A stretch of DNA of 64,000 nt from Prevotella sp. GTDB taxonomy: Bacteria; Bacteroidota; Bacteroidia; Bacteroidales; Bacteroidaceae. Location of the stretch: the NCBI GenBank assembly GCA_022775105.1, contig JALFIX010000070.1:1-64000 (forward strand), given 5' to 3'. Under the pieces are notes generated by a model, which was not told where the DNA came from, did not search any database, and saw nothing but the letters and a program-made list of their open reading frames with translations. Below, in pieces: positions 1 through 64,000 of the stretch; position 1 is the first letter of the stretch; the number at the start of each line of letters is the position of its first letter. The position numbers were made by a program, and so were the translations under genes.

Positions 1-96
1 GAATCGTTAAATTCAAAGATGAAGGGATTCCGTTCTGAACTGAGAGGGGTACGAGATATGCCTTTCTTTATGTATCGTTGCGCCATGATATTTTAG
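1..96 (+). mobile_element. C-terminal end of an IS transposase (partial at window edge)
   Basis: Frame 1 is open from the first base to a TAG at 94-96 and encodes about 31 residues. The stretch reads SLNSKMKGF followed by LRGVRDMPFFMYR. This looks like the C-terminal tail of the DDE transposases of ISL3/ISAon1-like elements in Bacteroidota, where an 'N-S-K-(I/L/M)-K' helix is followed by an 'RG..d..FF.(F/Y)R' motif. The rest of the gene lies to the left of the window. The bases between 97 and about 165 would then be the IS right end. The family call rests on a short tail and is tentative. Confidence 0.55.
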
Positions 97-167
97 GTAG
101 TCATGGTGCTAAGTCATCCACGGAGAATATCTACTGAGCCAAAAGACTTCGGGGTATTCTTGGTTCA

Positions 168-1010
168 TTGGAAAGAATGTCAGCCTCAGAACAAGAATAC
201 ATACACAATAGAGTTGATTATTACTGCAAGTTTGCCGATAATATCACTCTGCCCAACGACGCACCGCCATTACGTGAATTCACTTACAAAAAACGTATTT
301 CTTATGTGAATGACTATGTGAATAGCACATATTTCTTTGATGCTTATGAATATACGAGGTTCTTTCCTCTACACTTAAGATGGGCATATAACCCCGGTGA
401 TGTGAATTACCTGTTTCCTTTGCCCGAAATAACCAAAAGCCGTCCATTGGTAAAAAATGATGGCAACCGCAACAACATTCTATTAAATCTTGACAAAGTC
501 AGACACTTCACATGGGTATGCGATCCTTTCAAATGGGAAGAAAAGGAGTGCAAGATTCTTTTCAGGGGTGATACCAATGGTAAACCGAGAAGACTGAAAT
601 TTATAGATATGTGGAAAGACCACCCTTATTGTGACTTGGAAAGTACAGGCAAAATGACCCTCTACGACCACCTTTATTATAAATACATCATGGCATTGGA
701 AGGTAATGATGTGGCGTCAAACCTCAAATGGGTAATGTCGAGCAATAGTATTGCCGTCATGCCACGTCCTACGTGCGAGACATGGTACATGGAGGGAAAA
801 CTGATTCCCAATTACCACTATATCGAAATCTCATCAGACTATCATGACCTTATAGAACGTATTGAGTATTACGAAAGCCATCCGGAGGAGGCCCAAAAGA
901 TTATCAATAATGCTCACGAATGGGTTGCACAGTTCAGAAACAAAAAACGCGAGCGCCTTATATCCCTAATGGTTCTTGACAAGTACTTCAGACTCACTGG
1001 ACAGTATTGA
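168..1010 (+). CDS. GT90/CAP10-like glycosyltransferase, probably N-terminally truncated
   Basis: The protein resembles the CAP10/glycosyltransferase family 90 enzymes that modify LPS or capsule glycans in the cytoplasm. Diagnostic stretches are FRGDTNGKPRR (about residues 125-135), DHLYYKYIMALEGND and the C-terminal block PRPTCETWYMEGKLIPNYHY. The track starts at a TTG (168); the first ATG in frame is at 177. An in-frame TGA at 135 closes the frame upstream. Family members usually have some 20-40 extra residues before the 'RVDYYCK' motif, which here lies almost at the N-terminus, so the 5' end is probably lost. The transposase tail just upstream offers a cause: IS insertion into the gene. 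Whether this remnant is expressed or active is unknown. Confidence 0.7.
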   Translation: MERMSASEQEYIHNRVDYYCKFADNITLPNDAPPLREFTYKKRISYVNDYVNSTYFFDAYEYTRFFPLHLRWAYNPGDVNYLFPLPEITKSRPLVKNDGNRNNILLNLDKVRHFTWVCDPFKWEEKECKILFRGDTNGKPRRLKFIDMWKDHPYCDLESTGKMTLYDHLYYKYIMALEGNDVASNLKWVMSSNSIAVMPRPTCETWYMEGKLIPNYHYIEISSDYHDLIERIEYYESHPEEAQKIINNAHEWVAQFRNKKRERLISLMVLDKYFRLTGQY

Positions 1011-1146
1011 GACTTCTCAAACCAACAATCTGGCGGAATTTAATACGTATATTCCGCCCAATAAGTTTTTGTATCTTTGTGGCGAATTTCATGACGTCCT
1101 GCTCCCAAGAATTGAAAGGCTAAGAAGCTTGCTGGATAATGGCAAG

Positions 1147-2121
1147 CTACTTCGCTATCCCTTTGCGCCTCTTTATCTCTTCGAGGTCGCCCATATTCAC
1201 GCGGCCTGTTTCCTCGTCATAACGGATGTTGTATTCCTCATGGGTGCGCTTCCAGCGGTTGTGAGTCCAGAGATAAAAAGCAGGCTGGCGACGGATGCTC
1301 TTTTCAAGATGACTGAAGTAGCTGCGGGTCAGTTCATCTTCGGGGAGACTTGCGGCATGCTCGGCCATCAACACGAAGCGTGCCAAATAATACCCCCTAC
1401 GCTCACGTCGAATATCTAAATAATATACGTCTGAGTCAAATTTTCGGGCTATACGATCTGACCCTGTAAACACTGGGGTGTCGTGATGCAAGAAGTCAAG
1501 CCACAGATGTATATTGTTCCACAAAGGCACCTGGTCGGCGATAAACCCTACAATCCACAATTTGCCTTGTCTCCGGATTTCAACAATACGTCGCAAGGTC
1601 TCGCTCATTGGTATTGACTCTGCTCCGTTTCTTCCTCGAAGTCTCAGGAACAACCTGTTCATCTCCTCGTTCTCGAGCTTGTGGTATATCTGACCGAAAA
1701 CCACTTGGTCTTGATAGTCTTCAAAATGCAGGGGTATTGACGACACCCACTCCCAATTGCAGTAATGCCCGAGATAGAGGGCAACGTTGCGCCCCTCATC
1801 AAAGCTCTGCTTAACCCTATCAGTATTCTCGAAGCGTATTCTTCTCTTGATATTGTCCTTGCTGATAGACAATAGCTTGATAGTCTCCACAACATAGTCA
1901 CAGAACCAGTGGTAATACTCTCTTTCTATTTTTCTTCGCTCATTCTCACTCTTTTCGGGGAAGCACTCAGCCAAATGTCTGCGCACCAATTTCTTACGGT
2001 AGCCCCATAATCTATAGGCAATGAGATACAAGAAGTCGCTCATGCCGTATAACATCCACAAGGGGAGCAACGAGATGAGATACCAAATAAAGAACAGGAC
2101 AATATAGAGTACTCTCTTCAT
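1147..2121 (-). CDS. LpxL/HtrB-family lipid A acyltransferase
   Basis: This 324-residue membrane-associated enzyme belongs to the lysophospholipid/lipid A acyltransferase family, which transfers a secondary acyl chain to lipid A at the inner membrane. An N-terminal hydrophobic helix (about residues 4-24) anchors it. The catalytic HX4(D/E) motif is visible as GHYCNWEW near residue 118, and the conserved 'DQ' block appears as FIADQVPL near 193. Length fits the family. It is the last gene of a minus-strand group (GH3-like, Ig lipoprotein, DUF3108, this gene) with gaps of only 16-35 nt, so co-transcription is likely. It could use either acyl position of lipid A; the sequence does not decide. Confidence 0.85.
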   Translation of the reverse strand: MKRVLYIVLFFIWYLISLLPLWMLYGMSDFLYLIAYRLWGYRKKLVRRHLAECFPEKSENERRKIEREYYHWFCDYVVETIKLLSISKDNIKRRIRFENTDRVKQSFDEGRNVALYLGHYCNWEWVSSIPLHFEDYQDQVVFGQIYHKLENEEMNRLFLRLRGRNGAESIPMSETLRRIVEIRRQGKLWIVGFIADQVPLWNNIHLWLDFLHHDTPVFTGSDRIARKFDSDVYYLDIRRERRGYYLARFVLMAEHAASLPEDELTRSYFSHLEKSIRRQPAFYLWTHNRWKRTHEEYNIRYDEETGRVNMGDLEEIKRRKGIAK

Positions 2122-2137
2122 AATGAGGATTATAGCT

Positions 2138-2953
2138 TTATTTAATTAATGACGTCATCTTGCTTCTTACTCCCTTATAGCCTTTAAGGAAGGCCTTGGC
2201 CGACCCGAACTTCAGGAACATGTCGAGACGTACGGGGATATGGTTGGCATCATCGGTGACATAGAAACGGATAATCTCCTTGTTATGCCCGTCTTCTCTC
2301 TCTATGAACGAGAAGACCAGGCATCTGAACTTCTTCTTTGTGCCCTCAATCTCAAACTCGTCCTTGCCCTGATATTTTATCCAGGAATTGCTCAAATGCT
2401 TTGCATCGCTAATGGGCAGTGGAATGTTCTGGCCCACGGTGAAGCCGGATGCATCAAAGTTGCGCGCCCTCATAAAGATGCTCATCATGTCGTAGATGCA
2501 GTCCTTGTATGCCGACTCCTTCCACTTGTGCTCGCCGGTATGTTCAATGCGGTGCTGCTTGAGCTGGCAGTTGCCGTTGGGATAGCTGTACCATATCTCG
2601 TCAACGTAGTAGCGGTCGCCCTCTCTTGCTCCCTTGCGGAAATACAGTGGCGAGAGCGACATGTCGGTATAGGACAGGAGAGTGTCGCGAAGCATAAACA
2701 GCTTGTCATACTTGGAGCTGCTGCGGGTGACAAGGCTTGAGCGATAGGCATCCTTGCCCTTGTATTTTGACTTGGTGGTGCTCATGGAGGCAGACCCTAC
2801 ATTCACCCACACGAATTTCCAGTTGAAATACAGGTCGTAGGTGAGGAACTCACCCGAACTGAATGCGGTGTTCTCTATCCCGCACTGTGCCTTAGCTTGG
2901 ATTGATATTCCGAACAAGGCAATGAGCAATATTGCATATAGCTTTCTGTTCAT
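2138..2953 (-). CDS. DUF3108 domain protein, exported
   Basis: This is a 271-residue protein with a clear signal peptide (MNRKLYAILLIALFGISIQ, cleavage likely after AKA). The mature part shows the DUF3108 pattern: an N-terminal 'GEFLTYDLYFNWKFVWVNVG' strand pair, then a beta-rich barrel-like fold ending in FGSAKAFLKGYKGVRS. DUF3108 proteins are periplasmic or outer-membrane-associated and of unknown function. They are common in Bacteroidota next to envelope genes. Here it sits 16 nt upstream of the lipid A acyltransferase and 35 nt downstream of the Ig-like lipoprotein gene, which fits an envelope role. That role is inference from context only. Confidence 0.8.
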   Translation of the reverse strand: MNRKLYAILLIALFGISIQAKAQCGIENTAFSSGEFLTYDLYFNWKFVWVNVGSASMSTTKSKYKGKDAYRSSLVTRSSSKYDKLFMLRDTLLSYTDMSLSPLYFRKGAREGDRYYVDEIWYSYPNGNCQLKQHRIEHTGEHKWKESAYKDCIYDMMSIFMRARNFDASGFTVGQNIPLPISDAKHLSNSWIKYQGKDEFEIEGTKKKFRCLVFSFIEREDGHNKEIIRFYVTDDANHIPVRLDMFLKFGSAKAFLKGYKGVRSKMTSLIK

Positions 2954-2988
2954 ATCCTTATCGTGTTTTTGCCTTAGACATATTATGA

Positions 2989-4983
2989 TTATTTTCTCAC
3001 TGCTATCTTCATTTGCGAAGGAATCTTGTCGAAGGGGATGCCAAGGTCCTCCGCCCTCTTCCTGTTGCGGTCCTGAAGTTTCTTCTCCTTCTCAGGCTTC
3101 TGTTTTGTTATAGCCAAAGGCTTCTGCCTGTCAAGCGCCACCGCCCTAAGGTCCCATTGGGTGGTGATGTCCCAATTGGCCTTTATCTCAATCACTTTTG
3201 GCAGATAGAATCTCTCCTCGGGTTGAAGTCCCTTATGGAAATCGCCTGTGTCCCATATACCGTTGCCATTGAGGTCGATAAACGCGCTGAGATAGTATTG
3301 TCCCTCGTTGAGCCAGAAGAATTCCGCCGAACCGTCGTCCTGTGTCTTCGACTCCTTTGTCACATTTCCCGACTTGTCAAGCAGTTGCACAACGGCACTG
3401 AGGCTATCGGGCAATCCCGAAACCTTCACCACAAGACTGCCGAAGTCTTCCTCTTTCTTGCATCTCAGACCGTTCTTCATCTTGTCGTTGACTATACCGT
3501 AAATGCTCTCAAAGGCTGCTGAATCCACCTCCAGGCTATATTCCGTGTCGGGTTGCCATTCAGCCTCAAAGCGGTAAGTCAGTTTTGACGTCTCTACAGG
3601 ATTCCATGCGAAAGGCATAGGTATCCATAGCGTATCCACCTTGGAGAAGAGATGCACCTTCGACGTGTCACATCTCGCCAAAGGCACAGGCATCGTGAAA
3701 TACACGTTGCTCAAAGGAGTCAGGGTGGAAGGCGCGCTGACCTTGACTTCAAGAGGTTTCGGTCGCCATATCGAGTCGTAAGGTTCACCTCGCTTCTTCA
3801 GCTTCTCCTGCTGTTTCTGCCACTTCGACAATTCTTTCTCGTGCATTTTCATTCGCTTCTCGTATGACATCTTTGGTACCATGACGAATGTATCTGTCTG
3901 TGCCACAAGTTGCCCAAGTGTGTCGGTCACATGATATGAGTACTCTATCTCCAACGAGTCGCGGTTGACAAGTGCCGTATCGCGAAGCCAATAGGTGATG
4001 GTATCTTTTTTCTGACTGGCATCAATGACAAACGCCTCGTCGGCATCGAAGTTCAGTCCCCTGAGTTTGGGAAGGCTGTCGCTGCCATAACTGAAGAAGA
4101 ATTCAAAGCGTTCAGGCTCCTGACGTTGCTTTTTAATCAGATACCTGTCGGTCTGCGGCACAGTGAATGCCCTGAGCACCAAGTCATCAGGATAGAAATG
4201 GGTGAACCCGCGCCTCACGATGGTGTCAATCCTCAGCGAGTCGCGCCATATCGTGTCCTGTCTGACATCGGGACCGCAAGAGGGTTCGATGATGCGGTCG
4301 CTGAATGCCAACATTTCTCCCTTCTGGCTGTACATATAGTCGCCGTCCATATCCTGCAAGGCGTATGCACGGTATTTTCCTTTCGCCACACCTCTAATGA
4401 TAAAACGCCCGCGACTGTCGGTGCGAGCCACTCTCAACAATGGCTTGGTGGTGAAGGCGGAATCCTCAAGGTCGGCATACAGTCCCACCATTATGCCTTT
4501 GACCGGTTCAAGAGTACCAGCGTCAAGCACAGCTCCCGACACCTCCAACGTATCGACCTGATTTCCAGTGGAGAACGTGAAGGTGTAGTTTCCCAAAGGA
4601 TTGCCCTCGTTGTTGTCGGAGATGGCATCCGAGAAGTCGATGGTGTATGTGGTGTTCTCTTTGAGTGAGTCTTTCAGTTCCACCACTATTTTCTTTCCCG
4701 CACCTTTAATCTCAGGCATCTCAAGCTGTGGCGGTGATATCACGACATTGTTGGTCGCGTCCTCAACCTTTATGAACTCGTCAAAGTATATGACCACCTT
4801 CTTGTCCTTCACTTGCGTACCGTTGTCAGCAGGTGTTGTGGCGATTATCTGCGGCGGTCTGTCGTCATACCAACCGCCATCAGGCTGTCCCATTCTGGCA
4901 CAGCTATAAATCATCATTATCAACAAAAAGATGACAAGATGACGTGTTGACAATCTGACAAATATATAGCGTTTCTTATTCAT
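2989..4983 (-). CDS. Ig-like (SbsA/Big_5) domain lipoprotein
   Basis: This 664-residue protein carries a lipoprotein signal: a hydrophobic stretch (residues 13-25) ending in a lipobox-like IYSC, so Cys28 is the probable lipidated residue. An N-terminal Ig-like domain of the Big_5 type follows, with 'PPQIIATTPADNGTQV' and 'YTFTFSTG' at its ends (residues 43-140). Next come a carboxypeptidase-regulatory-like segment (about 148-215) and further beta-rich repeats. A Lys/Arg/Glu-rich stretch lies near 390-410 and near the C-terminus. Such proteins are conserved single-copy outer-membrane lipoproteins in Bacteroidales with no known reaction. Its start is 16 nt from the stop of the GH3-like gene, and the short gap is built of TAGGAAT-type repeats. 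Confidence 0.8.
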   Translation of the reverse strand: MNKKRYIFVRLSTRHLVIFLLIMMIYSCARMGQPDGGWYDDRPPQIIATTPADNGTQVKDKKVVIYFDEFIKVEDATNNVVISPPQLEMPEIKGAGKKIVVELKDSLKENTTYTIDFSDAISDNNEGNPLGNYTFTFSTGNQVDTLEVSGAVLDAGTLEPVKGIMVGLYADLEDSAFTTKPLLRVARTDSRGRFIIRGVAKGKYRAYALQDMDGDYMYSQKGEMLAFSDRIIEPSCGPDVRQDTIWRDSLRIDTIVRRGFTHFYPDDLVLRAFTVPQTDRYLIKKQRQEPERFEFFFSYGSDSLPKLRGLNFDADEAFVIDASQKKDTITYWLRDTALVNRDSLEIEYSYHVTDTLGQLVAQTDTFVMVPKMSYEKRMKMHEKELSKWQKQQEKLKKRGEPYDSIWRPKPLEVKVSAPSTLTPLSNVYFTMPVPLARCDTSKVHLFSKVDTLWIPMPFAWNPVETSKLTYRFEAEWQPDTEYSLEVDSAAFESIYGIVNDKMKNGLRCKKEEDFGSLVVKVSGLPDSLSAVVQLLDKSGNVTKESKTQDDGSAEFFWLNEGQYYLSAFIDLNGNGIWDTGDFHKGLQPEERFYLPKVIEIKANWDITTQWDLRAVALDRQKPLAITKQKPEKEKKLQDRNRKRAEDLGIPFDKIPSQMKIAVRK

Positions 4984-4999
4984 TCCTAATCCCTAATTC

Positions 5000-6505
5000 C
5001 TAATTCATCTTCAGCAGTTGCTCAACGTATTCGCGCGAGTTGCTGAGCCTTGGCACCTTGTTCTGACCGCCAAGTTTGCCCCTCATCTTCATCCACTGCT
5101 CAAAGAGTCCAGGTTTTGCCTTTATCAGTTCGAGATGTTGCAGAGTGATGTTCTTGTATCTCTTTGCCTCATAATCACTGTTTATCTCCTGCAAGTGTCG
5201 GTCGAGCAGTTCTGCAAAACGCTGGAGGTCATCGGGTTCCTTGTTGAATTCTACAATCCATTGGTGGCGGCATTTCGCGCCCTCGTCCATATACACCGGT
5301 GCGGCAGTATATTCAAGGATCTGTGCCCCAGTCTGTTGGCAAGCGTAAGCAAGACCCTTTTCGGCATTATCCACAATAAGTTCCTCACCAAAGGCATTAA
5401 TGAAATGCTTGGTTCTGCCAGTGATAATAAACTTATAAGGATTGGTGCTTGTGAATGTCACTGTGTCTCCGATGATATATCTCCATAGTCCGCTGGTGGT
5501 GGAAATCACCATGGCATAGTTCTTTCCCGTTTCCACTCCCCACAGCGGAACAACCGTCGGCTTCTCCTTTCCGAACTCGTCCATAGGTATGAATTCATAG
5601 AAAACTCCATAGTCGAGCATCAGCAGCATCGACTTGTCGGTGGGGTCGTTTTGCAGTCCGAAGAAACCCTCGCTTGCGTTATAGGTTTCCATATAGTGCA
5701 TCTTTGGGCTTGTTATAAGCTGCTCATATTGTTTGCGGTAGGGAGTGAACGCCACTCCTCCGTGGAAGAACATTTCAAGATTGGGCCATACCTCTTCGAG
5801 ATGAGTCTTGCCAGAGAGTTCCATCACCCTTGTAAGCACCGACAGCATCCACGAAGGCACACCGCTGATATTCGTCACATTCTTGTCAAGCGTCTCCCTT
5901 GCGATGCGGTCGCGCTTCAACTCAAAATCCGAAATCAATGCAGTCTTTTTCTTGGGCACACGCACAAGATTGGCAAGCGGGTTGATGTTTTCGATAAGAA
6001 TGGCACTGAGGTCACCCACGATACTGTTTGCCACATTATAATTAGGCGAATGGCTTCCTCCGAGAATTAATGCCCTTCCGTCGAAGAGACGGCTTTTGGG
6101 ATTATTTGCGAGATACATTGCCACGGCATCCTGACCTCCCCGATAGTGGGTGTCTTTAAGTCCTTGGGGGCTAACGGGAATAAACTTGCTCTTGTCGTTG
6201 GTGGTGCCCGAGGACTTGGCATACCATTTCACTGTTCCCGGCCAAAGCACGTTTCTCTCTCCATGCCTCATTCTGTCGATGTCACCTTTCAGTTCCTCGT
6301 ATGTGTTCAGGGGGGTGTTGGCAGTGAAATCCTCATATCCCTTGGCTATGTCGAAAAGGTGTTTTCTTCCGTACTCGGTGTCCTTGGCAGACTCGAGCAA
6401 CGTGGCAAGCACATGTCTTTGCATCTGCTCGCCTTCGTCGTTGTGTCTCTCCAGTTCCTTCTGTCGAGGCACAAAAACCTTACCTATAATACTTGTCAAA
6501 CTCAT
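5000..6505 (-). CDS. GH3 auxin-responsive-promoter-family protein
   Basis: The product is similar across its length to GH3-family acyl-acid amido synthetases of the ANL adenylating superfamily. An SSGTTNDKSKFIP block (ATP-binding, about residues 102-114) and YNASEGFFGLQ (about residue 277) are visible. Plant GH3 enzymes join amino acids to plant hormones; the bacterial substrate is unknown. I chose ATG 6505 (MSLTSIIGKVF) rather than the track start at 6529, because a promoter-like TACTTTTG box (complement of 6527-6534) overlaps the longer start. It is the first gene of the minus-strand envelope group. The stop codon lies inside a GGAATTA-type repeat shared with two genes near 57-59 kb. Confidence 0.8.
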   Translation of the reverse strand: MSLTSIIGKVFVPRQKELERHNDEGEQMQRHVLATLLESAKDTEYGRKHLFDIAKGYEDFTANTPLNTYEELKGDIDRMRHGERNVLWPGTVKWYAKSSGTTNDKSKFIPVSPQGLKDTHYRGGQDAVAMYLANNPKSRLFDGRALILGGSHSPNYNVANSIVGDLSAILIENINPLANLVRVPKKKTALISDFELKRDRIARETLDKNVTNISGVPSWMLSVLTRVMELSGKTHLEEVWPNLEMFFHGGVAFTPYRKQYEQLITSPKMHYMETYNASEGFFGLQNDPTDKSMLLMLDYGVFYEFIPMDEFGKEKPTVVPLWGVETGKNYAMVISTTSGLWRYIIGDTVTFTSTNPYKFIITGRTKHFINAFGEELIVDNAEKGLAYACQQTGAQILEYTAAPVYMDEGAKCRHQWIVEFNKEPDDLQRFAELLDRHLQEINSDYEAKRYKNITLQHLELIKAKPGLFEQWMKMRGKLGGQNKVPRLSNSREYVEQLLKMN

Positions 6506-6589
6506 ATTATGATTCTTTTGAAAGTGCAAAAGTAATCATTTCTTTTGTAAAAGCCTCAACTTTTACATTATTTATGATTTAATAAGCAA

Positions 6590-6618
6590 GCTGCAAGCGA
6601 ATAATTTTCGCTTGCAGC
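6590..6618. terminator. 11-bp perfect inverted repeat downstream of rnc
   Basis: GCTGCAAGCGA (6590-6600) and TCGCTTGCAGC (6608-6618) form an 11-bp stem with a 7-nt A/T loop. It lies just downstream of the rnc stop on the minus strand and just upstream of the GH3-like promoter, so it probably ends the acpP-fabF-rnc transcript. The U-tract after it is weak. Confidence 0.6.
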
Positions 6619-6648
6619 CTATAAAGTTTAATTATCTTAATACAAAAA

Positions 6649-7671
6649 TCACTCGTATGCAGCTGCTTCTGCGGCTGCTATGATATCTTCCCTTGACTGG
6701 GACTTTGGAGTTGCGGTAATGTCCGAGAGGTCGAACTCATCGGAGTCATCCTCAACAACTGGGACATCAACTTTTGACTGACACTTTGGCTTGGGGACAA
6801 CGGCCTCCGATTCCTCGGGGATGTCGTGGGTTATGATAAAGTCCTGCTTCTCCTCGGTGTCAGGAACATTCAGCACCGGCATTTCTTCCATCTTCGTGCG
6901 GTCGGTCTTGGCGGCAAACACCGCATCAATGAACTGCGGTTCACGTTTCAGACGCTGGAGTGTTTCTTTAGAAGCTAACTGCTGACTCTCCTTTTTTGAG
7001 TAGCCTTTGCCTTGTCCGCCGTCAAGTCCCTCAATGACAGCCTTATATACAAACACTGGACTTCCGCCGTTTTCCTTAGCCTGACTGACAAGTTTGAAAT
7101 CGAGCCTCACCTTGTTCTTCTGACTCCACTCAATAAGCTTGCTCTTGAAATTGACCTCCTTGTATGCCACCTTGTCGATATTAATGAGCTGCGAGAGAAT
7201 GCGATTCTGCATAAACCTCATACACATGTCATAGCCTCTGTCGAGATAGATGGCACCCACAAGAGCCTCAAAGGCATTGCCGCCCATGTAGTTGTTGTGG
7301 GAATTGGAATGTCCCGATGACAGGATGAGACGGTTGATACCCATCTCCTGCGCAAGTTTATTGAGCGTGTCGCGCTGCACTAATTTGCTACGCGTGTTGG
7401 TGAGAAAACCCTCTCGTTTGCCCTCAAAGTGGCGATATACAATATCACCTACCACAGCGTCAAGCACTGCATCACCGAGAAATTCAAGTCGCTCGTTGTT
7501 TACAGGCTTGCCCTTGGCATTGCGACGGGCAATACTCTTGTGCATCAGTGCGAGCTTGTACAGCTCGATGTTGCGGGGATAGAATCCGAGTATGTCACGA
7601 AGGGAAGAAAAAAGCTCCTTCTCCTTGCGGAAAGGGAGCTTTAATCTGTCTATGATACTGTTATTCAGCAT
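6649..7671 (-). CDS. rnc: Ribonuclease III
   Basis: RNase III cleaves double-stranded RNA in rRNA maturation and mRNA turnover. The N-terminal endonuclease domain shows the signature NERLEFLGDAVLDAVV (about residues 60-75), and the central dsRNA-binding domain is seen in KSKLIEWSQKNKVR. Beyond the usual roughly 230 residues there is an acidic, low-complexity C-terminal tail of about 90 residues (EESEAVVPKPK, EDDSDEFDLSD), as in some other Bacteroidales. I chose ATG 7671 (MLNNSIIDRLKLPF), which overlaps the end of fabF by 11 nt, rather than the track start at 7743, which lies deep inside fabF. It is third in the acpP-fabF-rnc operon. Confidence 0.95.
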   Translation of the reverse strand: MLNNSIIDRLKLPFRKEKELFSSLRDILGFYPRNIELYKLALMHKSIARRNAKGKPVNNERLEFLGDAVLDAVVGDIVYRHFEGKREGFLTNTRSKLVQRDTLNKLAQEMGINRLILSSGHSNSHNNYMGGNAFEALVGAIYLDRGYDMCMRFMQNRILSQLINIDKVAYKEVNFKSKLIEWSQKNKVRLDFKLVSQAKENGGSPVFVYKAVIEGLDGGQGKGYSKKESQQLASKETLQRLKREPQFIDAVFAAKTDRTKMEEMPVLNVPDTEEKQDFIITHDIPEESEAVVPKPKCQSKVDVPVVEDDSDEFDLSDITATPKSQSREDIIAAAEAAAYE

Positions 7672-8923
7672 ACTTCTTGAATACAACACAAGCATTGTGA
7701 CCACCGAAACCGAAGGTGTTGCTGATAGCGGCACGCACCTCACGCTTCTGGGCTACATTGAATGTGAAGTTGAGATTATAATCGAGTTCCTCGTCATTGT
7801 CACCCTCCTCGTGGTTGATTGTCGGGGGAACGATGTCGTTCTTAACAGCAAGCACTGTTGCCATGGCCTCAACAGCTCCGGCAGCACCGAGAAGGTGACC
7901 GGTCATCGACTTTGTAGAGCTGATATTCAGCTTGTATGCAGCCTCACCGAACACTTCCTTGATGGCCTTGGCCTCAGAGATGTCACCCACGTGGGTGGAT
8001 GTTCCGTGAACGTTGATATAGTCGATGTCCTCTGGCTTCAAACCTGCATCCTCAAGTGCGCTCTTCATGACGAGACAAGCACCAAGACCCTCGGGATGAG
8101 AGGCTGTGATGTGGTGAGCGTCGGCACTCATGCCCTCGCCTACCATCTCAGCGTATATCTTGGCGCCACGGGCCTTGGCGTGCTCCAGTTCCTCGAGAAT
8201 GAGGCATCCTGCACCCTCACCCATGATGAATCCGTCGCGACTTGCGCTGAAGGGGCGTGATGCGTGCTCAGGATCGTCATTGCGTGTGCTCAGGGCGTGC
8301 ATTGCATTGAAACCACCCACACCGCAGGCGCAAATAGCAGCCTCGGCACCACCGGCAACGATAGCGTCGGCCTTACCCAAACGAATCACGTTGAAAGCGT
8401 CGGCCAAGGCATTAGTTGAAGAAGCACAAGCAGATGTTGTGGTATAGTTAGGTCCGTGGAAACCGTATTTGATTGAAATCTGACCAGAAGCGATGTCCGC
8501 AATCATCTTGGGGATGAAGAACGGATTGAACTTAGGACCGTCAGCCTCATGGAGACCGTAGTATTTCACTTCGTCCTCGAAGGTCTTGATACCACCGATA
8601 CCCACACCGAAGATAACACCAACACGGTTCTTGTCAACATCCTCAGCGTCAATCTTACTGTCGTTAACAGCCTGTGTGGCAGCTACAAGAGCCAACTGAG
8701 TATAGCGGTCCATCTTGCGGGCTTCCTTGCGGTCGATATATTCATTCGTATTGAGACCCTTCACCTCACAAGCGAACTGGGTCTTGAAATTTGATGCGTC
8801 AAACAATGTAATAGGCGCTGCTCCACTCTTGCCGGCAACAAGGTTTTCCCATGTCTCCTCTGGAGTGTTGCCCACTGGAGTTACAGCTCCAAGGCCTGTT
8901 ACAACAACTCTTTTAAGTTCCAT
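7661..8923 (-). CDS. fabF: 3-oxoacyl-ACP synthase II
   Basis: This 420-residue cytosolic condensing enzyme extends acyl-ACP with malonyl-ACP in fatty acid synthesis. The active-site Cys is in TTTSACASSTNA (about residue 165), and the two catalytic His are in NVHGTSTHVGD and KSMTGHLLGAAGA. Length matches the family (about 413-420). It follows acpP by 107 nt on the same strand and overlaps rnc by 11 nt, the standard Bacteroidota arrangement. Confidence 0.97.
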   Translation of the reverse strand: MELKRVVVTGLGAVTPVGNTPEETWENLVAGKSGAAPITLFDASNFKTQFACEVKGLNTNEYIDRKEARKMDRYTQLALVAATQAVNDSKIDAEDVDKNRVGVIFGVGIGGIKTFEDEVKYYGLHEADGPKFNPFFIPKMIADIASGQISIKYGFHGPNYTTTSACASSTNALADAFNVIRLGKADAIVAGGAEAAICACGVGGFNAMHALSTRNDDPEHASRPFSASRDGFIMGEGAGCLILEELEHAKARGAKIYAEMVGEGMSADAHHITASHPEGLGACLVMKSALEDAGLKPEDIDYINVHGTSTHVGDISEAKAIKEVFGEAAYKLNISSTKSMTGHLLGAAGAVEAMATVLAVKNDIVPPTINHEEGDNDEELDYNLNFTFNVAQKREVRAAISNTFGFGGHNACVVFKKYAE

Positions 8924-9030
8924 TAAAAAAAAGTAAGATTAATAATACAAAAGAAATTGGAATTCGGAGAGGCTGATAATGTCATAACAGACAGCCCACT
9001 CCCAATTCCAAGTTCAGCCTATAAAATCAT

Positions 9031-9267
9031 TTATTTGGCGTTCTCCTCGATGTAGCTGATAGCGTCACCTACAGTACCGATCTTCTCAGCCTTGTCGTCT
9101 GGAATAGAGATTCCGAACTCCTTCTCAAACTCCATGATGAGCTCTACAGTGTCGAGAGAGTCAGCACCGAGGTCATTTGTGAAACTTGCTTCGGGCTTTA
9201 CTTCAGCCTCATCTACACCCAGCTTATCAACGATAATAGCCTTTACTTTTGATTCAATTTCTGACAT
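9031..9267 (-). CDS. acpP: Acyl carrier protein
   Basis: This 78-residue, very acidic four-helix carrier holds acyl chains on a phosphopantetheine arm. The attachment Ser is in [10 protein letters not shown] (about Ser37). It is first in the acpP-fabF-rnc operon. About 50 nt upstream, the minus strand has a TTACTTTG box preceded by TTTG, close to but not exactly the Bacteroidota promoter consensus. Confidence 0.97.
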
Positions 9268-9474
9268 AATTTCTAATATTTAAAATGTTAATAATGTGTT
9301 CTTTTCTTAAAATCGGGTGCAAAGTAACAACTTTTATTTCACATTTGCAAATTTTTTGTGCAAAAAATGAAGAAAAATGCACAAACACCCTATAGTTGTG
9401 CAGAATCCGACATTCAAAACTGCACATTTCACCTATTTTGTGCAATGATTTTGTCGTTGTGTGCGATAACTGCC

Positions 9475-10470
9475 CTAATGGAACTCACGCCTCAGTGGAT
9501 AGTTGCCCCTCAGCTCCTCAAATCCCACAGGATTACTCCTCAGGCGGGCAGTGTCAACCAATGGGTCGTAGAGGTCGAGTGGACTGCCATTATATACAAA
9601 ATCGGGGGGCAAAGCGGGAGGTGTGACCTCCCCCGGATTGTCGATACCGAAATGTCGGCACAGGGCATCAATCACCATATTGTCGGCAGTGACCTTGCCG
9701 TCGGCACTGTAACCAGCGATATGTGGAGTGGCAATGAAGGCACGGTCGAGGAGTTCACTGTTGATGTCAGGCTCACCCTCCCATGTATCAATGACGGCAT
9801 TCTCCACAACACCTTCGTCCATTGCTTCGAGAAGAGCCTGTTCGTCGATGACTCCACCACGGCTTGTGTTGATTATACATTCAACGGGCCAACTGCGCAA
9901 GTCATTAAAATGAGAAAAAAACGCCTTGTCGGCAAGATGCCACGTGGGATGTGGGCCACGTCGGGTGAGCGGCACATGGAACGTGATGACATCGGCACTG
10001 GTCATCACATCCTCCAATGAGACGAATGAAGGGTCGTCAATGAAGGGGTCATTGACAATGGTTTTCAGTCCCATTCGCTCACACACTCCCTTGACTTCAG
10101 TTCCCACATGTCCGCAACCGACAATTCCCACCGTCCCCGATGTGAAGCCGAGTCGCATGAGAGAAGTCTCTATATACTGTCCCACGGAAGCGGCATTGCA
10201 TCCGGGACAATTCACCCAATGAATGCCTGCGGAATCGAGCCAGTCAGTGTCGAGATGATCAATACCGATGGTGGCAGTGGCAACAAACTGCACACGGCTT
10301 CCCTCGAGCAACGCGCGATTACAATATGTACGCGTGCGCACTATCAAGGCATCAGCGTCACGCACGTCGGAAGCCTTGATTTCTGAGCCGCGGATATATG
10401 CCACATCGGGAGTTATCCTGGCAAGCGATTCCCTTATATAAGGTATCTTATCATCAACTATTATCTTCAT
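9475..10470 (-). CDS. pdxB: 4-phosphoerythronate dehydrogenase
   Basis: This protein of about 331 residues is a D-2-hydroxyacid dehydrogenase-fold enzyme of the PdxB type. It oxidises 4-phosphoerythronate in pyridoxal phosphate synthesis. The NAD site is GIVGCGHVGTEV (about residue 113); 'NCPGCNAASVGQYI' and 'VPLTRRGPHPTWHL' are typical of PdxB. The C-terminus has a short PdxB-like dimerisation tail. I chose ATG 10470 (MKIIVDDKIPYIR); a TACTTTTG box (complement of 10479-10486) overlaps the track start at 10491 and supports the shorter form. It stands alone, divergent from the DUF4254 operon. Confidence 0.9.
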   Translation of the reverse strand: MKIIVDDKIPYIRESLARITPDVAYIRGSEIKASDVRDADALIVRTRTYCNRALLEGSRVQFVATATIGIDHLDTDWLDSAGIHWVNCPGCNAASVGQYIETSLMRLGFTSGTVGIVGCGHVGTEVKGVCERMGLKTIVNDPFIDDPSFVSLEDVMTSADVITFHVPLTRRGPHPTWHLADKAFFSHFNDLRSWPVECIINTSRGGVIDEQALLEAMDEGVVENAVIDTWEGEPDINSELLDRAFIATPHIAGYSADGKVTADNMVIDALCRHFGIDNPGEVTPPALPPDFVYNGSPLDLYDPLVDTARLRSNPVGFEELRGNYPLRREFH

Positions 10471-10537
10471 TTCAGCCGCAAAAGTACACAAAAGTATTTA
10501 AAAAACGCACCAATATGGGAAAAAAAATGCAAAATAG

Positions 10538-10568
10538 TTGGATATTTCAAAAAGTTTATATAGATTTG
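10538..10568 (+). promoter_or_regulatory. Promoter of the DUF4254-GT9-rubredoxin operon
   Basis: TTG (10538-10540), 20 nt, then TAGATTTG (10561-10568) matches the Bacteroidota housekeeping consensus TTG-N19/20-TAnnTTTG. It lies 30 nt upstream of the DUF4254 ATG. Confidence 0.7.
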
Positions 10569-10598
10569 CACTAAAAATAATAAAACATAGAAGAAAAT

Positions 10599-11204
10599 AT
10601 GTCATTTACAGAACACTGCAACGTAATTTTCGGACAGGCGATAAGAGACTATCACCTCACCGACAATGTCGATACGCCAATGAACAATCCGTATGACAGA
10701 GGCACCATCGACTATAACCTCTATATGAAGTGCTGGATAGACACAGTCCAGTGGCATTTCGAGGATATCATAAGGGACCCCCACATTGATCCAACCGAGG
10801 CTCTGCAACTGAAACGACGCATCGACCGCAGCAATCAGGACAGGACCGACCTTGTGGAGGAGATTGACACGTATTTCAGAAAGCAATACAGTGAGGTGAA
10901 ACCTCTGCCGGATGCAAGACTCAACACTGAGAGTCCCGCATGGGCAGTTGACAGGCTGTCGATACTCGCCCTGAAGATATACCACATGAAAGAACAGGTG
11001 GAGAGAGAGGATGCCGAAAAGGAGCATCGCGACAAGTGCGCAGCAAAATTAGAGGTGCTTCTCGAACAGCAGAAAGACCTCGGCCTCGCCATCGACCAAC
11101 TATTAGAGGACATTGAAGCGGGAACAAAGTACATGAAGGTGTATCGCCAGATGAAGATGTACAATGACCCGTCAACAAATCCTGTGCTTTATAAAAAGCA
11201 ATAA
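10599..11204 (+). CDS. DUF4254 domain protein
   Basis: This 201-residue, all-alpha, soluble protein matches the DUF4254 pattern (FGQAIRDYHLTD, NPYDRGTIDYNLYMKCWID, WHFEDIIRDP, SPAWAVDRLSILALKIYHM). Function is unknown. The gene ends one base before the GT9 ATG (11205), and the DUF4254-GT9 pair is common in Bacteroidota, so a role in LPS or surface glycan assembly is a reasonable inference. Its promoter is visible just upstream. Confidence 0.85.
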   Translation: MSFTEHCNVIFGQAIRDYHLTDNVDTPMNNPYDRGTIDYNLYMKCWIDTVQWHFEDIIRDPHIDPTEALQLKRRIDRSNQDRTDLVEEIDTYFRKQYSEVKPLPDARLNTESPAWAVDRLSILALKIYHMKEQVEREDAEKEHRDKCAAKLEVLLEQQKDLGLAIDQLLEDIEAGTKYMKVYRQMKMYNDPSTNPVLYKKQ

Positions 11205-12275
11205 ATGAAGAAAGAGCATATACTTATTATCAGATTCTCAGCCTTGGGAGACGTGGCTATGACCGTCCCCGTGGTGTATTCTCTCGCCAAGACTTATCCT
11301 GACCTCAGGATCACGGTGCTGAGCAGGGGTTTCGCACGCACATTCTTTGATGACCTTGCACCCAACGTCAACTTTATGGAAGCTGACATCAACGGCGAAT
11401 ATAAGGGTGTCAAGGGACTGAACGCGCTTTACCGACGGTTGACAGCCAAGAAATTCACTGCCATAGCTGATTTCCACGGTGTGTTGCGTTCGGGTTACCT
11501 GAGACTCAGGTTCAACTTCGACAGATACAAAGTGGCTCATATCAACAAGCACAGGAGTGAAAGGAAGTCATTGGTTTCAAAGTCAAGGAAGGTGTTGGCA
11601 CAAATACCGACATCTTTTGAGAACTATGCCGAGGTGTTGAAAAAGTTGGGATACCCCATTGATATCCAGTTTAAGTCCATCTTCCCCGATGAGGGTGGAA
11701 ACCTCAATCTGTTGCCGGCCGTCATCGGTCCGCATATCGACTGGGAGGAGTGGATAGGCATTGCGCCATTTGCTGCCCATAAGGGCAAGGTGTATCCTCC
11801 CGAAATGATGCAGGAGGTCGTGGAAAAACTAATTGCCGAATATCCCAAGTGCAGGATATTCCTCTTCGGACGCGGGAAACAGGAGGAACAGACATTCACA
11901 ATGTGGTGTGAACGCTATAGCCAATGCACATACGTTGGCAAGCATCTTGAAACGATGTATCAGGAACTGGTGCTGATGAGCCATCTCGACGTGATGGTGT
12001 CGATGGACAGTGCAAACATGCACATGGCATCCTTGGTTGATACACCCGTAGTGAGCGTATGGGGAGCCACCCATCCTTACGCAGGATTCATGGGATGGAA
12101 CCAAAGCATGGACAATGTCGTGCAATTGGATATGCCATGTCGCCCTTGCAGTATATTTGGCAACAAGCCTTGTCTGCGTGGGGATTTCGCCTGTATGAAT
12201 CAGATTAAGCCTGAAAGTATTATAGATAAGGTAAATATATTATTAACTATTAAAAAGAAAGGGACAATAAAATGA
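11205..12275 (+). CDS. Glycosyltransferase family 9 (heptosyltransferase-like)
   Basis: This 356-residue GT-B enzyme resembles ADP-heptose:LPS heptosyltransferases. The N-terminal [13 protein letters not shown] motif and the C-terminal [29 protein letters not shown] block are typical of GT9 donor-binding loops. It acts in the cytoplasm on LPS core precursors. It abuts DUF4254, and its TGA overlaps the rubredoxin ATG (ATGA at 12272-12275), implying translational coupling. The true sugar donor cannot be read from the sequence. Confidence 0.88.
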
Positions 12276-12436
12276 AAAAGTACATTTGTGACACATGTGG
12301 TTGGGTTTACGACCCTGAAGTAGGCGATCCCGAAGGTGGCATCGCAGCAGGAACAGCATTCGAGGACATCCCCGAGGATTGGGTATGCCCACTTTGCGGT
12401 GTTGGCAAGGAAGATTTCTCGGTTGTTGAGGAGTAA
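12272..12436 (+). CDS. Rubredoxin (54 aa, absent from ORF track)
   Basis: ATG at 12272 opens a 54-codon frame ending in TAA at 12434-12436. The protein has the two rubredoxin iron-binding knuckles, [10 protein letters not shown] (CxxCG) and CPLCGVGK (CxxCG), with the usual YDP and [11 protein letters not shown] context. It binds one Fe in a Cys4 site and carries single electrons, often in oxidative-stress defence of anaerobes. Its start overlaps the GT9 stop (ATGA), an unexpected operon partner for LPS glycosylation. Confidence 0.95.
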
Positions 12437-12502
12437 TTTGGGGTAACCGCGGTTACTGATAAAAACGGGAAAAACGAAAAAACGCAAGTTAACACTTCTA
12501 CC

Positions 12503-12547
12503 TGTCCGCTGTAGGATCTTACTTTATATAAGACCATACAGCGGACA
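12503..12547. terminator. Long hairpin after rubredoxin
   Basis: TGTCCGCTGTA (12503-12513) pairs with TACAGCGGACA (12537-12547). The loop extends the stem with TCTTA/TAAGA after a small bulge. The right arm is followed by TTT. This is the likely terminator of the DUF4254 operon and, for the opposite strand, may also insulate the converging symporter gene. Confidence 0.7.
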
Positions 12548-12648
12548 TTTACAATCTGACGTTTTCATCCTTATATGCCAAAATTCTGTCTCTTCTAATA
12601 TCTTAAAATATCACCTCTGGACCTCCGTGCCTCTGTATTTATTAATTA

Positions 12649-14007
12649 TTATATCACTCCCAATTGGTTGAGGAAGACTATTACTATTAATATCGGACAT
12701 ACGAAGCGCACCATGAAGAGATATATGGGGAAAAATCTGCGATAGACAGTGCCGCAATTGGTGAATTCCATATTCACAACGGCTACTCTCGAACCCCATC
12801 CTATATACAAACTCGTCAACAAGGCTCCTATCGGCATCATATATTGTGCTGTGATGCAATCAAAGAAATCCATCATCGACATTCCGAGCAGTTGCAGGTC
12901 GTATGCACCACAGGACAACGAACTGAACACGCCTATCACCACAGCTGCCACAGTCACTATCCATGCAGCTGTCTTTCGCGGTTTCTTCAGTTCCTCGTGG
13001 AAGTAAGCCGTACCAATTTCGTGCATCGAGATGGTGGAGGTAAGTGCTGCCACTGCCAATAGTGCATAGAACAGGATGGATATCACATAACCTACTATAG
13101 GCATACTGGAAAAAGCCTGTTGGAACACATTCGGCAAGGTGATGAACACAAGCGAGGGACCACTGTCGGGACTCGCCCCAACGGAGAATGCCGCAGGGAA
13201 TATCATGAGTCCTGCCAATATCGCGATGAGAGTGTCAATCACCGATATCTGGAATGCAGATTTCAGGAGATTGGTATCACGACCGAAATATGAAGCGTAG
13301 GTGCAGAGGCAAGCCGTTCCAAGGCTAAGCGAGAAGAACGACTGACCGAGGGCAGCAAGCATCACACTGCCGTCGAGTTTTGAGAAGTCGGGCTTAAACA
13401 GGAACTCCACTCCAGCCATAGCCCCGGGCAACATACAGGAGGACACGACAAGTATGAGAAGAAGGATGAACAGAGTGGGCATAAGCAGTTTGGATATACG
13501 CTCAATACCCTTCTTCACCCCACGGATAATCACCAAATGGGTTATCAATATAAATCCCACCGACCATAATATAGGACTGACCACACCTGAGGAGAACTCA
13601 AGGAAATAGTTTCTCACATAATCAGCATCGCCAATTATCTCGCCCGCTATCGAGGCATACAGATATTGCAGACACCATCCCGCAACAACTGAATAAAAAC
13701 CTAAGATAATGGTGGAGCACAATATTCCAAGTAATCCCACCGCCTTCCATGGTTTTCCCCGCGACATCTTGTCGTAGGCTCTGGCTGCATTGGATGCGGA
13801 ATGACGGCCAATGATAAACTCATTCACCATCCCCGGGAGACCCAAAAGGAAGATGAACACTATATACACCAAGATGAAAGCAGCGCCACCGTTCTCACCT
13901 GCCATATAGGGGAAACGCCACACGTTGCCCAATCCCACGGCACTTCCCGCCGTAGCGAGGATGATGCCAATCTTGCTGCCGAAGCCGCCTCTCGTTTCTT
14001 TCGTCAT
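12649..14007 (-). CDS. Sodium-dependent transporter, NSS family (copy 1)
   Basis: This is a 452-residue inner-membrane symporter of the neurotransmitter:sodium (LeuT-like) family with 11-12 predicted helices. The helix-1 signature GSAVGLGNVWRFPYM with AGENGGAAF (Na+/substrate site) is present. 'SGGVVSP' loops and the helix-6 region (FFSLSLGTACLCTYASY) fit bacterial amino-acid transporters such as TnaT/MhsT. Substrate is probably an amino acid; which one is not readable. It lies 168 nt downstream of a close paralogue on the same strand, with a GGAGTTAAA palindromic repeat between. Confidence 0.9.
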   Translation of the reverse strand: MTKETRGGFGSKIGIILATAGSAVGLGNVWRFPYMAGENGGAAFILVYIVFIFLLGLPGMVNEFIIGRHSASNAARAYDKMSRGKPWKAVGLLGILCSTIILGFYSVVAGWCLQYLYASIAGEIIGDADYVRNYFLEFSSGVVSPILWSVGFILITHLVIIRGVKKGIERISKLLMPTLFILLLILVVSSCMLPGAMAGVEFLFKPDFSKLDGSVMLAALGQSFFSLSLGTACLCTYASYFGRDTNLLKSAFQISVIDTLIAILAGLMIFPAAFSVGASPDSGPSLVFITLPNVFQQAFSSMPIVGYVISILFYALLAVAALTSTISMHEIGTAYFHEELKKPRKTAAWIVTVAAVVIGVFSSLSCGAYDLQLLGMSMMDFFDCITAQYMMPIGALLTSLYIGWGSRVAVVNMEFTNCGTVYRRFFPIYLFMVRFVCPILIVIVFLNQLGVI

Positions 14008-14027
14008 ACCTTATTATATTATATTTT

Positions 14028-14168
14028 GGGGGAGTTAAGGGAGTTAAGGGGAGTTAAAGGGAGTTAAAAGACAATAGTCTTGTTGCTCAAAAATCACTGA
14101 TGGAGTTCCTATGGACAAAACATACGTCTTTAACTCCTTTCAACTCCTTTAACTCCTTTCAACTCCTT
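14028..14168. repeat. GGAGTTAAA palindromic element, copy A
   Basis: Tandem GGAGTTAA(A/G) units (left) and inverted TTTAACTCC units (right) flank a core containing GACAATAGTCT and GGAGTTCCTATGG. The arms could form a very long hairpin. It fills almost the whole gap between the two symporter genes (minus strand). The same core recurs at 17.9, 24.2 and 35.4 kb. Confidence 0.85.
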
Positions 14169-14175
14169 AAAAAAA

Positions 14176-15537
14176 TCATATCAGTCCCAACTGGTGGAGG
14201 AATATTATCAATATGCACAACGGACACACGTATTTGATGCTGAAGAGATAGACGTGGAAGAACTTTCCACGCAACGTGCCCCAGTTGGTGAACTCCTCGC
14301 GCACTATCTTATGAGGCAGATACCAACCCACCATTAGACAGGTGAGGAATCCGCATACTGGCAAGAACACCTGACCCGTGATGAAATCAAAGATGTCAAA
14401 CAATGTCTTTCCAAGCATACTCAATGAGTCATAACCGCACAGTGACAACGAGCAGAATGCACCCACCACACTGCACGTCACTGTCACCAACAATGCCGCC
14501 CTACTTCTACCCACATGAAGTTCCTCATGGAAAAACGCAGTACTCACCTCATGCAGCGAAATCAATGAAGTCAATGCAGCAAGCGACAACAATGCATAGA
14601 ATGCCAAAGAGATAATATACCCCAAAACTGGCATTCCGCCAAAAGCCTGTTGGAATACATTGGGAAGGGTGATGAAAATGAGCGACGGACCACTGTCGGG
14701 ACTCACTCCTACGGAGAAAGCCGCAGGGAAAATCATCAATCCGGCAAGTATCGCCACGAAGGTGTCGATGAGTCCTATCTGCACTGCTGACCTCAGGAGA
14801 TTAGTCTGTCGGCTGAAATATGAGGCGTATGTGCAGAGGCATCCCATACCAATGCTCATCGAATAGAAAGCCTGACCAAGGGCACCAAGAAGTACATCGG
14901 GAGTAACCTTGGAGAAATCAGGCTTAAAGAGGAACTCGATTCCGGCGATAGCATTGGGCAGCATACACGACGACACCACCAACACCAACAACAGGATGAA
15001 CAATGTGGGCATAAGCATCTTGGATGCCTTCTCAATACCGTTGCGCACGCCATTCTGTATCACGAGATGGGTGATGCCGAGGATTATCACCGTCCATAAT
15101 ATCGGTTTCACGGGATTTGACGAGAAATCGGCGAAATACTGCTTGAAGAACTCAGGGTCGCCCTGAAGATGCCCCATCACCGAGGCATATACATATTGCA
15201 GGCACCATCCCGACACCACTGCATAATAGCTCGTGATGAGGAAACCCGTGATGACACTGAGATAACCGATGGCAGCCCACACCTTGCTTCCCGACATCTT
15301 TCGGTATGCGCGTGCAGTGTTGGATTGTGCATGTCTTCCGATGATAAACTCGCTGACCATACATGGGAGTCCAAGTATAATCACGCAAAGGATATAAAAA
15401 AATATAAAGGCAGCACCACCGTTTTCTCCAGTCATATATGGGAAACGCCATACGTTCCCCAAGCCCACTGCACTACCCGCAGTGGCGAGAATAACACCCA
15501 ATTTGCTGCCGAAATTTGCTCTTTCTTGCTGTGACAT
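14176..15537 (-). CDS. Sodium-dependent transporter, NSS family (copy 2)
   Basis: This is a paralogue of the gene at 12649-14007, about 453 residues and 11-12 helices, with the same GSAVGLGNVWRFPYM helix-1 motif and 'FYSMSIGMGCLCTYASYF' helix-6 region. The two align along their length, suggesting tandem duplication. I chose ATG 15537 (MSQQERANFGSK) instead of the track start at 15597; a TACTTTTG box (complement of 15563-15570) is about 30 nt upstream of this ATG. It is divergent from the VanZ gene. Confidence 0.9.
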   Translation of the reverse strand: MSQQERANFGSKLGVILATAGSAVGLGNVWRFPYMTGENGGAAFIFFYILCVIILGLPCMVSEFIIGRHAQSNTARAYRKMSGSKVWAAIGYLSVITGFLITSYYAVVSGWCLQYVYASVMGHLQGDPEFFKQYFADFSSNPVKPILWTVIILGITHLVIQNGVRNGIEKASKMLMPTLFILLLVLVVSSCMLPNAIAGIEFLFKPDFSKVTPDVLLGALGQAFYSMSIGMGCLCTYASYFSRQTNLLRSAVQIGLIDTFVAILAGLMIFPAAFSVGVSPDSGPSLIFITLPNVFQQAFGGMPVLGYIISLAFYALLSLAALTSLISLHEVSTAFFHEELHVGRSRAALLVTVTCSVVGAFCSLSLCGYDSLSMLGKTLFDIFDFITGQVFLPVCGFLTCLMVGWYLPHKIVREEFTNWGTLRGKFFHVYLFSIKYVCPLCILIIFLHQLGLI

Positions 15538-15559
15538 TTTAATTTTCTCTCTAATTTGC

Positions 15560-15590
15560 TTGCAAAAGTATAAATAATTTCTTAATTTTG
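15560..15590 (+). promoter_or_regulatory. Promoter of the VanZ-family gene, in a divergent promoter region
   Basis: TTG (15560-15562), 20 nt, then TAATTTTG (15583-15590) on the plus strand. The opposite-strand box for the symporter (complement of 15563-15570) lies within the spacer, so the two promoters overlap and may compete. Confidence 0.65.
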
Positions 15591-15660
15591 CACGCAAATT
15601 GCAAAATAAGATGCAAAAAACGTTTTAAAAACACGTATTTGATTAATTAAATGCTCAAAA

Positions 15661-16059
15661 ATGAAAGAAATTACAGTTAAAATTGGAAATATTGTAAGGA
15701 AATACCCCGTATCGGTTTTCTTTTTCGTAGTAATATGGTATTTGTCGTTTTTCACACCGCCAAAGACTGAACTCGACGAGGTGGCGTTCATCGACAAATG
15801 GGTGCATGTGGCTATGTATGGTGGCACCTGCGGCACATTATGGATTGAATATCTCCTGCGCCACAAATGGCAATGCGACAGGCTGAAGCTCACCTTATGG
15901 GCATGGGTAATGCCCATTCTGATGAGCGGTTGCATCGAGCTGCTACAGGAATACTGCACCAACGGCCGACGCAGTGGCGACTGGATAGACCTTGCGGCAA
16001 ATGCCACTGGTGTCACTCTTGCCGCCCTCTTCGGCTTGGCTCTGAAGAAATTCCGCTGA
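15661..16059 (+). CDS. VanZ-family membrane protein
   Basis: This 132-residue protein has about four hydrophobic helices and the VanZ-like features DKWVHVAMYGG near residue 45 and 'RSGDWIDLAANATGVTLAA' near residue 105. VanZ of enterococci gives teicoplanin resistance; most genomic homologues have no known role. It has its own promoter and converges on the CYTH gene 22 nt downstream. Confidence 0.8.
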   Translation: MKEITVKIGNIVRKYPVSVFFFVVIWYLSFFTPPKTELDEVAFIDKWVHVAMYGGTCGTLWIEYLLRHKWQCDRLKLTLWAWVMPILMSGCIELLQEYCTNGRRSGDWIDLAANATGVTLAALFGLALKKFR

Positions 16060-16081
16060 TGGTTTATTATGGGTGTTTAAA

Positions 16082-16555
16082 TCAACTCCAGGTGGTAAAC
16101 GGATTTGCCGTGAGATGGGAGTTGTAGTAGCGACGGTCTCCAGTTACTTCCCTGTCAATGAATGGAGGAATTTCAAAGGGTTCGTCCTCAGATGACAGTT
16201 CCACCTCGGCAATCACGAGACCAATATTCTCGCCATAAAACTCGTCAACCTCGAAGACGTGACCATCGGGCATATTCACGAGATATCGGGTTTTGTCGAT
16301 AACCCCCGGTTGACAAAGCTCAAAGAGTTGTTCAGCATCACTGAGCGAAATCTCCTTCTCAAACTCAAATCGCGCCATACCGTTGGGCGAGGGTCCCTTG
16401 ATAGTAAGGAACCCTCGTCCATCGCGAATCCTAATCCTCACGGTTCTGCCACTTTCGCGACAGATATACCCTTGACGGATTTGGCTCTTGGAGGCAGCCA
16501 TCTGACGATAGCCAGTGGAGTTAACCAAGAATTTTCTCTCTATCTCTATTGCCAT
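16082..16555 (-). CDS. CYTH domain protein (triphosphate tunnel metalloenzyme)
   Basis: This protein of about 157 residues starts MAIEIERKFLV, giving the ExExK metal/phosphate signature of CYTH enzymes. The alternating charged strands (RIRIRDGRGFLTIKG, FEFEKEISL, FEVDEF, IAEVEL) are those of the tunnel barrel. Bacterial members hydrolyse tripolyphosphate or related triphosphates; the substrate here is unproven. The ATG at 16555 overlaps the stop of the small upstream gene (TAATG), so they are probably translated together. Confidence 0.88.
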   Translation of the reverse strand: MAIEIERKFLVNSTGYRQMAASKSQIRQGYICRESGRTVRIRIRDGRGFLTIKGPSPNGMARFEFEKEISLSDAEQLFELCQPGVIDKTRYLVNMPDGHVFEVDEFYGENIGLVIAEVELSSEDEPFEIPPFIDREVTGDRRYYNSHLTANPFTTWS

Positions 16556-16698
16556 TACATCATGATATAGACAGAGTAGATAACGAAGCATATAGCCAAA
16601 AATACCAATACTCCGAATATCCAGTTAACCACTTTCTTGCCTTCTTTCTCCTGTCGCGCTTGATAAGCGAGGCGACGTGCGTTGTTTTTCTTGCTCAT
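16555..16698 (-). CDS. Small basic single-span membrane protein (47 aa)
   Basis: Starting at ATG 16698 the protein is MSKKNNARRLAY followed by a Lys/Arg/Glu-rich segment, then a hydrophobic helix (WIFGVLVFLAICFVIYSVYI) and Met-Met. The track start at 16749 lies inside prfB and is unlikely. Its stop overlaps the CYTH start. No known family is recognised; the positive N-terminus predicts N-in, C-out topology. Similar small proteins are seen next to prfB in related bacteria, which is context only. Confidence 0.65.
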   Translation of the reverse strand: MSKKNNARRLAYQARQEKEGKKVVNWIFGVLVFLAICFVIYSVYIMM

Positions 16699-16738
16699 AG
16701 TTTTATATATTTTTAGTTGTTCATTCTTCACTCTGCAT

Positions 16739-17860
16739 TTAATCCTCATCGTTTACGGGGAACTCCATGAGGTATGCCTTGATGAAACCGTCGATTTTGC
16801 CGTCCATTACGCCATCTACGTCGGTTGTCTGGAAATTTGTGCGGTGGTCCTTCACACGGCGGTCGTCAAAGACGTAACTGCGGATTTGGCTTCCCCACTC
16901 AATCTTCTTCTTTCCCGCCTCAATCTTTGCCTGGGCTTCGAGACGCTTTTTCATCGCACGGTCGTAGAGTTGTGATTTCAGCAGTCGCATGGCATTGTTG
17001 CGGTTTTCAAGCTGCTTGCGGCTCTCGGTGTTCTCGATGAGGATTTCCTCCTCCTCACCAGTGTCGGGATCGACATACTGATAGCGTAGGCGCACACCCG
17101 TCTCCACCTTATTCACGTTCTGTCCACCGGCACCACCGCTTCGGAACAAGTCCCAGCTCACCTTCGAGGGGTCAACATACACCTCAATGGTGTCGTCCAC
17201 AAGAGGCGACACGAACACGCTGGCGAAACTCGTCATGCGCTTGCCTTGGGCATTGAATGGCGACACTCTCACAAGACGGTGAACACCATTCTCACTCTTC
17301 AGATAGCCGTAGGCAAACTCACCGCCCTCTATTTCCATAGTGACGCTCTTGATGCCAGCCTCGTCGCCATCCTGAAGGTTACTGATGGTCACCTTATGTC
17401 CGTGAGCCTCAGCCCAACGCTGGTACATGCGCATGAGCATCGACGCCCAATCCTGACTCTCGGTGCCTCCGGCTCCCGAATTGATTTTCATCACGCAGTC
17501 CATCGGGTCTTCCTTCTGTCGAAGCATGTTCTTGAGTTCGAGGTCTTCGATGGCCTTCAGGGCCTTGGCATAGTTGTCATCCACCTCCTCCTCGGTGACC
17601 ATCTCCTCCTTATAGAAGTCGAAAGCCAGTTGCAGTTCTTCTGCACACGACTTCACCTCATTATATCCGTCAATCCATTTCTTGATAGACTTTACCTTCT
17701 TCATTTGCTCCTCGGCTCTCTTGGGGTCATCCCAGAAGTCAGGAGCCTGTGTGCGGAGGTCTTCCTCCTCGAATTCGATTTTCTTTCTGTCTATGTCCAG
17801 ATAACGATGGAGCGCGTCAGTGCGGTCCAGGATATCTTTCAGTTGTTCTGCAGTTATCAT
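16739..17860 (-). CDS. prfB: Peptide chain release factor 2
   Basis: This 373-residue translation factor recognises UGA/UAA stops. The tripeptide anticodon SPF is in VRVSPFNAQGKR and the catalytic GGQ in RSGGAGGQNVNKVETG. The usual programmed +1 frameshift near codon 25 is absent: the reading frame runs straight through RYLDIDRKK with CTG-GAC in place of CUU-UGA. The start, MITAEQLKDILDRTDAL, fits Bacteroidota homologues. A GGAGTTAAA palindromic repeat separates it from the acyl-CoA ligase gene upstream on the same strand. Confidence 0.96.
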   Translation of the reverse strand: MITAEQLKDILDRTDALHRYLDIDRKKIEFEEEDLRTQAPDFWDDPKRAEEQMKKVKSIKKWIDGYNEVKSCAEELQLAFDFYKEEMVTEEEVDDNYAKALKAIEDLELKNMLRQKEDPMDCVMKINSGAGGTESQDWASMLMRMYQRWAEAHGHKVTISNLQDGDEAGIKSVTMEIEGGEFAYGYLKSENGVHRLVRVSPFNAQGKRMTSFASVFVSPLVDDTIEVYVDPSKVSWDLFRSGGAGGQNVNKVETGVRLRYQYVDPDTGEEEEILIENTESRKQLENRNNAMRLLKSQLYDRAMKKRLEAQAKIEAGKKKIEWGSQIRSYVFDDRRVKDHRTNFQTTDVDGVMDGKIDGFIKAYLMEFPVNDED

Positions 17861-17898
17861 TGTTGTTTTTTTCTTTTCTTGGGGAGTTCTATCTTTTA

Positions 17899-18045
17899 GG
17901 GGAGTTCAAGGAGTTGAAAGGAGTTAAAGTCAATAGTCTCTTCGCTCAATTTTTCTCTATGGAGTTCCTATGGCAAAAACATTTGTCTTTAACTCCTTTA
18001 ACTCCTTTAACTCCTTTAACTCCTTTAACTCCCTAAACTCCTTTA
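17899..18045. repeat. GGAGTTAAA palindromic element, copy B
   Basis: GGAGTT(C/G/A)AA units at the left and at least five TTTAACTCC units at the right flank a core with CAATAGTCTCTTCGCTC and TGGAGTTCCTATGG. It lies between the co-directional genes for acyl-CoA ligase and RF2, and its right edge contains the ligase stop codon. Confidence 0.85.
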
Positions 18046-19854
18046 ATTATCTTCATACATCTTGTCAATCTCCTCCCTGTAGTTCTCGTGGATTACCCTT
18101 CGCTTGAGTTTGAGGGTGTTTGTCAGCTCACCGTTTTCCATGCTGAAATGATGGGGGATGAGAGTGAAACGCTTTATCTGCTCATAATGAGCGAGTTGCT
18201 GCTGTAGGGTTTCTATGCGCTCACCTATCATATCATTCACCTTGGGGTTGGCACAGAGATCCTCACGGCTCTCAAACGGGATGTTATGTTTGCGGGCATA
18301 TTCCTCAAGAAGGCGGTATTCGGGAATTATCAGTGCCGACACAAACTTGCGCTGGTCGGCAATGATGGCAATCTGGTCGATATACTTGTCAACGAGCAAT
18401 AGCGACTCAATCATCTGTGGGGCGATATACTTTCCGTTGGATGTCTTGAAGAGGTCCTTTATGCGCTCAGTGAGATAAAGCTCTCCGTCCTTCACGTATC
18501 CGCAGTCACCGGTGCGGAAATATCCTTCGGGAGTGAATGTGGTCTCGTTGAGGTCGGGACGGTTGTAATATCCCTTGGTGATGGTCTTGCCCTTGAGCAG
18601 CACCTCACCCTCTTCGCTGATTTTCACATCCACCACATCGAGCGGTCTTCCCACCGAACCAATGGTGAACACCTCATCAAGCCGGTCGCACGACACTGTG
18701 GCAAGGCTCTCGGTCAATCCATATCCCACCACCATGTTCAGGCCGATGGAATGCACAAATTCCTCAACGTATGCCGACACCGTTGCACCAGCTGTTGGGA
18801 AGATATTGGGATTGGTCAGTCCCAACTCCTTGCGCACTATACTGAACAATGTCTTGTTGATGGCCTCATATTCCAGATGAAGCATCAACGGCGGACGCTT
18901 TCCGCGGCTTATATATTCGATGTTGTGCTTGCGTCCCACGGCAAGCGCGTTGTGGAAAATCTTTCGCTGGAGGGCACTCGCATTGTCAATCTTCTCCATC
19001 ACGCCCGTATAAACCTTCTCCCAGAATCTCGGTACAGCCGACATGCTTGTGGGATGAGTCTCGCGCATCGACTGCTGCACCTCCTGCGGATAGGTGTTCA
19101 CAATCATCCTTGCTCCCACCGACATTCCGAGCAACATCCAGCCCTTCTCGAAGATATGCGCAAAGGGCAGGAAGTTGAGCACACGGTCGTTCTCGCCCAC
19201 CGGCACTGCCCTTTGGTTGGCCTCCAGTGCGGCATAGTATTGCCCGTGACTGAGCATGACGCCCTTGCTGTCGCCTGTCGTACCACTTGTATATAATATG
19301 TTTGCAAGGTCGTCCATCGTTGCCTCAGCCTGAAGCTTGTCCACCTCAGTCTGTCGTGGGAGACCCTCACCTAATTTCAGGAAGTCGTCGAAATACAATG
19401 CATTTGGGTCGTGACTGCTGATGCGCACAGTCTTGTCGAAGATGATGATGCGCTCCAATGTCGGGCAAAGCGCGAATATCCTGTGCGCCTTGTCATACTG
19501 GTCCTGTTCGCCCACGAAGAGAAACCTCACCTGTGCATCATTCACCATAAACTGAATCTGCTGTTCGCTGCTTGTGGCATAGAACGGAATCGTCACAGCC
19601 CTTACACCCCATGCGCCGAAGTCGCAAAACAGATATTGCGCACTGTTGTTTGAGAAGATGCCGATGTTCTCCTGCACCTTCACCCCGAGATTGAGCAATG
19701 CGTTAGACACTTGCCTTACCGTTGCCGAGAGTTGGTTCCACGACAAAGACTTCCACTCAGAACCTCCAAATTCCTTGTAGATAATCTCCTCACGGTCGCC
19801 ATAATTCTTGGCTTGCTCATGCACCAAAACCGATAGATGACAATTCACTTTCAT
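18043..19854 (-). CDS. Long-chain acyl-CoA ligase (AMP-binding)
   Basis: This 603-residue ANL-superfamily enzyme activates fatty acids to acyl-CoA through an acyl-adenylate. The P-loop-like motif is NILYTSGTTGDSKGVMLSHG (about residues 186-205). FLPFAHIFEKG, VGYGLTESLA, YFRTGDCG and the C-terminal SNGKYIAPQMIE lid motif are all present. Length fits the FadD15-like long-chain group. A TATTTTTG box (complement of 19879-19886) with CAA (TTG on the coding strand) 19 nt further upstream gives a likely promoter. The stop codon lies at the edge of repeat copy B. Confidence 0.93.
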   Translation of the reverse strand: MKVNCHLSVLVHEQAKNYGDREEIIYKEFGGSEWKSLSWNQLSATVRQVSNALLNLGVKVQENIGIFSNNSAQYLFCDFGAWGVRAVTIPFYATSSEQQIQFMVNDAQVRFLFVGEQDQYDKAHRIFALCPTLERIIIFDKTVRISSHDPNALYFDDFLKLGEGLPRQTEVDKLQAEATMDDLANILYTSGTTGDSKGVMLSHGQYYAALEANQRAVPVGENDRVLNFLPFAHIFEKGWMLLGMSVGARMIVNTYPQEVQQSMRETHPTSMSAVPRFWEKVYTGVMEKIDNASALQRKIFHNALAVGRKHNIEYISRGKRPPLMLHLEYEAINKTLFSIVRKELGLTNPNIFPTAGATVSAYVEEFVHSIGLNMVVGYGLTESLATVSCDRLDEVFTIGSVGRPLDVVDVKISEEGEVLLKGKTITKGYYNRPDLNETTFTPEGYFRTGDCGYVKDGELYLTERIKDLFKTSNGKYIAPQMIESLLLVDKYIDQIAIIADQRKFVSALIIPEYRLLEEYARKHNIPFESREDLCANPKVNDMIGERIETLQQQLAHYEQIKRFTLIPHHFSMENGELTNTLKLKRRVIHENYREEIDKMYEDN

Positions 19855-19959
19855 CGCTGTATATTTAAAAATTTAATGCAAAAATACAAAATCTTATGCA
19901 AACTACAAAACAATTTGCAAGAATATTTTGTTTTAGGGCAAAATTTTCCATACTTTCTT

Positions 19960-19989
19960 TTGTATTTCGGGCATTTTTGTATAACTTTG
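19960..19989 (+). promoter_or_regulatory. Promoter of the M20 gene
   Basis: TTG (19960-19962), 19 nt, TAACTTTG (19982-19989), 16 nt before the ATG at 20006. This short spacing implies a very short 5' leader. Confidence 0.7.
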
Positions 19990-20005
19990 TCCCAAAATTG
20001 TAACT

Positions 20006-21073
20006 ATGAACATGAATTACGACAATTATACCGACAAGGCCGTGGCACTGTTGAGCCGGCTGATATCCACATCGTCGGTGAGCCGTGACGAGAAATCGGC
20101 AGCCGACATTATGCAGGAATATATCAGCGGGATGGGATTCGAGGCTCATCGTGAGGCCAACAACGTGTGGGCTTTGTGCCATGATTTCGACGAAGGCAAG
20201 CCCACCGTCCTGCTCAATGCCCATATTGACACCGTGAAACCGGCTGCCACATGGACTCGCGACCCATTCAAGCCTGAGATTGACGACGGAAAGCTTTATG
20301 GCTTGGGAAGTAATGACTGTGGCGGGGGATTGGTGTCTCTGCTTCAGGTGTTTGGGATTCTCGACGGCCGCGAGAGCAACTACAATCTCGTGTATCTCGC
20401 CTCAGCCGAGGAGGAGGTGTCGGGAAAGAACGGTTTTGAGCGCGCACTTCCATTGTTGCCGATTATAGATGTGGCGATAGTGGGCGAGCCTACGGGTATG
20501 CAGCCTGCCATAGCCGAGAAGGGGTTGATGGTGGTGGATTGCTTTGCCCACGGCAAGACGGGTCATGCCGCTCGCGACGAGGGAGTGAACGCCTTGTATA
20601 TCGCCATGGATGATATTGCATGGATTCGCAAGCATAAGTTCAAAAAAGTCAGTGAATTGCTTGGTCCCACCAAGATGACTGTCACCATCATCAACTCTGG
20701 CACCCAGCACAATGTCATTCCCGACCAATGCGAGTTCACCATCGACATCCGCACCAACGAGTTCTATCGCAACGAGTTTGTACTGTCGCATCTGCAGAAG
20801 CATCTTAAGAGTGACTGTCGGGCTCGCTCCTTCCGCCTCAGTTCGTCTAGGATTGACCCCGGGCATCCTATCGTCAGGCGTTGTGTGTCGATGGGCATGA
20901 ATCCCTTCGGCTCCCCCACACTCTCCGACCAGGCCCTGATGCCGTTTCCCTCGCTGAAACTCGGTCCTGGGGAGTCATCACGCTCCCATTCTGCCGACGA
21001 ATATATATGTATATCCGAAATCCGCAGTGCCATAGAGACTTATGTCTCGCTGCTTGAGGGATTGGAGATGTGA
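20006..21073 (+). CDS. M20 family deacylase (ArgE-like)
   Basis: This 355-residue cytosolic zinc aminoacylase has the M20 motifs: NAHIDTVKP (first metal His/Asp), GSNDCGGG (bridging Asp), SAEEEVSG (catalytic Glu), GEPTGM and a C-terminal SRSHSADEY (metal His). In Bacteroidota this family supplies the arginine pathway deacylase. Because these bacteria use N-succinylated intermediates with the SOTCase-type ArgF', an N-acyl-citrulline or -ornithine substrate is plausible, but other peptidase roles cannot be excluded. No arginine genes are adjacent. Confidence 0.82.
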   Translation: MNMNYDNYTDKAVALLSRLISTSSVSRDEKSAADIMQEYISGMGFEAHREANNVWALCHDFDEGKPTVLLNAHIDTVKPAATWTRDPFKPEIDDGKLYGLGSNDCGGGLVSLLQVFGILDGRESNYNLVYLASAEEEVSGKNGFERALPLLPIIDVAIVGEPTGMQPAIAEKGLMVVDCFAHGKTGHAARDEGVNALYIAMDDIAWIRKHKFKKVSELLGPTKMTVTIINSGTQHNVIPDQCEFTIDIRTNEFYRNEFVLSHLQKHLKSDCRARSFRLSSSRIDPGHPIVRRCVSMGMNPFGSPTLSDQALMPFPSLKLGPGESSRSHSADEYICISEIRSAIETYVSLLEGLEM

Positions 21074-21106
21074 ATTGGAGGAGTTTATTCAGTGAATGCT
21101 TGAAAT

Positions 21107-21290
21107 AAAACACAAAGACACAAAGGAAGGAGGATATTTTTTAGATACAAAGACAACAAGCGACTTAAAAGTCGCCACAAAGCCTTCGGATGAAAAACTT
21201 TGTGGACTTTGTAAGCAGTTTTGCTGCTCTCTGTATCTTCCGTCAGCGAAAAATGAACTTTGTTTCTTTGTGTCTTTGTGTTCAAAATAA
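21107..21290. repeat. ACACAAAG-type concentric inverted repeats
   Basis: ACACAAAGACACAAAGG at the left is mirrored by CTTTGTGTCTTTGTGT at the right. Nested inside are GCGACTTaaAAGTCGC and CCACAAAG/CTTTGTGG. The whole gap between the M20 and PL26-like genes could fold as one long hairpin with side loops. The track's upstream start for the PL26-like gene reads through this repeat and is artefactual. Confidence 0.75.
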
Positions 21291-21300
21291 AAAACGATAT

Positions 21301-24204
21301 ATGAAAAAACTGCTTTTGACCTGTTTACTATTGACAATCAGCATCCTCGCCAATGCCAAGGGCGAATGGTGGACGGAGGCTGAGGACGCTTCATCCACGG
21401 TGACCACCAAGGACGGAGTGACCACCATCATCGCGCCCAAGGGACTCACCCTATGGAACAAAAACAAGATGACGGGCAACACCATCATCGAATATGACGC
21501 ACGTATCGTCTCCGACCCACAGTTCCGCAACGACAAGGGCGAAATCCGCATCAGCGACCTCAACTGCTTCTGGATGGCTGACAAATGCGGAGGATATGGA
21601 GGCAAGTTCGCAAATAACTATGCCCTGAAGATGTATTATATGGGATATGGCGGCAATTGGAACACCACCACACGATTCCGTCGCTACACCGGTTATGCAC
21701 CCACGGTGGAAGAGGAATGGCTGAAGCCCATCATCCTGCGCGAATACACCGATGCCGATCATCTCATCAAGGCCGACCACTGGTATCACATCCGACTGGA
21801 GGCTATCGACGGAAGGGTGAGATATATCATCGACGGAGAATGTCTGGTGGATTATATCGACCCGCACCCGCTCAAAAGCGGATATTTCGGATTCCGCACA
21901 ACCCTCGCACATGCCGAGATGAAAAACTTCACCTATTCCTGCGTCAATCCCGACAATGGCGGCATCACCCTCAAATGGATTGGCGGCAAGGGACAAGGGG
22001 CGGTCACCTTTGGAGTGCCCTTCGACCAAGGGGAGATTAACGGCCGCAACAATGCCTTCATGCTGAAAACCGACAAGGGCGAGAGCATCAACTTCGAGAC
22101 CCGCACTCTTGCCTCATGGCCCGACGGCAGCTGCAAGTGGCAGGCTTTCACTGCCGTCATTCCGCAAGACGTTGACTCATGTGTTCTTTCTGTGGATTTT
22201 GATTACTCTCAACGCAGGCCGCAGGCGAGACGCCTGCGCTCCCAGAGGCATCCGCATCAAAACAAGGTTGGAAAGGGAATTTGCGATGTCGAGGGCATCA
22301 TCCCCCCGTTCTCCGTCACCCTCAATCATAAGACATCTCCAATTAGAAAGCATATCATTGAGCGTCAGGGATATATCAGCACTGTGCATAAATACACCGG
22401 CGACAACTTCATAATCCGTGCATATACATATCGCGGAAGCAGACAGGTGACATTCGTGCATACACTGCTCGTTGACAGCACTCTCAACAAAGAGGGACTC
22501 AACGAACTGTCAATCCACTTCAAGGTGCCCATGCACGGTGAGGCTTACGAGAGATACGTCCAATTTGACGACCGCACACCGATGTCAGTGCAACCGCTTA
22601 TTGCCCGACGTCCCATCGACATGGAAAGGAAAGACCCCAACACGCTTCACGCCCTCCGGCATATCGCGAAATGGGACGGATTCCGCCTCAGCCAACTCTC
22701 GCCCAACGGCTATTCCATCCGTAAGCGCGCCACAAGCCTTAACCCATGGATTGGCACCATCGAGGGCACGAGAAGCAACGGGCGCATGGAGATTGGCGAC
22801 AGCACATCCGCAACGGTTTTCCGCCTGAAGGATTTTTGGCAAAGCTATCCCTCCACACTGCAAGTAGATAACGCGAGGGGCGATTCAGCCACAGTCACCG
22901 TCTCGCTCTACTCCCCCGAGGCCGAGGCATACAGTTTCGCCCATTACGACACCATCGCCCACTCGCTCGAATCCTCCTACGAGGACGTGCAACCGGGGAT
23001 GAGCATTGCATGGGGCATAGCGCGCACGAGTACATTATATATAAATCCCGACTCCGACGAGGAGAGCATCCTGCTGCCCACTCCAGCCTATCTCCACCGC
23101 AAGAGGGCTTTCGGCATCTGGAGTCTGCCTGTAAGGGAGAACAGTCGCGACTCGCTCGTGGAGGGCACTCTCGACGGCATCATGGACTTCTACGAAAGGG
23201 AGATTGAGCGAAACGGATGGTATGGATTCTTCAACTATGGAGACGTGATGCACGGATATGACGCAAGTCGCGACCAATGGCGGTATGACGTGGGAGGATA
23301 TGCCTGGGACAACACCGAGCTGGCTTCGCCCTCGATGTTCTGGTATCAGTTCCTGCGCACTGCCGACCGCCGTATATGGCGTATGGCGGAGGCGATGACC
23401 CGACATTGCTCCGAGGTTGACACTTATCACGCTGGACCTCATGCGGGACTTGGAAGCCGTCATAATGTGGTGCATTGGGGATGTGGAGCCAAGGAGTCGC
23501 GAATCAGTGAGGCTTGGTGGAACAGGTTTATGTATTATCTCACAGCCGACGAGCGTCTTGGCGACATCATGCACGAGGTGGCTGATGCCGACACCTTATT
23601 ATATACTCTCGACCCCATGCGTCTCGCACAACCACGGGAGAAATACCCGTGTTCGGCTCCCGCACGACTGAGGATAGGTCCCGACTGGGTGGGGTATGCC
23701 TCCAACTGGCTCACTGAATGGGAGCGCACGGGAAATCTGAAATATCGCGACAAACTGCTAGCCGGCATGAACTCCATAGTCAGTCTGCCCAATCATTTCT
23801 TCCAGGGTCCGATGGCTTTGGGATATGACCCATCCACAGGCATCATCTCCACCGACATGCCCGATGAGCAGACCACCAATCATCTCATGCCCATCATGGG
23901 AGGATTCGAGCTAATCAACGAGCTTCAGCTGTCGATAGACAATCCTCAGTTCTTCTATCTTTGGCGCATACACAACAGCCAATACAAGGAGAAGGCATTC
24001 GAGATAAAGCGCAACAAGTTCAGGATTCCGCGCCTGCAGGCTTATGCCGCATGGCAGGGGAACGCCCCCACCGCCAAGGCAGCCTGGGCGAGTCTCCTGG
24101 GCAATCTCCCCCTCGCGCCCAAGCCAACGCTATGGACAAACGATTGCGCCACATGGACCATGGACGCGATATTCATGCAGGAGACACTGAGGAATTGGAA
24201 GTAA
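21301..24204 (+). CDS. PcRGLX/YetA-like (PL26-type) exo-rhamnogalacturonan lyase, exported
   Basis: I start it at ATG 21301 (MKKLLLTCLLLTISILANA, a signal peptide) rather than 21190, which runs through an intergenic repeat; this gives about 967 residues. Residues 20-215 look like a concanavalin-type module (DUF6250-like: WTEAEDASSTV, LNCFWMADK, YGFRTTLAHAEMKNFTYS-type end). From about residue 220 (GGITLKWIGGKGQGAVTFGV) it follows the PcRGLX/YetA three-domain plan with a toroid rich in Trp/Tyr/His (GYAWDNTELASP, HAGPHAGLGSRHNVVHW). It probably trims unsaturated disaccharides from rhamnogalacturonan I. A REP-like repeat is inserted in frame near residue 300. GH105 follows downstream. Confidence 0.8.
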   Translation: MKKLLLTCLLLTISILANAKGEWWTEAEDASSTVTTKDGVTTIIAPKGLTLWNKNKMTGNTIIEYDARIVSDPQFRNDKGEIRISDLNCFWMADKCGGYGGKFANNYALKMYYMGYGGNWNTTTRFRRYTGYAPTVEEEWLKPIILREYTDADHLIKADHWYHIRLEAIDGRVRYIIDGECLVDYIDPHPLKSGYFGFRTTLAHAEMKNFTYSCVNPDNGGITLKWIGGKGQGAVTFGVPFDQGEINGRNNAFMLKTDKGESINFETRTLASWPDGSCKWQAFTAVIPQDVDSCVLSVDFDYSQRRPQARRLRSQRHPHQNKVGKGICDVEGIIPPFSVTLNHKTSPIRKHIIERQGYISTVHKYTGDNFIIRAYTYRGSRQVTFVHTLLVDSTLNKEGLNELSIHFKVPMHGEAYERYVQFDDRTPMSVQPLIARRPIDMERKDPNTLHALRHIAKWDGFRLSQLSPNGYSIRKRATSLNPWIGTIEGTRSNGRMEIGDSTSATVFRLKDFWQSYPSTLQVDNARGDSATVTVSLYSPEAEAYSFAHYDTIAHSLESSYEDVQPGMSIAWGIARTSTLYINPDSDEESILLPTPAYLHRKRAFGIWSLPVRENSRDSLVEGTLDGIMDFYEREIERNGWYGFFNYGDVMHGYDASRDQWRYDVGGYAWDNTELASPSMFWYQFLRTADRRIWRMAEAMTRHCSEVDTYHAGPHAGLGSRHNVVHWGCGAKESRISEAWWNRFMYYLTADERLGDIMHEVADADTLLYTLDPMRLAQPREKYPCSAPARLRIGPDWVGYASNWLTEWERTGNLKYRDKLLAGMNSIVSLPNHFFQGPMALGYDPSTGIISTDMPDEQTTNHLMPIMGGFELINELQLSIDNPQFFYLWRIHNSQYKEKAFEIKRNKFRIPRLQAYAAWQGNAPTAKAAWASLLGNLPLAPKPTLWTNDCATWTMDAIFMQETLRNWK
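22195..22255 (+). repeat. REP-like palindromic element inside a coding sequence
   Basis: A 61-bp stretch with the palindrome GCAGGCGAGACGCCTGC matches 26055-26115 at 59 of 61 bases by eye. Here it lies in frame within the PL26-like gene and encodes an Arg/Gln-rich insert (FDYSQRRPQARRLRSQRHP) between two normal beta-sandwich segments. Confidence 0.9.
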
Positions 24205-24212
24205 GAGATTTT

Positions 24213-24349
24213 GGGAGTTAAAGGAGTTAAAGGAGTTATAAGGAGTTAAAGGACATATGTTTTGGCCTTAGGAACTCCAAATATAAAAGCTGGGCAAGAG
24301 ACTATTGTCTTTAACTCCTTTTAACTCCATTAACTCCATTAACTCCCCT
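24213..24349. repeat. GGAGTTAAA palindromic element, copy C
   Basis: Four GGAGTTA-type units, core GGACATATGTTTTGGCC...AGGAACTCC...GAGACTATTGTC, then TTTAACTCC-type units. It lies between the PL26-like and GH105 genes, both on the plus strand. It is inverted relative to copies A and B on the map but has the same orientation relative to transcription. Confidence 0.85.
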
Positions 24350-24368
24350 AAAAAAATATATAACACTT

Positions 24369-25688
24369 ATGAAAATAAAAAACACATATTTAGCAGCAAT
24401 TATGGCAGTCGCACCATTGGCGACATGCAATGCACAGACAGTAGTTAACGATGCCACCACACCGCTTCACCTGATGAAGCCGGCATATAAATACAACTAC
24501 GGAGTGCCTGACCGAAAAGACGTCAAGGCAAGTATCGACCGAGTTCTTAACTATCTCGACAAGTCCACCTTCGCCGAACTCGACGAGACGGGAAAGCACC
24601 TGCGCAAGGGCGACTTCCGGCTCACGTCCTACGAGTGGGGAGTCACCTATTCGGCCATGCTCAGGGCAGGCGAGACCACAGGCGATGAACGCTATACAAA
24701 ATATGCCATCGACCGCATGAACTTCCTCTGTGAGCAGGCCCCGAGATTCATCAAGATGAAGGAGAAAGGCGAGAAAATCGACAACCTCATGGAACAGGTG
24801 GTGTCGCCCGACGCCCTCGACGACTGTGGGGCCATCTGCTGTGCAATGCTCAAGGCAAAGGATGTCAAGGGCAAGAAAAACGAACATCTGTGGAATGAGC
24901 AGATAGCGAGATATTACGACTTCATCGCCAACAAGGAATATCGCTACACCGACGGCCAGTTTGCGCGCCTTCGTCCCGTGAAGAACACGGTGTGGCTCGA
25001 CGATATGTTCATGGGCATACCAGCCCTTGCCTTCAATGGCGACTGGAATGAGGCAGTGCGACAGTTCCGCCTGTTCCGCGAAAAGATGTGGGTGGGCGAG
25101 AAGTCGCTCTACCGCCACGGATGGACTCCCACAGAGTCAGGCTATCATCCGTCGTTCTTCTGGGGAAGGGCCAACGGATGGGCATTGCTCACGGCCTGCG
25201 AGTTGCTCGACGTGCGCGAGGACGGATATATCCTCGACTGTTTCAAGCAGCATCTCAACGGGCTTATGGCCTTGCAGTCGGCAGACGGAGCCTGGCACCA
25301 GTTGCTCGACCGCAACGACACTTATCCCGAAACCTCATGCACTGCCATTTATGCCTATTGTCTTGCCCATGCCATCAACAAGGGATGGATTGAGCCGGAG
25401 CCATACATCGGTCAGACTCTACTTGCCTGGAACTATGTGTCTGCCCACATCACCGACGGCGGTCAGGTGGAAGGCACATGCGTAGGCACGGGTCTCGCCT
25501 TCGATCCCGCATTTTATGCCTATCGTCCCGTTAACAACTATGCCGCCCACGGCTATGGTCCCGTGATATGGGCAGGAGCAGAGATATATGCCCTTCTCTC
25601 CACCCGTTGCATCAAGACCAACGACTGTGCCGTCCACTATTATCCCGTGGACCCCAAGACCGACGAGCCGATATTCTACGTGGAGTAA
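24369..25688 (+). CDS. GH105 unsaturated rhamnogalacturonyl hydrolase, exported
   Basis: This is a 439-residue protein with a signal peptide (MKIKNTYLAAIMAVAPLATC, cleavage near NAQ). The mature part is an (alpha/alpha)6 barrel of the GH88/GH105 type: SYEWGVTYSAML, LDDMFMGIPAL (catalytic Asp region), SGYHPSFFWGRANGWALL and GTGLAFDPAFYAYRP. Such enzymes hydrate and release the unsaturated galacturonosyl residue left by rhamnogalacturonan lyases. Pairing with the PL26-like lyase just upstream gives a two-step RG-I disaccharide pathway in the periplasm. Repeat C lies between the two genes. Confidence 0.88.
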   Translation: MKIKNTYLAAIMAVAPLATCNAQTVVNDATTPLHLMKPAYKYNYGVPDRKDVKASIDRVLNYLDKSTFAELDETGKHLRKGDFRLTSYEWGVTYSAMLRAGETTGDERYTKYAIDRMNFLCEQAPRFIKMKEKGEKIDNLMEQVVSPDALDDCGAICCAMLKAKDVKGKKNEHLWNEQIARYYDFIANKEYRYTDGQFARLRPVKNTVWLDDMFMGIPALAFNGDWNEAVRQFRLFREKMWVGEKSLYRHGWTPTESGYHPSFFWGRANGWALLTACELLDVREDGYILDCFKQHLNGLMALQSADGAWHQLLDRNDTYPETSCTAIYAYCLAHAINKGWIEPEPYIGQTLLAWNYVSAHITDGGQVEGTCVGTGLAFDPAFYAYRPVNNYAAHGYGPVIWAGAEIYALLSTRCIKTNDCAVHYYPVDPKTDEPIFYVE

Positions 25689-25797
25689 CCGGGGAAACCA
25701 AGGTAACCAAGGATAACACGAGTAATCAGGGATAGCCAAGGATAACCCAAGTAACCTGGGAAAACCGAGCAACCTGGGAAACCCAAGTGACTGGAGA
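25686..25797. repeat. Degenerate GGTAACC/GGATAACC tandem repeat
   Basis: About eleven loosely conserved 9-11-nt units (GGAAACCAA, GGTAACCAA, GGATAACAC, AGTAATCA, GGATAGCC and similar) follow directly after the GH105 stop codon. Nothing coding is visible. Confidence 0.7.
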
Positions 25798-25829
25798 AAC
25801 TATCAATAAAATTGTACATTTAAAAGAAA

Positions 25830-25890
25830 CGCCCTGAAAGGGCAAAAGCATTATAGTAGAAATGAATAACGCTTTTGCCCTTTCAGGGCG
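25830..25890. repeat. 20-bp perfect inverted repeat, CGCCCTGAAAGGGC type
   Basis: CGCCCTGAAAGGGCAAAAGC (25830-25849) and its exact complement (25871-25890) flank a 21-nt A/T-rich loop. It is followed by a smaller hairpin, CCCAGGGCGTTGCCCTGGG (25912-25930). It may act as a terminator for GH105, or it may be a mobile palindrome. Confidence 0.8.
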
Positions 25891-25974
25891 ATTAATAGCA
25901 ATCACATTCCCCAGGGCGTTGCCCTGGGCTAAGGGCTTTTGGGCTTTCAGCCCGAGAAAACCTTTCGATATGTA

Positions 25975-26125
25975 TGGTTGGGATGCGCAGCCTCTGGGAG
26001 CGTGGGCGTCTCGCCCGCGGCCTGTCGAGAAAGCATATTTTTTTCTCCTGCGATGATTTTGATTACTCTTTACGCAGGCCGCAGGCGAGACGCCTGCGCT
26101 CCCAGAGGCATCCGCGTCCCCAACC
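25975..26125. repeat. Inverted pair of REP-like elements
   Basis: The right half (26055-26115) is the near-identical partner of the repeat inside the PL26-like gene. The left half (about 25980-26024) carries the same motif inverted (CCTCTGGGAGCGTGGGCGTC). This head-to-head arrangement is typical of REP/BIME pairs. The 94-aa and 65-aa ORFs called here are by-products of the repeat. Confidence 0.8.
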
Positions 26126-26180
26126 ATACAGGTCGAAAAAGTTTCACGTCCGCAAAAACCATACAGGTTGAAAAAAAGTT

Positions 26181-26639
26181 TTACGTCACCCTGAACACAA
26201 TGCGGAAGGAACTCTCGTTATAGCTCGTGCTCGTGATGCGGAATGACCCTATCTCCCCCGTGGATTCCACATGCTGGCCTATACACGGACACACGTCATA
26301 GTCGCCGATTCTCACGAGTCGCAAGGTCTCGCTTGCGTCATCCGGCAACTTGTCGAGCTTGATTCCCTCGGGGATATTGTCCCGGGTGACGAACTCGTAA
26401 GTCACGGGCAGGTCGGCAGAAATCAGTTCATTGATTTTCCGCTCTATATCCGCAATCTGTTCCGCTGTCGGACATTCGGGCAAGTCAAAATTTATCTTGC
26501 TCTTCTTTCTCTCGATATGCGCATTCTTCGACCTCCCACATCCGAACATCCTCACCATAGTCTGGTTGAGCAGATGTTCGGCAGTGTGCGAGGGCCGGTG
26601 CTCACTCTTGTTATGCTCATTCAATACTGGTTGTTCCAT
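26181..26639 (-). CDS. AlaX-type alanyl-tRNA editing protein
   Basis: This 152-residue protein corresponds to the editing (second additional) domain shared by AlaRS and ThrRS. Zinc/editing motifs are visible as HTAEHLLNQ (HxxxH) and CPCIGQHV (CxxxH). Free-standing AlaX proteins hydrolyse mischarged Ser- or Gly-tRNA(Ala) in the cytosol. Its size fits the short AlaX-S type. A TAATTTTG box (complement of 26671-26678) lies about 30 nt upstream. The gene stands alone, divergent from the double histidine kinase. Confidence 0.88.
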   Translation of the reverse strand: MEQPVLNEHNKSEHRPSHTAEHLLNQTMVRMFGCGRSKNAHIERKKSKINFDLPECPTAEQIADIERKINELISADLPVTYEFVTRDNIPEGIKLDKLPDDASETLRLVRIGDYDVCPCIGQHVESTGEIGSFRITSTSYNESSFRIVFRVT

Positions 26640-26752
26640 AATCTCATATATAATCCTAACTAATCATTTGCAAAATTACTCATTTTTTCTTATATATCAA
26701 TCATATTTTCTGAAATATTGCAATTTTTTCAAAATATTATCGGAGATTTCGC

Positions 26753-26780
26753 TTGTTACTTGGAAAAAAATGTATTTTTG
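26753..26780 (+). promoter_or_regulatory. Promoter of the double histidine kinase
   Basis: TTG (26753-26755), 17 nt, TATTTTTG (26773-26780). It lies 32 nt before ATG 26813 and overlaps the track's longer start, which is therefore unlikely. Confidence 0.6.
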
Positions 26781-26812
26781 CACGCGAAAAGAATTGTAAC
26801 TCAAAGAGAAAA

Positions 26813-29716
26813 ATGGAAAAAATCATAAGATACCTCATCATCACACTGATATTGCTGCTCAACACGGTGATGGCTAATGGCGACAACCGGACGGAATGTG
26901 ACCGCTACCGCAAGGAAATAGCCACCGTGGACTCAGCCAGCGTGCAGAGCTACATAGCGCAGGTGAACAAGCAACGTGCCGCCAACCAGGTGGCGCAACA
27001 GACACTGCGCAACAACCACCAGAGAAACATCCTCATGACCAGCATCGTGGCGGGCGGACTGCTCGTGACGGCACTGCTCGCCATGGGACTCATTATGCTC
27101 CGGAGATACAACCGACGGCTGAGAGAGTCGGAGGAACGCCTGAACGACGCGCGACGGATGGTGGAAAACTCGGTGAGGCTGAAAAACCTCTTCCTCTCGA
27201 ACATGAGCCACGAGATACGCACTCCGCTCAACGCCCTCGCGGGATTCTCAGCCATACTGGCCGACGAGAGCCTTGACGACGAGAGCCGCAAGCAGTTTGA
27301 ATGTATCATACAGCAAAACTCCGACCTGCTCATGAAGCTCATCAACGACGTGGTGGATTTCTCCAACCAACAGAACGGCGAGATGCAGTTCCGCATGCAG
27401 AGGCACGATGCCGTGGAGATATGCCGCAATGTGGTGAAGACAGTGGATAAGGTGAAACAGACCAAAGCCACAATATCATTCACCTCCGACCTCGACTCGC
27501 TCCCCGTCACCACCGACGAGGCCCGCCTGCAGCAGCTGCTCATCAACCTGCTGGTGAACGCCAACAAGTTCACCAAGGAAGGCTCAATCACCCTCTCGCT
27601 CACCACAAAGGACAACATGGCCCACTTTGCCGTCACCGACACGGGATGCGGCATAGCCCCCGACAAGCGCGAGCAGGTGTTCAACCGGTTCGAGAAAATC
27701 AACGAAAACGCACAAGGCACGGGACTCGGACTCTCGATATGCCGATACATCATCGAGCGTCTCGGGGGCAAGATATGGGTTGACCCCGATTATGACAAGG
27801 GCGCACGATTCTGCTTCACCCACCGCCTCGTCTCCATCGCCCTCCTGCTGCTCGCCACATTCGGCTCATACGCCAAGACCGCCGAGGAAATCAAGGTTGA
27901 CAGCATGCGCAAGGAAGCAAGAAGCATGCCCCACGGCGAGCAGAGGCTGCAGAAGCTGTCGGAACTCGTCACCGTGTCGCAACTCATGCCCGACGGCATC
28001 AAGGACGCTTATCTCATGCTCGAAGAGGCGGAATATCTCAAGAACGACACCTCGCAAGCCAATGCCCTGGCATATATCGTCAATCATCACTACATGTACG
28101 ACGAAACCGTGGATAGCGTTGTCTATTGGGCAAACCACGGCCTGGAGGTGGCACGCAAATGCAAGAGCTGGAGGATGTACTTCGAGATGCAATACACGCT
28201 CATCAACTCATACATCTTCAACGGCCGGTATGAATACGCCCTCGACGAGTCGATGAAAATGCTCGAAGAAGCCACAAGGCAGAAAAACTACTCGGGCATA
28301 ACCAAGGCATACGTGGCACAGGCTCAGATATATATCGGCACATACCGATGGCACGAGGCCGACGAGGTGATACGCAAGGCTCATAAGACAATGTACAAGG
28401 AGGACGACCTGCAGATACAGTTCACAGTGCTGATGCACCTGCTCGACTACAGTATCTCGGTGCACAAGTTCGAACGCATGGGCAAGGCTCTCGACGAGAT
28501 TGAAGTCATCATGGACAAGATGCTGAAGATGGCACCGGGGATGGACATCACGCTCAACGACCACCGCCTCTTCATGGAATACTGCCACATCCTCTACTGG
28601 TCATACAGGCACGACTTCAAGAAGGCTGCCGCCCACGAGGCCAAGGGCAGGGTATTCTATGACCGCCTGAGCTATCCCCCCTACAAGCCGCTATATCTCT
28701 ACGCCCTCTGCTTCAACCGCATAGAGCGCGGGATGCTCGACGAGGCAATGCAAATCAACCTGAAGGCCACGAAACAAAGCGAGGAAATCAACGTAAGGAC
28801 AGCCAACAAGATGTTCTGCCTCACGATGCAGGCCGACATCCTCTACAAGCAGCAACGCTACGGTGAGGCCCTCGCCATATACAAGCGGCTAAAGCACACC
28901 ACCGACTCCATAAGCTCAGTCATGTCGAAGGAGCAGATTGACGAGCTTCAGAAAATCAGCCATATCAGCAACCTGAAAGCCGAGGAGGAAAAGCTGAAGG
29001 CACAGAGTGCCACGGTCGTAATGGTGCTCTTAGGCATAGTGATGACAGTGCTCACAGGCATTATGATGAGACTCGCACTGACCCACCGCCGACTGAAATG
29101 CACTGAGAGCGAGACCGCAAAGGCTCTCGAGGAGTCGAAGGAGAACAACCGTCAGAAGGAGCGGTTCTTCAACACCATGAGTCAGGCCATACGCACTCCG
29201 CTGCAGGAGGTGATGGACATGTCGAAGAGGATGGTGGAGGACACGACGCTCACGGTGGAACAACGCTCCCGGATGGCGGACAACATCCGCAGCCACACCG
29301 ACCGCCTGATGTATCTCGTGACGGGCGTGCTCGACCTCTCGCGCCTTGAGTCGGGCATGACCAAATGGCAGATTTCCCCGCATGACTTCATTGCCGTATG
29401 CCGTGATGCCATGGCCATGGCTTCGGCGAAATGGCCCGCAGCCCGATACGAGCTCGACACCGACGTTGAGGAATTCCCCTGCGACATCGACGCCCCACGC
29501 CTGCAGCAAGTGATAGAGAGCCAGCTGACGGGCACCATCGACCTCCCCGATTTCGAAGGCGAGGTGCGCATCATCATCCGCCACAAAGCCTCCTCCCTCT
29601 ATCTCAAAATAGAAGACAGTCCCCTCGTCTCACAACCCCAGAACGAGATCACCCAATTGCGTCAGGACATCAACCGCCTGACCCTCGCTTATTTCCCGTT
29701 CCTCAAGATACTATAG
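26813..29716 (+). CDS. Double sensor kinase: active HK fused to TPR pseudo-kinase
   Basis: This protein of about 967 residues starts at MEKIIRYL. Order: TM helix 5-20; short periplasmic loop; TM 73-96; HisKA with phospho-acceptor His133 in MSHEIRTPLNAL; HATPase with QQLLINLLVNANKF (N box, about 240), DTGCGIAP (about 277) and GTGLGLSICRYI (about 303). The first kinase ends at about 337 (KGARFCFTHRL), where stand-alone Bacteroidales kinases normally stop. A signal/TM helix (LVSIALLLLATFGSYA) follows at once, then roughly 400 residues of TPR-like helices, a TM helix near 745 and a second HisKA-like segment, MSQAIRTPL, in which the His is Gln. The final ATPase-like part lacks recognisable N, G1 and G2 boxes. 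Topology is consistent: both kinase parts cytoplasmic, TPR periplasmic. Confidence 0.85.
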   Translation: MEKIIRYLIITLILLLNTVMANGDNRTECDRYRKEIATVDSASVQSYIAQVNKQRAANQVAQQTLRNNHQRNILMTSIVAGGLLVTALLAMGLIMLRRYNRRLRESEERLNDARRMVENSVRLKNLFLSNMSHEIRTPLNALAGFSAILADESLDDESRKQFECIIQQNSDLLMKLINDVVDFSNQQNGEMQFRMQRHDAVEICRNVVKTVDKVKQTKATISFTSDLDSLPVTTDEARLQQLLINLLVNANKFTKEGSITLSLTTKDNMAHFAVTDTGCGIAPDKREQVFNRFEKINENAQGTGLGLSICRYIIERLGGKIWVDPDYDKGARFCFTHRLVSIALLLLATFGSYAKTAEEIKVDSMRKEARSMPHGEQRLQKLSELVTVSQLMPDGIKDAYLMLEEAEYLKNDTSQANALAYIVNHHYMYDETVDSVVYWANHGLEVARKCKSWRMYFEMQYTLINSYIFNGRYEYALDESMKMLEEATRQKNYSGITKAYVAQAQIYIGTYRWHEADEVIRKAHKTMYKEDDLQIQFTVLMHLLDYSISVHKFERMGKALDEIEVIMDKMLKMAPGMDITLNDHRLFMEYCHILYWSYRHDFKKAAAHEAKGRVFYDRLSYPPYKPLYLYALCFNRIERGMLDEAMQINLKATKQSEEINVRTANKMFCLTMQADILYKQQRYGEALAIYKRLKHTTDSISSVMSKEQIDELQKISHISNLKAEEEKLKAQSATVVMVLLGIVMTVLTGIMMRLALTHRRLKCTESETAKALEESKENNRQKERFFNTMSQAIRTPLQEVMDMSKRMVEDTTLTVEQRSRMADNIRSHTDRLMYLVTGVLDLSRLESGMTKWQISPHDFIAVCRDAMAMASAKWPAARYELDTDVEEFPCDIDAPRLQQVIESQLTGTIDLPDFEGEVRIIIRHKASSLYLKIEDSPLVSQPQNEITQLRQDINRLTLAYFPFLKIL

Positions 29717-29773
29717 TATGACAAATCTTCAGTAATTGTACGACTATCTCGGAGGTTTTTAATTAGACCACAA

Positions 29774-31789
29774 TTATGGAGTCAACTGATTATTCACCAT
29801 TCGCGTCATGTATGACTGGATGATGGCTTTCACTTGACGCTCCATATCTGTGGCTACCTTTGTCTCTTTCGACAATAGGTTGTCTTTGAGCATGAGGTCG
29901 GTGCGGAATCTATATAGGGCCTTGGCCTTCTGTCCGTCGAATTGCAGGAGCCAGTCGCCCTTGACGTATTGGTACATGCCGTTGAGATAGTTCACTGCCC
30001 ATGTGTCCTCGTCCTTAGTCGTGAGCAGGTCGCAACCAAATGCCACATACTTGCGGTCATATCCTAAATAAGACAATACCGTGGGCATGATGTCAATCTG
30101 TTGCGCGATGGCGTTGCGCATACCTGGTTTCAAGTCTCCGCTTGGATCGAAGAAGATAATCGGCGAGCAAAATCCGCCGAGGTCTGTCTGATAATACGCA
30201 TGGTCGCTCAGGTTGGTGTGGTCGCTTGTTATTACAAACAAGGTGTTGTTATACCAAGGTTGCTTCTTGGCCTTCTCGAAGAACAGGCGCAAGGCATTGT
30301 CTGTGTATCTTATGCACTTGTGTATGGCTATGCCCTCTTCCTTATATATATCCTTGTATTTCTCAGGTATCTTGTAGGGATGATGGGATGAGGCGGTGAA
30401 GACAGCCGACACAAAAGGTTGCTTGAACTCTGACATCTTCGTGGCAAAGAACTGCAGGAATGGTTCATCCCATATAGCCCACATGCCGTCGAAGTCGTTG
30501 TCGCCTCCAAACCGTTTGTCGGCATCATATTCCGTTCTGCCGAAATAGTCGATAAATCCAGTCTTGCGCGCAAATGCCTGGAAACCCATCGAGCCGTTCT
30601 CTGCCCCGTGGAAGAAGGCTGAATAATATCCCTTGTTCTTCAGTTCGCCCGCAATTCCGCTCACGTCGTTCATCGAGGCGGGAGTGAGGAAGAACGGTTC
30701 TACAAACATCGGGATGCTCGACAATATGCTCGGCATACCGTCGATGCTCTTCCTACCGTTGCAATAAGAGTAGAGGAATGTCTGGCTATGCTGCATCAGT
30801 GAATCCACAAAAGGAGTATATCCCTTGTATTTCCCTCCGTCGAGCCATTTGTTGTAGCCACCGATATATTCCCTTCCGAAACTCTCGACGATTAGAATCA
30901 CTACGTTCTTCTTTGATGACTGATTACTGATTATTGATGATTGATTATTGATTATTGATGACTGATTATTTCTGAGGGGTGAATATAGTGCGTTCATTTC
31001 TTCCTCTGACATATATTCGGGAATCTCGAAGACCTTTTTGCCTATGGTGCGGATGAGCGAGAATGGGGTGTTGAGCACAATGCCAGCCTCCTGTGGATGA
31101 GCCACATATTGGTTGGCATTGCTGATGGTTATAGGTCTCACGGCTGTGGTTGCACCACCGCGCATACCGCATATACAAAGAGGGATAAAGAGCCCGAAGC
31201 AAACTGTCTGCACAATGTAATATCTGACGAGTTCCCTGCCTCGTGGCTTGCCTGCAGCGTAAGTCCTTAGCTTGCTATTGCCCAACAGATTGCCATCACC
31301 CATGAAATAGAATTTCCACAATCCCCACATTAATATAATAAATAGGAGAACAAGATACCAGTGGCTGAGGAACTCCACACCGATGACACTGCCGATGTTC
31401 CCCTCGTTGCTGAACTCCGAGAACACGGTGGTGGTAGTGCGTCGCATGGTGTATTTGAAATACACGCAGTCGGCGAGGTTGGCGGCTAAGCATGCTCCAT
31501 TCACTATGATATACACCCACTTGGCCGTCATCTGCCATCCCCTCATCTCCTTATAATGCAGAGGTATTAGCATCAGCAAGGCATATAATACATTAGTATA
31601 TAGTATGGCAGAAGTGTCGAACATCCATGCCCCATGCATCATCTCCGGCACTGAACTCCATTGGAAATCCGAGGCGAACATTCCCCAGTTCTCCATCACG
31701 AATGCCACACGGCACACGCCGTAGGCAATATATATTAATATAAGGTTAAGTAAAAACCTCAAAGGTGTTGTTCCTAATAAATTCTTCAT
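29774..31789 (-). CDS. LTA-synthase-family sulfatase-like phosphotransferase
   Basis: This 671-residue inner-membrane enzyme has about five N-terminal helices (to residue about 225) and a periplasmic alkaline-phosphatase-superfamily domain. Active-site features are NVVILIVESFGREY (metal Glu), GYTPFVDSL (nucleophile Thr) and TSDHTNLSDHAYY (metal Asp/His). Homologues transfer phosphoglycerol or phosphoethanolamine to envelope glycans; the acceptor here is unknown. The linker between membrane and catalytic parts contains a low-complexity NQSSIINNQSSIISNQSS tract encoded by a tandem DNA repeat. It converges on the histidine kinase gene. Confidence 0.87.
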   Translation of the reverse strand: MKNLLGTTPLRFLLNLILIYIAYGVCRVAFVMENWGMFASDFQWSSVPEMMHGAWMFDTSAILYTNVLYALLMLIPLHYKEMRGWQMTAKWVYIIVNGACLAANLADCVYFKYTMRRTTTTVFSEFSNEGNIGSVIGVEFLSHWYLVLLFIILMWGLWKFYFMGDGNLLGNSKLRTYAAGKPRGRELVRYYIVQTVCFGLFIPLCICGMRGGATTAVRPITISNANQYVAHPQEAGIVLNTPFSLIRTIGKKVFEIPEYMSEEEMNALYSPLRNNQSSIINNQSSIISNQSSKKNVVILIVESFGREYIGGYNKWLDGGKYKGYTPFVDSLMQHSQTFLYSYCNGRKSIDGMPSILSSIPMFVEPFFLTPASMNDVSGIAGELKNKGYYSAFFHGAENGSMGFQAFARKTGFIDYFGRTEYDADKRFGGDNDFDGMWAIWDEPFLQFFATKMSEFKQPFVSAVFTASSHHPYKIPEKYKDIYKEEGIAIHKCIRYTDNALRLFFEKAKKQPWYNNTLFVITSDHTNLSDHAYYQTDLGGFCSPIIFFDPSGDLKPGMRNAIAQQIDIMPTVLSYLGYDRKYVAFGCDLLTTKDEDTWAVNYLNGMYQYVKGDWLLQFDGQKAKALYRFRTDLMLKDNLLSKETKVATDMERQVKAIIQSYMTRMVNNQLTP
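30914..30970. repeat. ATTGATGATT-type tandem repeat inside a coding linker
   Basis: About five imperfect units related to GATTATTGATGATT occupy the linker of the LTA-synthase-like gene in frame and yield the NQSSII repeats. Similar A/T repeats are usually intergenic in these genomes. Confidence 0.8.
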
Positions 31790-31810
31790 TTAATAATATT
31801 TTTCACTTAA

Positions 31811-31933
31811 TAAACACAGAGTCACGGAGTTGCAGAGTTTTTTAATTTTTCAACACAAAGCTACAAAGCTTACATAAACCTTTGTTCCTTTGTGTTTAAA
31901 TAAAACCTCTGTTCCTCAGTGTCTCTGTGTTTA
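31811..31933. repeat. Concentric ACACAGAG / ACACAAAG inverted repeats
   Basis: An outer pair (AAACACAGAGTCACGGAG at the left, CTCAGTGTCTCTGTGTTT at the right) encloses an inner pair (CAACACAAAGCTACAAAG and CTTTGTTCCTTTGTGTT). The structure fills the gap between the ZIP gene and the LTA-synthase-like gene (both minus). It is the same general design as 21107-21290. Confidence 0.75.
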
Positions 31934-31951
31934 CCCCATAAAAGATTATTT

Positions 31952-32737
31952 TCAACACCCCAGCGCCACGTCCAGCACCATCATCAGCACAAATCCAATG
32001 GCGAAGCCAATGGTGCTGATATTGCTGTGCTCACCTGCACTCGCCTCGGGGATAAGCTCCTCAATCACCACATACAGCATCGAGCCGGCTGCAAAGGCAA
32101 GCATATAAGGCATTGCGGGAGTGAGCCACGACGTGAGCAGGATAACGAGTATAGCCCCGATAGGCTCCACAATACCGCTCATACTGCCGATTAGGAAAGA
32201 GCGCCAGCGCGAGTTGCCTTCCGCCTTCAGAGGCATCGACACAATAGCCCCTTCGGGAATATTCTGTATGGCAATACCTATTGACATCGTCAGGGCACCC
32301 ATTGCCGTAATGCCCATATCCCCTGAAAGGAATCCTGAAAGCACCACTCCCACAGCCATTCCCTCGGGCAGATTGTGAATGGTGACCGCAAGCGAGAGCA
32401 TCGCCGTGCGCGAGAGTCCTGACTTCATTCCCTCGGGATGGTCGTCGCCTATATGCAAGTGGGGAGTGAACTGGTCGATGGCAAGTAGGAATCCTATGCC
32501 AAGCAAGAATCCCACTGCCGACGGCAAAACCCTCATAATACCCTCCGCATCGGCGGTAAACTCGAGACTTGGCATAAGCAGCGACCAGAACGATGCCGCC
32601 ACCATCACTCCCGAGGCAAAGCCGAGGAGCGATTTCTGCACCACCACATTCATCTCATGGCGCATGAAAAACACGAATGACGCGCCAAGTACAGTGCCCA
32701 AGAATGGCACCAATAAACCTATTGCAATTCCGTCCAT
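31952..32737 (-). CDS. ZIP-family metal transporter (GufA-like)
   Basis: This 261-residue inner-membrane protein has eight helices. The metal-site motifs are HNLPEGMAVG in helix 4 and IQNIPEGAIV in helix 5; the Gln in place of His in helix 5 marks the GufA/ZIP11 branch rather than classical ZupT. IEELIPEASAGEHS gives a third acidic/His cluster. It probably imports zinc or other divalent metals. A TAATTTTG box (complement of 32755-32762) lies just upstream. It is divergent from cellobiose phosphorylase. Confidence 0.9.
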   Translation of the reverse strand: MDGIAIGLLVPFLGTVLGASFVFFMRHEMNVVVQKSLLGFASGVMVAASFWSLLMPSLEFTADAEGIMRVLPSAVGFLLGIGFLLAIDQFTPHLHIGDDHPEGMKSGLSRTAMLSLAVTIHNLPEGMAVGVVLSGFLSGDMGITAMGALTMSIGIAIQNIPEGAIVSMPLKAEGNSRWRSFLIGSMSGIVEPIGAILVILLTSWLTPAMPYMLAFAAGSMLYVVIEELIPEASAGEHSNISTIGFAIGFVLMMVLDVALGC

Positions 32738-32813
32738 ATAATTAAATTATGCTGCAAAATTAATCATTTTATTGCATATCTTATTCAATTTGCAAACATT
32801 TAACACCAAACTC

Positions 32814-32844
32814 TTGTCAGATTAAGGAAAAAAAGCTATTTTTG
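32814..32844 (+). promoter_or_regulatory. Promoter of cellobiose phosphorylase
   Basis: TTG (32814-32816), 20 nt, TATTTTTG (32837-32844), 46 nt before the ATG at 32891. Confidence 0.7.
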
Positions 32845-32890
32845 CACAAAAAAAAGTATTAACCAGAACTTAATAATACAAAAAGACAAA

Positions 32891-35368
32891 ATGGAAAAAA
32901 GGTACGGACATTTCGATGACGCCAACCGTGAGTATGTCATCACCGACCCCAAGACCCCATGGCCTTGGATCAATTATCTCGGCAACGAGGATTTCTTTTC
33001 ACTGATATCCAACACCGCCGGTGGATATAGTTTCTATAAGGATGCCAAGTTCCGCCGCATCACCCGCTATCGCTACAACAATGTGCCGATGGACAACGAC
33101 GGACGCTATTTCTACATCAAGGATGGCGACACGATATGGAGTCCGGGATGGAAACCGTGCCGCACGCCACTCGACTCCTACGAGTGCCGCCATGGTATGG
33201 GATATACGCGCATCACCGGTGTGAAGAACGGCATCGAGGCTTCCGCCCTCTTCTTCGTGCCTCTCAAAACTTGGGCTGAGGTGCAGAAGCTCACATTGCG
33301 CAACACAACCGCTGAGCCTAAGAGCCTGAAACTTTTCTCTTTCACCGAGTGGTGCCTGTGGAATGCCGCCACCGATATGGAGAACTTCCAGCGCAACTTC
33401 TCTACCGGTGAGGTGGAGATTGAAGGCTCTACCATATATCACAAGACTGAGTACCGCGAGCGTCGCAATCACTATGCTTTCTATACGGTAAACACTGATA
33501 TCCAAGGATTTGACACCGACCGCGAGACCTTCGTGGGATTGTATAGCGAGAAATCAGCCCCCGATGCAGTCGTGGAGGGCAAGCCCCGCAACAGTCATGC
33601 CCACGGATGGAGTCCTATCGCCTCACAATATATAGAGGTGGAGCTTGCCCCTGGGGAAAGCAAGGACTTCGTGTTCCTCCTCGGATATATCGAAAATGAG
33701 CAGGATGAGAAGTTCGAGTCCAAGCAGGTTATCAATAAGACCAAGGCACACACCCTTATCGAGGCTTTCAACACTACGGCCAAGGCTGACGCCGCCTTTG
33801 CACAGTTGAAGGACTACTGGAACCGGCTGCTTTCTATATATAGTGTGAAGAGCGGCAACGACAAGCTCGACCGCATGGTGAACATCTGGAACCAATACCA
33901 GTGTATGGTGACGTTCAACTTCTCACGTTCTGCCTCGTTCTTCGAGAGTGGAGTAGGGCGTGGAATGGGATTCCGCGACTCCAACCAGGACCTCGTCGGT
34001 TTTGTTCATCTTGTGCCAAGTCGTGCACGTCAGCGCATCATCGACATCGCCTCTACTCAGTTCCCCGACGGAGGATGCTACCATCAGTATCAGCCCCTCA
34101 CCAAGCGAGGAAACAACGATATCGGTGGCGGATTCAACGACGACCCATGCTGGCTCATCTTCGGTACTGCCGCCTATCTCAAGGAGACTGGCGACTTCTC
34201 TATCCTTGTCGAACCAGTGCCATTCGACAATCAACCAGGAAGCGAGAAAACCCTCTTTGAACATCTCAAGATATCAATGGAGCATGTCACCAATAACCTC
34301 GGTCCTCATGCCTTGCCACTCATCGGTCGTGCCGACTGGAACGACTGTCTCAACCTCAACTGCTTCTCTTGGGATCCCAACGAGAGTTTCCAAACCACAG
34401 AGAACAAGAGCGAAGGCTCGAAGGCTGAATCACTCATGATTGCAGGCTTGTTCGTGGTTACAGGCAAGGAATATGCAAAGCTCTGCCGCACTCTCGCCGC
34501 CCGTGGTGAGGATGCCGCCAAATATGGCATTGCCGACTTCACCGCCGAGGCAGATGCCATGGAGAAGGCAGTGAACAGCATGGACGAGGCTGTGCAGAAG
34601 CACGGATGGGACGGCGAGTGGTATCTCCGTGCCTACGACTTCTATGGCAACAAGATTGGTTCAAGCGAGAACGAGGAAGGCAAGATCTTCATCGAGAGCC
34701 AGGGCTGGTGCACCATGGCTGGCATCGGACTCGACAAGGGTATGGTTGACAAGGCCATAGACTCAGTTGAGAAGATGATGGACTGCGAGCATGGCATTGT
34801 GCTCAACAATCCCGCCTATACCGTATATCACGTCGAGATGGGTGAGATTTCATCCTATCCCGAGGGCTACAAGGAGAATGCCGGAATATTCTGCCACAAC
34901 AACCCATGGGTTATCATCGGTATGACAGTGGCAGGACGAGGCAACGAGGCTTGGGAGCACTACACCAAGATTCTGCCTTCATACGTGGAGGAAAGTCAAC
35001 AGACTCTCCACAAGGTTGAGCCATACGTCAACTGTCAGATGGTGGCAGGTAAGGATGCCTACAAGCCCGGCGAGGGCAAGAACTCATGGCTCACAGGAAC
35101 TGCCGCATGGATGTGGCTCACCGTCAGCCAGTATATCCTCGGCATCCAGCCCGACTACGACGGACTTGCCGTTCGTCCCTGTCTCCCTTCCACAGCCAAG
35201 GAATACACCGTCACCCGTCGTTATCGTGATGCCGAATATGTCATCACCGTCAAGAACCCCGACGGCAAGCAGTCTGCCAAGGTGTCTCTCGTAATCGATG
35301 GACAGCCCGTAGCCGGCGACGTGATACCCTACGCTCCCGGCAAGCACGAGGTAGTGGCAACGCTTTAA
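32891..35368 (+). CDS. Cellobiose phosphorylase (GH94)
   Basis: This 825-residue cytosolic enzyme converts cellobiose and phosphate to glucose 1-phosphate and glucose. The N-terminal beta-sandwich opens with the very conserved [17 protein letters not shown] and [19 protein letters not shown]. The (alpha/alpha)6 catalytic part has [24 protein letters not shown] and [19 protein letters not shown], with the catalytic Asp among these blocks. No signal peptide is present, as expected. The protein resembles the cellobiose rather than the chitobiose or cellodextrin branch. It has its own promoter and is followed by repeat copy D. Confidence 0.94.
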
Positions 35369-35391
35369 TTATTAACTCAACTTACGGAAGT

Positions 35392-35491
35392 GGGGAAGTT
35401 AAAGAAGTTAAGGGAGTTAAAGACGTATGTTTTTCCCCCGAAAACTTCCTAAATGAACGAAAAGACAATTGTCTTTAACTCCTTTAACTCC
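35392..35491. repeat. GGAGTTAAA palindromic element, copy D
   Basis: This is the most diverged copy: GAAGTTAAAGAAGTTAAGGG, core GACGTATGTTTTTCCCCCG and AAAGACAATTGTC, then TTTAACTCC units. It lies between GH94 and the hydrolase gene, both plus strand, in the same orientation to transcription as the other copies. Confidence 0.8.
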
Positions 35492-35530
35492 AAAAAGTTG
35501 AGCAAATGCGAAACTTAAGTTATAAATTTT

Positions 35531-36865
35531 ATGAAGGTATTAAGGAGATTTCTTGTCGTTTTGTCGGTATTGCTGGCATCGACATCTGTGGTGGCTGAGT
35601 CCACCGAACCGGTAGTCGGAATTGTCAACCGCACGAATTGCGGTGGTTTTTGGCGTTATGACTTCAACTATGAGACTGTTGATGCCGACGGCGAGACACC
35701 CATCGTGCTCTCCGCAGCCATCTTCATGACCCCGGATGTTCACGACAAGGAACTGAAGGCTAAAGGATGTGGACTGATTAACCACTACACCATCACCGAC
35801 GACACGCAGCGCCCCACCAACGTGCAAAGTGGATTCACGCTCGAAGGAATCCTGACCAACTCAAACTATTTCATGATTGAGTCAGACGGATTCGGGTTCG
35901 GACTTGATGTAAAGAACAACCAGAAGTACCTTCAGGGCAGGGCGGCGGCACGTGTGAACATCGACGCATTCCTTGCCGGGCGCAAGCTGCTGGAGGCTGA
36001 GGGATATGAATATGAGAACGTGGTGCTCAACCTCGGCTATTCCCAAGGCGGCAACTCGGGCATGTGGGTCAACCGTCTTGTGGCAGAGGGCTATCGCAGT
36101 GATGAACTGCCCAAGATTGATTATTGCATCATCGGCGGCGGTCCCTACGACATGTATGCGCATTACCGCAAACTTGCATCGGATAATATGTCGCAATACC
36201 CTGTAGCCCTGCCCCTTATCCTCAGCGGAATGATTGACGCAGGTGGATATAAGGTGAAGAACGAGGACCTTTTCAACGACGATTTCGTGCAATATCTGCC
36301 CGAACTGTTCGACTCAAAGGAACACGACACGGATTACATCAACAACTTCATCTACGAGAAGTATGGTAGTGCCAACGACAAAAGTCTGCCTATCGACAAA
36401 ATTGTGAAACCGGCATTCTTCGACGAGGACAGTGAGACGATGCAGGATATCATCTATCACCTGAAGCAGAACTCCCTCGTATATGACACATGGAAGCCAG
36501 AGAATACCGACCGTATCTCATTTGTACATTCCACGGCCGACGAGGTTGTCCCCTTCCTCAACCAGGAAAGCATGGAGACCCATCTGCTTGCCAATGGCTA
36601 TGACACCTTCGACATCGACGACTCCTCCACCGAAAAACATACCGACACCGGCACTTATTATGTATTGAAGGCAGCTGTGCTTATCAGTTCATTTGTCCCT
36701 GCAGGCTTGGAGGACGTGTTCAGCAGGATGCCGGCTGAGAACACTCACGACATCTACAGTATCGACGGCCGCCTGATTCGCAAGAACACAACGCTTAGCG
36801 ATGCCTTCCGCACATTGCCCAAGGGAGTATATGTCATTAACGGACGCAAGATTGTCAAGGAGTAA
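35531..36865 (+). CDS. Secreted alpha/beta-hydrolase with C-terminal sorting-like domain
   Basis: This 444-residue protein has a signal peptide (MKVLRRFLVVLSVLLASTSVVA). The central region looks like a secretory-lipase/alpha-beta hydrolase fold with nucleophile Ser in LGYSQGGN (about residue 175), a possible acid in HSTADEVVPF and a His in SSTEKHTDTG. The last 40 residues (DIYSIDGRLIRKN, LPKGVYVINGRKIVK) match the type A C-terminal sorting domain style of Bacteroidota type IX secretion cargo. The substrate is unknown; an esterase role is inference from the fold. Confidence 0.7.
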   Translation: MKVLRRFLVVLSVLLASTSVVAESTEPVVGIVNRTNCGGFWRYDFNYETVDADGETPIVLSAAIFMTPDVHDKELKAKGCGLINHYTITDDTQRPTNVQSGFTLEGILTNSNYFMIESDGFGFGLDVKNNQKYLQGRAAARVNIDAFLAGRKLLEAEGYEYENVVLNLGYSQGGNSGMWVNRLVAEGYRSDELPKIDYCIIGGGPYDMYAHYRKLASDNMSQYPVALPLILSGMIDAGGYKVKNEDLFNDDFVQYLPELFDSKEHDTDYINNFIYEKYGSANDKSLPIDKIVKPAFFDEDSETMQDIIYHLKQNSLVYDTWKPENTDRISFVHSTADEVVPFLNQESMETHLLANGYDTFDIDDSSTEKHTDTGTYYVLKAAVLISSFVPAGLEDVFSRMPAENTHDIYSIDGRLIRKNTTLSDAFRTLPKGVYVINGRKIVKE

Positions 36866-36896
36866 ACAGTGACTTCACTCTTCATTCCATCGAACA

Positions 36897-37670
36897 TTAC
36901 AATCCCAAACGATAGCCCACCGTGACGGAGAACACACTGCTGCGCATCTTGTCTGCGTAACCGTCGAGATTCCACTTGTTCAATCCGATGCGGTATTGGG
37001 CTTCGAGGATGACATTCTCATATTCATAGGAAAAACCTACGGGAATCGAGATGTCGAAATGCTTGTAGCCGTCCTTCACGTCGAGTTCTTCTGAGAGATA
37101 TACATCGCTGCCATCCTGTGCGGGATTGCCGTCGGCGTCATAGTAGATGATATTGCCGGGATTCAACCTGTCGTAGAGTCCCGACACTACATTGTACTTG
37201 AGTTTTGCCGACAGCATGAATCCCAACTGCACTCCGGCCTTCAGGGCGAAGTTGTCGGTGAGATAGACATTACACTTGACAGGGACATTCAGAAATCCAA
37301 AGTTAACCCTCATATCCTCATATTTGCTGAATTTATACAAATTATCCGAGCCTTCCGCCTTATCGGCATAATGGAAATCCTTGAATTTCTCGCTCAGCAA
37401 GGCATACATAGCCCCTACAGTCACGCCGATTCGGTCGTGCACCATGTATTCGACATCCAAGCCTCCCTCATATCCCAACTTATAGGATGAGTTGACGCAT
37501 TTGCTGCCGTCTTCGCCAAACCACATTTTGTCGCCTGAGAGTTTGGAGAGATTCACCCCCAACCTCGGTATTATCGACCATTCGCCTGTCTCGCGCTTCT
37601 GTGCGTCGGCATTTGCAGTCATGCCGCAAACGAGCAACACAGCCATAATCCTTGAAATCACGTTCTTCAT
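36897..37670 (-). CDS. Outer-membrane beta-barrel protein
   Basis: This 257-residue protein has a signal peptide (MKNVISRIMAVLLVCGMTANADA). The mature part is alternating amphipathic strands ending in FSVTVGYRLGL with a C-terminal hydrophobic residue, typical of small OmpA/porin-like barrels (PorT/OMP_b-brl). No ligand is evident. It converges with the hydrolase gene 31 nt away. Upstream, TACCTTTG (complement of 37709-37716) with CAA at 37735-37737 gives a promoter. Confidence 0.8.
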   Translation of the reverse strand: MKNVISRIMAVLLVCGMTANADAQKRETGEWSIIPRLGVNLSKLSGDKMWFGEDGSKCVNSSYKLGYEGGLDVEYMVHDRIGVTVGAMYALLSEKFKDFHYADKAEGSDNLYKFSKYEDMRVNFGFLNVPVKCNVYLTDNFALKAGVQLGFMLSAKLKYNVVSGLYDRLNPGNIIYYDADGNPAQDGSDVYLSEELDVKDGYKHFDISIPVGFSYEYENVILEAQYRIGLNKWNLDGYADKMRSSVFSVTVGYRLGL

Positions 37671-37708
37671 AATCGTTGGTATTTAATTGATTGTTTAAAT
37701 GTCATGTG

Positions 37709-37799
37709 CAAAGGTAATGATAATATTCGAAAAACAACAATATTTTAATGGAAAAATGCATTTTTTATTTGGATATGTGACAATTAATGCTTAATTTTG
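37709..37799. promoter_or_regulatory. Divergent promoter region, barrel protein and AAA/PD-(D/E)XK gene
   Basis: Minus strand: TACCTTTG (complement of 37709-37716) with TTG (complement of 37735-37737). Plus strand: TTG (37769-37771), 20 nt, TAATTTTG (37792-37799). The plus box fixes the AAA gene start downstream of 37800 and supports ATG 37844. Confidence 0.65.
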
Positions 37800-37843
37800 C
37801 AGCGAAATGCGGGCTTACCTCTCCTGCAACAGACATTAAAGCT

Positions 37844-39493
37844 ATGGGTACATATATAAACAAAGGTAATAGTGAGTTTCGTGACATTGTCACTCACGAG
37901 TATGTTGACAAGACATCGCTGATACCACTTATCAACGCCACGCTCAACTCCGAGCGTCGCTACAGTTGCGTCACACGCAGCCGCCGCTTCGGCAAGTCGA
38001 TGGCGGCCAAGATGCTGTGCGCCTACTACGACAAGTCGTGTGACTCGCGCGAGCTTTTCGTGGGATTGAAGGCAGAGCAGGACAAGTCGTTTGACACTTA
38101 TCTCAACAAGTACCGTGTGCTTTATCTTGACGTGACTTCATTTACTGCAAGGCCTGAGTTGCGTGTGAATATCGTGCGAAACATCCAGAATGAGATTTGT
38201 TCTGAATTAAAGAAGAATTTCCCCGATGTTGACTATTCGGAGACAACTGATCTTATGGGGGTGCTTTCAGCTATTCACGAAGCCACAGGCGAAAAGTTCT
38301 TTTTTATCATCGACGAGTGGGATGCCATCTGCCGCGAGTTGCCCCTTTGCCATAAGATGAAGGGCGCCCCCGAGACCGTCACTCCCACTATTATGGATGA
38401 GTATGTCATGCTGCTCCGCCGCTTGTTCAAGACACAGGACTCCGACAAGGTCTTTGCCGGGGCGTATCTCACAGGCATCCTGCCTATTAAAAGATATAAC
38501 ACCGAGTCGGCGCTGAACAACTTCCGCGAATATTCAATGATTAATCCAGGCAGAATTTGCTCGTCTTTTGGATTCACACATGACGAAGTTCTGTCTCTTT
38601 GTCAGGAATACGACATGGACATAAGTGAGATGGAACGCTGGTATGACGGATATCGCATTGGCAATGTATCGCATATTTTCAATCCGTATTCCGTGATGAG
38701 GGCAATTGACGATAACCGATATAGAAGCTACTGGACATCAACCGGTGCCTACGACTCTGTCATCACCTATATTCAAATGAATTACGATGGACTCAAAGAC
38801 GACATCATACGTATGCTGTCAGGAGAGCATGTGTATGTAGATACGACAGAGTTTCTTAATGACATGCATATCATAAGGAGCAAGAACGACGTGCTCACTG
38901 TGCTTATTCACCTTGGTTACTTAGCATACGATGAAGATGAACAAGAATGTTTTATACCGAACAAGGAAGTTGGCGACGAACTGAACAACGCCATAAAGGC
39001 CACTTCCTGGGAACCGTTGATTAAGACAATACAAAATTCCAAGGCCCTTCTCAATGCCACCATCTCAGGCAACGAGCAAGCCGTGGCTTCCGCTATCGAC
39101 CTGGCTCACGACGAGAACACGAGCATACTCTCATACAACGACGAGAACTCGCTTGCCTGCGTGCTCTCCGTGGCGTATATATGGGCGAAGAACGAATATG
39201 TCATCCACCGCGAATATGCCACGGGCAAGGGCTATGCCGACCTCGTGATGATACCTCGCCGCAATGTCAGCAAGCCAGCCCTTGTGATAGAGCTGAAATT
39301 CAATAACTCAGCCGACACCGCCATCGACCAGATAAAGCGCAAGCAATATCCCGCAAAGATTGCCGAATACACCGGCGACATACTGCTCGTGGGCATCAAC
39401 TATGATAAAGAGACGAAACTGCATACTTGCAGGATTGAAAGGTCGGTGAGTCCTTGCTTACCCTGCGTCCGCCGGGGTCATACAAAAAGATGA
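37844..39493 (+). CDS. AAA-ATPase-like / PD-(D/E)XK nuclease-superfamily protein
   Basis: Started at ATG 37844 (MGTYINKGNSEF), about 549 residues. The N-terminal part matches AAA-ATPase_like: VDKTSLIPLIN, RSRRFGKSMAAKML (P-loop-like) and FFIIDEWDAICRE (Walker B). The C-terminal part is the PD-(D/E)XK-like domain: EYATGKGYADLVMIP and ALVIELKFN give the D...ExK pattern. Such proteins are multi-copy in Bacteroidales. Their function is unproven; mobile or defence roles are suspected. The last 15 residues (VSPCLPCVRRGHTKR) look atypical and may be a recent extension. It ends beside the defence island. Confidence 0.85.
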   Translation: MGTYINKGNSEFRDIVTHEYVDKTSLIPLINATLNSERRYSCVTRSRRFGKSMAAKMLCAYYDKSCDSRELFVGLKAEQDKSFDTYLNKYRVLYLDVTSFTARPELRVNIVRNIQNEICSELKKNFPDVDYSETTDLMGVLSAIHEATGEKFFFIIDEWDAICRELPLCHKMKGAPETVTPTIMDEYVMLLRRLFKTQDSDKVFAGAYLTGILPIKRYNTESALNNFREYSMINPGRICSSFGFTHDEVLSLCQEYDMDISEMERWYDGYRIGNVSHIFNPYSVMRAIDDNRYRSYWTSTGAYDSVITYIQMNYDGLKDDIIRMLSGEHVYVDTTEFLNDMHIIRSKNDVLTVLIHLGYLAYDEDEQECFIPNKEVGDELNNAIKATSWEPLIKTIQNSKALLNATISGNEQAVASAIDLAHDENTSILSYNDENSLACVLSVAYIWAKNEYVIHREYATGKGYADLVMIPRRNVSKPALVIELKFNNSADTAIDQIKRKQYPAKIAEYTGDILLVGINYDKETKLHTCRIERSVSPCLPCVRRGHTKR

Positions 39494-39582
39494 ATCTTGA
39501 AATAGGCAAAGGATACAGGAAGGACGAGGATAGATTCCGCAAGATCTGCGAAATGGCTGAGGGCTATCTGCCGAAGATATAA
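39490..39582 (+). CDS. Possible 30-aa ORF or remnant
   Basis: ATG 39490 overlaps the previous stop (ATGA) and opens a 30-codon frame ending in TAA at 39580-39582. It encodes a charged peptide (NLEIGKGYRKDED, FRKICEMAEGYLPKI). No family is recognised. It could be a coupled micro-ORF or the detached tail of another gene copy. Confidence 0.25.
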   Translation: MNLEIGKGYRKDEDRFRKICEMAEGYLPKI

Positions 39583-39584
39583 TG

Positions 39585-39627
39585 AAAAAAGGGAGCGAAA
39601 CGATAGTTTTTCTCCCTTTTTCTTTGT
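39585..39627. terminator. Bidirectional terminator; left copy of a 23-bp inverted repeat
   Basis: AAAAAAGGGAG (39585-39595) pairs with CTCCCTTTTT (39612-39621) between converging genes. Bases 39605-39627 are the exact reverse complement of 49841-49863, so the same terminator-bearing sequence flanks both ends of the defence island in inverted orientation. Confidence 0.8.
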
Positions 39628-39629
39628 AT

Positions 39630-42600
39630 TTAGCAAATCATTCCCAACAATTCTCCGATATAATCCTCGTCCATCTGGAAGACGATATGGTTTTTCTTGC
39701 ATATCGATTTGTCTTCTGCGTGATTCCAGAAACTTACATCTTCATACGGAGTGTTGGATATGATAAAGCTGTCCAAGATGATGTTAGGGTCGCCTAACCT
39801 TGGCTCAATCTCTGTCTTCAACAGCTTATACAGCTGTATCTTCGGGTCATCAAATCCATGAAGATTCCTTATGCCCTTCGGGTCAATGAACGACACGCGC
39901 TGCTTTTCTCCGTCATTCACCCACAGGATGAAGTCGGGATAGAAATTGTTTGCCTCAAAGAAACCAATTCCCTTCCGGCTCTCATTGCGTAGCAGATACA
40001 CTTCCTTGCCAGCAAACTGGTCATCCTTATGCTCATCAAAATACTCGCGGATATGACGGACGAAAGTCTGTTCGCCTGCGTTCAGCGGCACCGGCGATAT
40101 CTTGATGAGCGGTTCGTTGGTATTCTCATCCACCATTGTCTTTTTCCCATGGGAATCCCTGTCTGTGAGACAAAGCAAAGGGAAATACAGATGGCGGTCG
40201 AAGCGGAGTGCCTGAATCCATTTGCCATTGATTTGGAAGTCGCTCTCCATATTGCCCGACAATATCTGTTCGCGCAATTCCTTCAGTTTCTCTATCCACT
40301 CCTCTTGGTCTTGTCTCACCTCCACGTTGTATTCCTCGAAGAAGTTCGGGTCATTGGAATTCACATATACTGTCTCCATAAATTGTGCCTCCCATTTTCC
40401 CTTGCTGCGCTTGTATGCACGGTCGATGTAAGCCCGGAGCAGCGAAATGGTGATGTTCTCCCATCGCTCCACGTCACGCCCGAAATCACGGAACTCCATG
40501 TCAGCCTCTTGGATAACCAACTCATACCACGACGCATCAGCCATAAGTGTTTGTAGGATGTCCGTAGTCAGCGTCATGTTATACCAGCTTCGCTCGTTCT
40601 TCATCTGCTGAAGGGCAAAGAAAATCCTGTTCCAATCGAGCAATGCGAGATGCTTGTCCCTCAGTTTGTCTTTATGTTCAGCCACCTCGGTGCGAATCTT
40701 CGTTCCGCTGCTGTACATGGCTTCTACCCTTGGTGTCCAGTCGAGCTTTATTCTCGTGTCGCCCATCATGTCCAATGGGTTCACCACCACAGATTTCTTG
40801 AAGTCATATCCCTGTTTCAGCCTTATCACCTTGAGCTTTGCATCGCCCAACAGGTTGACAGTCGGAATGTCAATGGACAGGTAGTTCTCTTCGTTGGCAG
40901 GCAGGCCCTCGTCCTCCAAGTATTTGTGGAAGGCATCCATATAGTCGGCTCTCACGCCGAAGATGTTCAGTGTCTCAATGTCGCGCAAACCTCTTGGGAT
41001 AGGGCCTGGATGATAACTGCTGTCCAACTTGCTGCTACGCTTCAGCGAATACTCAAAGCCTTTTAGTCGCACTCCACGTCCGAAGAGCTGGATAATCTCC
41101 GAGCCCTCGCTGCGTCCCACGTTCATCAGTCCCATCACCGAAACTCGCCAACTGCTCCATCCCTCATTGAATTTCTTCGAACCGATAAGGATGTTCACGG
41201 GTGACGACTCGTTGTTGATGTCGGCAAACAGTGACATACGGCCGAATTCCCTTGTCTCGCACTGTATGCCATTGTCCTCACACAGTGAGATAAGTTTGCT
41301 GCTGTCGCCCACGTTGATGACTCCGAAATAGTCGGCATTGCCGATGCGAAGTCCTATCTCCTCGTCGCCACCCTTCTGTTTGTCAAGATGAAGCCTTGCG
41401 TTGGGCAGGTCGCTGTGGAACAGGGTCTTTATCACCTTATTATATGTATCGCGTGCGAACTTGTCTTCCTCTCCAAGTCTCATTCCCGATTTCGCCATCA
41501 TGAAGCTGTTGGCAAACAGCGAATATCCGTTTTTGTTCCTGATTCCGTCATCGGGATTGAACAGACGTTTGATATATCCGCTGAACAGTTCGGGCTTATC
41601 CACAAAATCCTGGATAAACAAGAGTATCTGCACCACGTCGCTCACCTGCTTGCCTCTCACTGTTCGCACTGCATTCACCGAACCGCCGACAAAGATGCCC
41701 AACGGACGGGCAATGAGAAACCGGTTCTTTACCAGCGGACTTGCCTCATAGCTGAGCGTCTGTTCATACAGGCACAGCAAGTAAGCCGTGAGATACATAT
41801 TGAGCTTCTCCTCGTCATCCCACGATGACATGTTCATGATGCGATAGTCCTTGCCATATCCATCGTTGTAGAAATAGCGATAGGAATAGTCGAAGAGTGT
41901 GGCTTTGCCATATTCCTCCAATAGGGCAGCCCTGTCCTTGCCCGAAAGTGCCGCTATGGCCTGTCCGAAGGTGGCGGAATATTCAAAAGAGAAGCCTTCG
42001 GCAGTGAGTTTGTTGCGATAGCCTTTCCATACTTCGCCTCCACTGCCCCTGTGTCCTTCATCCACCAACACGAGGTTATTTCCCTCAAAACTGTCAATCG
42101 CCACGGTCTTGTCGCCATCGGTTTCGGCTAACTTGTTAACATCGATTACTTCCACCGTGTGCTTTCCACCGAATAATCCGCCTTGACTGCTCTTGTTGAA
42201 CAGCTCGGCATAGAAGCCCGAAGCCTGTAGTTCCTTGATGTGCTGATTGCTCAGTCCTTCGTTGGGTGTAAGGATGAGTATGCGGTTGAGCTTCTTGGCA
42301 TGGTGTTTCTCTGCATAATAGAGATACTGCTTGATATTGACATGCAGCATCAGGGTTTTTCCCGAACCTGTGGCGCACCAGAACGCCAACTTGTTCAAGT
42401 CATCATCGGTGAACGCTGGCATCTCATGCCATGTCTCCTGACGGAAATTGAATTTGTTCACAAGAAAATCATTAATATCATCGAGCAGTCTCATCTTGTC
42501 GGAGAAATAGCGGTCAAGATATATTTCCGTGAACAGCAGGGCAAGATACTGGTAGTATTTCCATACAATCTTCTCCGTCCTATGTTCATTAATCTCTTTC

Positions 42601-42851
42601 GTATATTTCACGATATGTCGGTCATATTCCAGCAACTGCTGCTCGCTGATGCCATAATCTACATACAGATGTCTCTTCAGCGCATCAACCATACGTGAAT
42701 ATCCCTCATCGTCCACACCCTCCAATGCAGGGTCTTTGAGGTCGCCCGACAGGGCCGCAAGGTCTTTGCAGCCAAAGAGGCTCAGGATATATTTGAACAG
42801 CACCAACGCTTCTTGCAGTTTCGCCGGCTGCTTTGTTTTCTTCTTTGCCAT
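39630..42851 (-). CDS. Type III Res-like DEAD/DEAH helicase-nuclease
   Basis: This 1073-residue SF2 helicase resembles type III restriction (Res) subunits. The Walker A is CATGSGKTLM (about residue 160), motif II is VDEGHRG (DEGH, about 268), and the region around EIIQLFGRGVRLKG (about 585) is motif VI. Near the C-terminus NFYPDFILWVNDGEKQRVSFIDPKG shows the PD...(x)DxK pattern of a PD-(D/E)XK nuclease. It follows HepT by 18 nt on the same strand. Unlike classical mod-res pairs, it is separated from its methylase by a toxin-antitoxin pair. The target and the need for partner subunits are unknown. Confidence 0.88.
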   Translation of the reverse strand: MAKKKTKQPAKLQEALVLFKYILSLFGCKDLAALSGDLKDPALEGVDDEGYSRMVDALKRHLYVDYGISEQQLLEYDRHIVKYTKEINEHRTEKIVWKYYQYLALLFTEIYLDRYFSDKMRLLDDINDFLVNKFNFRQETWHEMPAFTDDDLNKLAFWCATGSGKTLMLHVNIKQYLYYAEKHHAKKLNRILILTPNEGLSNQHIKELQASGFYAELFNKSSQGGLFGGKHTVEVIDVNKLAETDGDKTVAIDSFEGNNLVLVDEGHRGSGGEVWKGYRNKLTAEGFSFEYSATFGQAIAALSGKDRAALLEEYGKATLFDYSYRYFYNDGYGKDYRIMNMSSWDDEEKLNMYLTAYLLCLYEQTLSYEASPLVKNRFLIARPLGIFVGGSVNAVRTVRGKQVSDVVQILLFIQDFVDKPELFSGYIKRLFNPDDGIRNKNGYSLFANSFMMAKSGMRLGEEDKFARDTYNKVIKTLFHSDLPNARLHLDKQKGGDEEIGLRIGNADYFGVINVGDSSKLISLCEDNGIQCETREFGRMSLFADINNESSPVNILIGSKKFNEGWSSWRVSVMGLMNVGRSEGSEIIQLFGRGVRLKGFEYSLKRSSKLDSSYHPGPIPRGLRDIETLNIFGVRADYMDAFHKYLEDEGLPANEENYLSIDIPTVNLLGDAKLKVIRLKQGYDFKKSVVVNPLDMMGDTRIKLDWTPRVEAMYSSGTKIRTEVAEHKDKLRDKHLALLDWNRIFFALQQMKNERSWYNMTLTTDILQTLMADASWYELVIQEADMEFRDFGRDVERWENITISLLRAYIDRAYKRSKGKWEAQFMETVYVNSNDPNFFEEYNVEVRQDQEEWIEKLKELREQILSGNMESDFQINGKWIQALRFDRHLYFPLLCLTDRDSHGKKTMVDENTNEPLIKISPVPLNAGEQTFVRHIREYFDEHKDDQFAGKEVYLLRNESRKGIGFFEANNFYPDFILWVNDGEKQRVSFIDPKGIRNLHGFDDPKIQLYKLLKTEIEPRLGDPNIILDSFIISNTPYEDVSFWNHAEDKSICKKNHIVFQMDEDYIGELLGMIC

Positions 42852-42869
42852 GATTTGATAATGATTCTA

Positions 42870-43214
42870 TCAGAATTCCTTCATATAGTTCTTTACTTGA
42901 TTTTCTAATTGTGGAAGGTCATTTTGTATTACATCCCATATCACCGAATTATCTACTTGAAAATATTCATGCACAATATAGTTTCTCATGCCAGTAATCA
43001 GTTTCCATTGTGTATCGGGATGCGCACTTTTGAATTCGTTTGTCAGAAGATTAGCGGCCTCTCCAATAATTTCAATGTTCTTTACAACAGCATAGTACAT
43101 CATGTCGTCTTCCACTAAATCGTCTAAACGCTTACCATTGGTATAACGTTTGATTCTTTCAATGGCTTGAACTATATGCTCTAACCTCGTTATGTTTTTA
43201 CTCGCCTCTCTCAT
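42870..43214 (-). CDS. HEPN (HepT-like, DUF86) RNase toxin
   Basis: This 114-residue all-helical protein shows the HEPN active motif RX4H in RNYIVHEYF (about residues 79-87) and IEIIGEAANLL, typical of HepT. HEPN toxins cut RNA, or are themselves AMPylated by the partner MNT. Its start overlaps the MNT gene by 17 nt, the standard antitoxin-first order. It lies inside the methylase-Res operon region, 18 nt before the Res-like gene. Confidence 0.9.
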   Translation of the reverse strand: MREASKNITRLEHIVQAIERIKRYTNGKRLDDLVEDDMMYYAVVKNIEIIGEAANLLTNEFKSAHPDTQWKLITGMRNYIVHEYFQVDNSVIWDVIQNDLPQLENQVKNYMKEF

Positions 43215-43494
43215 AAATTAGAATTTTGTCTTTTTCTGCTGATTCTTGTGCAAATGGCAGAAGTGTGCCTTCTGAAACCAAATCTACTTTACGTCCTAAG
43301 AGTTCTTCCAAATCGTTCCACATGCTAAAGAACTTTAGACCGATAGGGCGGCTCTTGTCTAATAGCACGATGATATCTACATCGCTGTCTGGTTTCTGCT
43401 CGTTACGTGAAAACGAGCCAAAGAGCCATGCCTTCAAGACAGGTTGTGCCTTGAAGTAGTCTGCCACTGTGGTTTTAATCATATTTGTTGTCAT
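43198..43494 (-). CDS. MNT-type nucleotidyltransferase antitoxin
   Basis: This 98-residue minimal nucleotidyltransferase has the GS(X)nDxD signature: LFGSFSRNEQKPDSDVDIIVLLD. In MNT/HEPN modules this enzyme AMPylates HepT on a Tyr and neutralises it. It has its own promoter (complement of 43521-43550) between the methylase stop and its ATG, so the pair can be expressed apart from the upstream genes. Confidence 0.92.
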   Translation of the reverse strand: MTTNMIKTTVADYFKAQPVLKAWLFGSFSRNEQKPDSDVDIIVLLDKSRPIGLKFFSMWNDLEELLGRKVDLVSEGTLLPFAQESAEKDKILIYERGE

Positions 43495-43520
43495 AATGCA
43501 AAGAAGTTATATATCCGCTG

Positions 43521-43550
43521 CAAAAATACGAAAAAAAATCAAAAACTCAA
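43521..43550 (-). promoter_or_regulatory. Promoter of the MNT/HEPN pair
   Basis: On the minus strand TTG, 19 nt, TATTTTTG, then GCAGCGGATATATAA. The transcribed start GCGGATATATAA is shared with the VapBC-like promoter at 50594-50623. Confidence 0.75.
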
Positions 43551-43565
43551 AGGAAATTATGATTT

Positions 43566-46502
43566 TTATTCCGTTTCAAACATTCGTTTCGTGAATTCTT
43601 CTTCGATTAAGACTACTTTCCAGTTGTCCTCATCGCGACGGAGGTTGGGCAGGGTGTTGTCGCCGTTCACGTAGATGAGGTCAAACTCTGAGTCTCTTGT
43701 GCGGAAGTCCATTCGCTCGAAGAACTGGTTCAATGCCTCGTTGTCTATCTCCTTGCAGTTGCGCCAGATGACCAATGTATGCAGGTTGTCTCTGTGGGTA
43801 TAGCCTTGCACCACACAGATGTTCTCGCCTTTGTACCAGTCTTCTGTCTCAACGTTCAGTCCTATCAGATAGTTGAATGTCTCCACCATATCCACTGGTG
43901 TTTCCACGAGTTCGTTGTCCTTCGTCGTTTTCAGTGTCATGGCAAACGGATTCTCAAACATCTTCAGATTCAGCAGTGAGTCGCGCGTCTCCACGTCGAG
44001 CATATAGCTCAACATATAGCTTTCCTTAAATCCGCTGCCGTCCTCAAATTGAGCGGACATCTGCTGCTGTTTCAGCTCCAAGTTGTTCAATGTGTCTTCG
44101 TATTGCTCTAAGCGCATGTACTTGAAGCACTGGGAAATGCCTTGACGTGAGACGGGCTTGCCGTCCTTCCAGTCGGGGGAGTAGATTACTTTTTCGATGC
44201 GAGTACGAGTGGCACTGTCAAAGTAATTATTTACTTCCACCAAAATATATTTTCTATTTTTGAGGTCTTTCTTATTCAATTCTATTACAGCATGACCAGT
44301 TGTTCCAGAACCAGCAAAATAGTCAATTACAATAGAGCTATCCATGGCATTTAATACCTTTAAGCTATCAATAACTGCATACAAAGACTTTGGATATGAA
44401 AAAGCGTTTACATTGCCAAGTATATTTTTCAACAAATTAGTACCATTTGATGTTGAAGAATACTCTGTTTTATCCCAAATAGTCAAAGGTAAAATACCCT
44501 TATCATTTAGACGGGATTTAACATATACGGCTAATTGTCCTGTACGGTCTTTTTTTACCAGCATTTGATTAATTGAAGACAGAGTCCTATCTATCCCCCA
44601 TTTCCAACGTCTTGGCACACCTTCTTCGTCAATAGGGTATAATACCTTCTCTCCTTCAATCGGAGCCTCCAATATTTCGTATTCAGACTTTGCTGCACAC
44701 CACAACATTTTGGGAATACGTATAGTTTTGTCTGTAATATATATAGGATAATACATTGTAGGAGCATCCTCTTTCCAACCTCCATGTTTTCGAAAATTTA
44801 CCCATTCAAATGCTCCTTCACTATCAGATTCGTTGTAACGGTCATTTTGTTCTTGAGTTCTTTCTAATCGACCAATTTTTGTATTTGAATCCGCTGAAGA
44901 ATATAATGCATACTCATGGGCGATAGAAAATCCCTTTTCTGTAGAACGTCCTGATGGATTATTCTTAATTGCAACTGTACCAAGCATATTATCTTCACCA
45001 TATAGATTTTTGATGATATAGTACAATTCATGTAATTGAAAATCATCTATTGTAACACAGTTGATACCATCACCCCCCAATAATTTCTTTCCTAATACTA
45101 AACGATCAAAAAGCAGAGACGACCATGAACTTTTCAAATAACTATTTTTATATAGTATTTCACTTGCAGATGTATTGTATGGAGGATCTATATATGTACA
45201 CTTTATCCTTTTGTTATACTTCTCCTGCAACAACTCCAATGCCTGGAAATTTTCACTATTTATCAGCAATCCATTGCATTGTTTATCAATTCCCTTATCC
45301 CCTAAATGAGCCAACAGCTTATGCTTGAATTGCTGAGAGAAGAACGCAGTATCAAGCACAAGGAAAGGATTCTGATTAAGGAACTCCATGGTGAGAGGCA
45401 CAGAATACCCTTCGGTTGTCAAGTCGCTCTTTATCTCGTCGATGGCAAAAAGACGCACCCATTCCTCACGCTGGCGGTCATTGGCAAGAATCTCGGGATA
45501 TAGCTCGCGAGGTACACGGTCGAGCGTGATGCAATAATCACACTGCACCACAAACTTCTTCTTCAGCCATAGCTTCTTCTGGAAATCCTCCAGCTGGGCA
45601 AGCATACGGATAATCTTTTCGCCCACGGTCTTGATGGCCTTTATGATGTTCAGCTGACTTGCAATATGCTGTGCGTCAAGGTCGTCGAGAAGCATCACCT
45701 CGTTCTTAATATAGAAGTCAAGTTCGCGACGTAGGAAGCCTCCAAGGTCTTTGTGGATGAAATAGTCGAAGCTGTTCTTGGCTGTATAGTCGGTCAAGTG
45801 CTTCTCCAAAAGCGTGCGATTGGCATTCTTGTCGGTGGGCGATTTCACAGTCAGCAGTTCAGAGAACGGTTCAGGGACAATCTCGCTTATCTTGCCTAAT
45901 GCCTCAGCCATAAGGTCGTTCTGCTTGGTGGTCTTAGGCATCAGTTCGTAGGTGAAGAAGATGTTCAGCTCTTCGCCGTTTTCCTCATAAAACAGTTCCT
46001 CTTCATTCTCCGGCTTATAGAGCGCAAATCGACGCTCCATGTTGTTGGCTGCCTTGTTGTTGTTCTGCTCCGTGGAGGCATCCTTCAGCACGAAATGCAC
46101 TTTTCTTCTTGATGTAGGCAACACGAAAGTATAGTCGCGGAAATACTCCGACGACTTGATATAGTATTGGTCGGCATTTGCCCAATGCAGCTTCACCTCT
46201 TCGCCATTGTAGGGAATGGCGTAGGTGTTGTCCTTGTAGCGACGCTTGCTGATGAAGTCGCCATTGTCATAATAGCGGCTGAAAAACGTGACAAGATGAG
46301 AGAACACCTCGTTGTCAGAGCCGTCGGGTGCGCCTGCCAATGCCGTTTTAACCTGCGGCAGAAGTTCGAACTTCAGGAAGTGTTCTATCTCCGACCGCTT
46401 TTGGTTCATGATGCGGTATATGCCAAAATCCAGTTCGGCATGGTCCATCATGAATATCTCCTGTAGTTTCTTGATGAAACTGTCATGATAATTTGTTGCC
46501 AT
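43566..46502 (-). CDS. Large beta-class adenine DNA methyltransferase (type III Mod-like)
   Basis: The product is about 978 residues from ATG 46502 (MATNYHDSFIKKL); the track start at 46541 overlaps the SNF2 gene and is less likely. The N-terminal roughly 420 residues are helical and charged, of a type seen in large Mod-like enzymes. Motif IV is TYIDPPYNTS (about residue 437) and motif I is DYFAGSGTTGHAV (about 730). The IV-before-I order is the beta class used by type III Mod, and the 290 residues between should hold the target-recognition domain (NGTNLLKNILG near its end). It probably makes N6-methyladenine. The catalytic/TRD block (about 44215-45300) is visibly more A+T rich than both flanks. 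Confidence 0.9.
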   Translation of the reverse strand: MATNYHDSFIKKLQEIFMMDHAELDFGIYRIMNQKRSEIEHFLKFELLPQVKTALAGAPDGSDNEVFSHLVTFFSRYYDNGDFISKRRYKDNTYAIPYNGEEVKLHWANADQYYIKSSEYFRDYTFVLPTSRRKVHFVLKDASTEQNNNKAANNMERRFALYKPENEEELFYEENGEELNIFFTYELMPKTTKQNDLMAEALGKISEIVPEPFSELLTVKSPTDKNANRTLLEKHLTDYTAKNSFDYFIHKDLGGFLRRELDFYIKNEVMLLDDLDAQHIASQLNIIKAIKTVGEKIIRMLAQLEDFQKKLWLKKKFVVQCDYCITLDRVPRELYPEILANDRQREEWVRLFAIDEIKSDLTTEGYSVPLTMEFLNQNPFLVLDTAFFSQQFKHKLLAHLGDKGIDKQCNGLLINSENFQALELLQEKYNKRIKCTYIDPPYNTSASEILYKNSYLKSSWSSLLFDRLVLGKKLLGGDGINCVTIDDFQLHELYYIIKNLYGEDNMLGTVAIKNNPSGRSTEKGFSIAHEYALYSSADSNTKIGRLERTQEQNDRYNESDSEGAFEWVNFRKHGGWKEDAPTMYYPIYITDKTIRIPKMLWCAAKSEYEILEAPIEGEKVLYPIDEEGVPRRWKWGIDRTLSSINQMLVKKDRTGQLAVYVKSRLNDKGILPLTIWDKTEYSSTSNGTNLLKNILGNVNAFSYPKSLYAVIDSLKVLNAMDSSIVIDYFAGSGTTGHAVIELNKKDLKNRKYILVEVNNYFDSATRTRIEKVIYSPDWKDGKPVSRQGISQCFKYMRLEQYEDTLNNLELKQQQMSAQFEDGSGFKESYMLSYMLDVETRDSLLNLKMFENPFAMTLKTTKDNELVETPVDMVETFNYLIGLNVETEDWYKGENICVVQGYTHRDNLHTLVIWRNCKEIDNEALNQFFERMDFRTRDSEFDLIYVNGDNTLPNLRRDEDNWKVVLIEEEFTKRMFETE
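44215..45300 (-). other. A+T-rich mosaic block within the methyltransferase gene
   Basis: This part encodes motif IV, the predicted TRD and motif I. It is clearly richer in A/T runs and A/T-ending codons than the flanking parts of the same gene. The change is abrupt near both ends. This suggests replacement of the specificity-determining part by recombination. Confidence 0.6.
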
Positions 46503-46525
46503 ATATATTGTTCTTTTTTGTTTTT

Positions 46526-49363
46526 TCACTTTGCCTGCCATCGGATAAGAAACATGTTGCTGCTCTCCGTTGACTGAATCATCCGTCGCTCCAGTTCGGC
46601 AATCATCCTTCGCCGCTGTTCGCCTATCTCGTCCTCCTTGTCCTCCAGTTCATTGCGCAACCGGCGTTTCTTGCGTTTCAGTTCATCTATTTTGCGCTCC
46701 AACTCTAATTTCTCCTGCACCGATGTCGCATTACGAGCATCGCGTTCTGCTTGCAGAGTGCTTCGCTTCACGATGGTCAGTTCCGCTTCCAGTCCATCGA
46801 TGCAATCCCTTTCCCATTGGTATATTCTGTTTTCTTCCTGTCGGAAGTAGTTGAGGTTGCGCGAGTCGATGTCGTTCAGCTTCGCCTTCGAACGTTGGGC
46901 TATGTCCTTCTGTAGTTTCTCCTTTACATCAGCAGGAATGGCTGTGACATCTGTTTCCACTCCTCCGTTCAGCATCAGACGCTCGGCTTCATCCTGTGTG
47001 AGAGCGCGTCCTGAGTCGGTGATGGCAGTGAAGATATGGTATTGCTCCTCCTCAAATGATGACACACTGAGACTTGACAACACAAGCCAACCGCTTTCGC
47101 CATGCAGATAATCAGGCAGATTGGCATTCATGCTGATGGCTGCCTCATCGAACACCACCGTGCCGCCATCGTCCAGCGGAAGTGAGAGGGCTGTGTTGAT
47201 GATATGTTGCGCCAAGGTGTCGTTGAGTCTATAGGGAAGGGCGTCGCCCTGATTGTTGAGCATGGAATATTTGCCCTTGCGCTCTCCGGCTACGGGAGTT
47301 TTCAGCACAAAGGTATAGTTGGAGTCGTTGAACACGGCTTGTGAGGAAAGTACATATTTTGTGAGTTCCCAGAAGACATGCTGATAGCGGTTGAGAAAGG
47401 CACCCGTCTCATCCTTGCGGGTGCGGAGATGCTCCTGCACATTGATGTCGAAATGCTCAATCACCTCCTGCCTCACCTCGTCCATCCTCTGGTCAATCTC
47501 TTCCTGCATGTCCGCCTGCAGACGACTGAAGGCAGCATTGATTTCCTCCTCACTGCGGCATTGCTGATAAATCTCCCAAATGCGACTCTCGATGTCTATA
47601 TTGTCAGCCTTGCCCAATATCTCGTCGCTTGCCCCAAACACATCGTCGAAGAGCTTGAACTTGTCGTTGAGCAGTTCAAATACTCTTACGTCTGCATAAT
47701 TCCTGATGTTGATGAAGTTTACCACCACAACATCGAATTTCTGTCCGTATCTATGGCATCTTCCGATACGCTGCTCAATGCGTTGCGGATTCCAGCTCAG
47801 GTCGAAATTGATAATCAGAGAACAGAATTGCAGGTTGAGACCTTCGGCTGCCGCCTCGGTGGCTATCATGATCTCTGCCTCATTCTGGAAGTAGTCAACA
47901 ATAGCGGCTCTGCGGTCGGCAGCCTTGATGCCACTCACCTTGTCGGGATGCTCAGCGCACCACCTTTTATATATATCATTGGTCTGAGGCTCGGATGCCT
48001 TTCCATTGAAAAGAACCACCTTGCCGTCGTAGCCGTTTGCCTCAAGAAACTCGCGTAGATAGGCTTGTGTCTTGGTGCTCTCGGTGAAGATGAGGGCCTT
48101 GCGGTTTGCTCCCATCTCGCGCAGTTTGTCGAACGATTGTTCCAAGGCGATGAGCAATGCCTTTGCCTTCGATTCTTCCTTGATATGCCTTGCCTTGTCG
48201 ATAAAGCCTTCCACTGTCTCTATCTCCCTCTTGAGTCGAGGTACATCTATCTCGTCCTCATCAAAAAGACTCTCTTCGCACACCATTGCCGAATCGTCCT
48301 CATATTCCTGGTAGGTCTGCCACTCGTCTTCATCCACCAGTTCCTCAACGTTCAGCTCTTCGGTCTTGTGGGCTTCCAACATGCGCGTGAGGCGTTCCTT
48401 GATATGCTCCAAGGTGAAGATGAGGGCGTATGTGGATGAGGCAAGTATCTTGCGGACAATCATGGTGGTGAGCTTCTTTTGCGAAGCAGGCACACTATAG
48501 AGATCGTCGCGACGCAGAAATTCGCTCACTGCCTGATAAAGCTCATACTCGTCGTCGGTGGCATTGAACTTCTGTGTCAGAGGCAGGCGGCGGGTGTAGT
48601 TGATGTATTCCTTGACATCTTTGCGGAGGGTTCGGGTGAACAGCGGTTGTATGCGCTCGCGCAGCTGTTTCAGGTTTTCGCCTTTGCCATATTCGTTGCG
48701 AAAACTCTTCTCGCTGCCAAAAAAGTGGTCGTCAATCACTGAGGTAAGACCATATAGCTCCATCAGAGAATTTTGGAAGGGTGTGGCAGTGAGCAGCAGT
48801 TTCTTCACTCCATGCAGTGCATCGCGCACATCGGCTGCCGTGCGTGCCGACTTGCGATAGACGTTGCGCATCTTGTGTGCCTCGTCCATCACCGCAAGGT
48901 CAAATCCGTTGGTCACGATGTCGCCCTTGTGCTTGGCGCAGAAATGATACGAACAGATAATCACCCGTTTGGCGGAGAGCGGATTGCGGCCTTCACGGAG
49001 ATAGGCGTTGTAGTTCTTGGTGTCGAGGATTTCGCACGGTATGCCAAATTTGTCCTGAAGTTCTGCCTCCCATTGCTTGCGCAACGAAGCCGGACAGACA
49101 ACGATGATCTTCCGCTTGCCTGTTGACCAATATTGGCATAACACAAGACCAGCCTCAATGGTTTTTCCTAAGCCTACCTCATCTGCCAACACAACGCCTT
49201 TGGACAGTGGCGAACGGAACGCAAAGAGGGCAGCATCAATCTGATGGGGATTGATGTCAACGGTGGAACTGAGCAACGACTGCGACAACGACTCCAGTTC
49301 TCCGCCATTGCTTTTCTGCGAAAGCAATGCCGCGTAATATCGGGCGTGATAACGTGTAATCAT
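46526..49363 (-). CDS. SNF2-type helicase/ATPase of the defence island
   Basis: This protein of about 945 residues is of the SNF2/HepA-like SF2 class. Motif I is LADEVGLGKTIEAG (about 60-73), motif II MDEAHKMRN (about 160), motif III LLTATPFQNS, motif V ATEAAAEGLNLQFC (about 500) and motif VI QRIGRCHRYGQ (about 540). The C-terminal roughly 150 residues are a Lys/Glu/Arg coiled coil (ELERKIDELKRKKRRLRNEL). I start at ATG 49363 (MITRYHARYY); the track's 49372 start is a TTG. It precedes the methylase by 23 nt. A promoter, a structured leader of about 445 nt and a start-abutting hairpin lie upstream. Confidence 0.9.
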   Translation of the reverse strand: MITRYHARYYAALLSQKSNGGELESLSQSLLSSTVDINPHQIDAALFAFRSPLSKGVVLADEVGLGKTIEAGLVLCQYWSTGKRKIIVVCPASLRKQWEAELQDKFGIPCEILDTKNYNAYLREGRNPLSAKRVIICSYHFCAKHKGDIVTNGFDLAVMDEAHKMRNVYRKSARTAADVRDALHGVKKLLLTATPFQNSLMELYGLTSVIDDHFFGSEKSFRNEYGKGENLKQLRERIQPLFTRTLRKDVKEYINYTRRLPLTQKFNATDDEYELYQAVSEFLRRDDLYSVPASQKKLTTMIVRKILASSTYALIFTLEHIKERLTRMLEAHKTEELNVEELVDEDEWQTYQEYEDDSAMVCEESLFDEDEIDVPRLKREIETVEGFIDKARHIKEESKAKALLIALEQSFDKLREMGANRKALIFTESTKTQAYLREFLEANGYDGKVVLFNGKASEPQTNDIYKRWCAEHPDKVSGIKAADRRAAIVDYFQNEAEIMIATEAAAEGLNLQFCSLIINFDLSWNPQRIEQRIGRCHRYGQKFDVVVVNFINIRNYADVRVFELLNDKFKLFDDVFGASDEILGKADNIDIESRIWEIYQQCRSEEEINAAFSRLQADMQEEIDQRMDEVRQEVIEHFDINVQEHLRTRKDETGAFLNRYQHVFWELTKYVLSSQAVFNDSNYTFVLKTPVAGERKGKYSMLNNQGDALPYRLNDTLAQHIINTALSLPLDDGGTVVFDEAAISMNANLPDYLHGESGWLVLSSLSVSSFEEEQYHIFTAITDSGRALTQDEAERLMLNGGVETDVTAIPADVKEKLQKDIAQRSKAKLNDIDSRNLNYFRQEENRIYQWERDCIDGLEAELTIVKRSTLQAERDARNATSVQEKLELERKIDELKRKKRRLRNELEDKEDEIGEQRRRMIAELERRMIQSTESSNMFLIRWQAK

Positions 49364-49365
49364 AA

Positions 49366-49410
49366 ATGCCAAATGATAGGTAGCAATCGCATCAACCTAT
49401 CATTTGGCAT
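49366..49410 (-). promoter_or_regulatory. 16-bp perfect hairpin abutting the SNF2 start codon
   Basis: ATGCCAAATGATAGGT (49366-49381) and ACCTATCATTTGGCAT (49395-49410) are exact inverted repeats with a 13-nt loop. In the mRNA the hairpin ends two bases before the ATG at 49363, so it should block ribosome access when folded, or it may be an operator. Confidence 0.75.
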
Positions 49411-49439
49411 GACTTGTATATCTATATCTGCGGAACGGC

Positions 49440-49680
49440 CATAGAAAAAGGGTGTAAGCTTCTTCTTACGGTGTTCCGGGGTTAAGCGTCGGATTCTTGG
49501 ACCCCTCGTAGTATAAGAGTGCTTACACCCATTGCTGGGTGCAAACATCTTCTATCGTTATACTACGATTGGCCTTAAAATTCCTGACGCCTGTATATAC
49601 GCCAAAGCCAACCATCATTGATGTGGTCTTTTATCCAAGAGTTAAGTTTCCGACGCTTATTCTGGAACACCACAATGATA
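49440..49680 (-). ncRNA. Candidate structured attenuator leader of the defence operon
   Basis: Read on the minus strand, GGTGTTCC..TAAGCGTCGGA (49676-49650 region) can pair with TCCGACGCTTA..GGAACACC (49494-49469). Nested inside are CGTAGTATAA/TTATACTACG and CACCC-agcaat-GGGTG. Alternatively GGGTGTAAGC (complement of 49521-49530) pairs with GCTTACACCC (complement of 49450-49459), which is followed by TTTTTC. The two folds exclude each other, as in terminator/antiterminator switches. There is no long ORF on this strand in the segment. It resembles no RNA family I recognise. Confidence 0.55.
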
Positions 49681-49814
49681 GTCTGATGTTGCTATATGTC
49701 AATATGTTATGTTTCTTTTTTCTTCTTTTCTCTGTTTCTTGTTTTATCTTTAAGTTAATACTCGCAAGCGGCCGCCATCGTGGCATATTGCCACCGCAAG
49801 CCGCTCTTACGGTG

Positions 49815-49844
49815 CAAAATTACAAATAAAAAACGAAAGGACAA
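49815..49844 (-). promoter_or_regulatory. Promoter of the defence operon (SNF2 gene)
   Basis: On the minus strand TTG (complement of 49842-49844), 19 nt, TAATTTTG (complement of 49815-49822). About 32 bp here, including CTTTGTCCTTTC and TTTTATTTGTAA, nearly duplicate the VapBC-like promoter at 50594-50623. The distance to ATG 49363 implies a leader of about 445 nt. Confidence 0.75.
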
Positions 49845-49878
49845 AGAAAAAGGGAGAAAAACTTGCGGTTTTCTCCCT
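49841..49878. terminator. Terminator of the PIN gene; right copy of the 23-bp inverted repeat
   Basis: AGGGAGAAAA (49851-49860) pairs with TTTTCTCCCT (49869-49878) over an 8-nt loop, and on the minus strand it is followed by a T-rich run. Bases 49841-49863 exactly match the complement of 39605-39627. The terminator overlaps the -33 element of the next promoter. Confidence 0.8.
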
Positions 49879-49885
49879 ATATTTT

Positions 49886-50299
49886 TTAGTTAAAATAATC
49901 ATCAAGAAACTCAGTAGGGCTTTTGACCATTACATCCAAATCTCTAAAGTGTCGAGTATTGCGCGTTACAATAACATCTGGTTTGATGGATTTCGCTGGT
50001 ATGTACTGCACAGTATCCTCAAAATCCAAACTTCTGTTGTTTAAGCTATACCGAATTTCCGAGACTCCGATAGATGTAATAGTACACAAGTCTGAGAATA
50101 AAGACAATTTTTCATATAAATCTTCCACGCTATATGTTTTTCTCAGAACATAGAAGGCATTTACAAATGATAATGAAGAAGCACATAGCTCAATGCCTTT
50201 CTTCATTGCTAAATCGACAATTATAGCAGCTGGTCTGAAGAAGTTCTCCCTTTGGGCATAAAAGTCGATTATCACGTTTGTGTCAAGAAATACTTTCAT
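49886..50299 (-). CDS. PIN-domain toxin (VapC-like)
   Basis: This 137-residue PIN nuclease shows the acidic residues in MKVFLDTNVIIDFY, LDFEDTVQY and IVTRNTRHFRDLDV. VapC toxins cut tRNA or rRNA sites. Its start overlaps the antitoxin stop by 4 nt (ATGA), so translation is coupled. A strong terminator follows. It lies just upstream of the SNF2 promoter, at the island edge. Confidence 0.9.
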   Translation of the reverse strand: MKVFLDTNVIIDFYAQRENFFRPAAIIVDLAMKKGIELCASSLSFVNAFYVLRKTYSVEDLYEKLSLFSDLCTITSIGVSEIRYSLNNRSLDFEDTVQYIPAKSIKPDVIVTRNTRHFRDLDVMVKSPTEFLDDYFN

Positions 50300-50562
50300 C
50301 GTGTTTTTTCTATTTGGTATTTGGCATAGTCTTCTTCGTAATTATCTCCAAGATCCTTACGTTCATCAAAAGTCATTGCCATAACTTCTGAAGACAAGGG
50401 GTAATCACGCCAAGCATGACTCTGTCTTTTTATAGATGTATTATCTAACGACAGGGTCTTTAAAATAATGCTTTCAATGAAATCCTTTACGCTAATGTTG
50501 TGAGTCTTTGCATAGGATTCTGCACCATTATAGATATTCTGATCAATGACCAATGTTCTCAT
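50296..50562 (-). CDS. VapB-like antitoxin (DUF6364-type)
   Basis: This 88-residue protein pairs an N-terminal ribbon-helix-helix-like segment (MRTLVIDQNIYNGAESYAKTHNISVKDFIE) with an acidic C-terminal tail (EEDYAKYQIEKTR) that would bind the toxin. Order, overlap and size fit type II antitoxins next to PIN toxins in Bacteroidota. An AGGAGA motif precedes the ATG, one of the few Shine-Dalgarno-like sequences here. It probably represses its own promoter. Confidence 0.85.
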   Translation of the reverse strand: MRTLVIDQNIYNGAESYAKTHNISVKDFIESIILKTLSLDNTSIKRQSHAWRDYPLSSEVMAMTFDERKDLGDNYEEDYAKYQIEKTR

Positions 50563-50593
50563 AATTGTATCTCCTTATATTATATATCCGCCG

Positions 50594-50623
50594 CAAAGTT
50601 ACAAATAAAATTTGAAAGGACAA
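50594..50623 (-). promoter_or_regulatory. Promoter of the VapBC-like pair
   Basis: Minus strand: TTG (complement of 50621-50623), 19 nt, TAACTTTG (complement of 50594-50601), then GCGGCGGATATATAA. It is highly similar in the spacer to the SNF2 promoter and in the first transcribed bases to the MNT/HEPN promoter. Confidence 0.75.
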
Positions 50624-50657
50624 AGAAAATGGGAGTTTTTTTGTGATTTGAGATATC

Positions 50658-50729
50658 GACTCTCAATTTTTATGGGTTGACTCTCAATTTGGGGGTTTTG
50701 GCTCTCAAATGAGGGAGATTGGCTCTCAG
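50658..50729. repeat. Four CTCTCAA iterons with exact 21-bp spacing
   Basis: G(A/G)CTCTCA motifs begin at 50658, 50679, 50700 and 50721, each exactly 21 bp apart (two helical turns). The sequence between them is only partly conserved. They lie between the VapBC-like promoter and the sigma-factor promoter, in a 334-bp gap with no gene. Confidence 0.85.
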
Positions 50730-50838
50730 AGGACGATGAGGGGGAGAGAAGTCCTGTCTTGAATGTTGAGACAACCATTTGATAATCAAGATGAAAAAAC
50801 TTTTTTCAAGGGTAGTGCTCACTTTATTTCCAAGAGCC

Positions 50839-50868
50839 TTGGTCGGAGTTTGAGAGTATGTAACTTTG
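50839..50868 (+). promoter_or_regulatory. Promoter of the sigma-factor cassette
   Basis: TTG (50839-50841), 19 nt, TAACTTTG (50861-50868), 28 nt before ATG 50897 and about 110 bp downstream of the 21-bp iterons. Confidence 0.75.
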
Positions 50869-50896
50869 CACCCAGAGAATTAAAAATATATCGACA

Positions 50897-51451
50897 ATGA
50901 TGAAAGAAAACAAGACGTTGGGCTACGTGCTCAACAACGACCAGCAAAGGCTGGTGGAAGAAAACTGGGAGTTTGCCGCAGGTGTGGCAAGACGTTATGC
51001 CGATGGTGGCGTGCCGATGGCTGAACTTGAAAGCGAGGCTTGGACGGCTCTCTGCAAGGCTGCCTATAAATATAAAAAGGTGGAGGGATGCAAGTTTACT
51101 TCATACGCCTACCATTTTATCAGGGGCGACATCATGAGACTTCTCAAGAACGAGAGGGATAGGAGAGAGTGGGAGGTGTGTTCGGTGGTGGATGACTTGA
51201 CTGAGCAGGGGCTCACTGGGGATGAAGAGTGGATAGCGGATGACGAGAGGCGCGAGATGCTCGAAGAACTGATGGAGAGGCTCACCAAAAGGGAGCGCGA
51301 GGTGGTGAGGCGATGCTACGGAGTGGGGGCTGAGCTGACTACCCCTAAGGACTTGGCGAAGGAGTTGGGAGTGACGCCTGAGAGAGTTAGGCAGATTCTC
51401 AACAAGGCGGTCAACAAGTTGAAGATTATGTATTCTAATTCAAGGAGTTAA
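50897..51451 (+). CDS. Sigma-70-family sigma factor, small
   Basis: This 184-residue protein has region 2 (FAAGVARRYADGGVPMAELESEAWTAL, FTSYAYHFIRGDIMRLL) and region 4 (LTKREREVVRRCYGVG, TTPKDLAKELGVTPERVRQI). There is no region 1 or 3.2 and no ECF-type anti-sigma gene nearby. The arrangement resembles the small sigma factors of Bacteroidales mobile elements rather than RpoD. The stop codon lies within the first GGAGTTAAA repeat unit. It is followed by two genes of unknown role that look like one cassette. Confidence 0.85.
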   Translation: MMKENKTLGYVLNNDQQRLVEENWEFAAGVARRYADGGVPMAELESEAWTALCKAAYKYKKVEGCKFTSYAYHFIRGDIMRLLKNERDRREWEVCSVVDDLTEQGLTGDEEWIADDERREMLEELMERLTKREREVVRRCYGVGAELTTPKDLAKELGVTPERVRQILNKAVNKLKIMYSNSRS

Positions 51452-51505
51452 AGGAGTTAAAGGAAGTTAAAAGGAGTTAAGGGCAAATGTTCTTACTATT
51501 GAGTG
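51442..51505. repeat. GGAGTTAAA element, half copy E
   Basis: Four GGAGTTAA-type units followed by GGGCAAATGTTC and CTATTGAG, matching the left half of the sense-strand core of copies A-D. The right TTTAACTCC arm is missing. It has the same orientation to transcription as the others. Confidence 0.75.
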
Positions 51506-51521
51506 TAAAAATTATATATAT

Positions 51522-51908
51522 ATGGGTATTTCAAAAATTATGGAGTTGGCAGCCTCTATAAAACTGCCGGTTAGAGTGTTGGTGATGGCTGCGGACATTG
51601 AGCCGCTGATGAAGGCCATGGAGATGGGATATGTGGTGTGTGACGGCAACGGAGGCGCCACGTGGATGCTTGGCAGCAAGACATTGCTTGCCTACTTCTT
51701 GGGGCGCGTGTGGGCGGCTGACTTCCCTAATGTTAAAAAGGGTGGCGGCACTCCTTTGTGGGTAAAGGGCGACAATGTGTTTCCGGGAAAGGCTCTGGAG
51801 AGATTCTTCGGCGAGAAGAACCTCAAAGAGCTTCGACAGGGAAAGCTATATAATAATGTGCCCGAGGGTCACCGCATCGTTGACCGACTTTTCATTACAT
51901 TACAATAA
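51522..51908 (+). CDS. Unknown protein, 128 aa
   Basis: No family is recognised. It has an N-terminal helix (MGISKIMELAASIKLPVRVLV), a Gly-rich central part (VCDGNGGATWMLG), and a basic C-terminal half (LERFFGEKNLKELRQGKLYNNVPEGHRIV). No signal peptide or membrane helix is evident. It lies 70 nt after the sigma factor and 21 nt before the DUF3987-like gene, so it is probably part of one operon. The short gap after it contains a direct repeat of TTCATTACA/TTACAATAA. Confidence 0.6.
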   Translation: MGISKIMELAASIKLPVRVLVMAADIEPLMKAMEMGYVVCDGNGGATWMLGSKTLLAYFLGRVWAADFPNVKKGGGTPLWVKGDNVFPGKALERFFGEKNLKELRQGKLYNNVPEGHRIVDRLFITLQ

Positions 51909-51929
51909 TTTCATTACAATAATATATAT

Positions 51930-53237
51930 ATGACTATGAGTGATATGAATACTACAGCCAATAAAACATTGAATAATAAGGAGTTGAGAAATGCAATGCC
52001 TCCTTCGATGCCCCGAAAGCTGCCGTTTTTGGTGTCGCATCTGATAAAAAACGTGCCATTTGTGTGCCGTCCGTCGGTGGCAAACGGTGTTTTTCCCGCA
52101 CTTGGCATACATTTGAACCAGGTGAAGTTTGAGCTTATCGACGGCACCGAGAAGGAGGCCACGTTCATGAGCGTGAACATCGCTCCGCAGTCGTCGGGCA
52201 AGTCGGCGGTGAACAAGCCTGTGGAGTATATCCTTGCAGACATCGTGGAGCGCGACAAGGTGAACCGCGAGCGCGAGCAGGAATGGAAGGACTCGATGAA
52301 CAAGAAGGGAGCCAACAAGGAGAAACCCAAGCGTCCGGATGACCTGTGCGTGCAGGTGTTGGTGAGCGACATGACCAATGCAGCCTTCGTGCAGCGAATG
52401 AACGACGCCAAGGGAAAGTATCTATACACCAACTTGGAGGAGATAGAGCTGTTGCGCCAGTTGCACACCAACGGCACCAAGGATGTGGGCAAGATCATCT
52501 GTCTTTGCTTCGACAACGGAATGTACGGTCAGGAGCGCGTGGGAACACAGTCGGTGACGGCGAGGGTGGCCCTGCGCTGGAACTGGAACGCCTCGACCAC
52601 CATCCTCAAGGGTCAGAAGTTCTTCCGTGGCAGTCTTGTGGATGGCACGCTCTCGCGCCTTAACATCTCTACCATTATCCCCGACAAGACCAAGCCCTTC
52701 GTCTATGGCAAGTATGACGAGCGGTTTGCGGTAGAGCTTAAGCCGTATATCGACCGTCTGAACGAGGCGAGGGGAACGGTGGCTTGCCGCGAGGCGTTGC
52801 GCATGGCAAGGAGAATGTTGGACAGATGTCAGCGAGAGGGCGACCTCACTGGCGACGACGTGTATCAGGACTTGTCGTATCGTGCCGTGACTATAGCCTA
52901 TCTCAAGGCGATGGTGCTGTATATCGCCCACGGTATGCAGTGGTCGAAGGAGATTGAGAAGTTTGCCGAGTGGAGCCTGGAATATGACCTGTGGTGCAAG
53001 TGCCACTATTTTGGCGAAGAAATGACGGAAGAGAAGCAGAAGGAGCGTGTGGAGCACAAGCGAGGCCGACAGAACATGCTGGAGATGCTGCCCGAGAGAT
53101 TCACCGAGGACCAGGTGGTGGAGGTGAGACGCCGCTTGGGCCTGGACGACGACGCCAAGAACATGCTTCGCGTGTGGGTGTTCCGAAAGTATATCCAGAA
53201 GGATGCCATAACGGGGATATATATCAAAAGAGGATAG
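51930..53237 (+). CDS. DUF3987-like P-loop protein of element type
   Basis: This 435-residue protein has a P-loop-like APQSSGKSAV near residue 87 and a later NLEEIELLRQL segment. The overall pattern (SLVDGTLSRLNISTIIPD, YLKAMVLYIAHG) recalls the DUF3987/primase-helicase ATPases found in Bacteroidales phages, plasmids and transposons. Family assignment is tentative. No primase or Rep gene is adjacent. A 9-bp hairpin (GGATAGGGC/GCCCTATCC) directly overlaps the stop codon. Confidence 0.55.
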   Translation: MTMSDMNTTANKTLNNKELRNAMPPSMPRKLPFLVSHLIKNVPFVCRPSVANGVFPALGIHLNQVKFELIDGTEKEATFMSVNIAPQSSGKSAVNKPVEYILADIVERDKVNREREQEWKDSMNKKGANKEKPKRPDDLCVQVLVSDMTNAAFVQRMNDAKGKYLYTNLEEIELLRQLHTNGTKDVGKIICLCFDNGMYGQERVGTQSVTARVALRWNWNASTTILKGQKFFRGSLVDGTLSRLNISTIIPDKTKPFVYGKYDERFAVELKPYIDRLNEARGTVACREALRMARRMLDRCQREGDLTGDDVYQDLSYRAVTIAYLKAMVLYIAHGMQWSKEIEKFAEWSLEYDLWCKCHYFGEEMTEEKQKERVEHKRGRQNMLEMLPERFTEDQVVEVRRRLGLDDDAKNMLRVWVFRKYIQKDAITGIYIKRG

Positions 53238-53253
53238 GGCTGCTGCCCTATCC
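53232..53253. terminator. 9-bp hairpin between converging genes
   Basis: GGATAGGGC (53232-53240), TGCT loop, GCCCTATCC (53245-53253). It overlaps the stop of the DUF3987-like gene and precedes the rhaD stop on the other strand. There is no clear U-run. Confidence 0.55.
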
Positions 53254-53295
53254 TAATGTTATGCCGTCCTTTCTGCAAGATAGAAAGGGAAGCTC

Positions 53296-54105
53296 TTATC
53301 TCGGAAGATTGAATGCCCGGGTCATTTCCGCCATTTCCTCCTGGCTCATGCCGTCAGGCTCGAAGCCCATGCACTTGGCGTTGATGTAAATCTTGGCACT
53401 CTTGGAGAGGACGTCAATCTGGTCGAAGGCATCCATCACGTCGAGACCCTTGGCGAAGACTCCGTGCTTCTCCCACATCACCACGTCGTAGTCCTCAAGC
53501 TCCTTGAGTGTGCCGTCGGCGAGTTCGAGACTTCCGGGGAGGGTGTAGGGGACAATGCCCAAGCCTAACGGACAGAAAGCCTTGGTCTCGGGTATCATGC
53601 TCCACAGCAGGTTGCTCAGCACGTCCTTGCCCATGAATTTCTTGCAGTGGCTCATCGAGATAAGCTCGATGGGGTGGGTGTGGACAGTGGCGTTGTAGTT
53701 CATTCCCTTCTCAATCATTCTTGCATGAACGCTGAGGTGGCTGGGCAGCTCGGATGTGGGCATCACGGCATTGTCGGCAATGATGACATAGCTTGCGCAG
53801 TCGTCGAGTATGCGTATGATGGAGCCGTTGTCCATAGGCCATCGCGCGAGGTCGCGCATGCGCTTGCCCGTACCTTTACAATAAAAATACTGTCCGCTGA
53901 GGGCGGGCAGGGTTGTGCCAATCTGCTTCACGTCGCTGATGGCGGGCATGTTTCTGATTTCGTCGTCAACAAAAGCCGTTACGTTCACCGTGATGTTGCC
54001 GCCGTTGCGCTCAGCCCAACCGTTCTGCCAGAGATATCCGGCAACCTCTGCAATCTTCTCGACCTCCTTTTTCAGGGCAGGTCTTCCTTCAAGTACACTT
54101 TTCAT
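53296..54105 (-). CDS. rhaD: L-rhamnulose-1-phosphate aldolase
   Basis: This class II aldolase of about 269 residues splits rhamnulose 1-phosphate into dihydroxyacetone phosphate and lactaldehyde. Motifs are NGGNITVNV, HLSVHARM, VHTHPIELIS (zinc His pair) and WEKHGVFAKG (third His). I chose ATG 54105 (MKSVLEGRPALKKEV), giving the usual RhaD length; the track start at 54240 runs through non-coding DNA. It is divergent from the GH106 gene and links the extracellular rhamnogalacturonan enzymes to rhamnose catabolism. No rhaA or rhaB is in the window. Confidence 0.92.
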   Translation of the reverse strand: MKSVLEGRPALKKEVEKIAEVAGYLWQNGWAERNGGNITVNVTAFVDDEIRNMPAISDVKQIGTTLPALSGQYFYCKGTGKRMRDLARWPMDNGSIIRILDDCASYVIIADNAVMPTSELPSHLSVHARMIEKGMNYNATVHTHPIELISMSHCKKFMGKDVLSNLLWSMIPETKAFCPLGLGIVPYTLPGSLELADGTLKELEDYDVVMWEKHGVFAKGLDVMDAFDQIDVLSKSAKIYINAKCMGFEPDGMSQEEMAEMTRAFNLPR

Positions 54106-54275
54106 AATTAGAAGTATCTGTTGTTTTATTATTGATTTTGTTTTCTTTTTCGCTGCGAAATTACTAATTCCGCTCCACTCGCGACCTTCAGTTTTGACAT
54201 AAATACATAAAATTTTGACATATCCCAAAATCCTTAACAATAGTTTTCAATTCTTGGTAATTATTTATTGAAAAA

Positions 54276-54308
54276 TTGCTTTTTAGTCGTTGTTTTTTTG
54301 TAATTTTG
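54276..54308 (+). promoter_or_regulatory. Promoter of the GH106-GH105/GH28 operon
   Basis: TAATTTTG (54301-54308), 29 nt before ATG 54338, with a TTG at 54276-54278 (spacing 22 nt, slightly long). Confidence 0.6.
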
Positions 54309-54337
54309 CGCCATAAAACAAACGAAATACTATATAC

Positions 54338-56908
54338 ATGAGACGATTTATTACATTTGCGTTAGCGATATTTTTAGGCTCGGCGTGGAGCAGTGGCAGG
54401 ACGGCGGCGCAGGACAATGGAGTTATCCATTCGAATGTGAAGGCTGTCCTGCCTTTACCGACGCGTGAGGCAAAACCGGGACTGCGCTGGTGGTGGCTCG
54501 GGTCGGCTGTGGATAAGGAGAACCTCAGCTGGTGTCTTTCTGAATATGCAAAGGCAGGAGTGGGGGCAGTGGAGATTACGCCTATCTACGGTGTGCAAGG
54601 CAACGACGCCAACGACATCAGCTATCTCTCGCCCGAATGGATGGAGATGCTGAGGCATGTGGAGGCGGAGAACAAGAGGCTCGACATCGAGACCGGAATG
54701 GCCACGGGAACGGGATGGCCTTTCGGAGGACCGTGGGTGCCAATAGAGGAGGCTGCCTGCAAGGCTTTCGTGGTGGATACGCTCGTGGCATCGGTGGTAA
54801 ATCCGGAGAGCATCGAATTTGACATTCCTGACAAGGAGAGAAAATTCGCCAAGCTGAAACTCCTGAAGTCTTTCCCCAAGGACGGAGGTATGCAGAGGGT
54901 GATAGCCCTGTATGAGAGCCGCACAAGGCAGATGGTGAAGCGTGCAGCCCCGGGAGGCGAGGGATATGTGGTCAACCACTTCGACTCAACCGCCGTGGCG
55001 CATTACCTGCAACATATCGAGAAGGCTTTTGAGCAGACCGGTACGCCTTATCCGCACACTTTCTTCAACGACAGTTATGAGGTGTATGGTGCCAACTGGA
55101 CACCGACGCTCTTCGAAGAGTTCGCAAGGCGCAGGGGATACAGGCTGGAAGACAAGATTGAGCAGTTTGTGGATGGCGACCCGCAGGTGGTGAGCGACTA
55201 TCGCGAGACCCTCGCCGACATGGTGCTCAACAACTTCACCAAGCAATGGACGGCCTGGGCGCACAAGCATGGGGCAATCACACGCAACCAGGCACACGGT
55301 TCGCCAGCAAACCTAATCGACTGCTATTCCGCGGTGGATATCCCCGAGATTGAGGGATTCGGACTCACCGACTTCGGCATACGAGGACTGCGCAAGGACG
55401 AGGGAAATACCCGCCCCAACTACAGTGACCTCAGTATGCTGAAATACGCTCCGTCGGCGGCTCACGTGACTGGCAAGAAATACACGTCGAGCGAGACATT
55501 CACTTGGCTCACAGAGCATTTCCGCACATCGCTGAGCCAGATGAAGCCCGACCTCGACCTGATGTTCTGTGCCGGAGTGAACCACATGTTCTTCCATGGC
55601 ACCACCTATTCGCCAAAGGATGACCCATGGCCGGGGTGGAGATTCTATGCGTCGGTGGATATGAGTCCTAATAACAGTATATGGCGCGACGCTCCCGAAC
55701 TGATGGCTTATATCACCCGCTGCCAGACTTATCTGCAGTGGGGACAGCCCGACAACGACTTCCTCGTATATCTGCCTGTGAGGGACATGTGGCGCAACAA
55801 CACGAAGAACTGGCTCATGATGTTCGACATACACTCGATGGACAAGAAGGCTCCCGACTTCATACGCACCATTCTCGACATCGACAAGGCGGGATTCGAC
55901 TGCGACTATATCAGCGACAACCTGCTCATGACGACGGAATATGCCGGTGGCGGTCTTCGCACCGCGGCAGGCACAAGATACAAGGGAATCATCATCCCCG
56001 AGGGATGCGTGATGCCCAAGGATGTGGAGGCGCATGTCGAGGCTCTGAAGAACCAGGGCGCAAGCGTGATATACGGACATGACATGGTGGCCATGGAAAA
56101 AGCTGCCAAGCCTGAGATGATGAAGAGTCAGCACGGACTGAAAATCATCAGACGTGCAAACGACTACGGGCATCATTATTTCATAGCCAACCTGACCGAC
56201 CACGACGTGAAGGCTAAAGTGTCTATTGCCGTAGGGGAGAAACACGGACTGTGGTATAACCCGATGACTGACGGATATACCAAGGCAAGGCTTGATGCCG
56301 AGGGATTGGCTGTAAATCTCAGAAGCGGCGAGAGCAGGATTCTTGTTTGTTCCGACAGTGAGGCGATTTATCCCGAGGGCGTAGCTGAGGAGAGATGCAC
56401 TGAAGGCATTGGCGAGATTGACATCACCAACAACAAGTGGACCTTGAGTTTCATCGAGGAGCAACCGAAGGTGGGGCAGGCATACAAGCTCGACAAGTTG
56501 CAGACTTGGGAGACATTGGGCGACAGTGCAGCCGTGACGATGGGTACTGGTGTGTATGAGACTGAGGTGAAGCTCTCGCGCGAGGATGTCCGCAAGCATT
56601 GGACTATTGACTTGGGCGACGTGAGGGAGAGCGCGCGCGTATATATAAATAATGTATATATAGGCTCTGCATGGGCAGTGCCTTTTGTCCTCGATTGCAA
56701 GGATGCCTTGAAGAAGGGCAAGAACATAATACGCATCGAGGTGACCAACCTCCCCGCCAACCGCATAGCCGACCTTGACCGCAAGGGCGTGAAATGGCGC
56801 AAGATGAAGGAAATAAACGTAGTGGATATCAATTACAAGAAAACGACGTATGCCGACTGGAAGCCGGTGGAGAGCGGAATAAGGAAGGCGGTGCTCGTTA
56901 GGAATTAG
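54338..56908 (+). CDS. GH106-type alpha-L-rhamnosidase, exported
   Basis: This 856-residue protein has a signal peptide (MRRFITFALAIFLGSAWSSG). It follows the GH106 layout: PGLRWWWLGSAVDKENL, GVGAVEITPIYG, TGMATGTGWPFGGPWV, FFNDSYEV (acid region), HMFFHGTTYSPKDDPWPGW and a C-terminal jelly-roll (YINNVYIGSAWAVPFVLD). It is shorter than many GH106 enzymes (about 1100), with less intervening beta-domain. It should release terminal rhamnose from RG-I oligosaccharides in the periplasm or at the surface. It shares an operon with the GH105-GH28 gene 20 nt downstream. A TAGGAAT repeat supplies its stop codon. Confidence 0.87.
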   Translation: MRRFITFALAIFLGSAWSSGRTAAQDNGVIHSNVKAVLPLPTREAKPGLRWWWLGSAVDKENLSWCLSEYAKAGVGAVEITPIYGVQGNDANDISYLSPEWMEMLRHVEAENKRLDIETGMATGTGWPFGGPWVPIEEAACKAFVVDTLVASVVNPESIEFDIPDKERKFAKLKLLKSFPKDGGMQRVIALYESRTRQMVKRAAPGGEGYVVNHFDSTAVAHYLQHIEKAFEQTGTPYPHTFFNDSYEVYGANWTPTLFEEFARRRGYRLEDKIEQFVDGDPQVVSDYRETLADMVLNNFTKQWTAWAHKHGAITRNQAHGSPANLIDCYSAVDIPEIEGFGLTDFGIRGLRKDEGNTRPNYSDLSMLKYAPSAAHVTGKKYTSSETFTWLTEHFRTSLSQMKPDLDLMFCAGVNHMFFHGTTYSPKDDPWPGWRFYASVDMSPNNSIWRDAPELMAYITRCQTYLQWGQPDNDFLVYLPVRDMWRNNTKNWLMMFDIHSMDKKAPDFIRTILDIDKAGFDCDYISDNLLMTTEYAGGGLRTAAGTRYKGIIIPEGCVMPKDVEAHVEALKNQGASVIYGHDMVAMEKAAKPEMMKSQHGLKIIRRANDYGHHYFIANLTDHDVKAKVSIAVGEKHGLWYNPMTDGYTKARLDAEGLAVNLRSGESRILVCSDSEAIYPEGVAEERCTEGIGEIDITNNKWTLSFIEEQPKVGQAYKLDKLQTWETLGDSAAVTMGTGVYETEVKLSREDVRKHWTIDLGDVRESARVYINNVYIGSAWAVPFVLDCKDALKKGKNIIRIEVTNLPANRIADLDRKGVKWRKMKEINVVDINYKKTTYADWKPVESGIRKAVLVRN

Positions 56909-56922
56909 GAATTAGGAATTAA
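56902..56922. repeat. GGAATTA tandem at the GH106 stop codon
   Basis: TTAGGAATTAGGAATTAGG provides the stop TAG of GH106 and fills the gap to the next gene. Equivalent short tracts lie at 4982-5004 (GH3-like stop) and 59298-59315 (GH105-GH28 stop). Confidence 0.75.
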
Positions 56923-56928
56923 GATAAT

Positions 56929-59301
56929 ATGAAAATGACTATGATTGCCTGCGTGATTGCGGCTTTTGCCGCCTTGATGCCTGCGGAAGCGGGAGCGCAG
57001 AACAATGAGAAGCAAAGGGAGATAATCGATGTGGTGCATCGCACCAATGATTACTTCATGCAGAAGTACAGTGACCCGACGAAAGACACATTCGTCAAGA
57101 AGGTCAGGACGAGTAACCTCTGGACGAGGGCGGTGTATTATGAGGGACTAATGGCTCTATATGACATCGACCCGCAACAGAGATACCTCGACTATACCGA
57201 CAAGTGGGCTGACTATCATAAGTGGACGGCACGCAACAGCGTGAACGACATGGATGCCGATAACCAGTGCTGCCAGCAGACATATATCGACCGCCATGTG
57301 CAGAGCGGAAAGAAAAAGGACATGTCGAAGGTGAAGGAAAACCTCGACCATCAGATGGCTACGGGAAAATACAGCTACTGGACATGGATTGACGCCATAC
57401 AGATGGCTATGCCCGTATATGCCAAATATACCCAGTTGACTGGTGAGCGCAAGTATCTCGACTATGCAATGAACTCATATAAGTGGAGCCGCGACACTCT
57501 CGCAGGAGGTCTCTTCAACAAGAAGGAGGGACTGTGGTGGAGAGACAAGGATTATGTGCCTCCATACAAGGAGAAGGACGGAAAGAACTGCTACTGGAGC
57601 CGTGGTAACGGTTGGGTGTATGCAGCTCTCGTGAGGGTGATGGAGACACTGCCCGCAAGCGACCCCGACTATCAGTATCTGAAGGCCGACTTCATCAAGA
57701 TGAGCCGTGCACTGCTGAAATGCCAGCGCAAGGACGGATTCTGGAACGTCAGCCTTGTGTCGCCCGTGACCTACGGAGGTCCCGAGATGACCGGTACAGC
57801 TCTCTTCCTCTATGGTATGGCTTGGGGAGTGAGACAGGGTATCCTGCCTCAGAAGACCTATCAGAAACCGATGGACAAGGCTTGGGCTGCCATCGCTTCC
57901 TGCGTGCATGACAACGGTTTCATCGGATATAACCAGGGAACAGGCAAGGACCCGTCGGCAGGACAGCCTGTGACTTTCACCTCAGTGCCTGACTTCGAGG
58001 ACTACGGAACAGGATGTTTTATCCTCGGTGCAGTGGAATACTACCGTCTTTTCTCCAAGGACGAGCGATGGCCCGACGGCTCGTCAATGTCTCCTTGGTT
58101 TCAGAATGTGAACAAGGTGGATGTAGCCACTCTTGGCAAGAGATATGTCGTTACCGACTACGGAGTTAAGAAAGACAGCATCGCGGTGCAGACCTCAGCC
58201 ATTCAGGCTGTCATCGACCGTGCCGCCAACGAGGGTGGGGGCGTGATAGTCATTCCCCAAGGAACATTCATGAGCGGTGCGCTGTTCTTCCGCCAGGGCA
58301 CACATCTCTACATAGAGGAAGGCGGTAAGCTGAAAGGAAGCGAATACATCGCCGACTTCCCCATACTGATGACCCGCATCGAGGGACAGACATGCAAGTA
58401 TTTCTCAGCATTGGTGAACGCCGACGGACTTGACGGTTTCACCATTGCTGGCAAGGGAACAATCGACGGCAACGGCTACCACTACTGGGAGGAGTTTTGG
58501 ATCAGGCGCAAGTGGAATCCACAGTGTACCAACAAGGACGAGCAGCGCCCGAGACTGGTGTATATCTCCAACAGTCACAATGTGACGGTGCAGGACGTGA
58601 AGTTGGTGAACAGTCCTTTCTGGACAAACCATCTGTATAACTCCGACCATGTGCGCTATCTCGACTGCTATATCTATTCGCCCACCAAGGGCGTTAAGGC
58701 TCCGAGCAGCGACGCCATCGACATCGACGTATGCCATGACGTGATAATCGACGGATGTTATATGTCGGTTAATGATGATGCCGTGGCAATCAAGGGCGGC
58801 AAGGGAACATGGGCGGACAAGGCTCCCGAGAACGGTCCTAACTTCAACATACTTATCCAGAACTGCAAGTACGGTGTGGTTCACGGATGCCTTACCTTGG
58901 GCAGCGAGAGCGTGTATGACCGCAACATCGTGCTTCGAAATATTGAGGTGGATAACGCCAATAGAGTGTTATGGCTGAAGATGCGTCCCGACACTCCCCA
59001 GCATTATGAGTATGTGACTGTGGATAACATCAGCGGCACAACGGGCAGTTTCCTCGTCGTTCGCCCATGGACACAGTTCTTCCAGCCCGAGGACCGCAAG
59101 GACATGCCTTTGAGCCAGTGCAACAATATCGTGATGACCAACATCCAGATGGAGTGCAAGAACTTCTTCGACGTTGGCACGAGCGACAAGTACAGCCTCT
59201 GTGATTTCACATTCAAGAACATCAATGTGAAGGACCAGAAGAAGGCATTCGACAAGAACATGATTGACAACACCGTTGTGGAGAATGTGGTTATTAATTA
59301 G
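56929..59301 (+). CDS. GH105-GH28 fusion enzyme, exported
   Basis: This 790-residue protein has a signal peptide (MKMTMIACVIAAFAALMPAEAGA). Residues 28-385 form a GH105/GH88-like (alpha/alpha)6 barrel (WTWIDAIQMAMPVYAK, CYWSRGNGWVYAALVR, GTALFLYGMAWGVRQG, FEDYGTGCFILGAVEYY). Residues about 400-790 form a GH28 beta-helix (GGGVIVIPQGTFMSGALF, TIAGKGTIDGNG, SSDAIDIDVC, VNDDAVAIKGG, HGCLTLGSES). It likely couples exo-acting galacturonase-type cleavage of RG-I with removal of the unsaturated uronic acid. Both catalytic Asp clusters are present. It converges on the GH43-like gene over a shared terminator. Confidence 0.9.
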   Translation: MKMTMIACVIAAFAALMPAEAGAQNNEKQREIIDVVHRTNDYFMQKYSDPTKDTFVKKVRTSNLWTRAVYYEGLMALYDIDPQQRYLDYTDKWADYHKWTARNSVNDMDADNQCCQQTYIDRHVQSGKKKDMSKVKENLDHQMATGKYSYWTWIDAIQMAMPVYAKYTQLTGERKYLDYAMNSYKWSRDTLAGGLFNKKEGLWWRDKDYVPPYKEKDGKNCYWSRGNGWVYAALVRVMETLPASDPDYQYLKADFIKMSRALLKCQRKDGFWNVSLVSPVTYGGPEMTGTALFLYGMAWGVRQGILPQKTYQKPMDKAWAAIASCVHDNGFIGYNQGTGKDPSAGQPVTFTSVPDFEDYGTGCFILGAVEYYRLFSKDERWPDGSSMSPWFQNVNKVDVATLGKRYVVTDYGVKKDSIAVQTSAIQAVIDRAANEGGGVIVIPQGTFMSGALFFRQGTHLYIEEGGKLKGSEYIADFPILMTRIEGQTCKYFSALVNADGLDGFTIAGKGTIDGNGYHYWEEFWIRRKWNPQCTNKDEQRPRLVYISNSHNVTVQDVKLVNSPFWTNHLYNSDHVRYLDCYIYSPTKGVKAPSSDAIDIDVCHDVIIDGCYMSVNDDAVAIKGGKGTWADKAPENGPNFNILIQNCKYGVVHGCLTLGSESVYDRNIVLRNIEVDNANRVLWLKMRPDTPQHYEYVTVDNISGTTGSFLVVRPWTQFFQPEDRKDMPLSQCNNIVMTNIQMECKNFFDVGTSDKYSLCDFTFKNINVKDQKKAFDKNMIDNTVVENVVIN

Positions 59302-59327
59302 GAATTAGGAATTGGGAATGGAATATG

Positions 59328-59362
59328 GAAAAATGGGGGCGCTATTTGCGTCCCCATTTTTC
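59328..59362. terminator. Bidirectional terminator overlapping the GH43-like 3' end
   Basis: GAAAAATGGGGGCGC (59328-59342) pairs with GCGTCCCCATTTTTC (59348-59362). The A-run on the left and the T-run on the right make it effective in both directions. It encodes the last residues and stop of the GH43-like protein. Confidence 0.85.
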
Positions 59363-60391
59363 TAATTTCTTGTATTCCTTTTTGGTCAATCGCATGAATG
59401 AGCCGTGCTGCGGACCGTTGACACCCTGGATATCCACGGGGTCGCTGAAGTTGCGCATGAACTTGTCGGCTTTACAGATGCGGTAGTGCTTGGGTTTTGA
59501 GGAGTATTCGATGTAGCCTATGTGCCAAGTGTCCTCGCCGGCGAGCTGGAAGGCTGATACACCCTCGCACTTCTTGTTGCCCTCGAAGTCGATGTAATCA
59601 TCATCAACGGGTAGGCTCCATGGACCTGTAAGCGACGGTGCGGTTGAGGTGAAAAGTCCCGGTTTGCCGCCTTCCTTCTTTATCATCATGTGATATAGAC
59701 CGTCGGCTGGAACGTAGTTGATGTCGGCATCGATGGTGGCATAACCCCAGTCGAAGAGCAATCGTGGCTTGGTGAGGCGTGTGAACGACTCGTCGGCATA
59801 GGAATAATACATGCGGTCGTATGCCTCCTCGGCTCGGTTCCAAAGTGAGTAGTAGATGAAATAGCCGCCTCTTTTTCCGTCGCTCCACTGGTAGTTGGGA
59901 TCCCAGAAGATCTGAGGAGCCCACACGCGGTTGACGGTGCTCCAGTCCTTATATACATCAGGAGATTCGGGGTCGCAGAAGATAGAGCTGCCCTTGCGGA
60001 AATCGAATGTCACCGACTTCCAGTTGATGAGGTCGTCAGAGCGCAGGAGGTCTATTCCGTAGTTGTCCCATTTCTTGCTCTTCCTCACGCACATGTCGGT
60101 GGTTACGATCAGGTAGCCCTTGCAGTCGTGTGTGCGGCAGATAAAGGCATCACGCGTTCCGCCCTCAATACGTGCGTGTTCGTATGGCGAGAAAATACTG
60201 TCGCCATTGATGATGTCCTGATAGTGGAGTCCGTCGCGACTGATAGCATAAGCCGTCCATTCCCCCCTATCGCTCATGTGGCAATAGAGATAACCGTAAT
60301 CCCCCTTCTGAGGATTCTGTGCCCCTGCCTCCAAAGGCATCATAGTAGTAGCTGCAAGTGCCATAGCACAAGCAATAATAGTTTTTTTCAT
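59342..60391 (-). CDS. GH43-like beta-propeller glycosidase, exported
   Basis: This 349-residue protein has a signal peptide (MKKTIIACAMALAATTMMPLEAGA). The mature part looks like a five-bladed propeller: GGTRDAFICRTHDCKGYLIVTTD, VWAPQIFWDPNYQW, YFIYYSLWNR and ATIDADINYVPADGLYHMM. The GH43/GH32-like WAPQ motif and the Asp residues in blades 1-3 fit an exo-glycosidase of the GH43 type, perhaps cutting arabinan or galactan side chains of RG-I. The exact subfamily and substrate are uncertain. It is at the right end of the rhamnogalacturonan cluster. Confidence 0.8.
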   Translation of the reverse strand: MKKTIIACAMALAATTMMPLEAGAQNPQKGDYGYLYCHMSDRGEWTAYAISRDGLHYQDIINGDSIFSPYEHARIEGGTRDAFICRTHDCKGYLIVTTDMCVRKSKKWDNYGIDLLRSDDLINWKSVTFDFRKGSSIFCDPESPDVYKDWSTVNRVWAPQIFWDPNYQWSDGKRGGYFIYYSLWNRAEEAYDRMYYSYADESFTRLTKPRLLFDWGYATIDADINYVPADGLYHMMIKKEGGKPGLFTSTAPSLTGPWSLPVDDDYIDFEGNKKCEGVSAFQLAGEDTWHIGYIEYSSKPKHYRICKADKFMRNFSDPVDIQGVNGPQHGSFMRLTKKEYKKLEKWGRK

Positions 60392-60430
60392 AGCAGTTTT
60401 TATTTTTTCATTTAAAACATTCTTTATTTT

Positions 60431-61981
60431 TCATTTAACCCACGCCTCCGGATTAAGTTTTGCCCTTTCCTTACGCAGTTGGAATTGCAGGATATTGTCC
60501 TGTCCCACGGTGCCAAGCACCTGGCGTGCTGTGACTTTTTGTCCGCGGTGAACACTTACAGATGAGAGGTTGCAATATACGGAGATATAGCTTCCATGGC
60601 GCACCATCACACCGTTGACACCGCCCATACTGAACACCGCACTCACCTCGCCGTCGAAGATACTGCGGGCTTTTGCTCCGGGGGAGCCGAGGATATTAAT
60701 TCCCTTATTGTCAAGGCGCACGTTTTTAAGTCCCTCCACGTTGTATTGTCCGAAGTGGCTCACAATGCGGTAGCTTCCTGTGATAGGCATGGGCAGACGA
60801 CCGCGGTTGCTCTCGAAACTTCCGCTGATACGTCGGTCTTCTGAGTCAAGGTTATATACGAGAGGTTTGGATTGTTCCTTCTTCGCCTCCTCCACCTCGC
60901 GCTCCAGTTTCTTTGCTTCGGCAATGGCTTTGCGATCCTCCGGGTTGCGCTCTTCTTCAGCTTTTTGCTTTGCGGCTTCAGCCTCTTTCTGCTTGCGGGC
61001 TAACTCAGCCTTTTTGCGAGCCAGTTCCTCAGCCTTGCGCTTGCGTTCGGCCTCCAGTCTCTTGGCTTCCTCGGCAGCCTTGCGCTTTGCCTCGGCAATG
61101 GCTCTTTGTCGTGCCTTTTCCACCTCGATGGCCACGAGTTTGTCGATCTGTGCGTTGAGGGCGGCATCTCGCTTTTGCTGTTCGGCGATTATGCCCTGAA
61201 TGGTCTTTTGTTGTTTTTGCAGTGAGTTCACCACGTTCTGCTGTTCAGCCTGTTTGCCTTCAAGGTTTCGTTTTTCCTCCTCACCTTTATATAATAGGTT
61301 GCTCTTCTGCTTCATGGTGGCAGTGAGTTCCTTGTGTTTCTGGGTTATTTCAGCCTGCTTTGCCTTCACCTCCTCGCCTTGCGCCTTTTGGTAGGAGGCA
61401 TATTCGCGCATGAATCTCATTCGTCGGTACATCTGCGAGAAGTTCTTGGCAGAGAAGATGAACATCAGCTGGCTCTGAATTGAGCGGTTGCGGTGCATGT
61501 ATCTCATCGACTTGACATACTTCTGTTTTCTGTCGTTGAGTTCCTTGTTGAGTTCAAACAGTTGTCCGTTAAGCTGCGTGATGTTGCCGTCGAGATGCGA
61601 GATGTCGCGGCGTATTGTGTCGATGGTGCGCCTTTTGTCGGCAATCTCTGTGTTTATCACCATCAGGTTTTGCAGGCGTTGCTTTACGTCGCGCTCGTTT
61701 TTGCGCAGTTTCTGTTGTTGCGCTGCAATCTGTTTTTTGATTTGTGCGCGCTCGTTTTTGAGACCCTTTATCGAAGAGGTCTCGTATTCGGCAGTGTTTA
61801 CCTTTGAGTTATTTCTGGTAGATGTCTTTTTTCCGGTAGATGTTTTTTTTCTGGTGGTTGTCTTTTTCTTTTTAGCCGTGGTTGTGGCAGTCGCCTTCTT
61901 TCGCGCCGGCTTCTTGGTTTGTGCCGAAGAAGCCAGCGTGAAGGCGAAAAATAAAATAACGAGTATGTTTATTCTTTTCAT
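60431..61981 (-). CDS. EnvC-like M23-family protein with degenerate active site
   Basis: This 516-residue exported protein has a signal peptide (MKRINILVILFFAFTLASSA), then a Lys-rich linker with KKTTTRKKTSTGKKTSTR repeats. A long coiled coil (about 80-270) and an Ala/Glu/Arg/Lys-rich helical stretch (about 290-370) follow, then a C-terminal LytM/M23 domain. The LytM zinc ligands are missing: HFGQYN is followed by LDNKGINIL (usual H/D replaced by N), YISVYCNLSSV (usual HL is NL) and LQFQLRKE (usual LHFE). It is thus probably an activator of cell-wall amidases at division, like EnvC. It is co-directional with DUF4292 and the TPR gene. Confidence 0.85.
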   Translation of the reverse strand: MKRINILVILFFAFTLASSAQTKKPARKKATATTTAKKKKTTTRKKTSTGKKTSTRNNSKVNTAEYETSSIKGLKNERAQIKKQIAAQQQKLRKNERDVKQRLQNLMVINTEIADKRRTIDTIRRDISHLDGNITQLNGQLFELNKELNDRKQKYVKSMRYMHRNRSIQSQLMFIFSAKNFSQMYRRMRFMREYASYQKAQGEEVKAKQAEITQKHKELTATMKQKSNLLYKGEEEKRNLEGKQAEQQNVVNSLQKQQKTIQGIIAEQQKRDAALNAQIDKLVAIEVEKARQRAIAEAKRKAAEEAKRLEAERKRKAEELARKKAELARKQKEAEAAKQKAEEERNPEDRKAIAEAKKLEREVEEAKKEQSKPLVYNLDSEDRRISGSFESNRGRLPMPITGSYRIVSHFGQYNVEGLKNVRLDNKGINILGSPGAKARSIFDGEVSAVFSMGGVNGVMVRHGSYISVYCNLSSVSVHRGQKVTARQVLGTVGQDNILQFQLRKERAKLNPEAWVK

Positions 61982-61991
61982 TTACAGATGG

Positions 61992-62840
61992 TTAGAGAGC
62001 CATGAATCGGCGAAGTATGTCGTCAACGGTGACTTCCTTATACTTTGCAGATACGGTGGTGCGAGTCTCCCAGTCGTCATCGTTGCCGATATAGTTGAGA
62101 GTCATGTTAATTTTCACTTCCGTCTTTGGGGTGGTGAATGTCACCTCGTTCTTGTTGGGGAACTGCTTTGCGCCCAATTCCTTGAAGTCGGCGTAATTCC
62201 AGTAGAGCTGGCTCTTGCCGCGGTATTTGTCGTTGTATGCTATGTTAGACATGTGGATGAGTCCTCCCACGTTCTCGGCAAGCCATCTGTATGAGAGCTT
62301 GTCCTGTTCGAGTGCGATGATTACATCCCCGCCTTCCTCTGTGGTCTCGAATTTGTTCATCAACTCAGGAGTGAGCGCCGATTGTCCGGGCTGGAAGAGT
62401 TCATTCCAGAAGAGAGCCTGCAGACTGTAGAAGTTGAGTCCGCTCTGTCTTAGGAAGTCAAGCTGTTCGTAGGATGCCTTTAGATACTGCTTGTTGATAC
62501 GGTCCATGATGAGCACGTAGTCCTTGGTGAACTCTAATCGTGCCGCTTCCACAAATCCGAATGCCATGAGTTGCAGCCTGATGACATCGTCGCGTTTCAT
62601 CTTCAGGTTTCCGGTGAGGGTCATGTCCTGATTTCCCACCTTGACCTGGAACTTGATTTTGGAGGTGATGAATTTTGCAGTCTGCTGGTTTCCAAGCACC
62701 TTGTTGAGGGTTTCCTGCAGTTCCATACTCCTTGGTGCCACCGGTGCAGTGGTGACAACGTTCTTTGTTGACTTACAAGAGGCAAATAATGCCAATGTAA
62801 CAGTCACGATAGCGACTTTTAAGATACTAATGGTTTTCAT
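61992..62840 (-). CDS. DUF4292 lipoprotein
   Basis: This 282-residue protein has a lipoprotein signal with lipobox LFASC (Cys22). The mature part shows DUF4292 features: a beta-rich LolA/LolB-like fold (FITSKIKFQVKVGNQDMTLTGNLKMKRDDVIRLQLM, VEAARLEFTKDYVLIMDRINKQYLKASY). The resemblance to LolA/LolB suggests lipid or lipoprotein handling in the outer membrane, but this is unproven. It lies 10 nt upstream of the EnvC-like gene and 30 nt downstream of the TPR gene; this order is conserved in Bacteroidota. Confidence 0.85.
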   Translation of the reverse strand: MKTISILKVAIVTVTLALFASCKSTKNVVTTAPVAPRSMELQETLNKVLGNQQTAKFITSKIKFQVKVGNQDMTLTGNLKMKRDDVIRLQLMAFGFVEAARLEFTKDYVLIMDRINKQYLKASYEQLDFLRQSGLNFYSLQALFWNELFQPGQSALTPELMNKFETTEEGGDVIIALEQDKLSYRWLAENVGGLIHMSNIAYNDKYRGKSQLYWNYADFKELGAKQFPNKNEVTFTTPKTEVKINMTLNYIGNDDDWETRTTVSAKYKEVTVDDILRRFMAL

Positions 62841-62870
62841 CGTCTGTTATTTCATTTAATGTGTTAATAT

Positions 62871-64000
62871 TCATTTTTTTTCTTCTTTAATGTATTTTCT
62901 CTGTCTTATCTTGCGTGCAAGAATCTCGTTGTCAGGGGCTTTTTTTAGGGCCTCCTGCCATAGCTCCACTGCCTTGTCGATGTTGTCGCACTTGGCGTGG
63001 ATGTCTCCGGCGTGCTCCACAATGACAGCCGAAGAGTCGGAGTCGCACTGCAGTGTCTGCTCGATATATATCTTTGCCTCGGCGAATCTCTCCAACCTGA
63101 AGAGAATCCATGCGTATGTGTCGAGGAACGTTGCGTTTTTCGCTTCCGCCTTGATGGTCTTGTAGCTCATTTGTTCCGCCTTGTTCAGGTCTCCGCCGTC
63201 CTCGCAGAGGTAGTAGGCGTAGTTGTTGAGGCAGCTGTAGTTCTCGGGTTTCCATTGCAGGCAGGAGTCGTAGGCTGCGTATGCCTCCTGCTTGTCGCCG
63301 TTTTGGTGGAGCAGGTCGCCGAGGATGGCGTAGAGGTCGGAGACGATGTCTGGCGAGCTGTTATCGTTGATAACGCCTACTCCGTTTCTGAAGGTCTCTA
63401 TAGCCTCAGTGTTCTTGTCCTGTTGTGCCAGTGCCACTCCCTGATAGTAGTAGAAAGCCATTTCTTCGGGGTTGTACTGTCGTGCAGCGGCACAAAGGCT
63501 GACCACCCTGTCGAAGTCTTTCTTCTGCCATGCCGCCGCAATGAGTTGCAGTCTTGCCGCCGCATTGTCTGGAGCTTTTGCGAGCACTCCTTCGAGCACT
63601 TTGTTGATTTCTTCCTGTGGCATTTGCTTCAGCTCCATATACGATGCCATGAGCAGACCAATGCTTGGGTCGGAGTCCTTGGCGGCTATGGTGCGCTCAA
63701 ACAGTTGTAGCACCTTGGTTGAGTCGCCGCCATTGTTTTCGTTTTCCATAACCTCCTGTCTGAGGATATAGATTTTCTCGTCGGTGTTGGCATTGCTTGC
63801 GGTGAGAATCTTTATGGTGGTGGAGTCAGCCGCGGCAGTGTTGCCCTTTGCCTGGAAATATGTTCTCAGCGACATGAGCACCTTGCTGTTTCCCGGTTCC
63901 TCCTTGAGGATTTCGCGATAGATGTCGAATGCCTTCTTGTCCTGGTCGTTGGCCAAGAGCATGTCGGCATAGGCGTTGCGATAGTTGAGGTCGTAGGGAT
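62871..64000 (-). CDS. Tetratricopeptide repeat protein (5' end outside window)
   Basis: The frame is open from the right edge of the window (NYRNAYADMLLAND) to the stop at 62871; the track's start at 63962 is only the first Met inside the window. At least 375 residues are visible. At least eight TPR-like helical pairs are recognisable (EETFRNGVGVI, SCLQWKPENYSCLNNYAYYLCEDG, AEQMSYKTIKAE). A short basic tail (RKIRQRKYIKEEKK) ends the protein. It probably forms a scaffold in the periplasm or outer membrane upstream of DUF4292. Function is unknown. Confidence 0.8.
   Translation of the reverse strand, partial: PYDLNYRNAYADMLLANDQDKKAFDIYREILKEEPGNSKVLMSLRTYFQAKGNTAAADSTTIKILTASNANTDEKIYILRQEVMENENNGGDSTKVLQLFERTIAAKDSDPSIGLLMASYMELKQMPQEEINKVLEGVLAKAPDNAAARLQLIAAAWQKKDFDRVVSLCAAARQYNPEEMAFYYYQGVALAQQDKNTEAIETFRNGVGVINDNSSPDIVSDLYAILGDLLHQNGDKQEAYAAYDSCLQWKPENYSCLNNYAYYLCEDGGDLNKAEQMSYKTIKAEAKNATFLDTYAWILFRLERFAEAKIYIEQTLQCDSDSSAVIVEHAGDIHAKCDNIDKAVELWQEALKKAPDNEILARKIRQRKYIKEEKK

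Follow-up and report, generated by a model that had tools for sequence, protein, structure and literature searches.

The window analysed here, a 64,000-nt stretch of Prevotella DNA, carries on its minus strand a defence operon whose genes run in the order SNF2/DrmD-like helicase, type III-like methyltransferase (Mod), MntA-like protein, HepT-like protein and type III restriction subunit (Res). The features of the locus are collected in Table 1. The MntA/HepT-like toxin-antitoxin pair (42870-43494, minus strand) lies between the methyltransferase and the restriction subunit. Because the operon lacks the set of drmA, drmB and drm methyltransferase and has only a DrmD-like helicase, whose partners here are the type III Mod/Res and MntA/HepT proteins, we rejected an identification as DISARM.

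An earlier note on this DNA had placed a canonical minus-strand promoter far from the start of the SNF2 gene, and a Bacteroidetes-type site, TTTG-N19-TAATTTTG, is indeed present there. This pattern corresponds to the sigma-ABfr consensus of Bacteroides (PMC7366714) and occurs seven times in the window, compared with 0.9 expected. A pattern scan detected no further match between the site at 49815-49845 and the SNF2 gene, and transcription is expected to start near 49808. In most of the homologues described below, TAnnTTTG is found ~80-160 nt upstream of the conserved core. A near-copy of the leader promoter, TTTGTCCTTTCAAATTTTATTTGTAACTTTG, is located ~780 bp upstream on the same strand (50594-50624, minus), where it precedes a PIN-domain gene at 50299-49886. 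A sigma-70 scan also flagged TTGACA-16-TATCAT at 49702-49675 (minus strand), which agrees with the E. coli consensus at 11 of 12 positions and is not the Bacteroides consensus. It overlaps element E (see below) and could mislead reporter tests in E. coli.

The region between this promoter and the SNF2 gene folds far better than expected by chance (–151.4 kcal/mol, shuffled mean –104.0, z –8.9, with none of 100 shuffles as good). It had been described as a leader of about 445 nt; a structured leader is present, but conserved RNA covers only ~49691-49440, so that the description does not extend to the full 445 nt. No tRNA or tmRNA was found. A leader-peptide attenuator was rejected, since the starts of the longest frames are scattered, only 1 of 82 cores has a stop-free frame and no frame is conserved.

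Table 1. Genes, promoter and RNA elements of the locus (window coordinates)
Feature	Position	Strand	Basis or remark
Type III restriction subunit (Res)	39630-42851	-	PF04851; PADLOC REase_III, E 1.5e-196
HepT-like RNase	42870-43214	-	PF01934, E 2.4e-29
MntA-like nucleotidyltransferase	43201-43494	-	PF18765/PF01909
Type III-like DNA methyltransferase (Mod)	43566-46541	-	PF01555; PADLOC MTase_III, E 1.8e-213
SNF2-family helicase, DrmD-like, first gene of the operon	46526-49363	-	PF00176, E 4.6e-32; PADLOC DrmD, E 3.4e-200
5' leader of the defence operon	49364-49808	-	folding z-score; no conserved reading frame
Hairpin H2	49366-49410	-	16-bp stem just before the ATG at 49363; GAUAG on 5' arm
Conserved RNA core	49440-49691	-	alignment, covariance model of 260 positions, genome matches
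Strand C and U-run (49449-49445)	49445-49459	-	3' strand of the putative terminator
Fold 2 stem		-	B (GGGTGTAAGC) with C (GCTTACACCC, 49459-49450)
P1, 3' strand GGAACACC	49477-49470	-	pairs with GGTGTTCC
P2, 3' strand TCCGACGCTT	49493-49484	-	pairs with AAGCGTCGGA
P3, 3' strand TTATACTACG	49516-49507	-	pairs with CGTAGTATAA
Strand B	49530-49521	-	common to A (fold 1) and C (putative terminator)
Strand A	49546-49537	-	local partner of B in fold 1
P3, 5' strand CGTAGTATAA	49567-49558	-	pairs with TTATACTACG
P0, 3' strand CAAUGAUGG	49612-49620	-	pairs in fold 2 with CUAUCAUUG (49681-49673, within E)
P2, 5' strand AAGCGTCGGA	49658-49649	-	pairs with TCCGACGCTT
P1, 5' strand GGTGTTCC	49671-49664	-	pairs with GGAACACC
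Element E (ACAUCAGACUAUCAUUG)	49673-49689	-	conserved 5' element; predicted free in fold 1, paired in fold 2
Promoter TTTG-N19-TAATTTTG	49815-49845	-	pattern match, sigma-ABfr consensus

Mutually exclusive folds in a family of Bacteroidales leaders

To obtain first relatives of the leader, we searched the DNA of 201 genomes from the family and 393 from the order. From their alignment we derived the pattern CTATCATTGTGGN{36,66}AATGATGGTTGGC, which occurs at 40 loci in 85,462 species genomes; all named carriers belong to the Bacteroidales. As some positions of the 5' hairpin were prescribed by this pattern, their invariance is not evidence. A covariance model of 260 positions, built from 39 close leaders, then uncovered a second, more distant subfamily of ~45 relatives, likewise from Bacteroidales where named, which was found by the model and is free of the search pattern. 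Matches to the model were present in 39 of 301 family genomes and in 15 of 393 genomes from the order, and, of 396 genomes drawn from the phylum, only in the window's own. Carriers of the leader include the cultured Parabacteroides distasonis An863 (L085:1533-1787). A strict Rfam search gave no match for the window, a relaxed one only chance-level matches, and no match was obtained at the RNA in 20 distant loci, the only hit being a tRNA elsewhere in L122. With nothing above the gathering score, a known Rfam riboswitch or cis-regulatory family was rejected. The same applies to an origin from a phage or plasmid, as neither subfamily was matched in phages, plasmids or viral contigs.

The helices of the first proposed fold (fold 1) were all recovered where the earlier note had drawn them, the short CACCC/GGGTG pairing being the tip of a 10-bp hairpin A:B. 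In the 39 close leaders, P1 is paired in 96.5% of cells, P2 in 91.5%, P3 in 91.0% and A:B in 95.7%, with two-sided changes at 3/8, 6/10, 7/10 and 5/9 pairs, respectively. Overall (37 pairs), 93.5% are paired, compared with 78.0% after shuffling of partners and 36-44% when the strands are slid, and two-sided changes affect 21 pairs. Without being prompted, RNAalifold added two helices that had not been listed before: P4, which is UUGG/CCAA in the window and CUCUGA/UCAGAG or others elsewhere, and P8 (GCC/GGU). With these, all helices of fold 1 nest into one rod closed by P1. Pairing is also retained in 40 leaders of the distant set, where whole 3' strands were permuted as the control: 97.8 vs 53.8% for P1, 95.7 vs 73.6% for P2, 87.2 vs 44.7% for P3 and 91.2 vs 70.7% for A:B. 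Because fold 1 guided the fitting of the distant alignment, the percentages are biased in favour of this fold. A further helix, P6 (GGGG/CCCC), covaries to some extent among the close leaders but not in the distant set and was given no weight.

Fold 2 had been proposed as an intrinsic-terminator design, and strands B and C as well as TTTTTC, which directly follows C from 49449, were located as described. B lies inside and C outside the helices of fold 1, so that the two folds compete. In the 39 close leaders B:C is paired in 96.9% of cases, compared with 89.1% after shuffling and 32-60% when slid; 7 of its 10 pairs show changes on both sides. The column-wise test on the covariance-model alignment of the distant leaders was weak (79.1 vs 75.3%) because C shifts register there. 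We therefore replaced it by a register-free test, in which duplex energies of B with the C of the same leader are set against those with every other C over 5000 permutations. In the close set, own pairs reach –16.5 kcal/mol, others –12.9 and the best permutation –14.6; in the distant set, which was never used in fitting B:C, the values are –14.9, –10.1 and –11.9 kcal/mol. Permuting the partners leaves shared ancestry in place. Still, own-pair matching in two subfamilies with several distinct B sequences appears hard to explain otherwise, and that B is kept complementary to A and C at once is, as far as comparison of the leaders can tell, the signature of a switch.

Two features are expected of an attenuator: a U-tract directly after the terminator stem, which is present as a U-rich tail behind strand C at the end of 41 of 41 close leaders, and a terminator and an alternative fold that exclude each other and are both conserved, which is the case here. 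The presence of mutually exclusive folds in the leader is confirmed, and the compensatory changes that were sought in homologous leaders occur in both folds, clearly favouring the attenuator logic of the earlier note. With 61 nt, the loop of the terminator is long, and the terminator was not called by a standard scan. The additional pairing P0 of fold 2 is only weakly supported: its strands are complementary in all close leaders, yet invariant there and partly fixed by the search pattern, and coverage is low in the covariance-model alignment of the distant leaders.

The predicted energies of the window are –91.2 kcal/mol for fold 1 and –71.4 kcal/mol for fold 2, a difference of ~20 kcal/mol in favour of fold 1, which is also lower in 37 of 39 leaders (mean difference 21.5 kcal/mol). 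By these nearest-neighbour energies, the presumed read-through fold would be the ground state, in which case termination must rely on co-transcriptional timing or a factor.

Some positions are invariant in both subfamilies and mostly unpaired in fold 1, namely element E, GAAAC after P2 and AUG before A; these are natural places for a ligand or protein to bind. Two leaders (L062:6253-6587 and L089:6557-6889, the latter the same locus as L038) carry an extra ~70-75 nt after AAUGAUGGUUGGCUUCGCC. As the insertion occurs at the same point in both, the RNA seems to tolerate growth there.

Element E and the hairpin before the start codon

Element E is conserved in both subfamilies. Its predicted probability of being unpaired in the window is 0.91 in fold 1 and 0.16 in fold 2; on average these values are 0.63 and 0.21, and all 39 leaders have E more open in fold 1 than in fold 2. 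Between the terminator and the start codon, most leaders contain a second element, hairpin H2, which the earlier note had overlooked and which is part of the anatomy of the conserved RNA. In several loci (L061, L067, L073, L082), its stem takes in the start codon. GATAG is present on the 5' arm in 64 of 79 spacers, compared with 8.4 expected from shuffles, and in 49 spacers TGC is found no more than 14 nt from GATAG (1.2 expected).

The arms of H2 covary, with –15.2 kcal/mol for own pairs, –10.2 for those of others and –11.5 for the best permutation, and 96 of 939 pairs are G-U. Covarying arms and tolerated G-U pairs argue that H2 acts as an RNA. A long and almost perfect inverted repeat that carries a conserved GATAG next to a gene start might also be a DNA operator for a repressor, its likeness to E being secondary. 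We regard this as very unlikely, given that 10% of the H2 pairs are G-U, that the arms covary as RNA pairs do, that H2 lies ~400 nt downstream of the promoter and that its 5' half matches E.

As an RNA hairpin, H2 is linked to the rest of the leader by this match: its 5' half is complementary to E (GCAUnnnCUAUnAUU) of the same RNA. The mean duplex energy is –15.9 kcal/mol for E with its own H2, –14.0 with the H2 of others and –6.8 with shuffled H2. The preference for the own partner is significant overall (P <0.0002) and within the close leaders (P 0.0004); in the distant set, where the sequences barely vary, the excess is not significant (P 0.27). Comparison of the leaders thus demonstrates H2 and its complementarity to E. 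In the window, H2 alone (–23.7 kcal/mol) is predicted to be more stable than E:H2 (–16.3). E lies directly 5' of P1 and H2 directly 3' of the terminator, and an E:H2 duplex could stack on a closed P1. GATAG of H2 is absent in three leaders that have kept E (L056, L088 and L118). A distant subgroup (L124, L134, L135 and L136) lacks both H2 and the CUAU of E; three of these four leaders look closely related, and the first genes behind them include genes for secreted proteins and others without a known defence role.

The exposure of E in fold 1 also admits a different reading, in which the RNA is free, noncoding and trans-acting and has a promoter and a terminator to itself. B:C would then only end transcription, and the released RNA would refold into the rod, the ground state of the finished molecule, leaving E exposed to act on H2 of the operon mRNA, or the rod to act on a defence protein. 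We consider this improbable: the copies nearly always lie directly upstream of a same-strand gene, usually with H2 in between, B is shared by A and C in all copies, a feature that a plain terminator could do without, and no clear stand-alone copies were seen in one pattern scan and the sampled genomes.

Genes behind the leader

In nearly all leaders, a same-strand gene starts within ~250 nt of strand C and its U-tail, and, within one pattern scan and the sampled genomes, nearly all copies have such a gene directly downstream. The leader precedes unrelated operons, and their first genes are mostly defence genes, a statement for which we have no background rate from random leaders. The contexts comprise SNF2/type III systems, type I, III and IIG restriction-modification, EcoRI-like methylases, PLD-helicases and some surface-acyltransferase genes. 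By our own assignment, the first genes of the close set include 9 split IIG-type N6-methyltransferases, 5 SNF2/DrmD-like proteins, 5 PLD-helicases, 5-6 type III Mod, 3 HsdM, 2 EcoRI-like methylases and 2 MmeI-like proteins, in addition to single cases of a UvrD/GajB-like helicase, an ion channel beside an HsdR-N nuclease and an SPFH protein. The nearest upstream genes do not share a common defence family.

In the distant set, EcoRI-like methylases account for 18 of 41 first genes. Others encode type III Mod, a D12 methylase, ResIII and a MotA/ExbB protein resembling ZorA (see below), as well as acyltransferase-3 proteins (four), sulfatase-like proteins (two), one MBOAT protein and one GDSL protein. 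The membrane acyltransferase genes (Acyl_transf_3, MBOAT) are found behind the distant copies L094, L122, L129, L132 and L115, and their products may act on surface glycans and in this way change how phages adsorb. Acylation of the surface can prevent adsorption, which makes an anti-phage theme plausible, though not proven, for genes of this type. A few leaders (L124, L134 and L136) are followed by genes without a known defence link.

Two individual loci were also noted. At L105:1501-1673, a shortened relative of the leader with a weak score (28.7 bits) precedes a MotA/ExbB-type gene resembling ZorA of Zorya. At L049/L109 (G218 C33), tandem leader copies, one of them truncated, lie near a ResIII helicase gene and are perhaps the remains of a replaced defence operon.

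A proposed attenuator and its relation to known systems

With both folds conserved and covarying in up to ~80 homologous leaders, nearly all of them directly upstream of a same-strand gene and mostly of defence genes, we consider it highly probable that the leader is a cis-acting RNA attenuator and a member of a family common to many Bacteroidales anti-phage operons. The folds, their covariation and the gene context are established by comparative data. Regulation in the cell and its direction, termination and the opening of H2 are inferred in the absence of transcript or reporter data.

We propose that, in fold 1, P1, P2, P4, P8, P3 and A:B would nest into the long rod and leave C unpaired, so that RNA polymerase would read through into the operon while E stays free. 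Upon its emergence, the 5' arm of H2 would be captured by E and H2 could not close over the start codon, allowing translation (on state). In fold 2, C would take B from A, forming the intrinsic terminator that stops transcription, and E would be tied up in P0, so that any read-through message would stay closed (off state). H2 and its pairing with E are likely to represent a second gate. Coupling of the two gates in cis is inferred, as is the tipping of the balance by a protein, a ligand or a change in polymerase speed.

As for what tips the switch, a protein that binds the rod and controls termination is possible, although short of even chances in our view; conceivable are NusG paralogues of the UpxY/LoaP kind, other RNA-binding regulators and the operon's own products. 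NusG paralogues serve capsule operons of Bacteroidales, and the RNA is large and well conserved, with invariant stretches that are for the most part unpaired (GAAAC, AUG before A, E). No candidate protein has been identified, however, and because the downstream proteins are unrelated between loci, feedback by one operon product is unlikely. We are slightly more doubtful about a small-molecule riboswitch, in which a metabolite altered by infection or a cofactor like S-adenosylmethionine binds the rod. Its size, conserved unpaired regions and platforms at the terminator and the start codon would be typical, and many enzymes encoded behind the leader use S-adenosylmethionine. Against it, acyltransferase, sulfatase-like and helicase genes also carry the leader, which leaves the methylation cofactor as no obvious common thread; a ligand is not known and Rfam contains no matching riboswitch.

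Taking the attenuator model further, the leader might be an RNA sensor dedicated to phage attack or to the change in host transcription that such an attack brings about, plugged in before dozens of unrelated defence operons and surface-modification genes, with E/H2 switching transcription and translation together. Such an RNA-controlled anti-phage regulon in Bacteroidales remains speculative, and we would not presently expect it to hold in full. If true, phage defence in a dominant gut order would have one level of regulation running through type I, III and IIG restriction-modification, PLD-helicase and other operons; the leader would offer a handle on the signal, and searching genomes for it could reveal further defence genes. 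The leader is also relevant to the question why Bacteroidales resist the introduction of foreign DNA.

The control of costly restriction systems is known mostly from protein regulators. C proteins and BrxR/CapW are DNA-binding regulators at the promoters of defence operons; like the leader, they represent a common control module before various defence systems, whereas the module described here is an RNA fold. Control at the RNA level has been described for the EcoRI and Eco29kI restriction-modification systems, where antisense RNAs arise from reverse promoters and are system-specific (PMC3874152). The RNA studied here, in contrast, is a sense-strand leader common to many types of system. In two reviews on restriction-modification control, a word search located no riboswitch or leader attenuator for such systems, and no description of this RNA was found in the literature, with preprints and most subscription papers outside the scope of the search.

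In Bacteroides capsule loci, antitermination leaders of the LoaP/UpxY type, served by NusG paralogues, likewise govern read-through of long operons by a leader RNA. The present switch differs in being a ~250-nt rod with its own alternative terminator instead of a short protein-loading hairpin, and no NusG paralogue is found among the genes of the operon, the only part of the genome to which this statement refers. With riboswitches and other terminator-antiterminator leaders, it shares the long 5' leader, the mutually exclusive terminator and alternative folds, the strongly conserved unpaired nucleotides and a start-codon hairpin as a second platform. Unlike these, it has no known ligand or Rfam family, precedes many unrelated defence operons instead of one pathway and possesses two gates that are apparently linked by E. 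Attenuators as such are known; what is new, within the reach of our searches, is a single leader family that precedes many unrelated defence systems and whose gates are apparently coupled.
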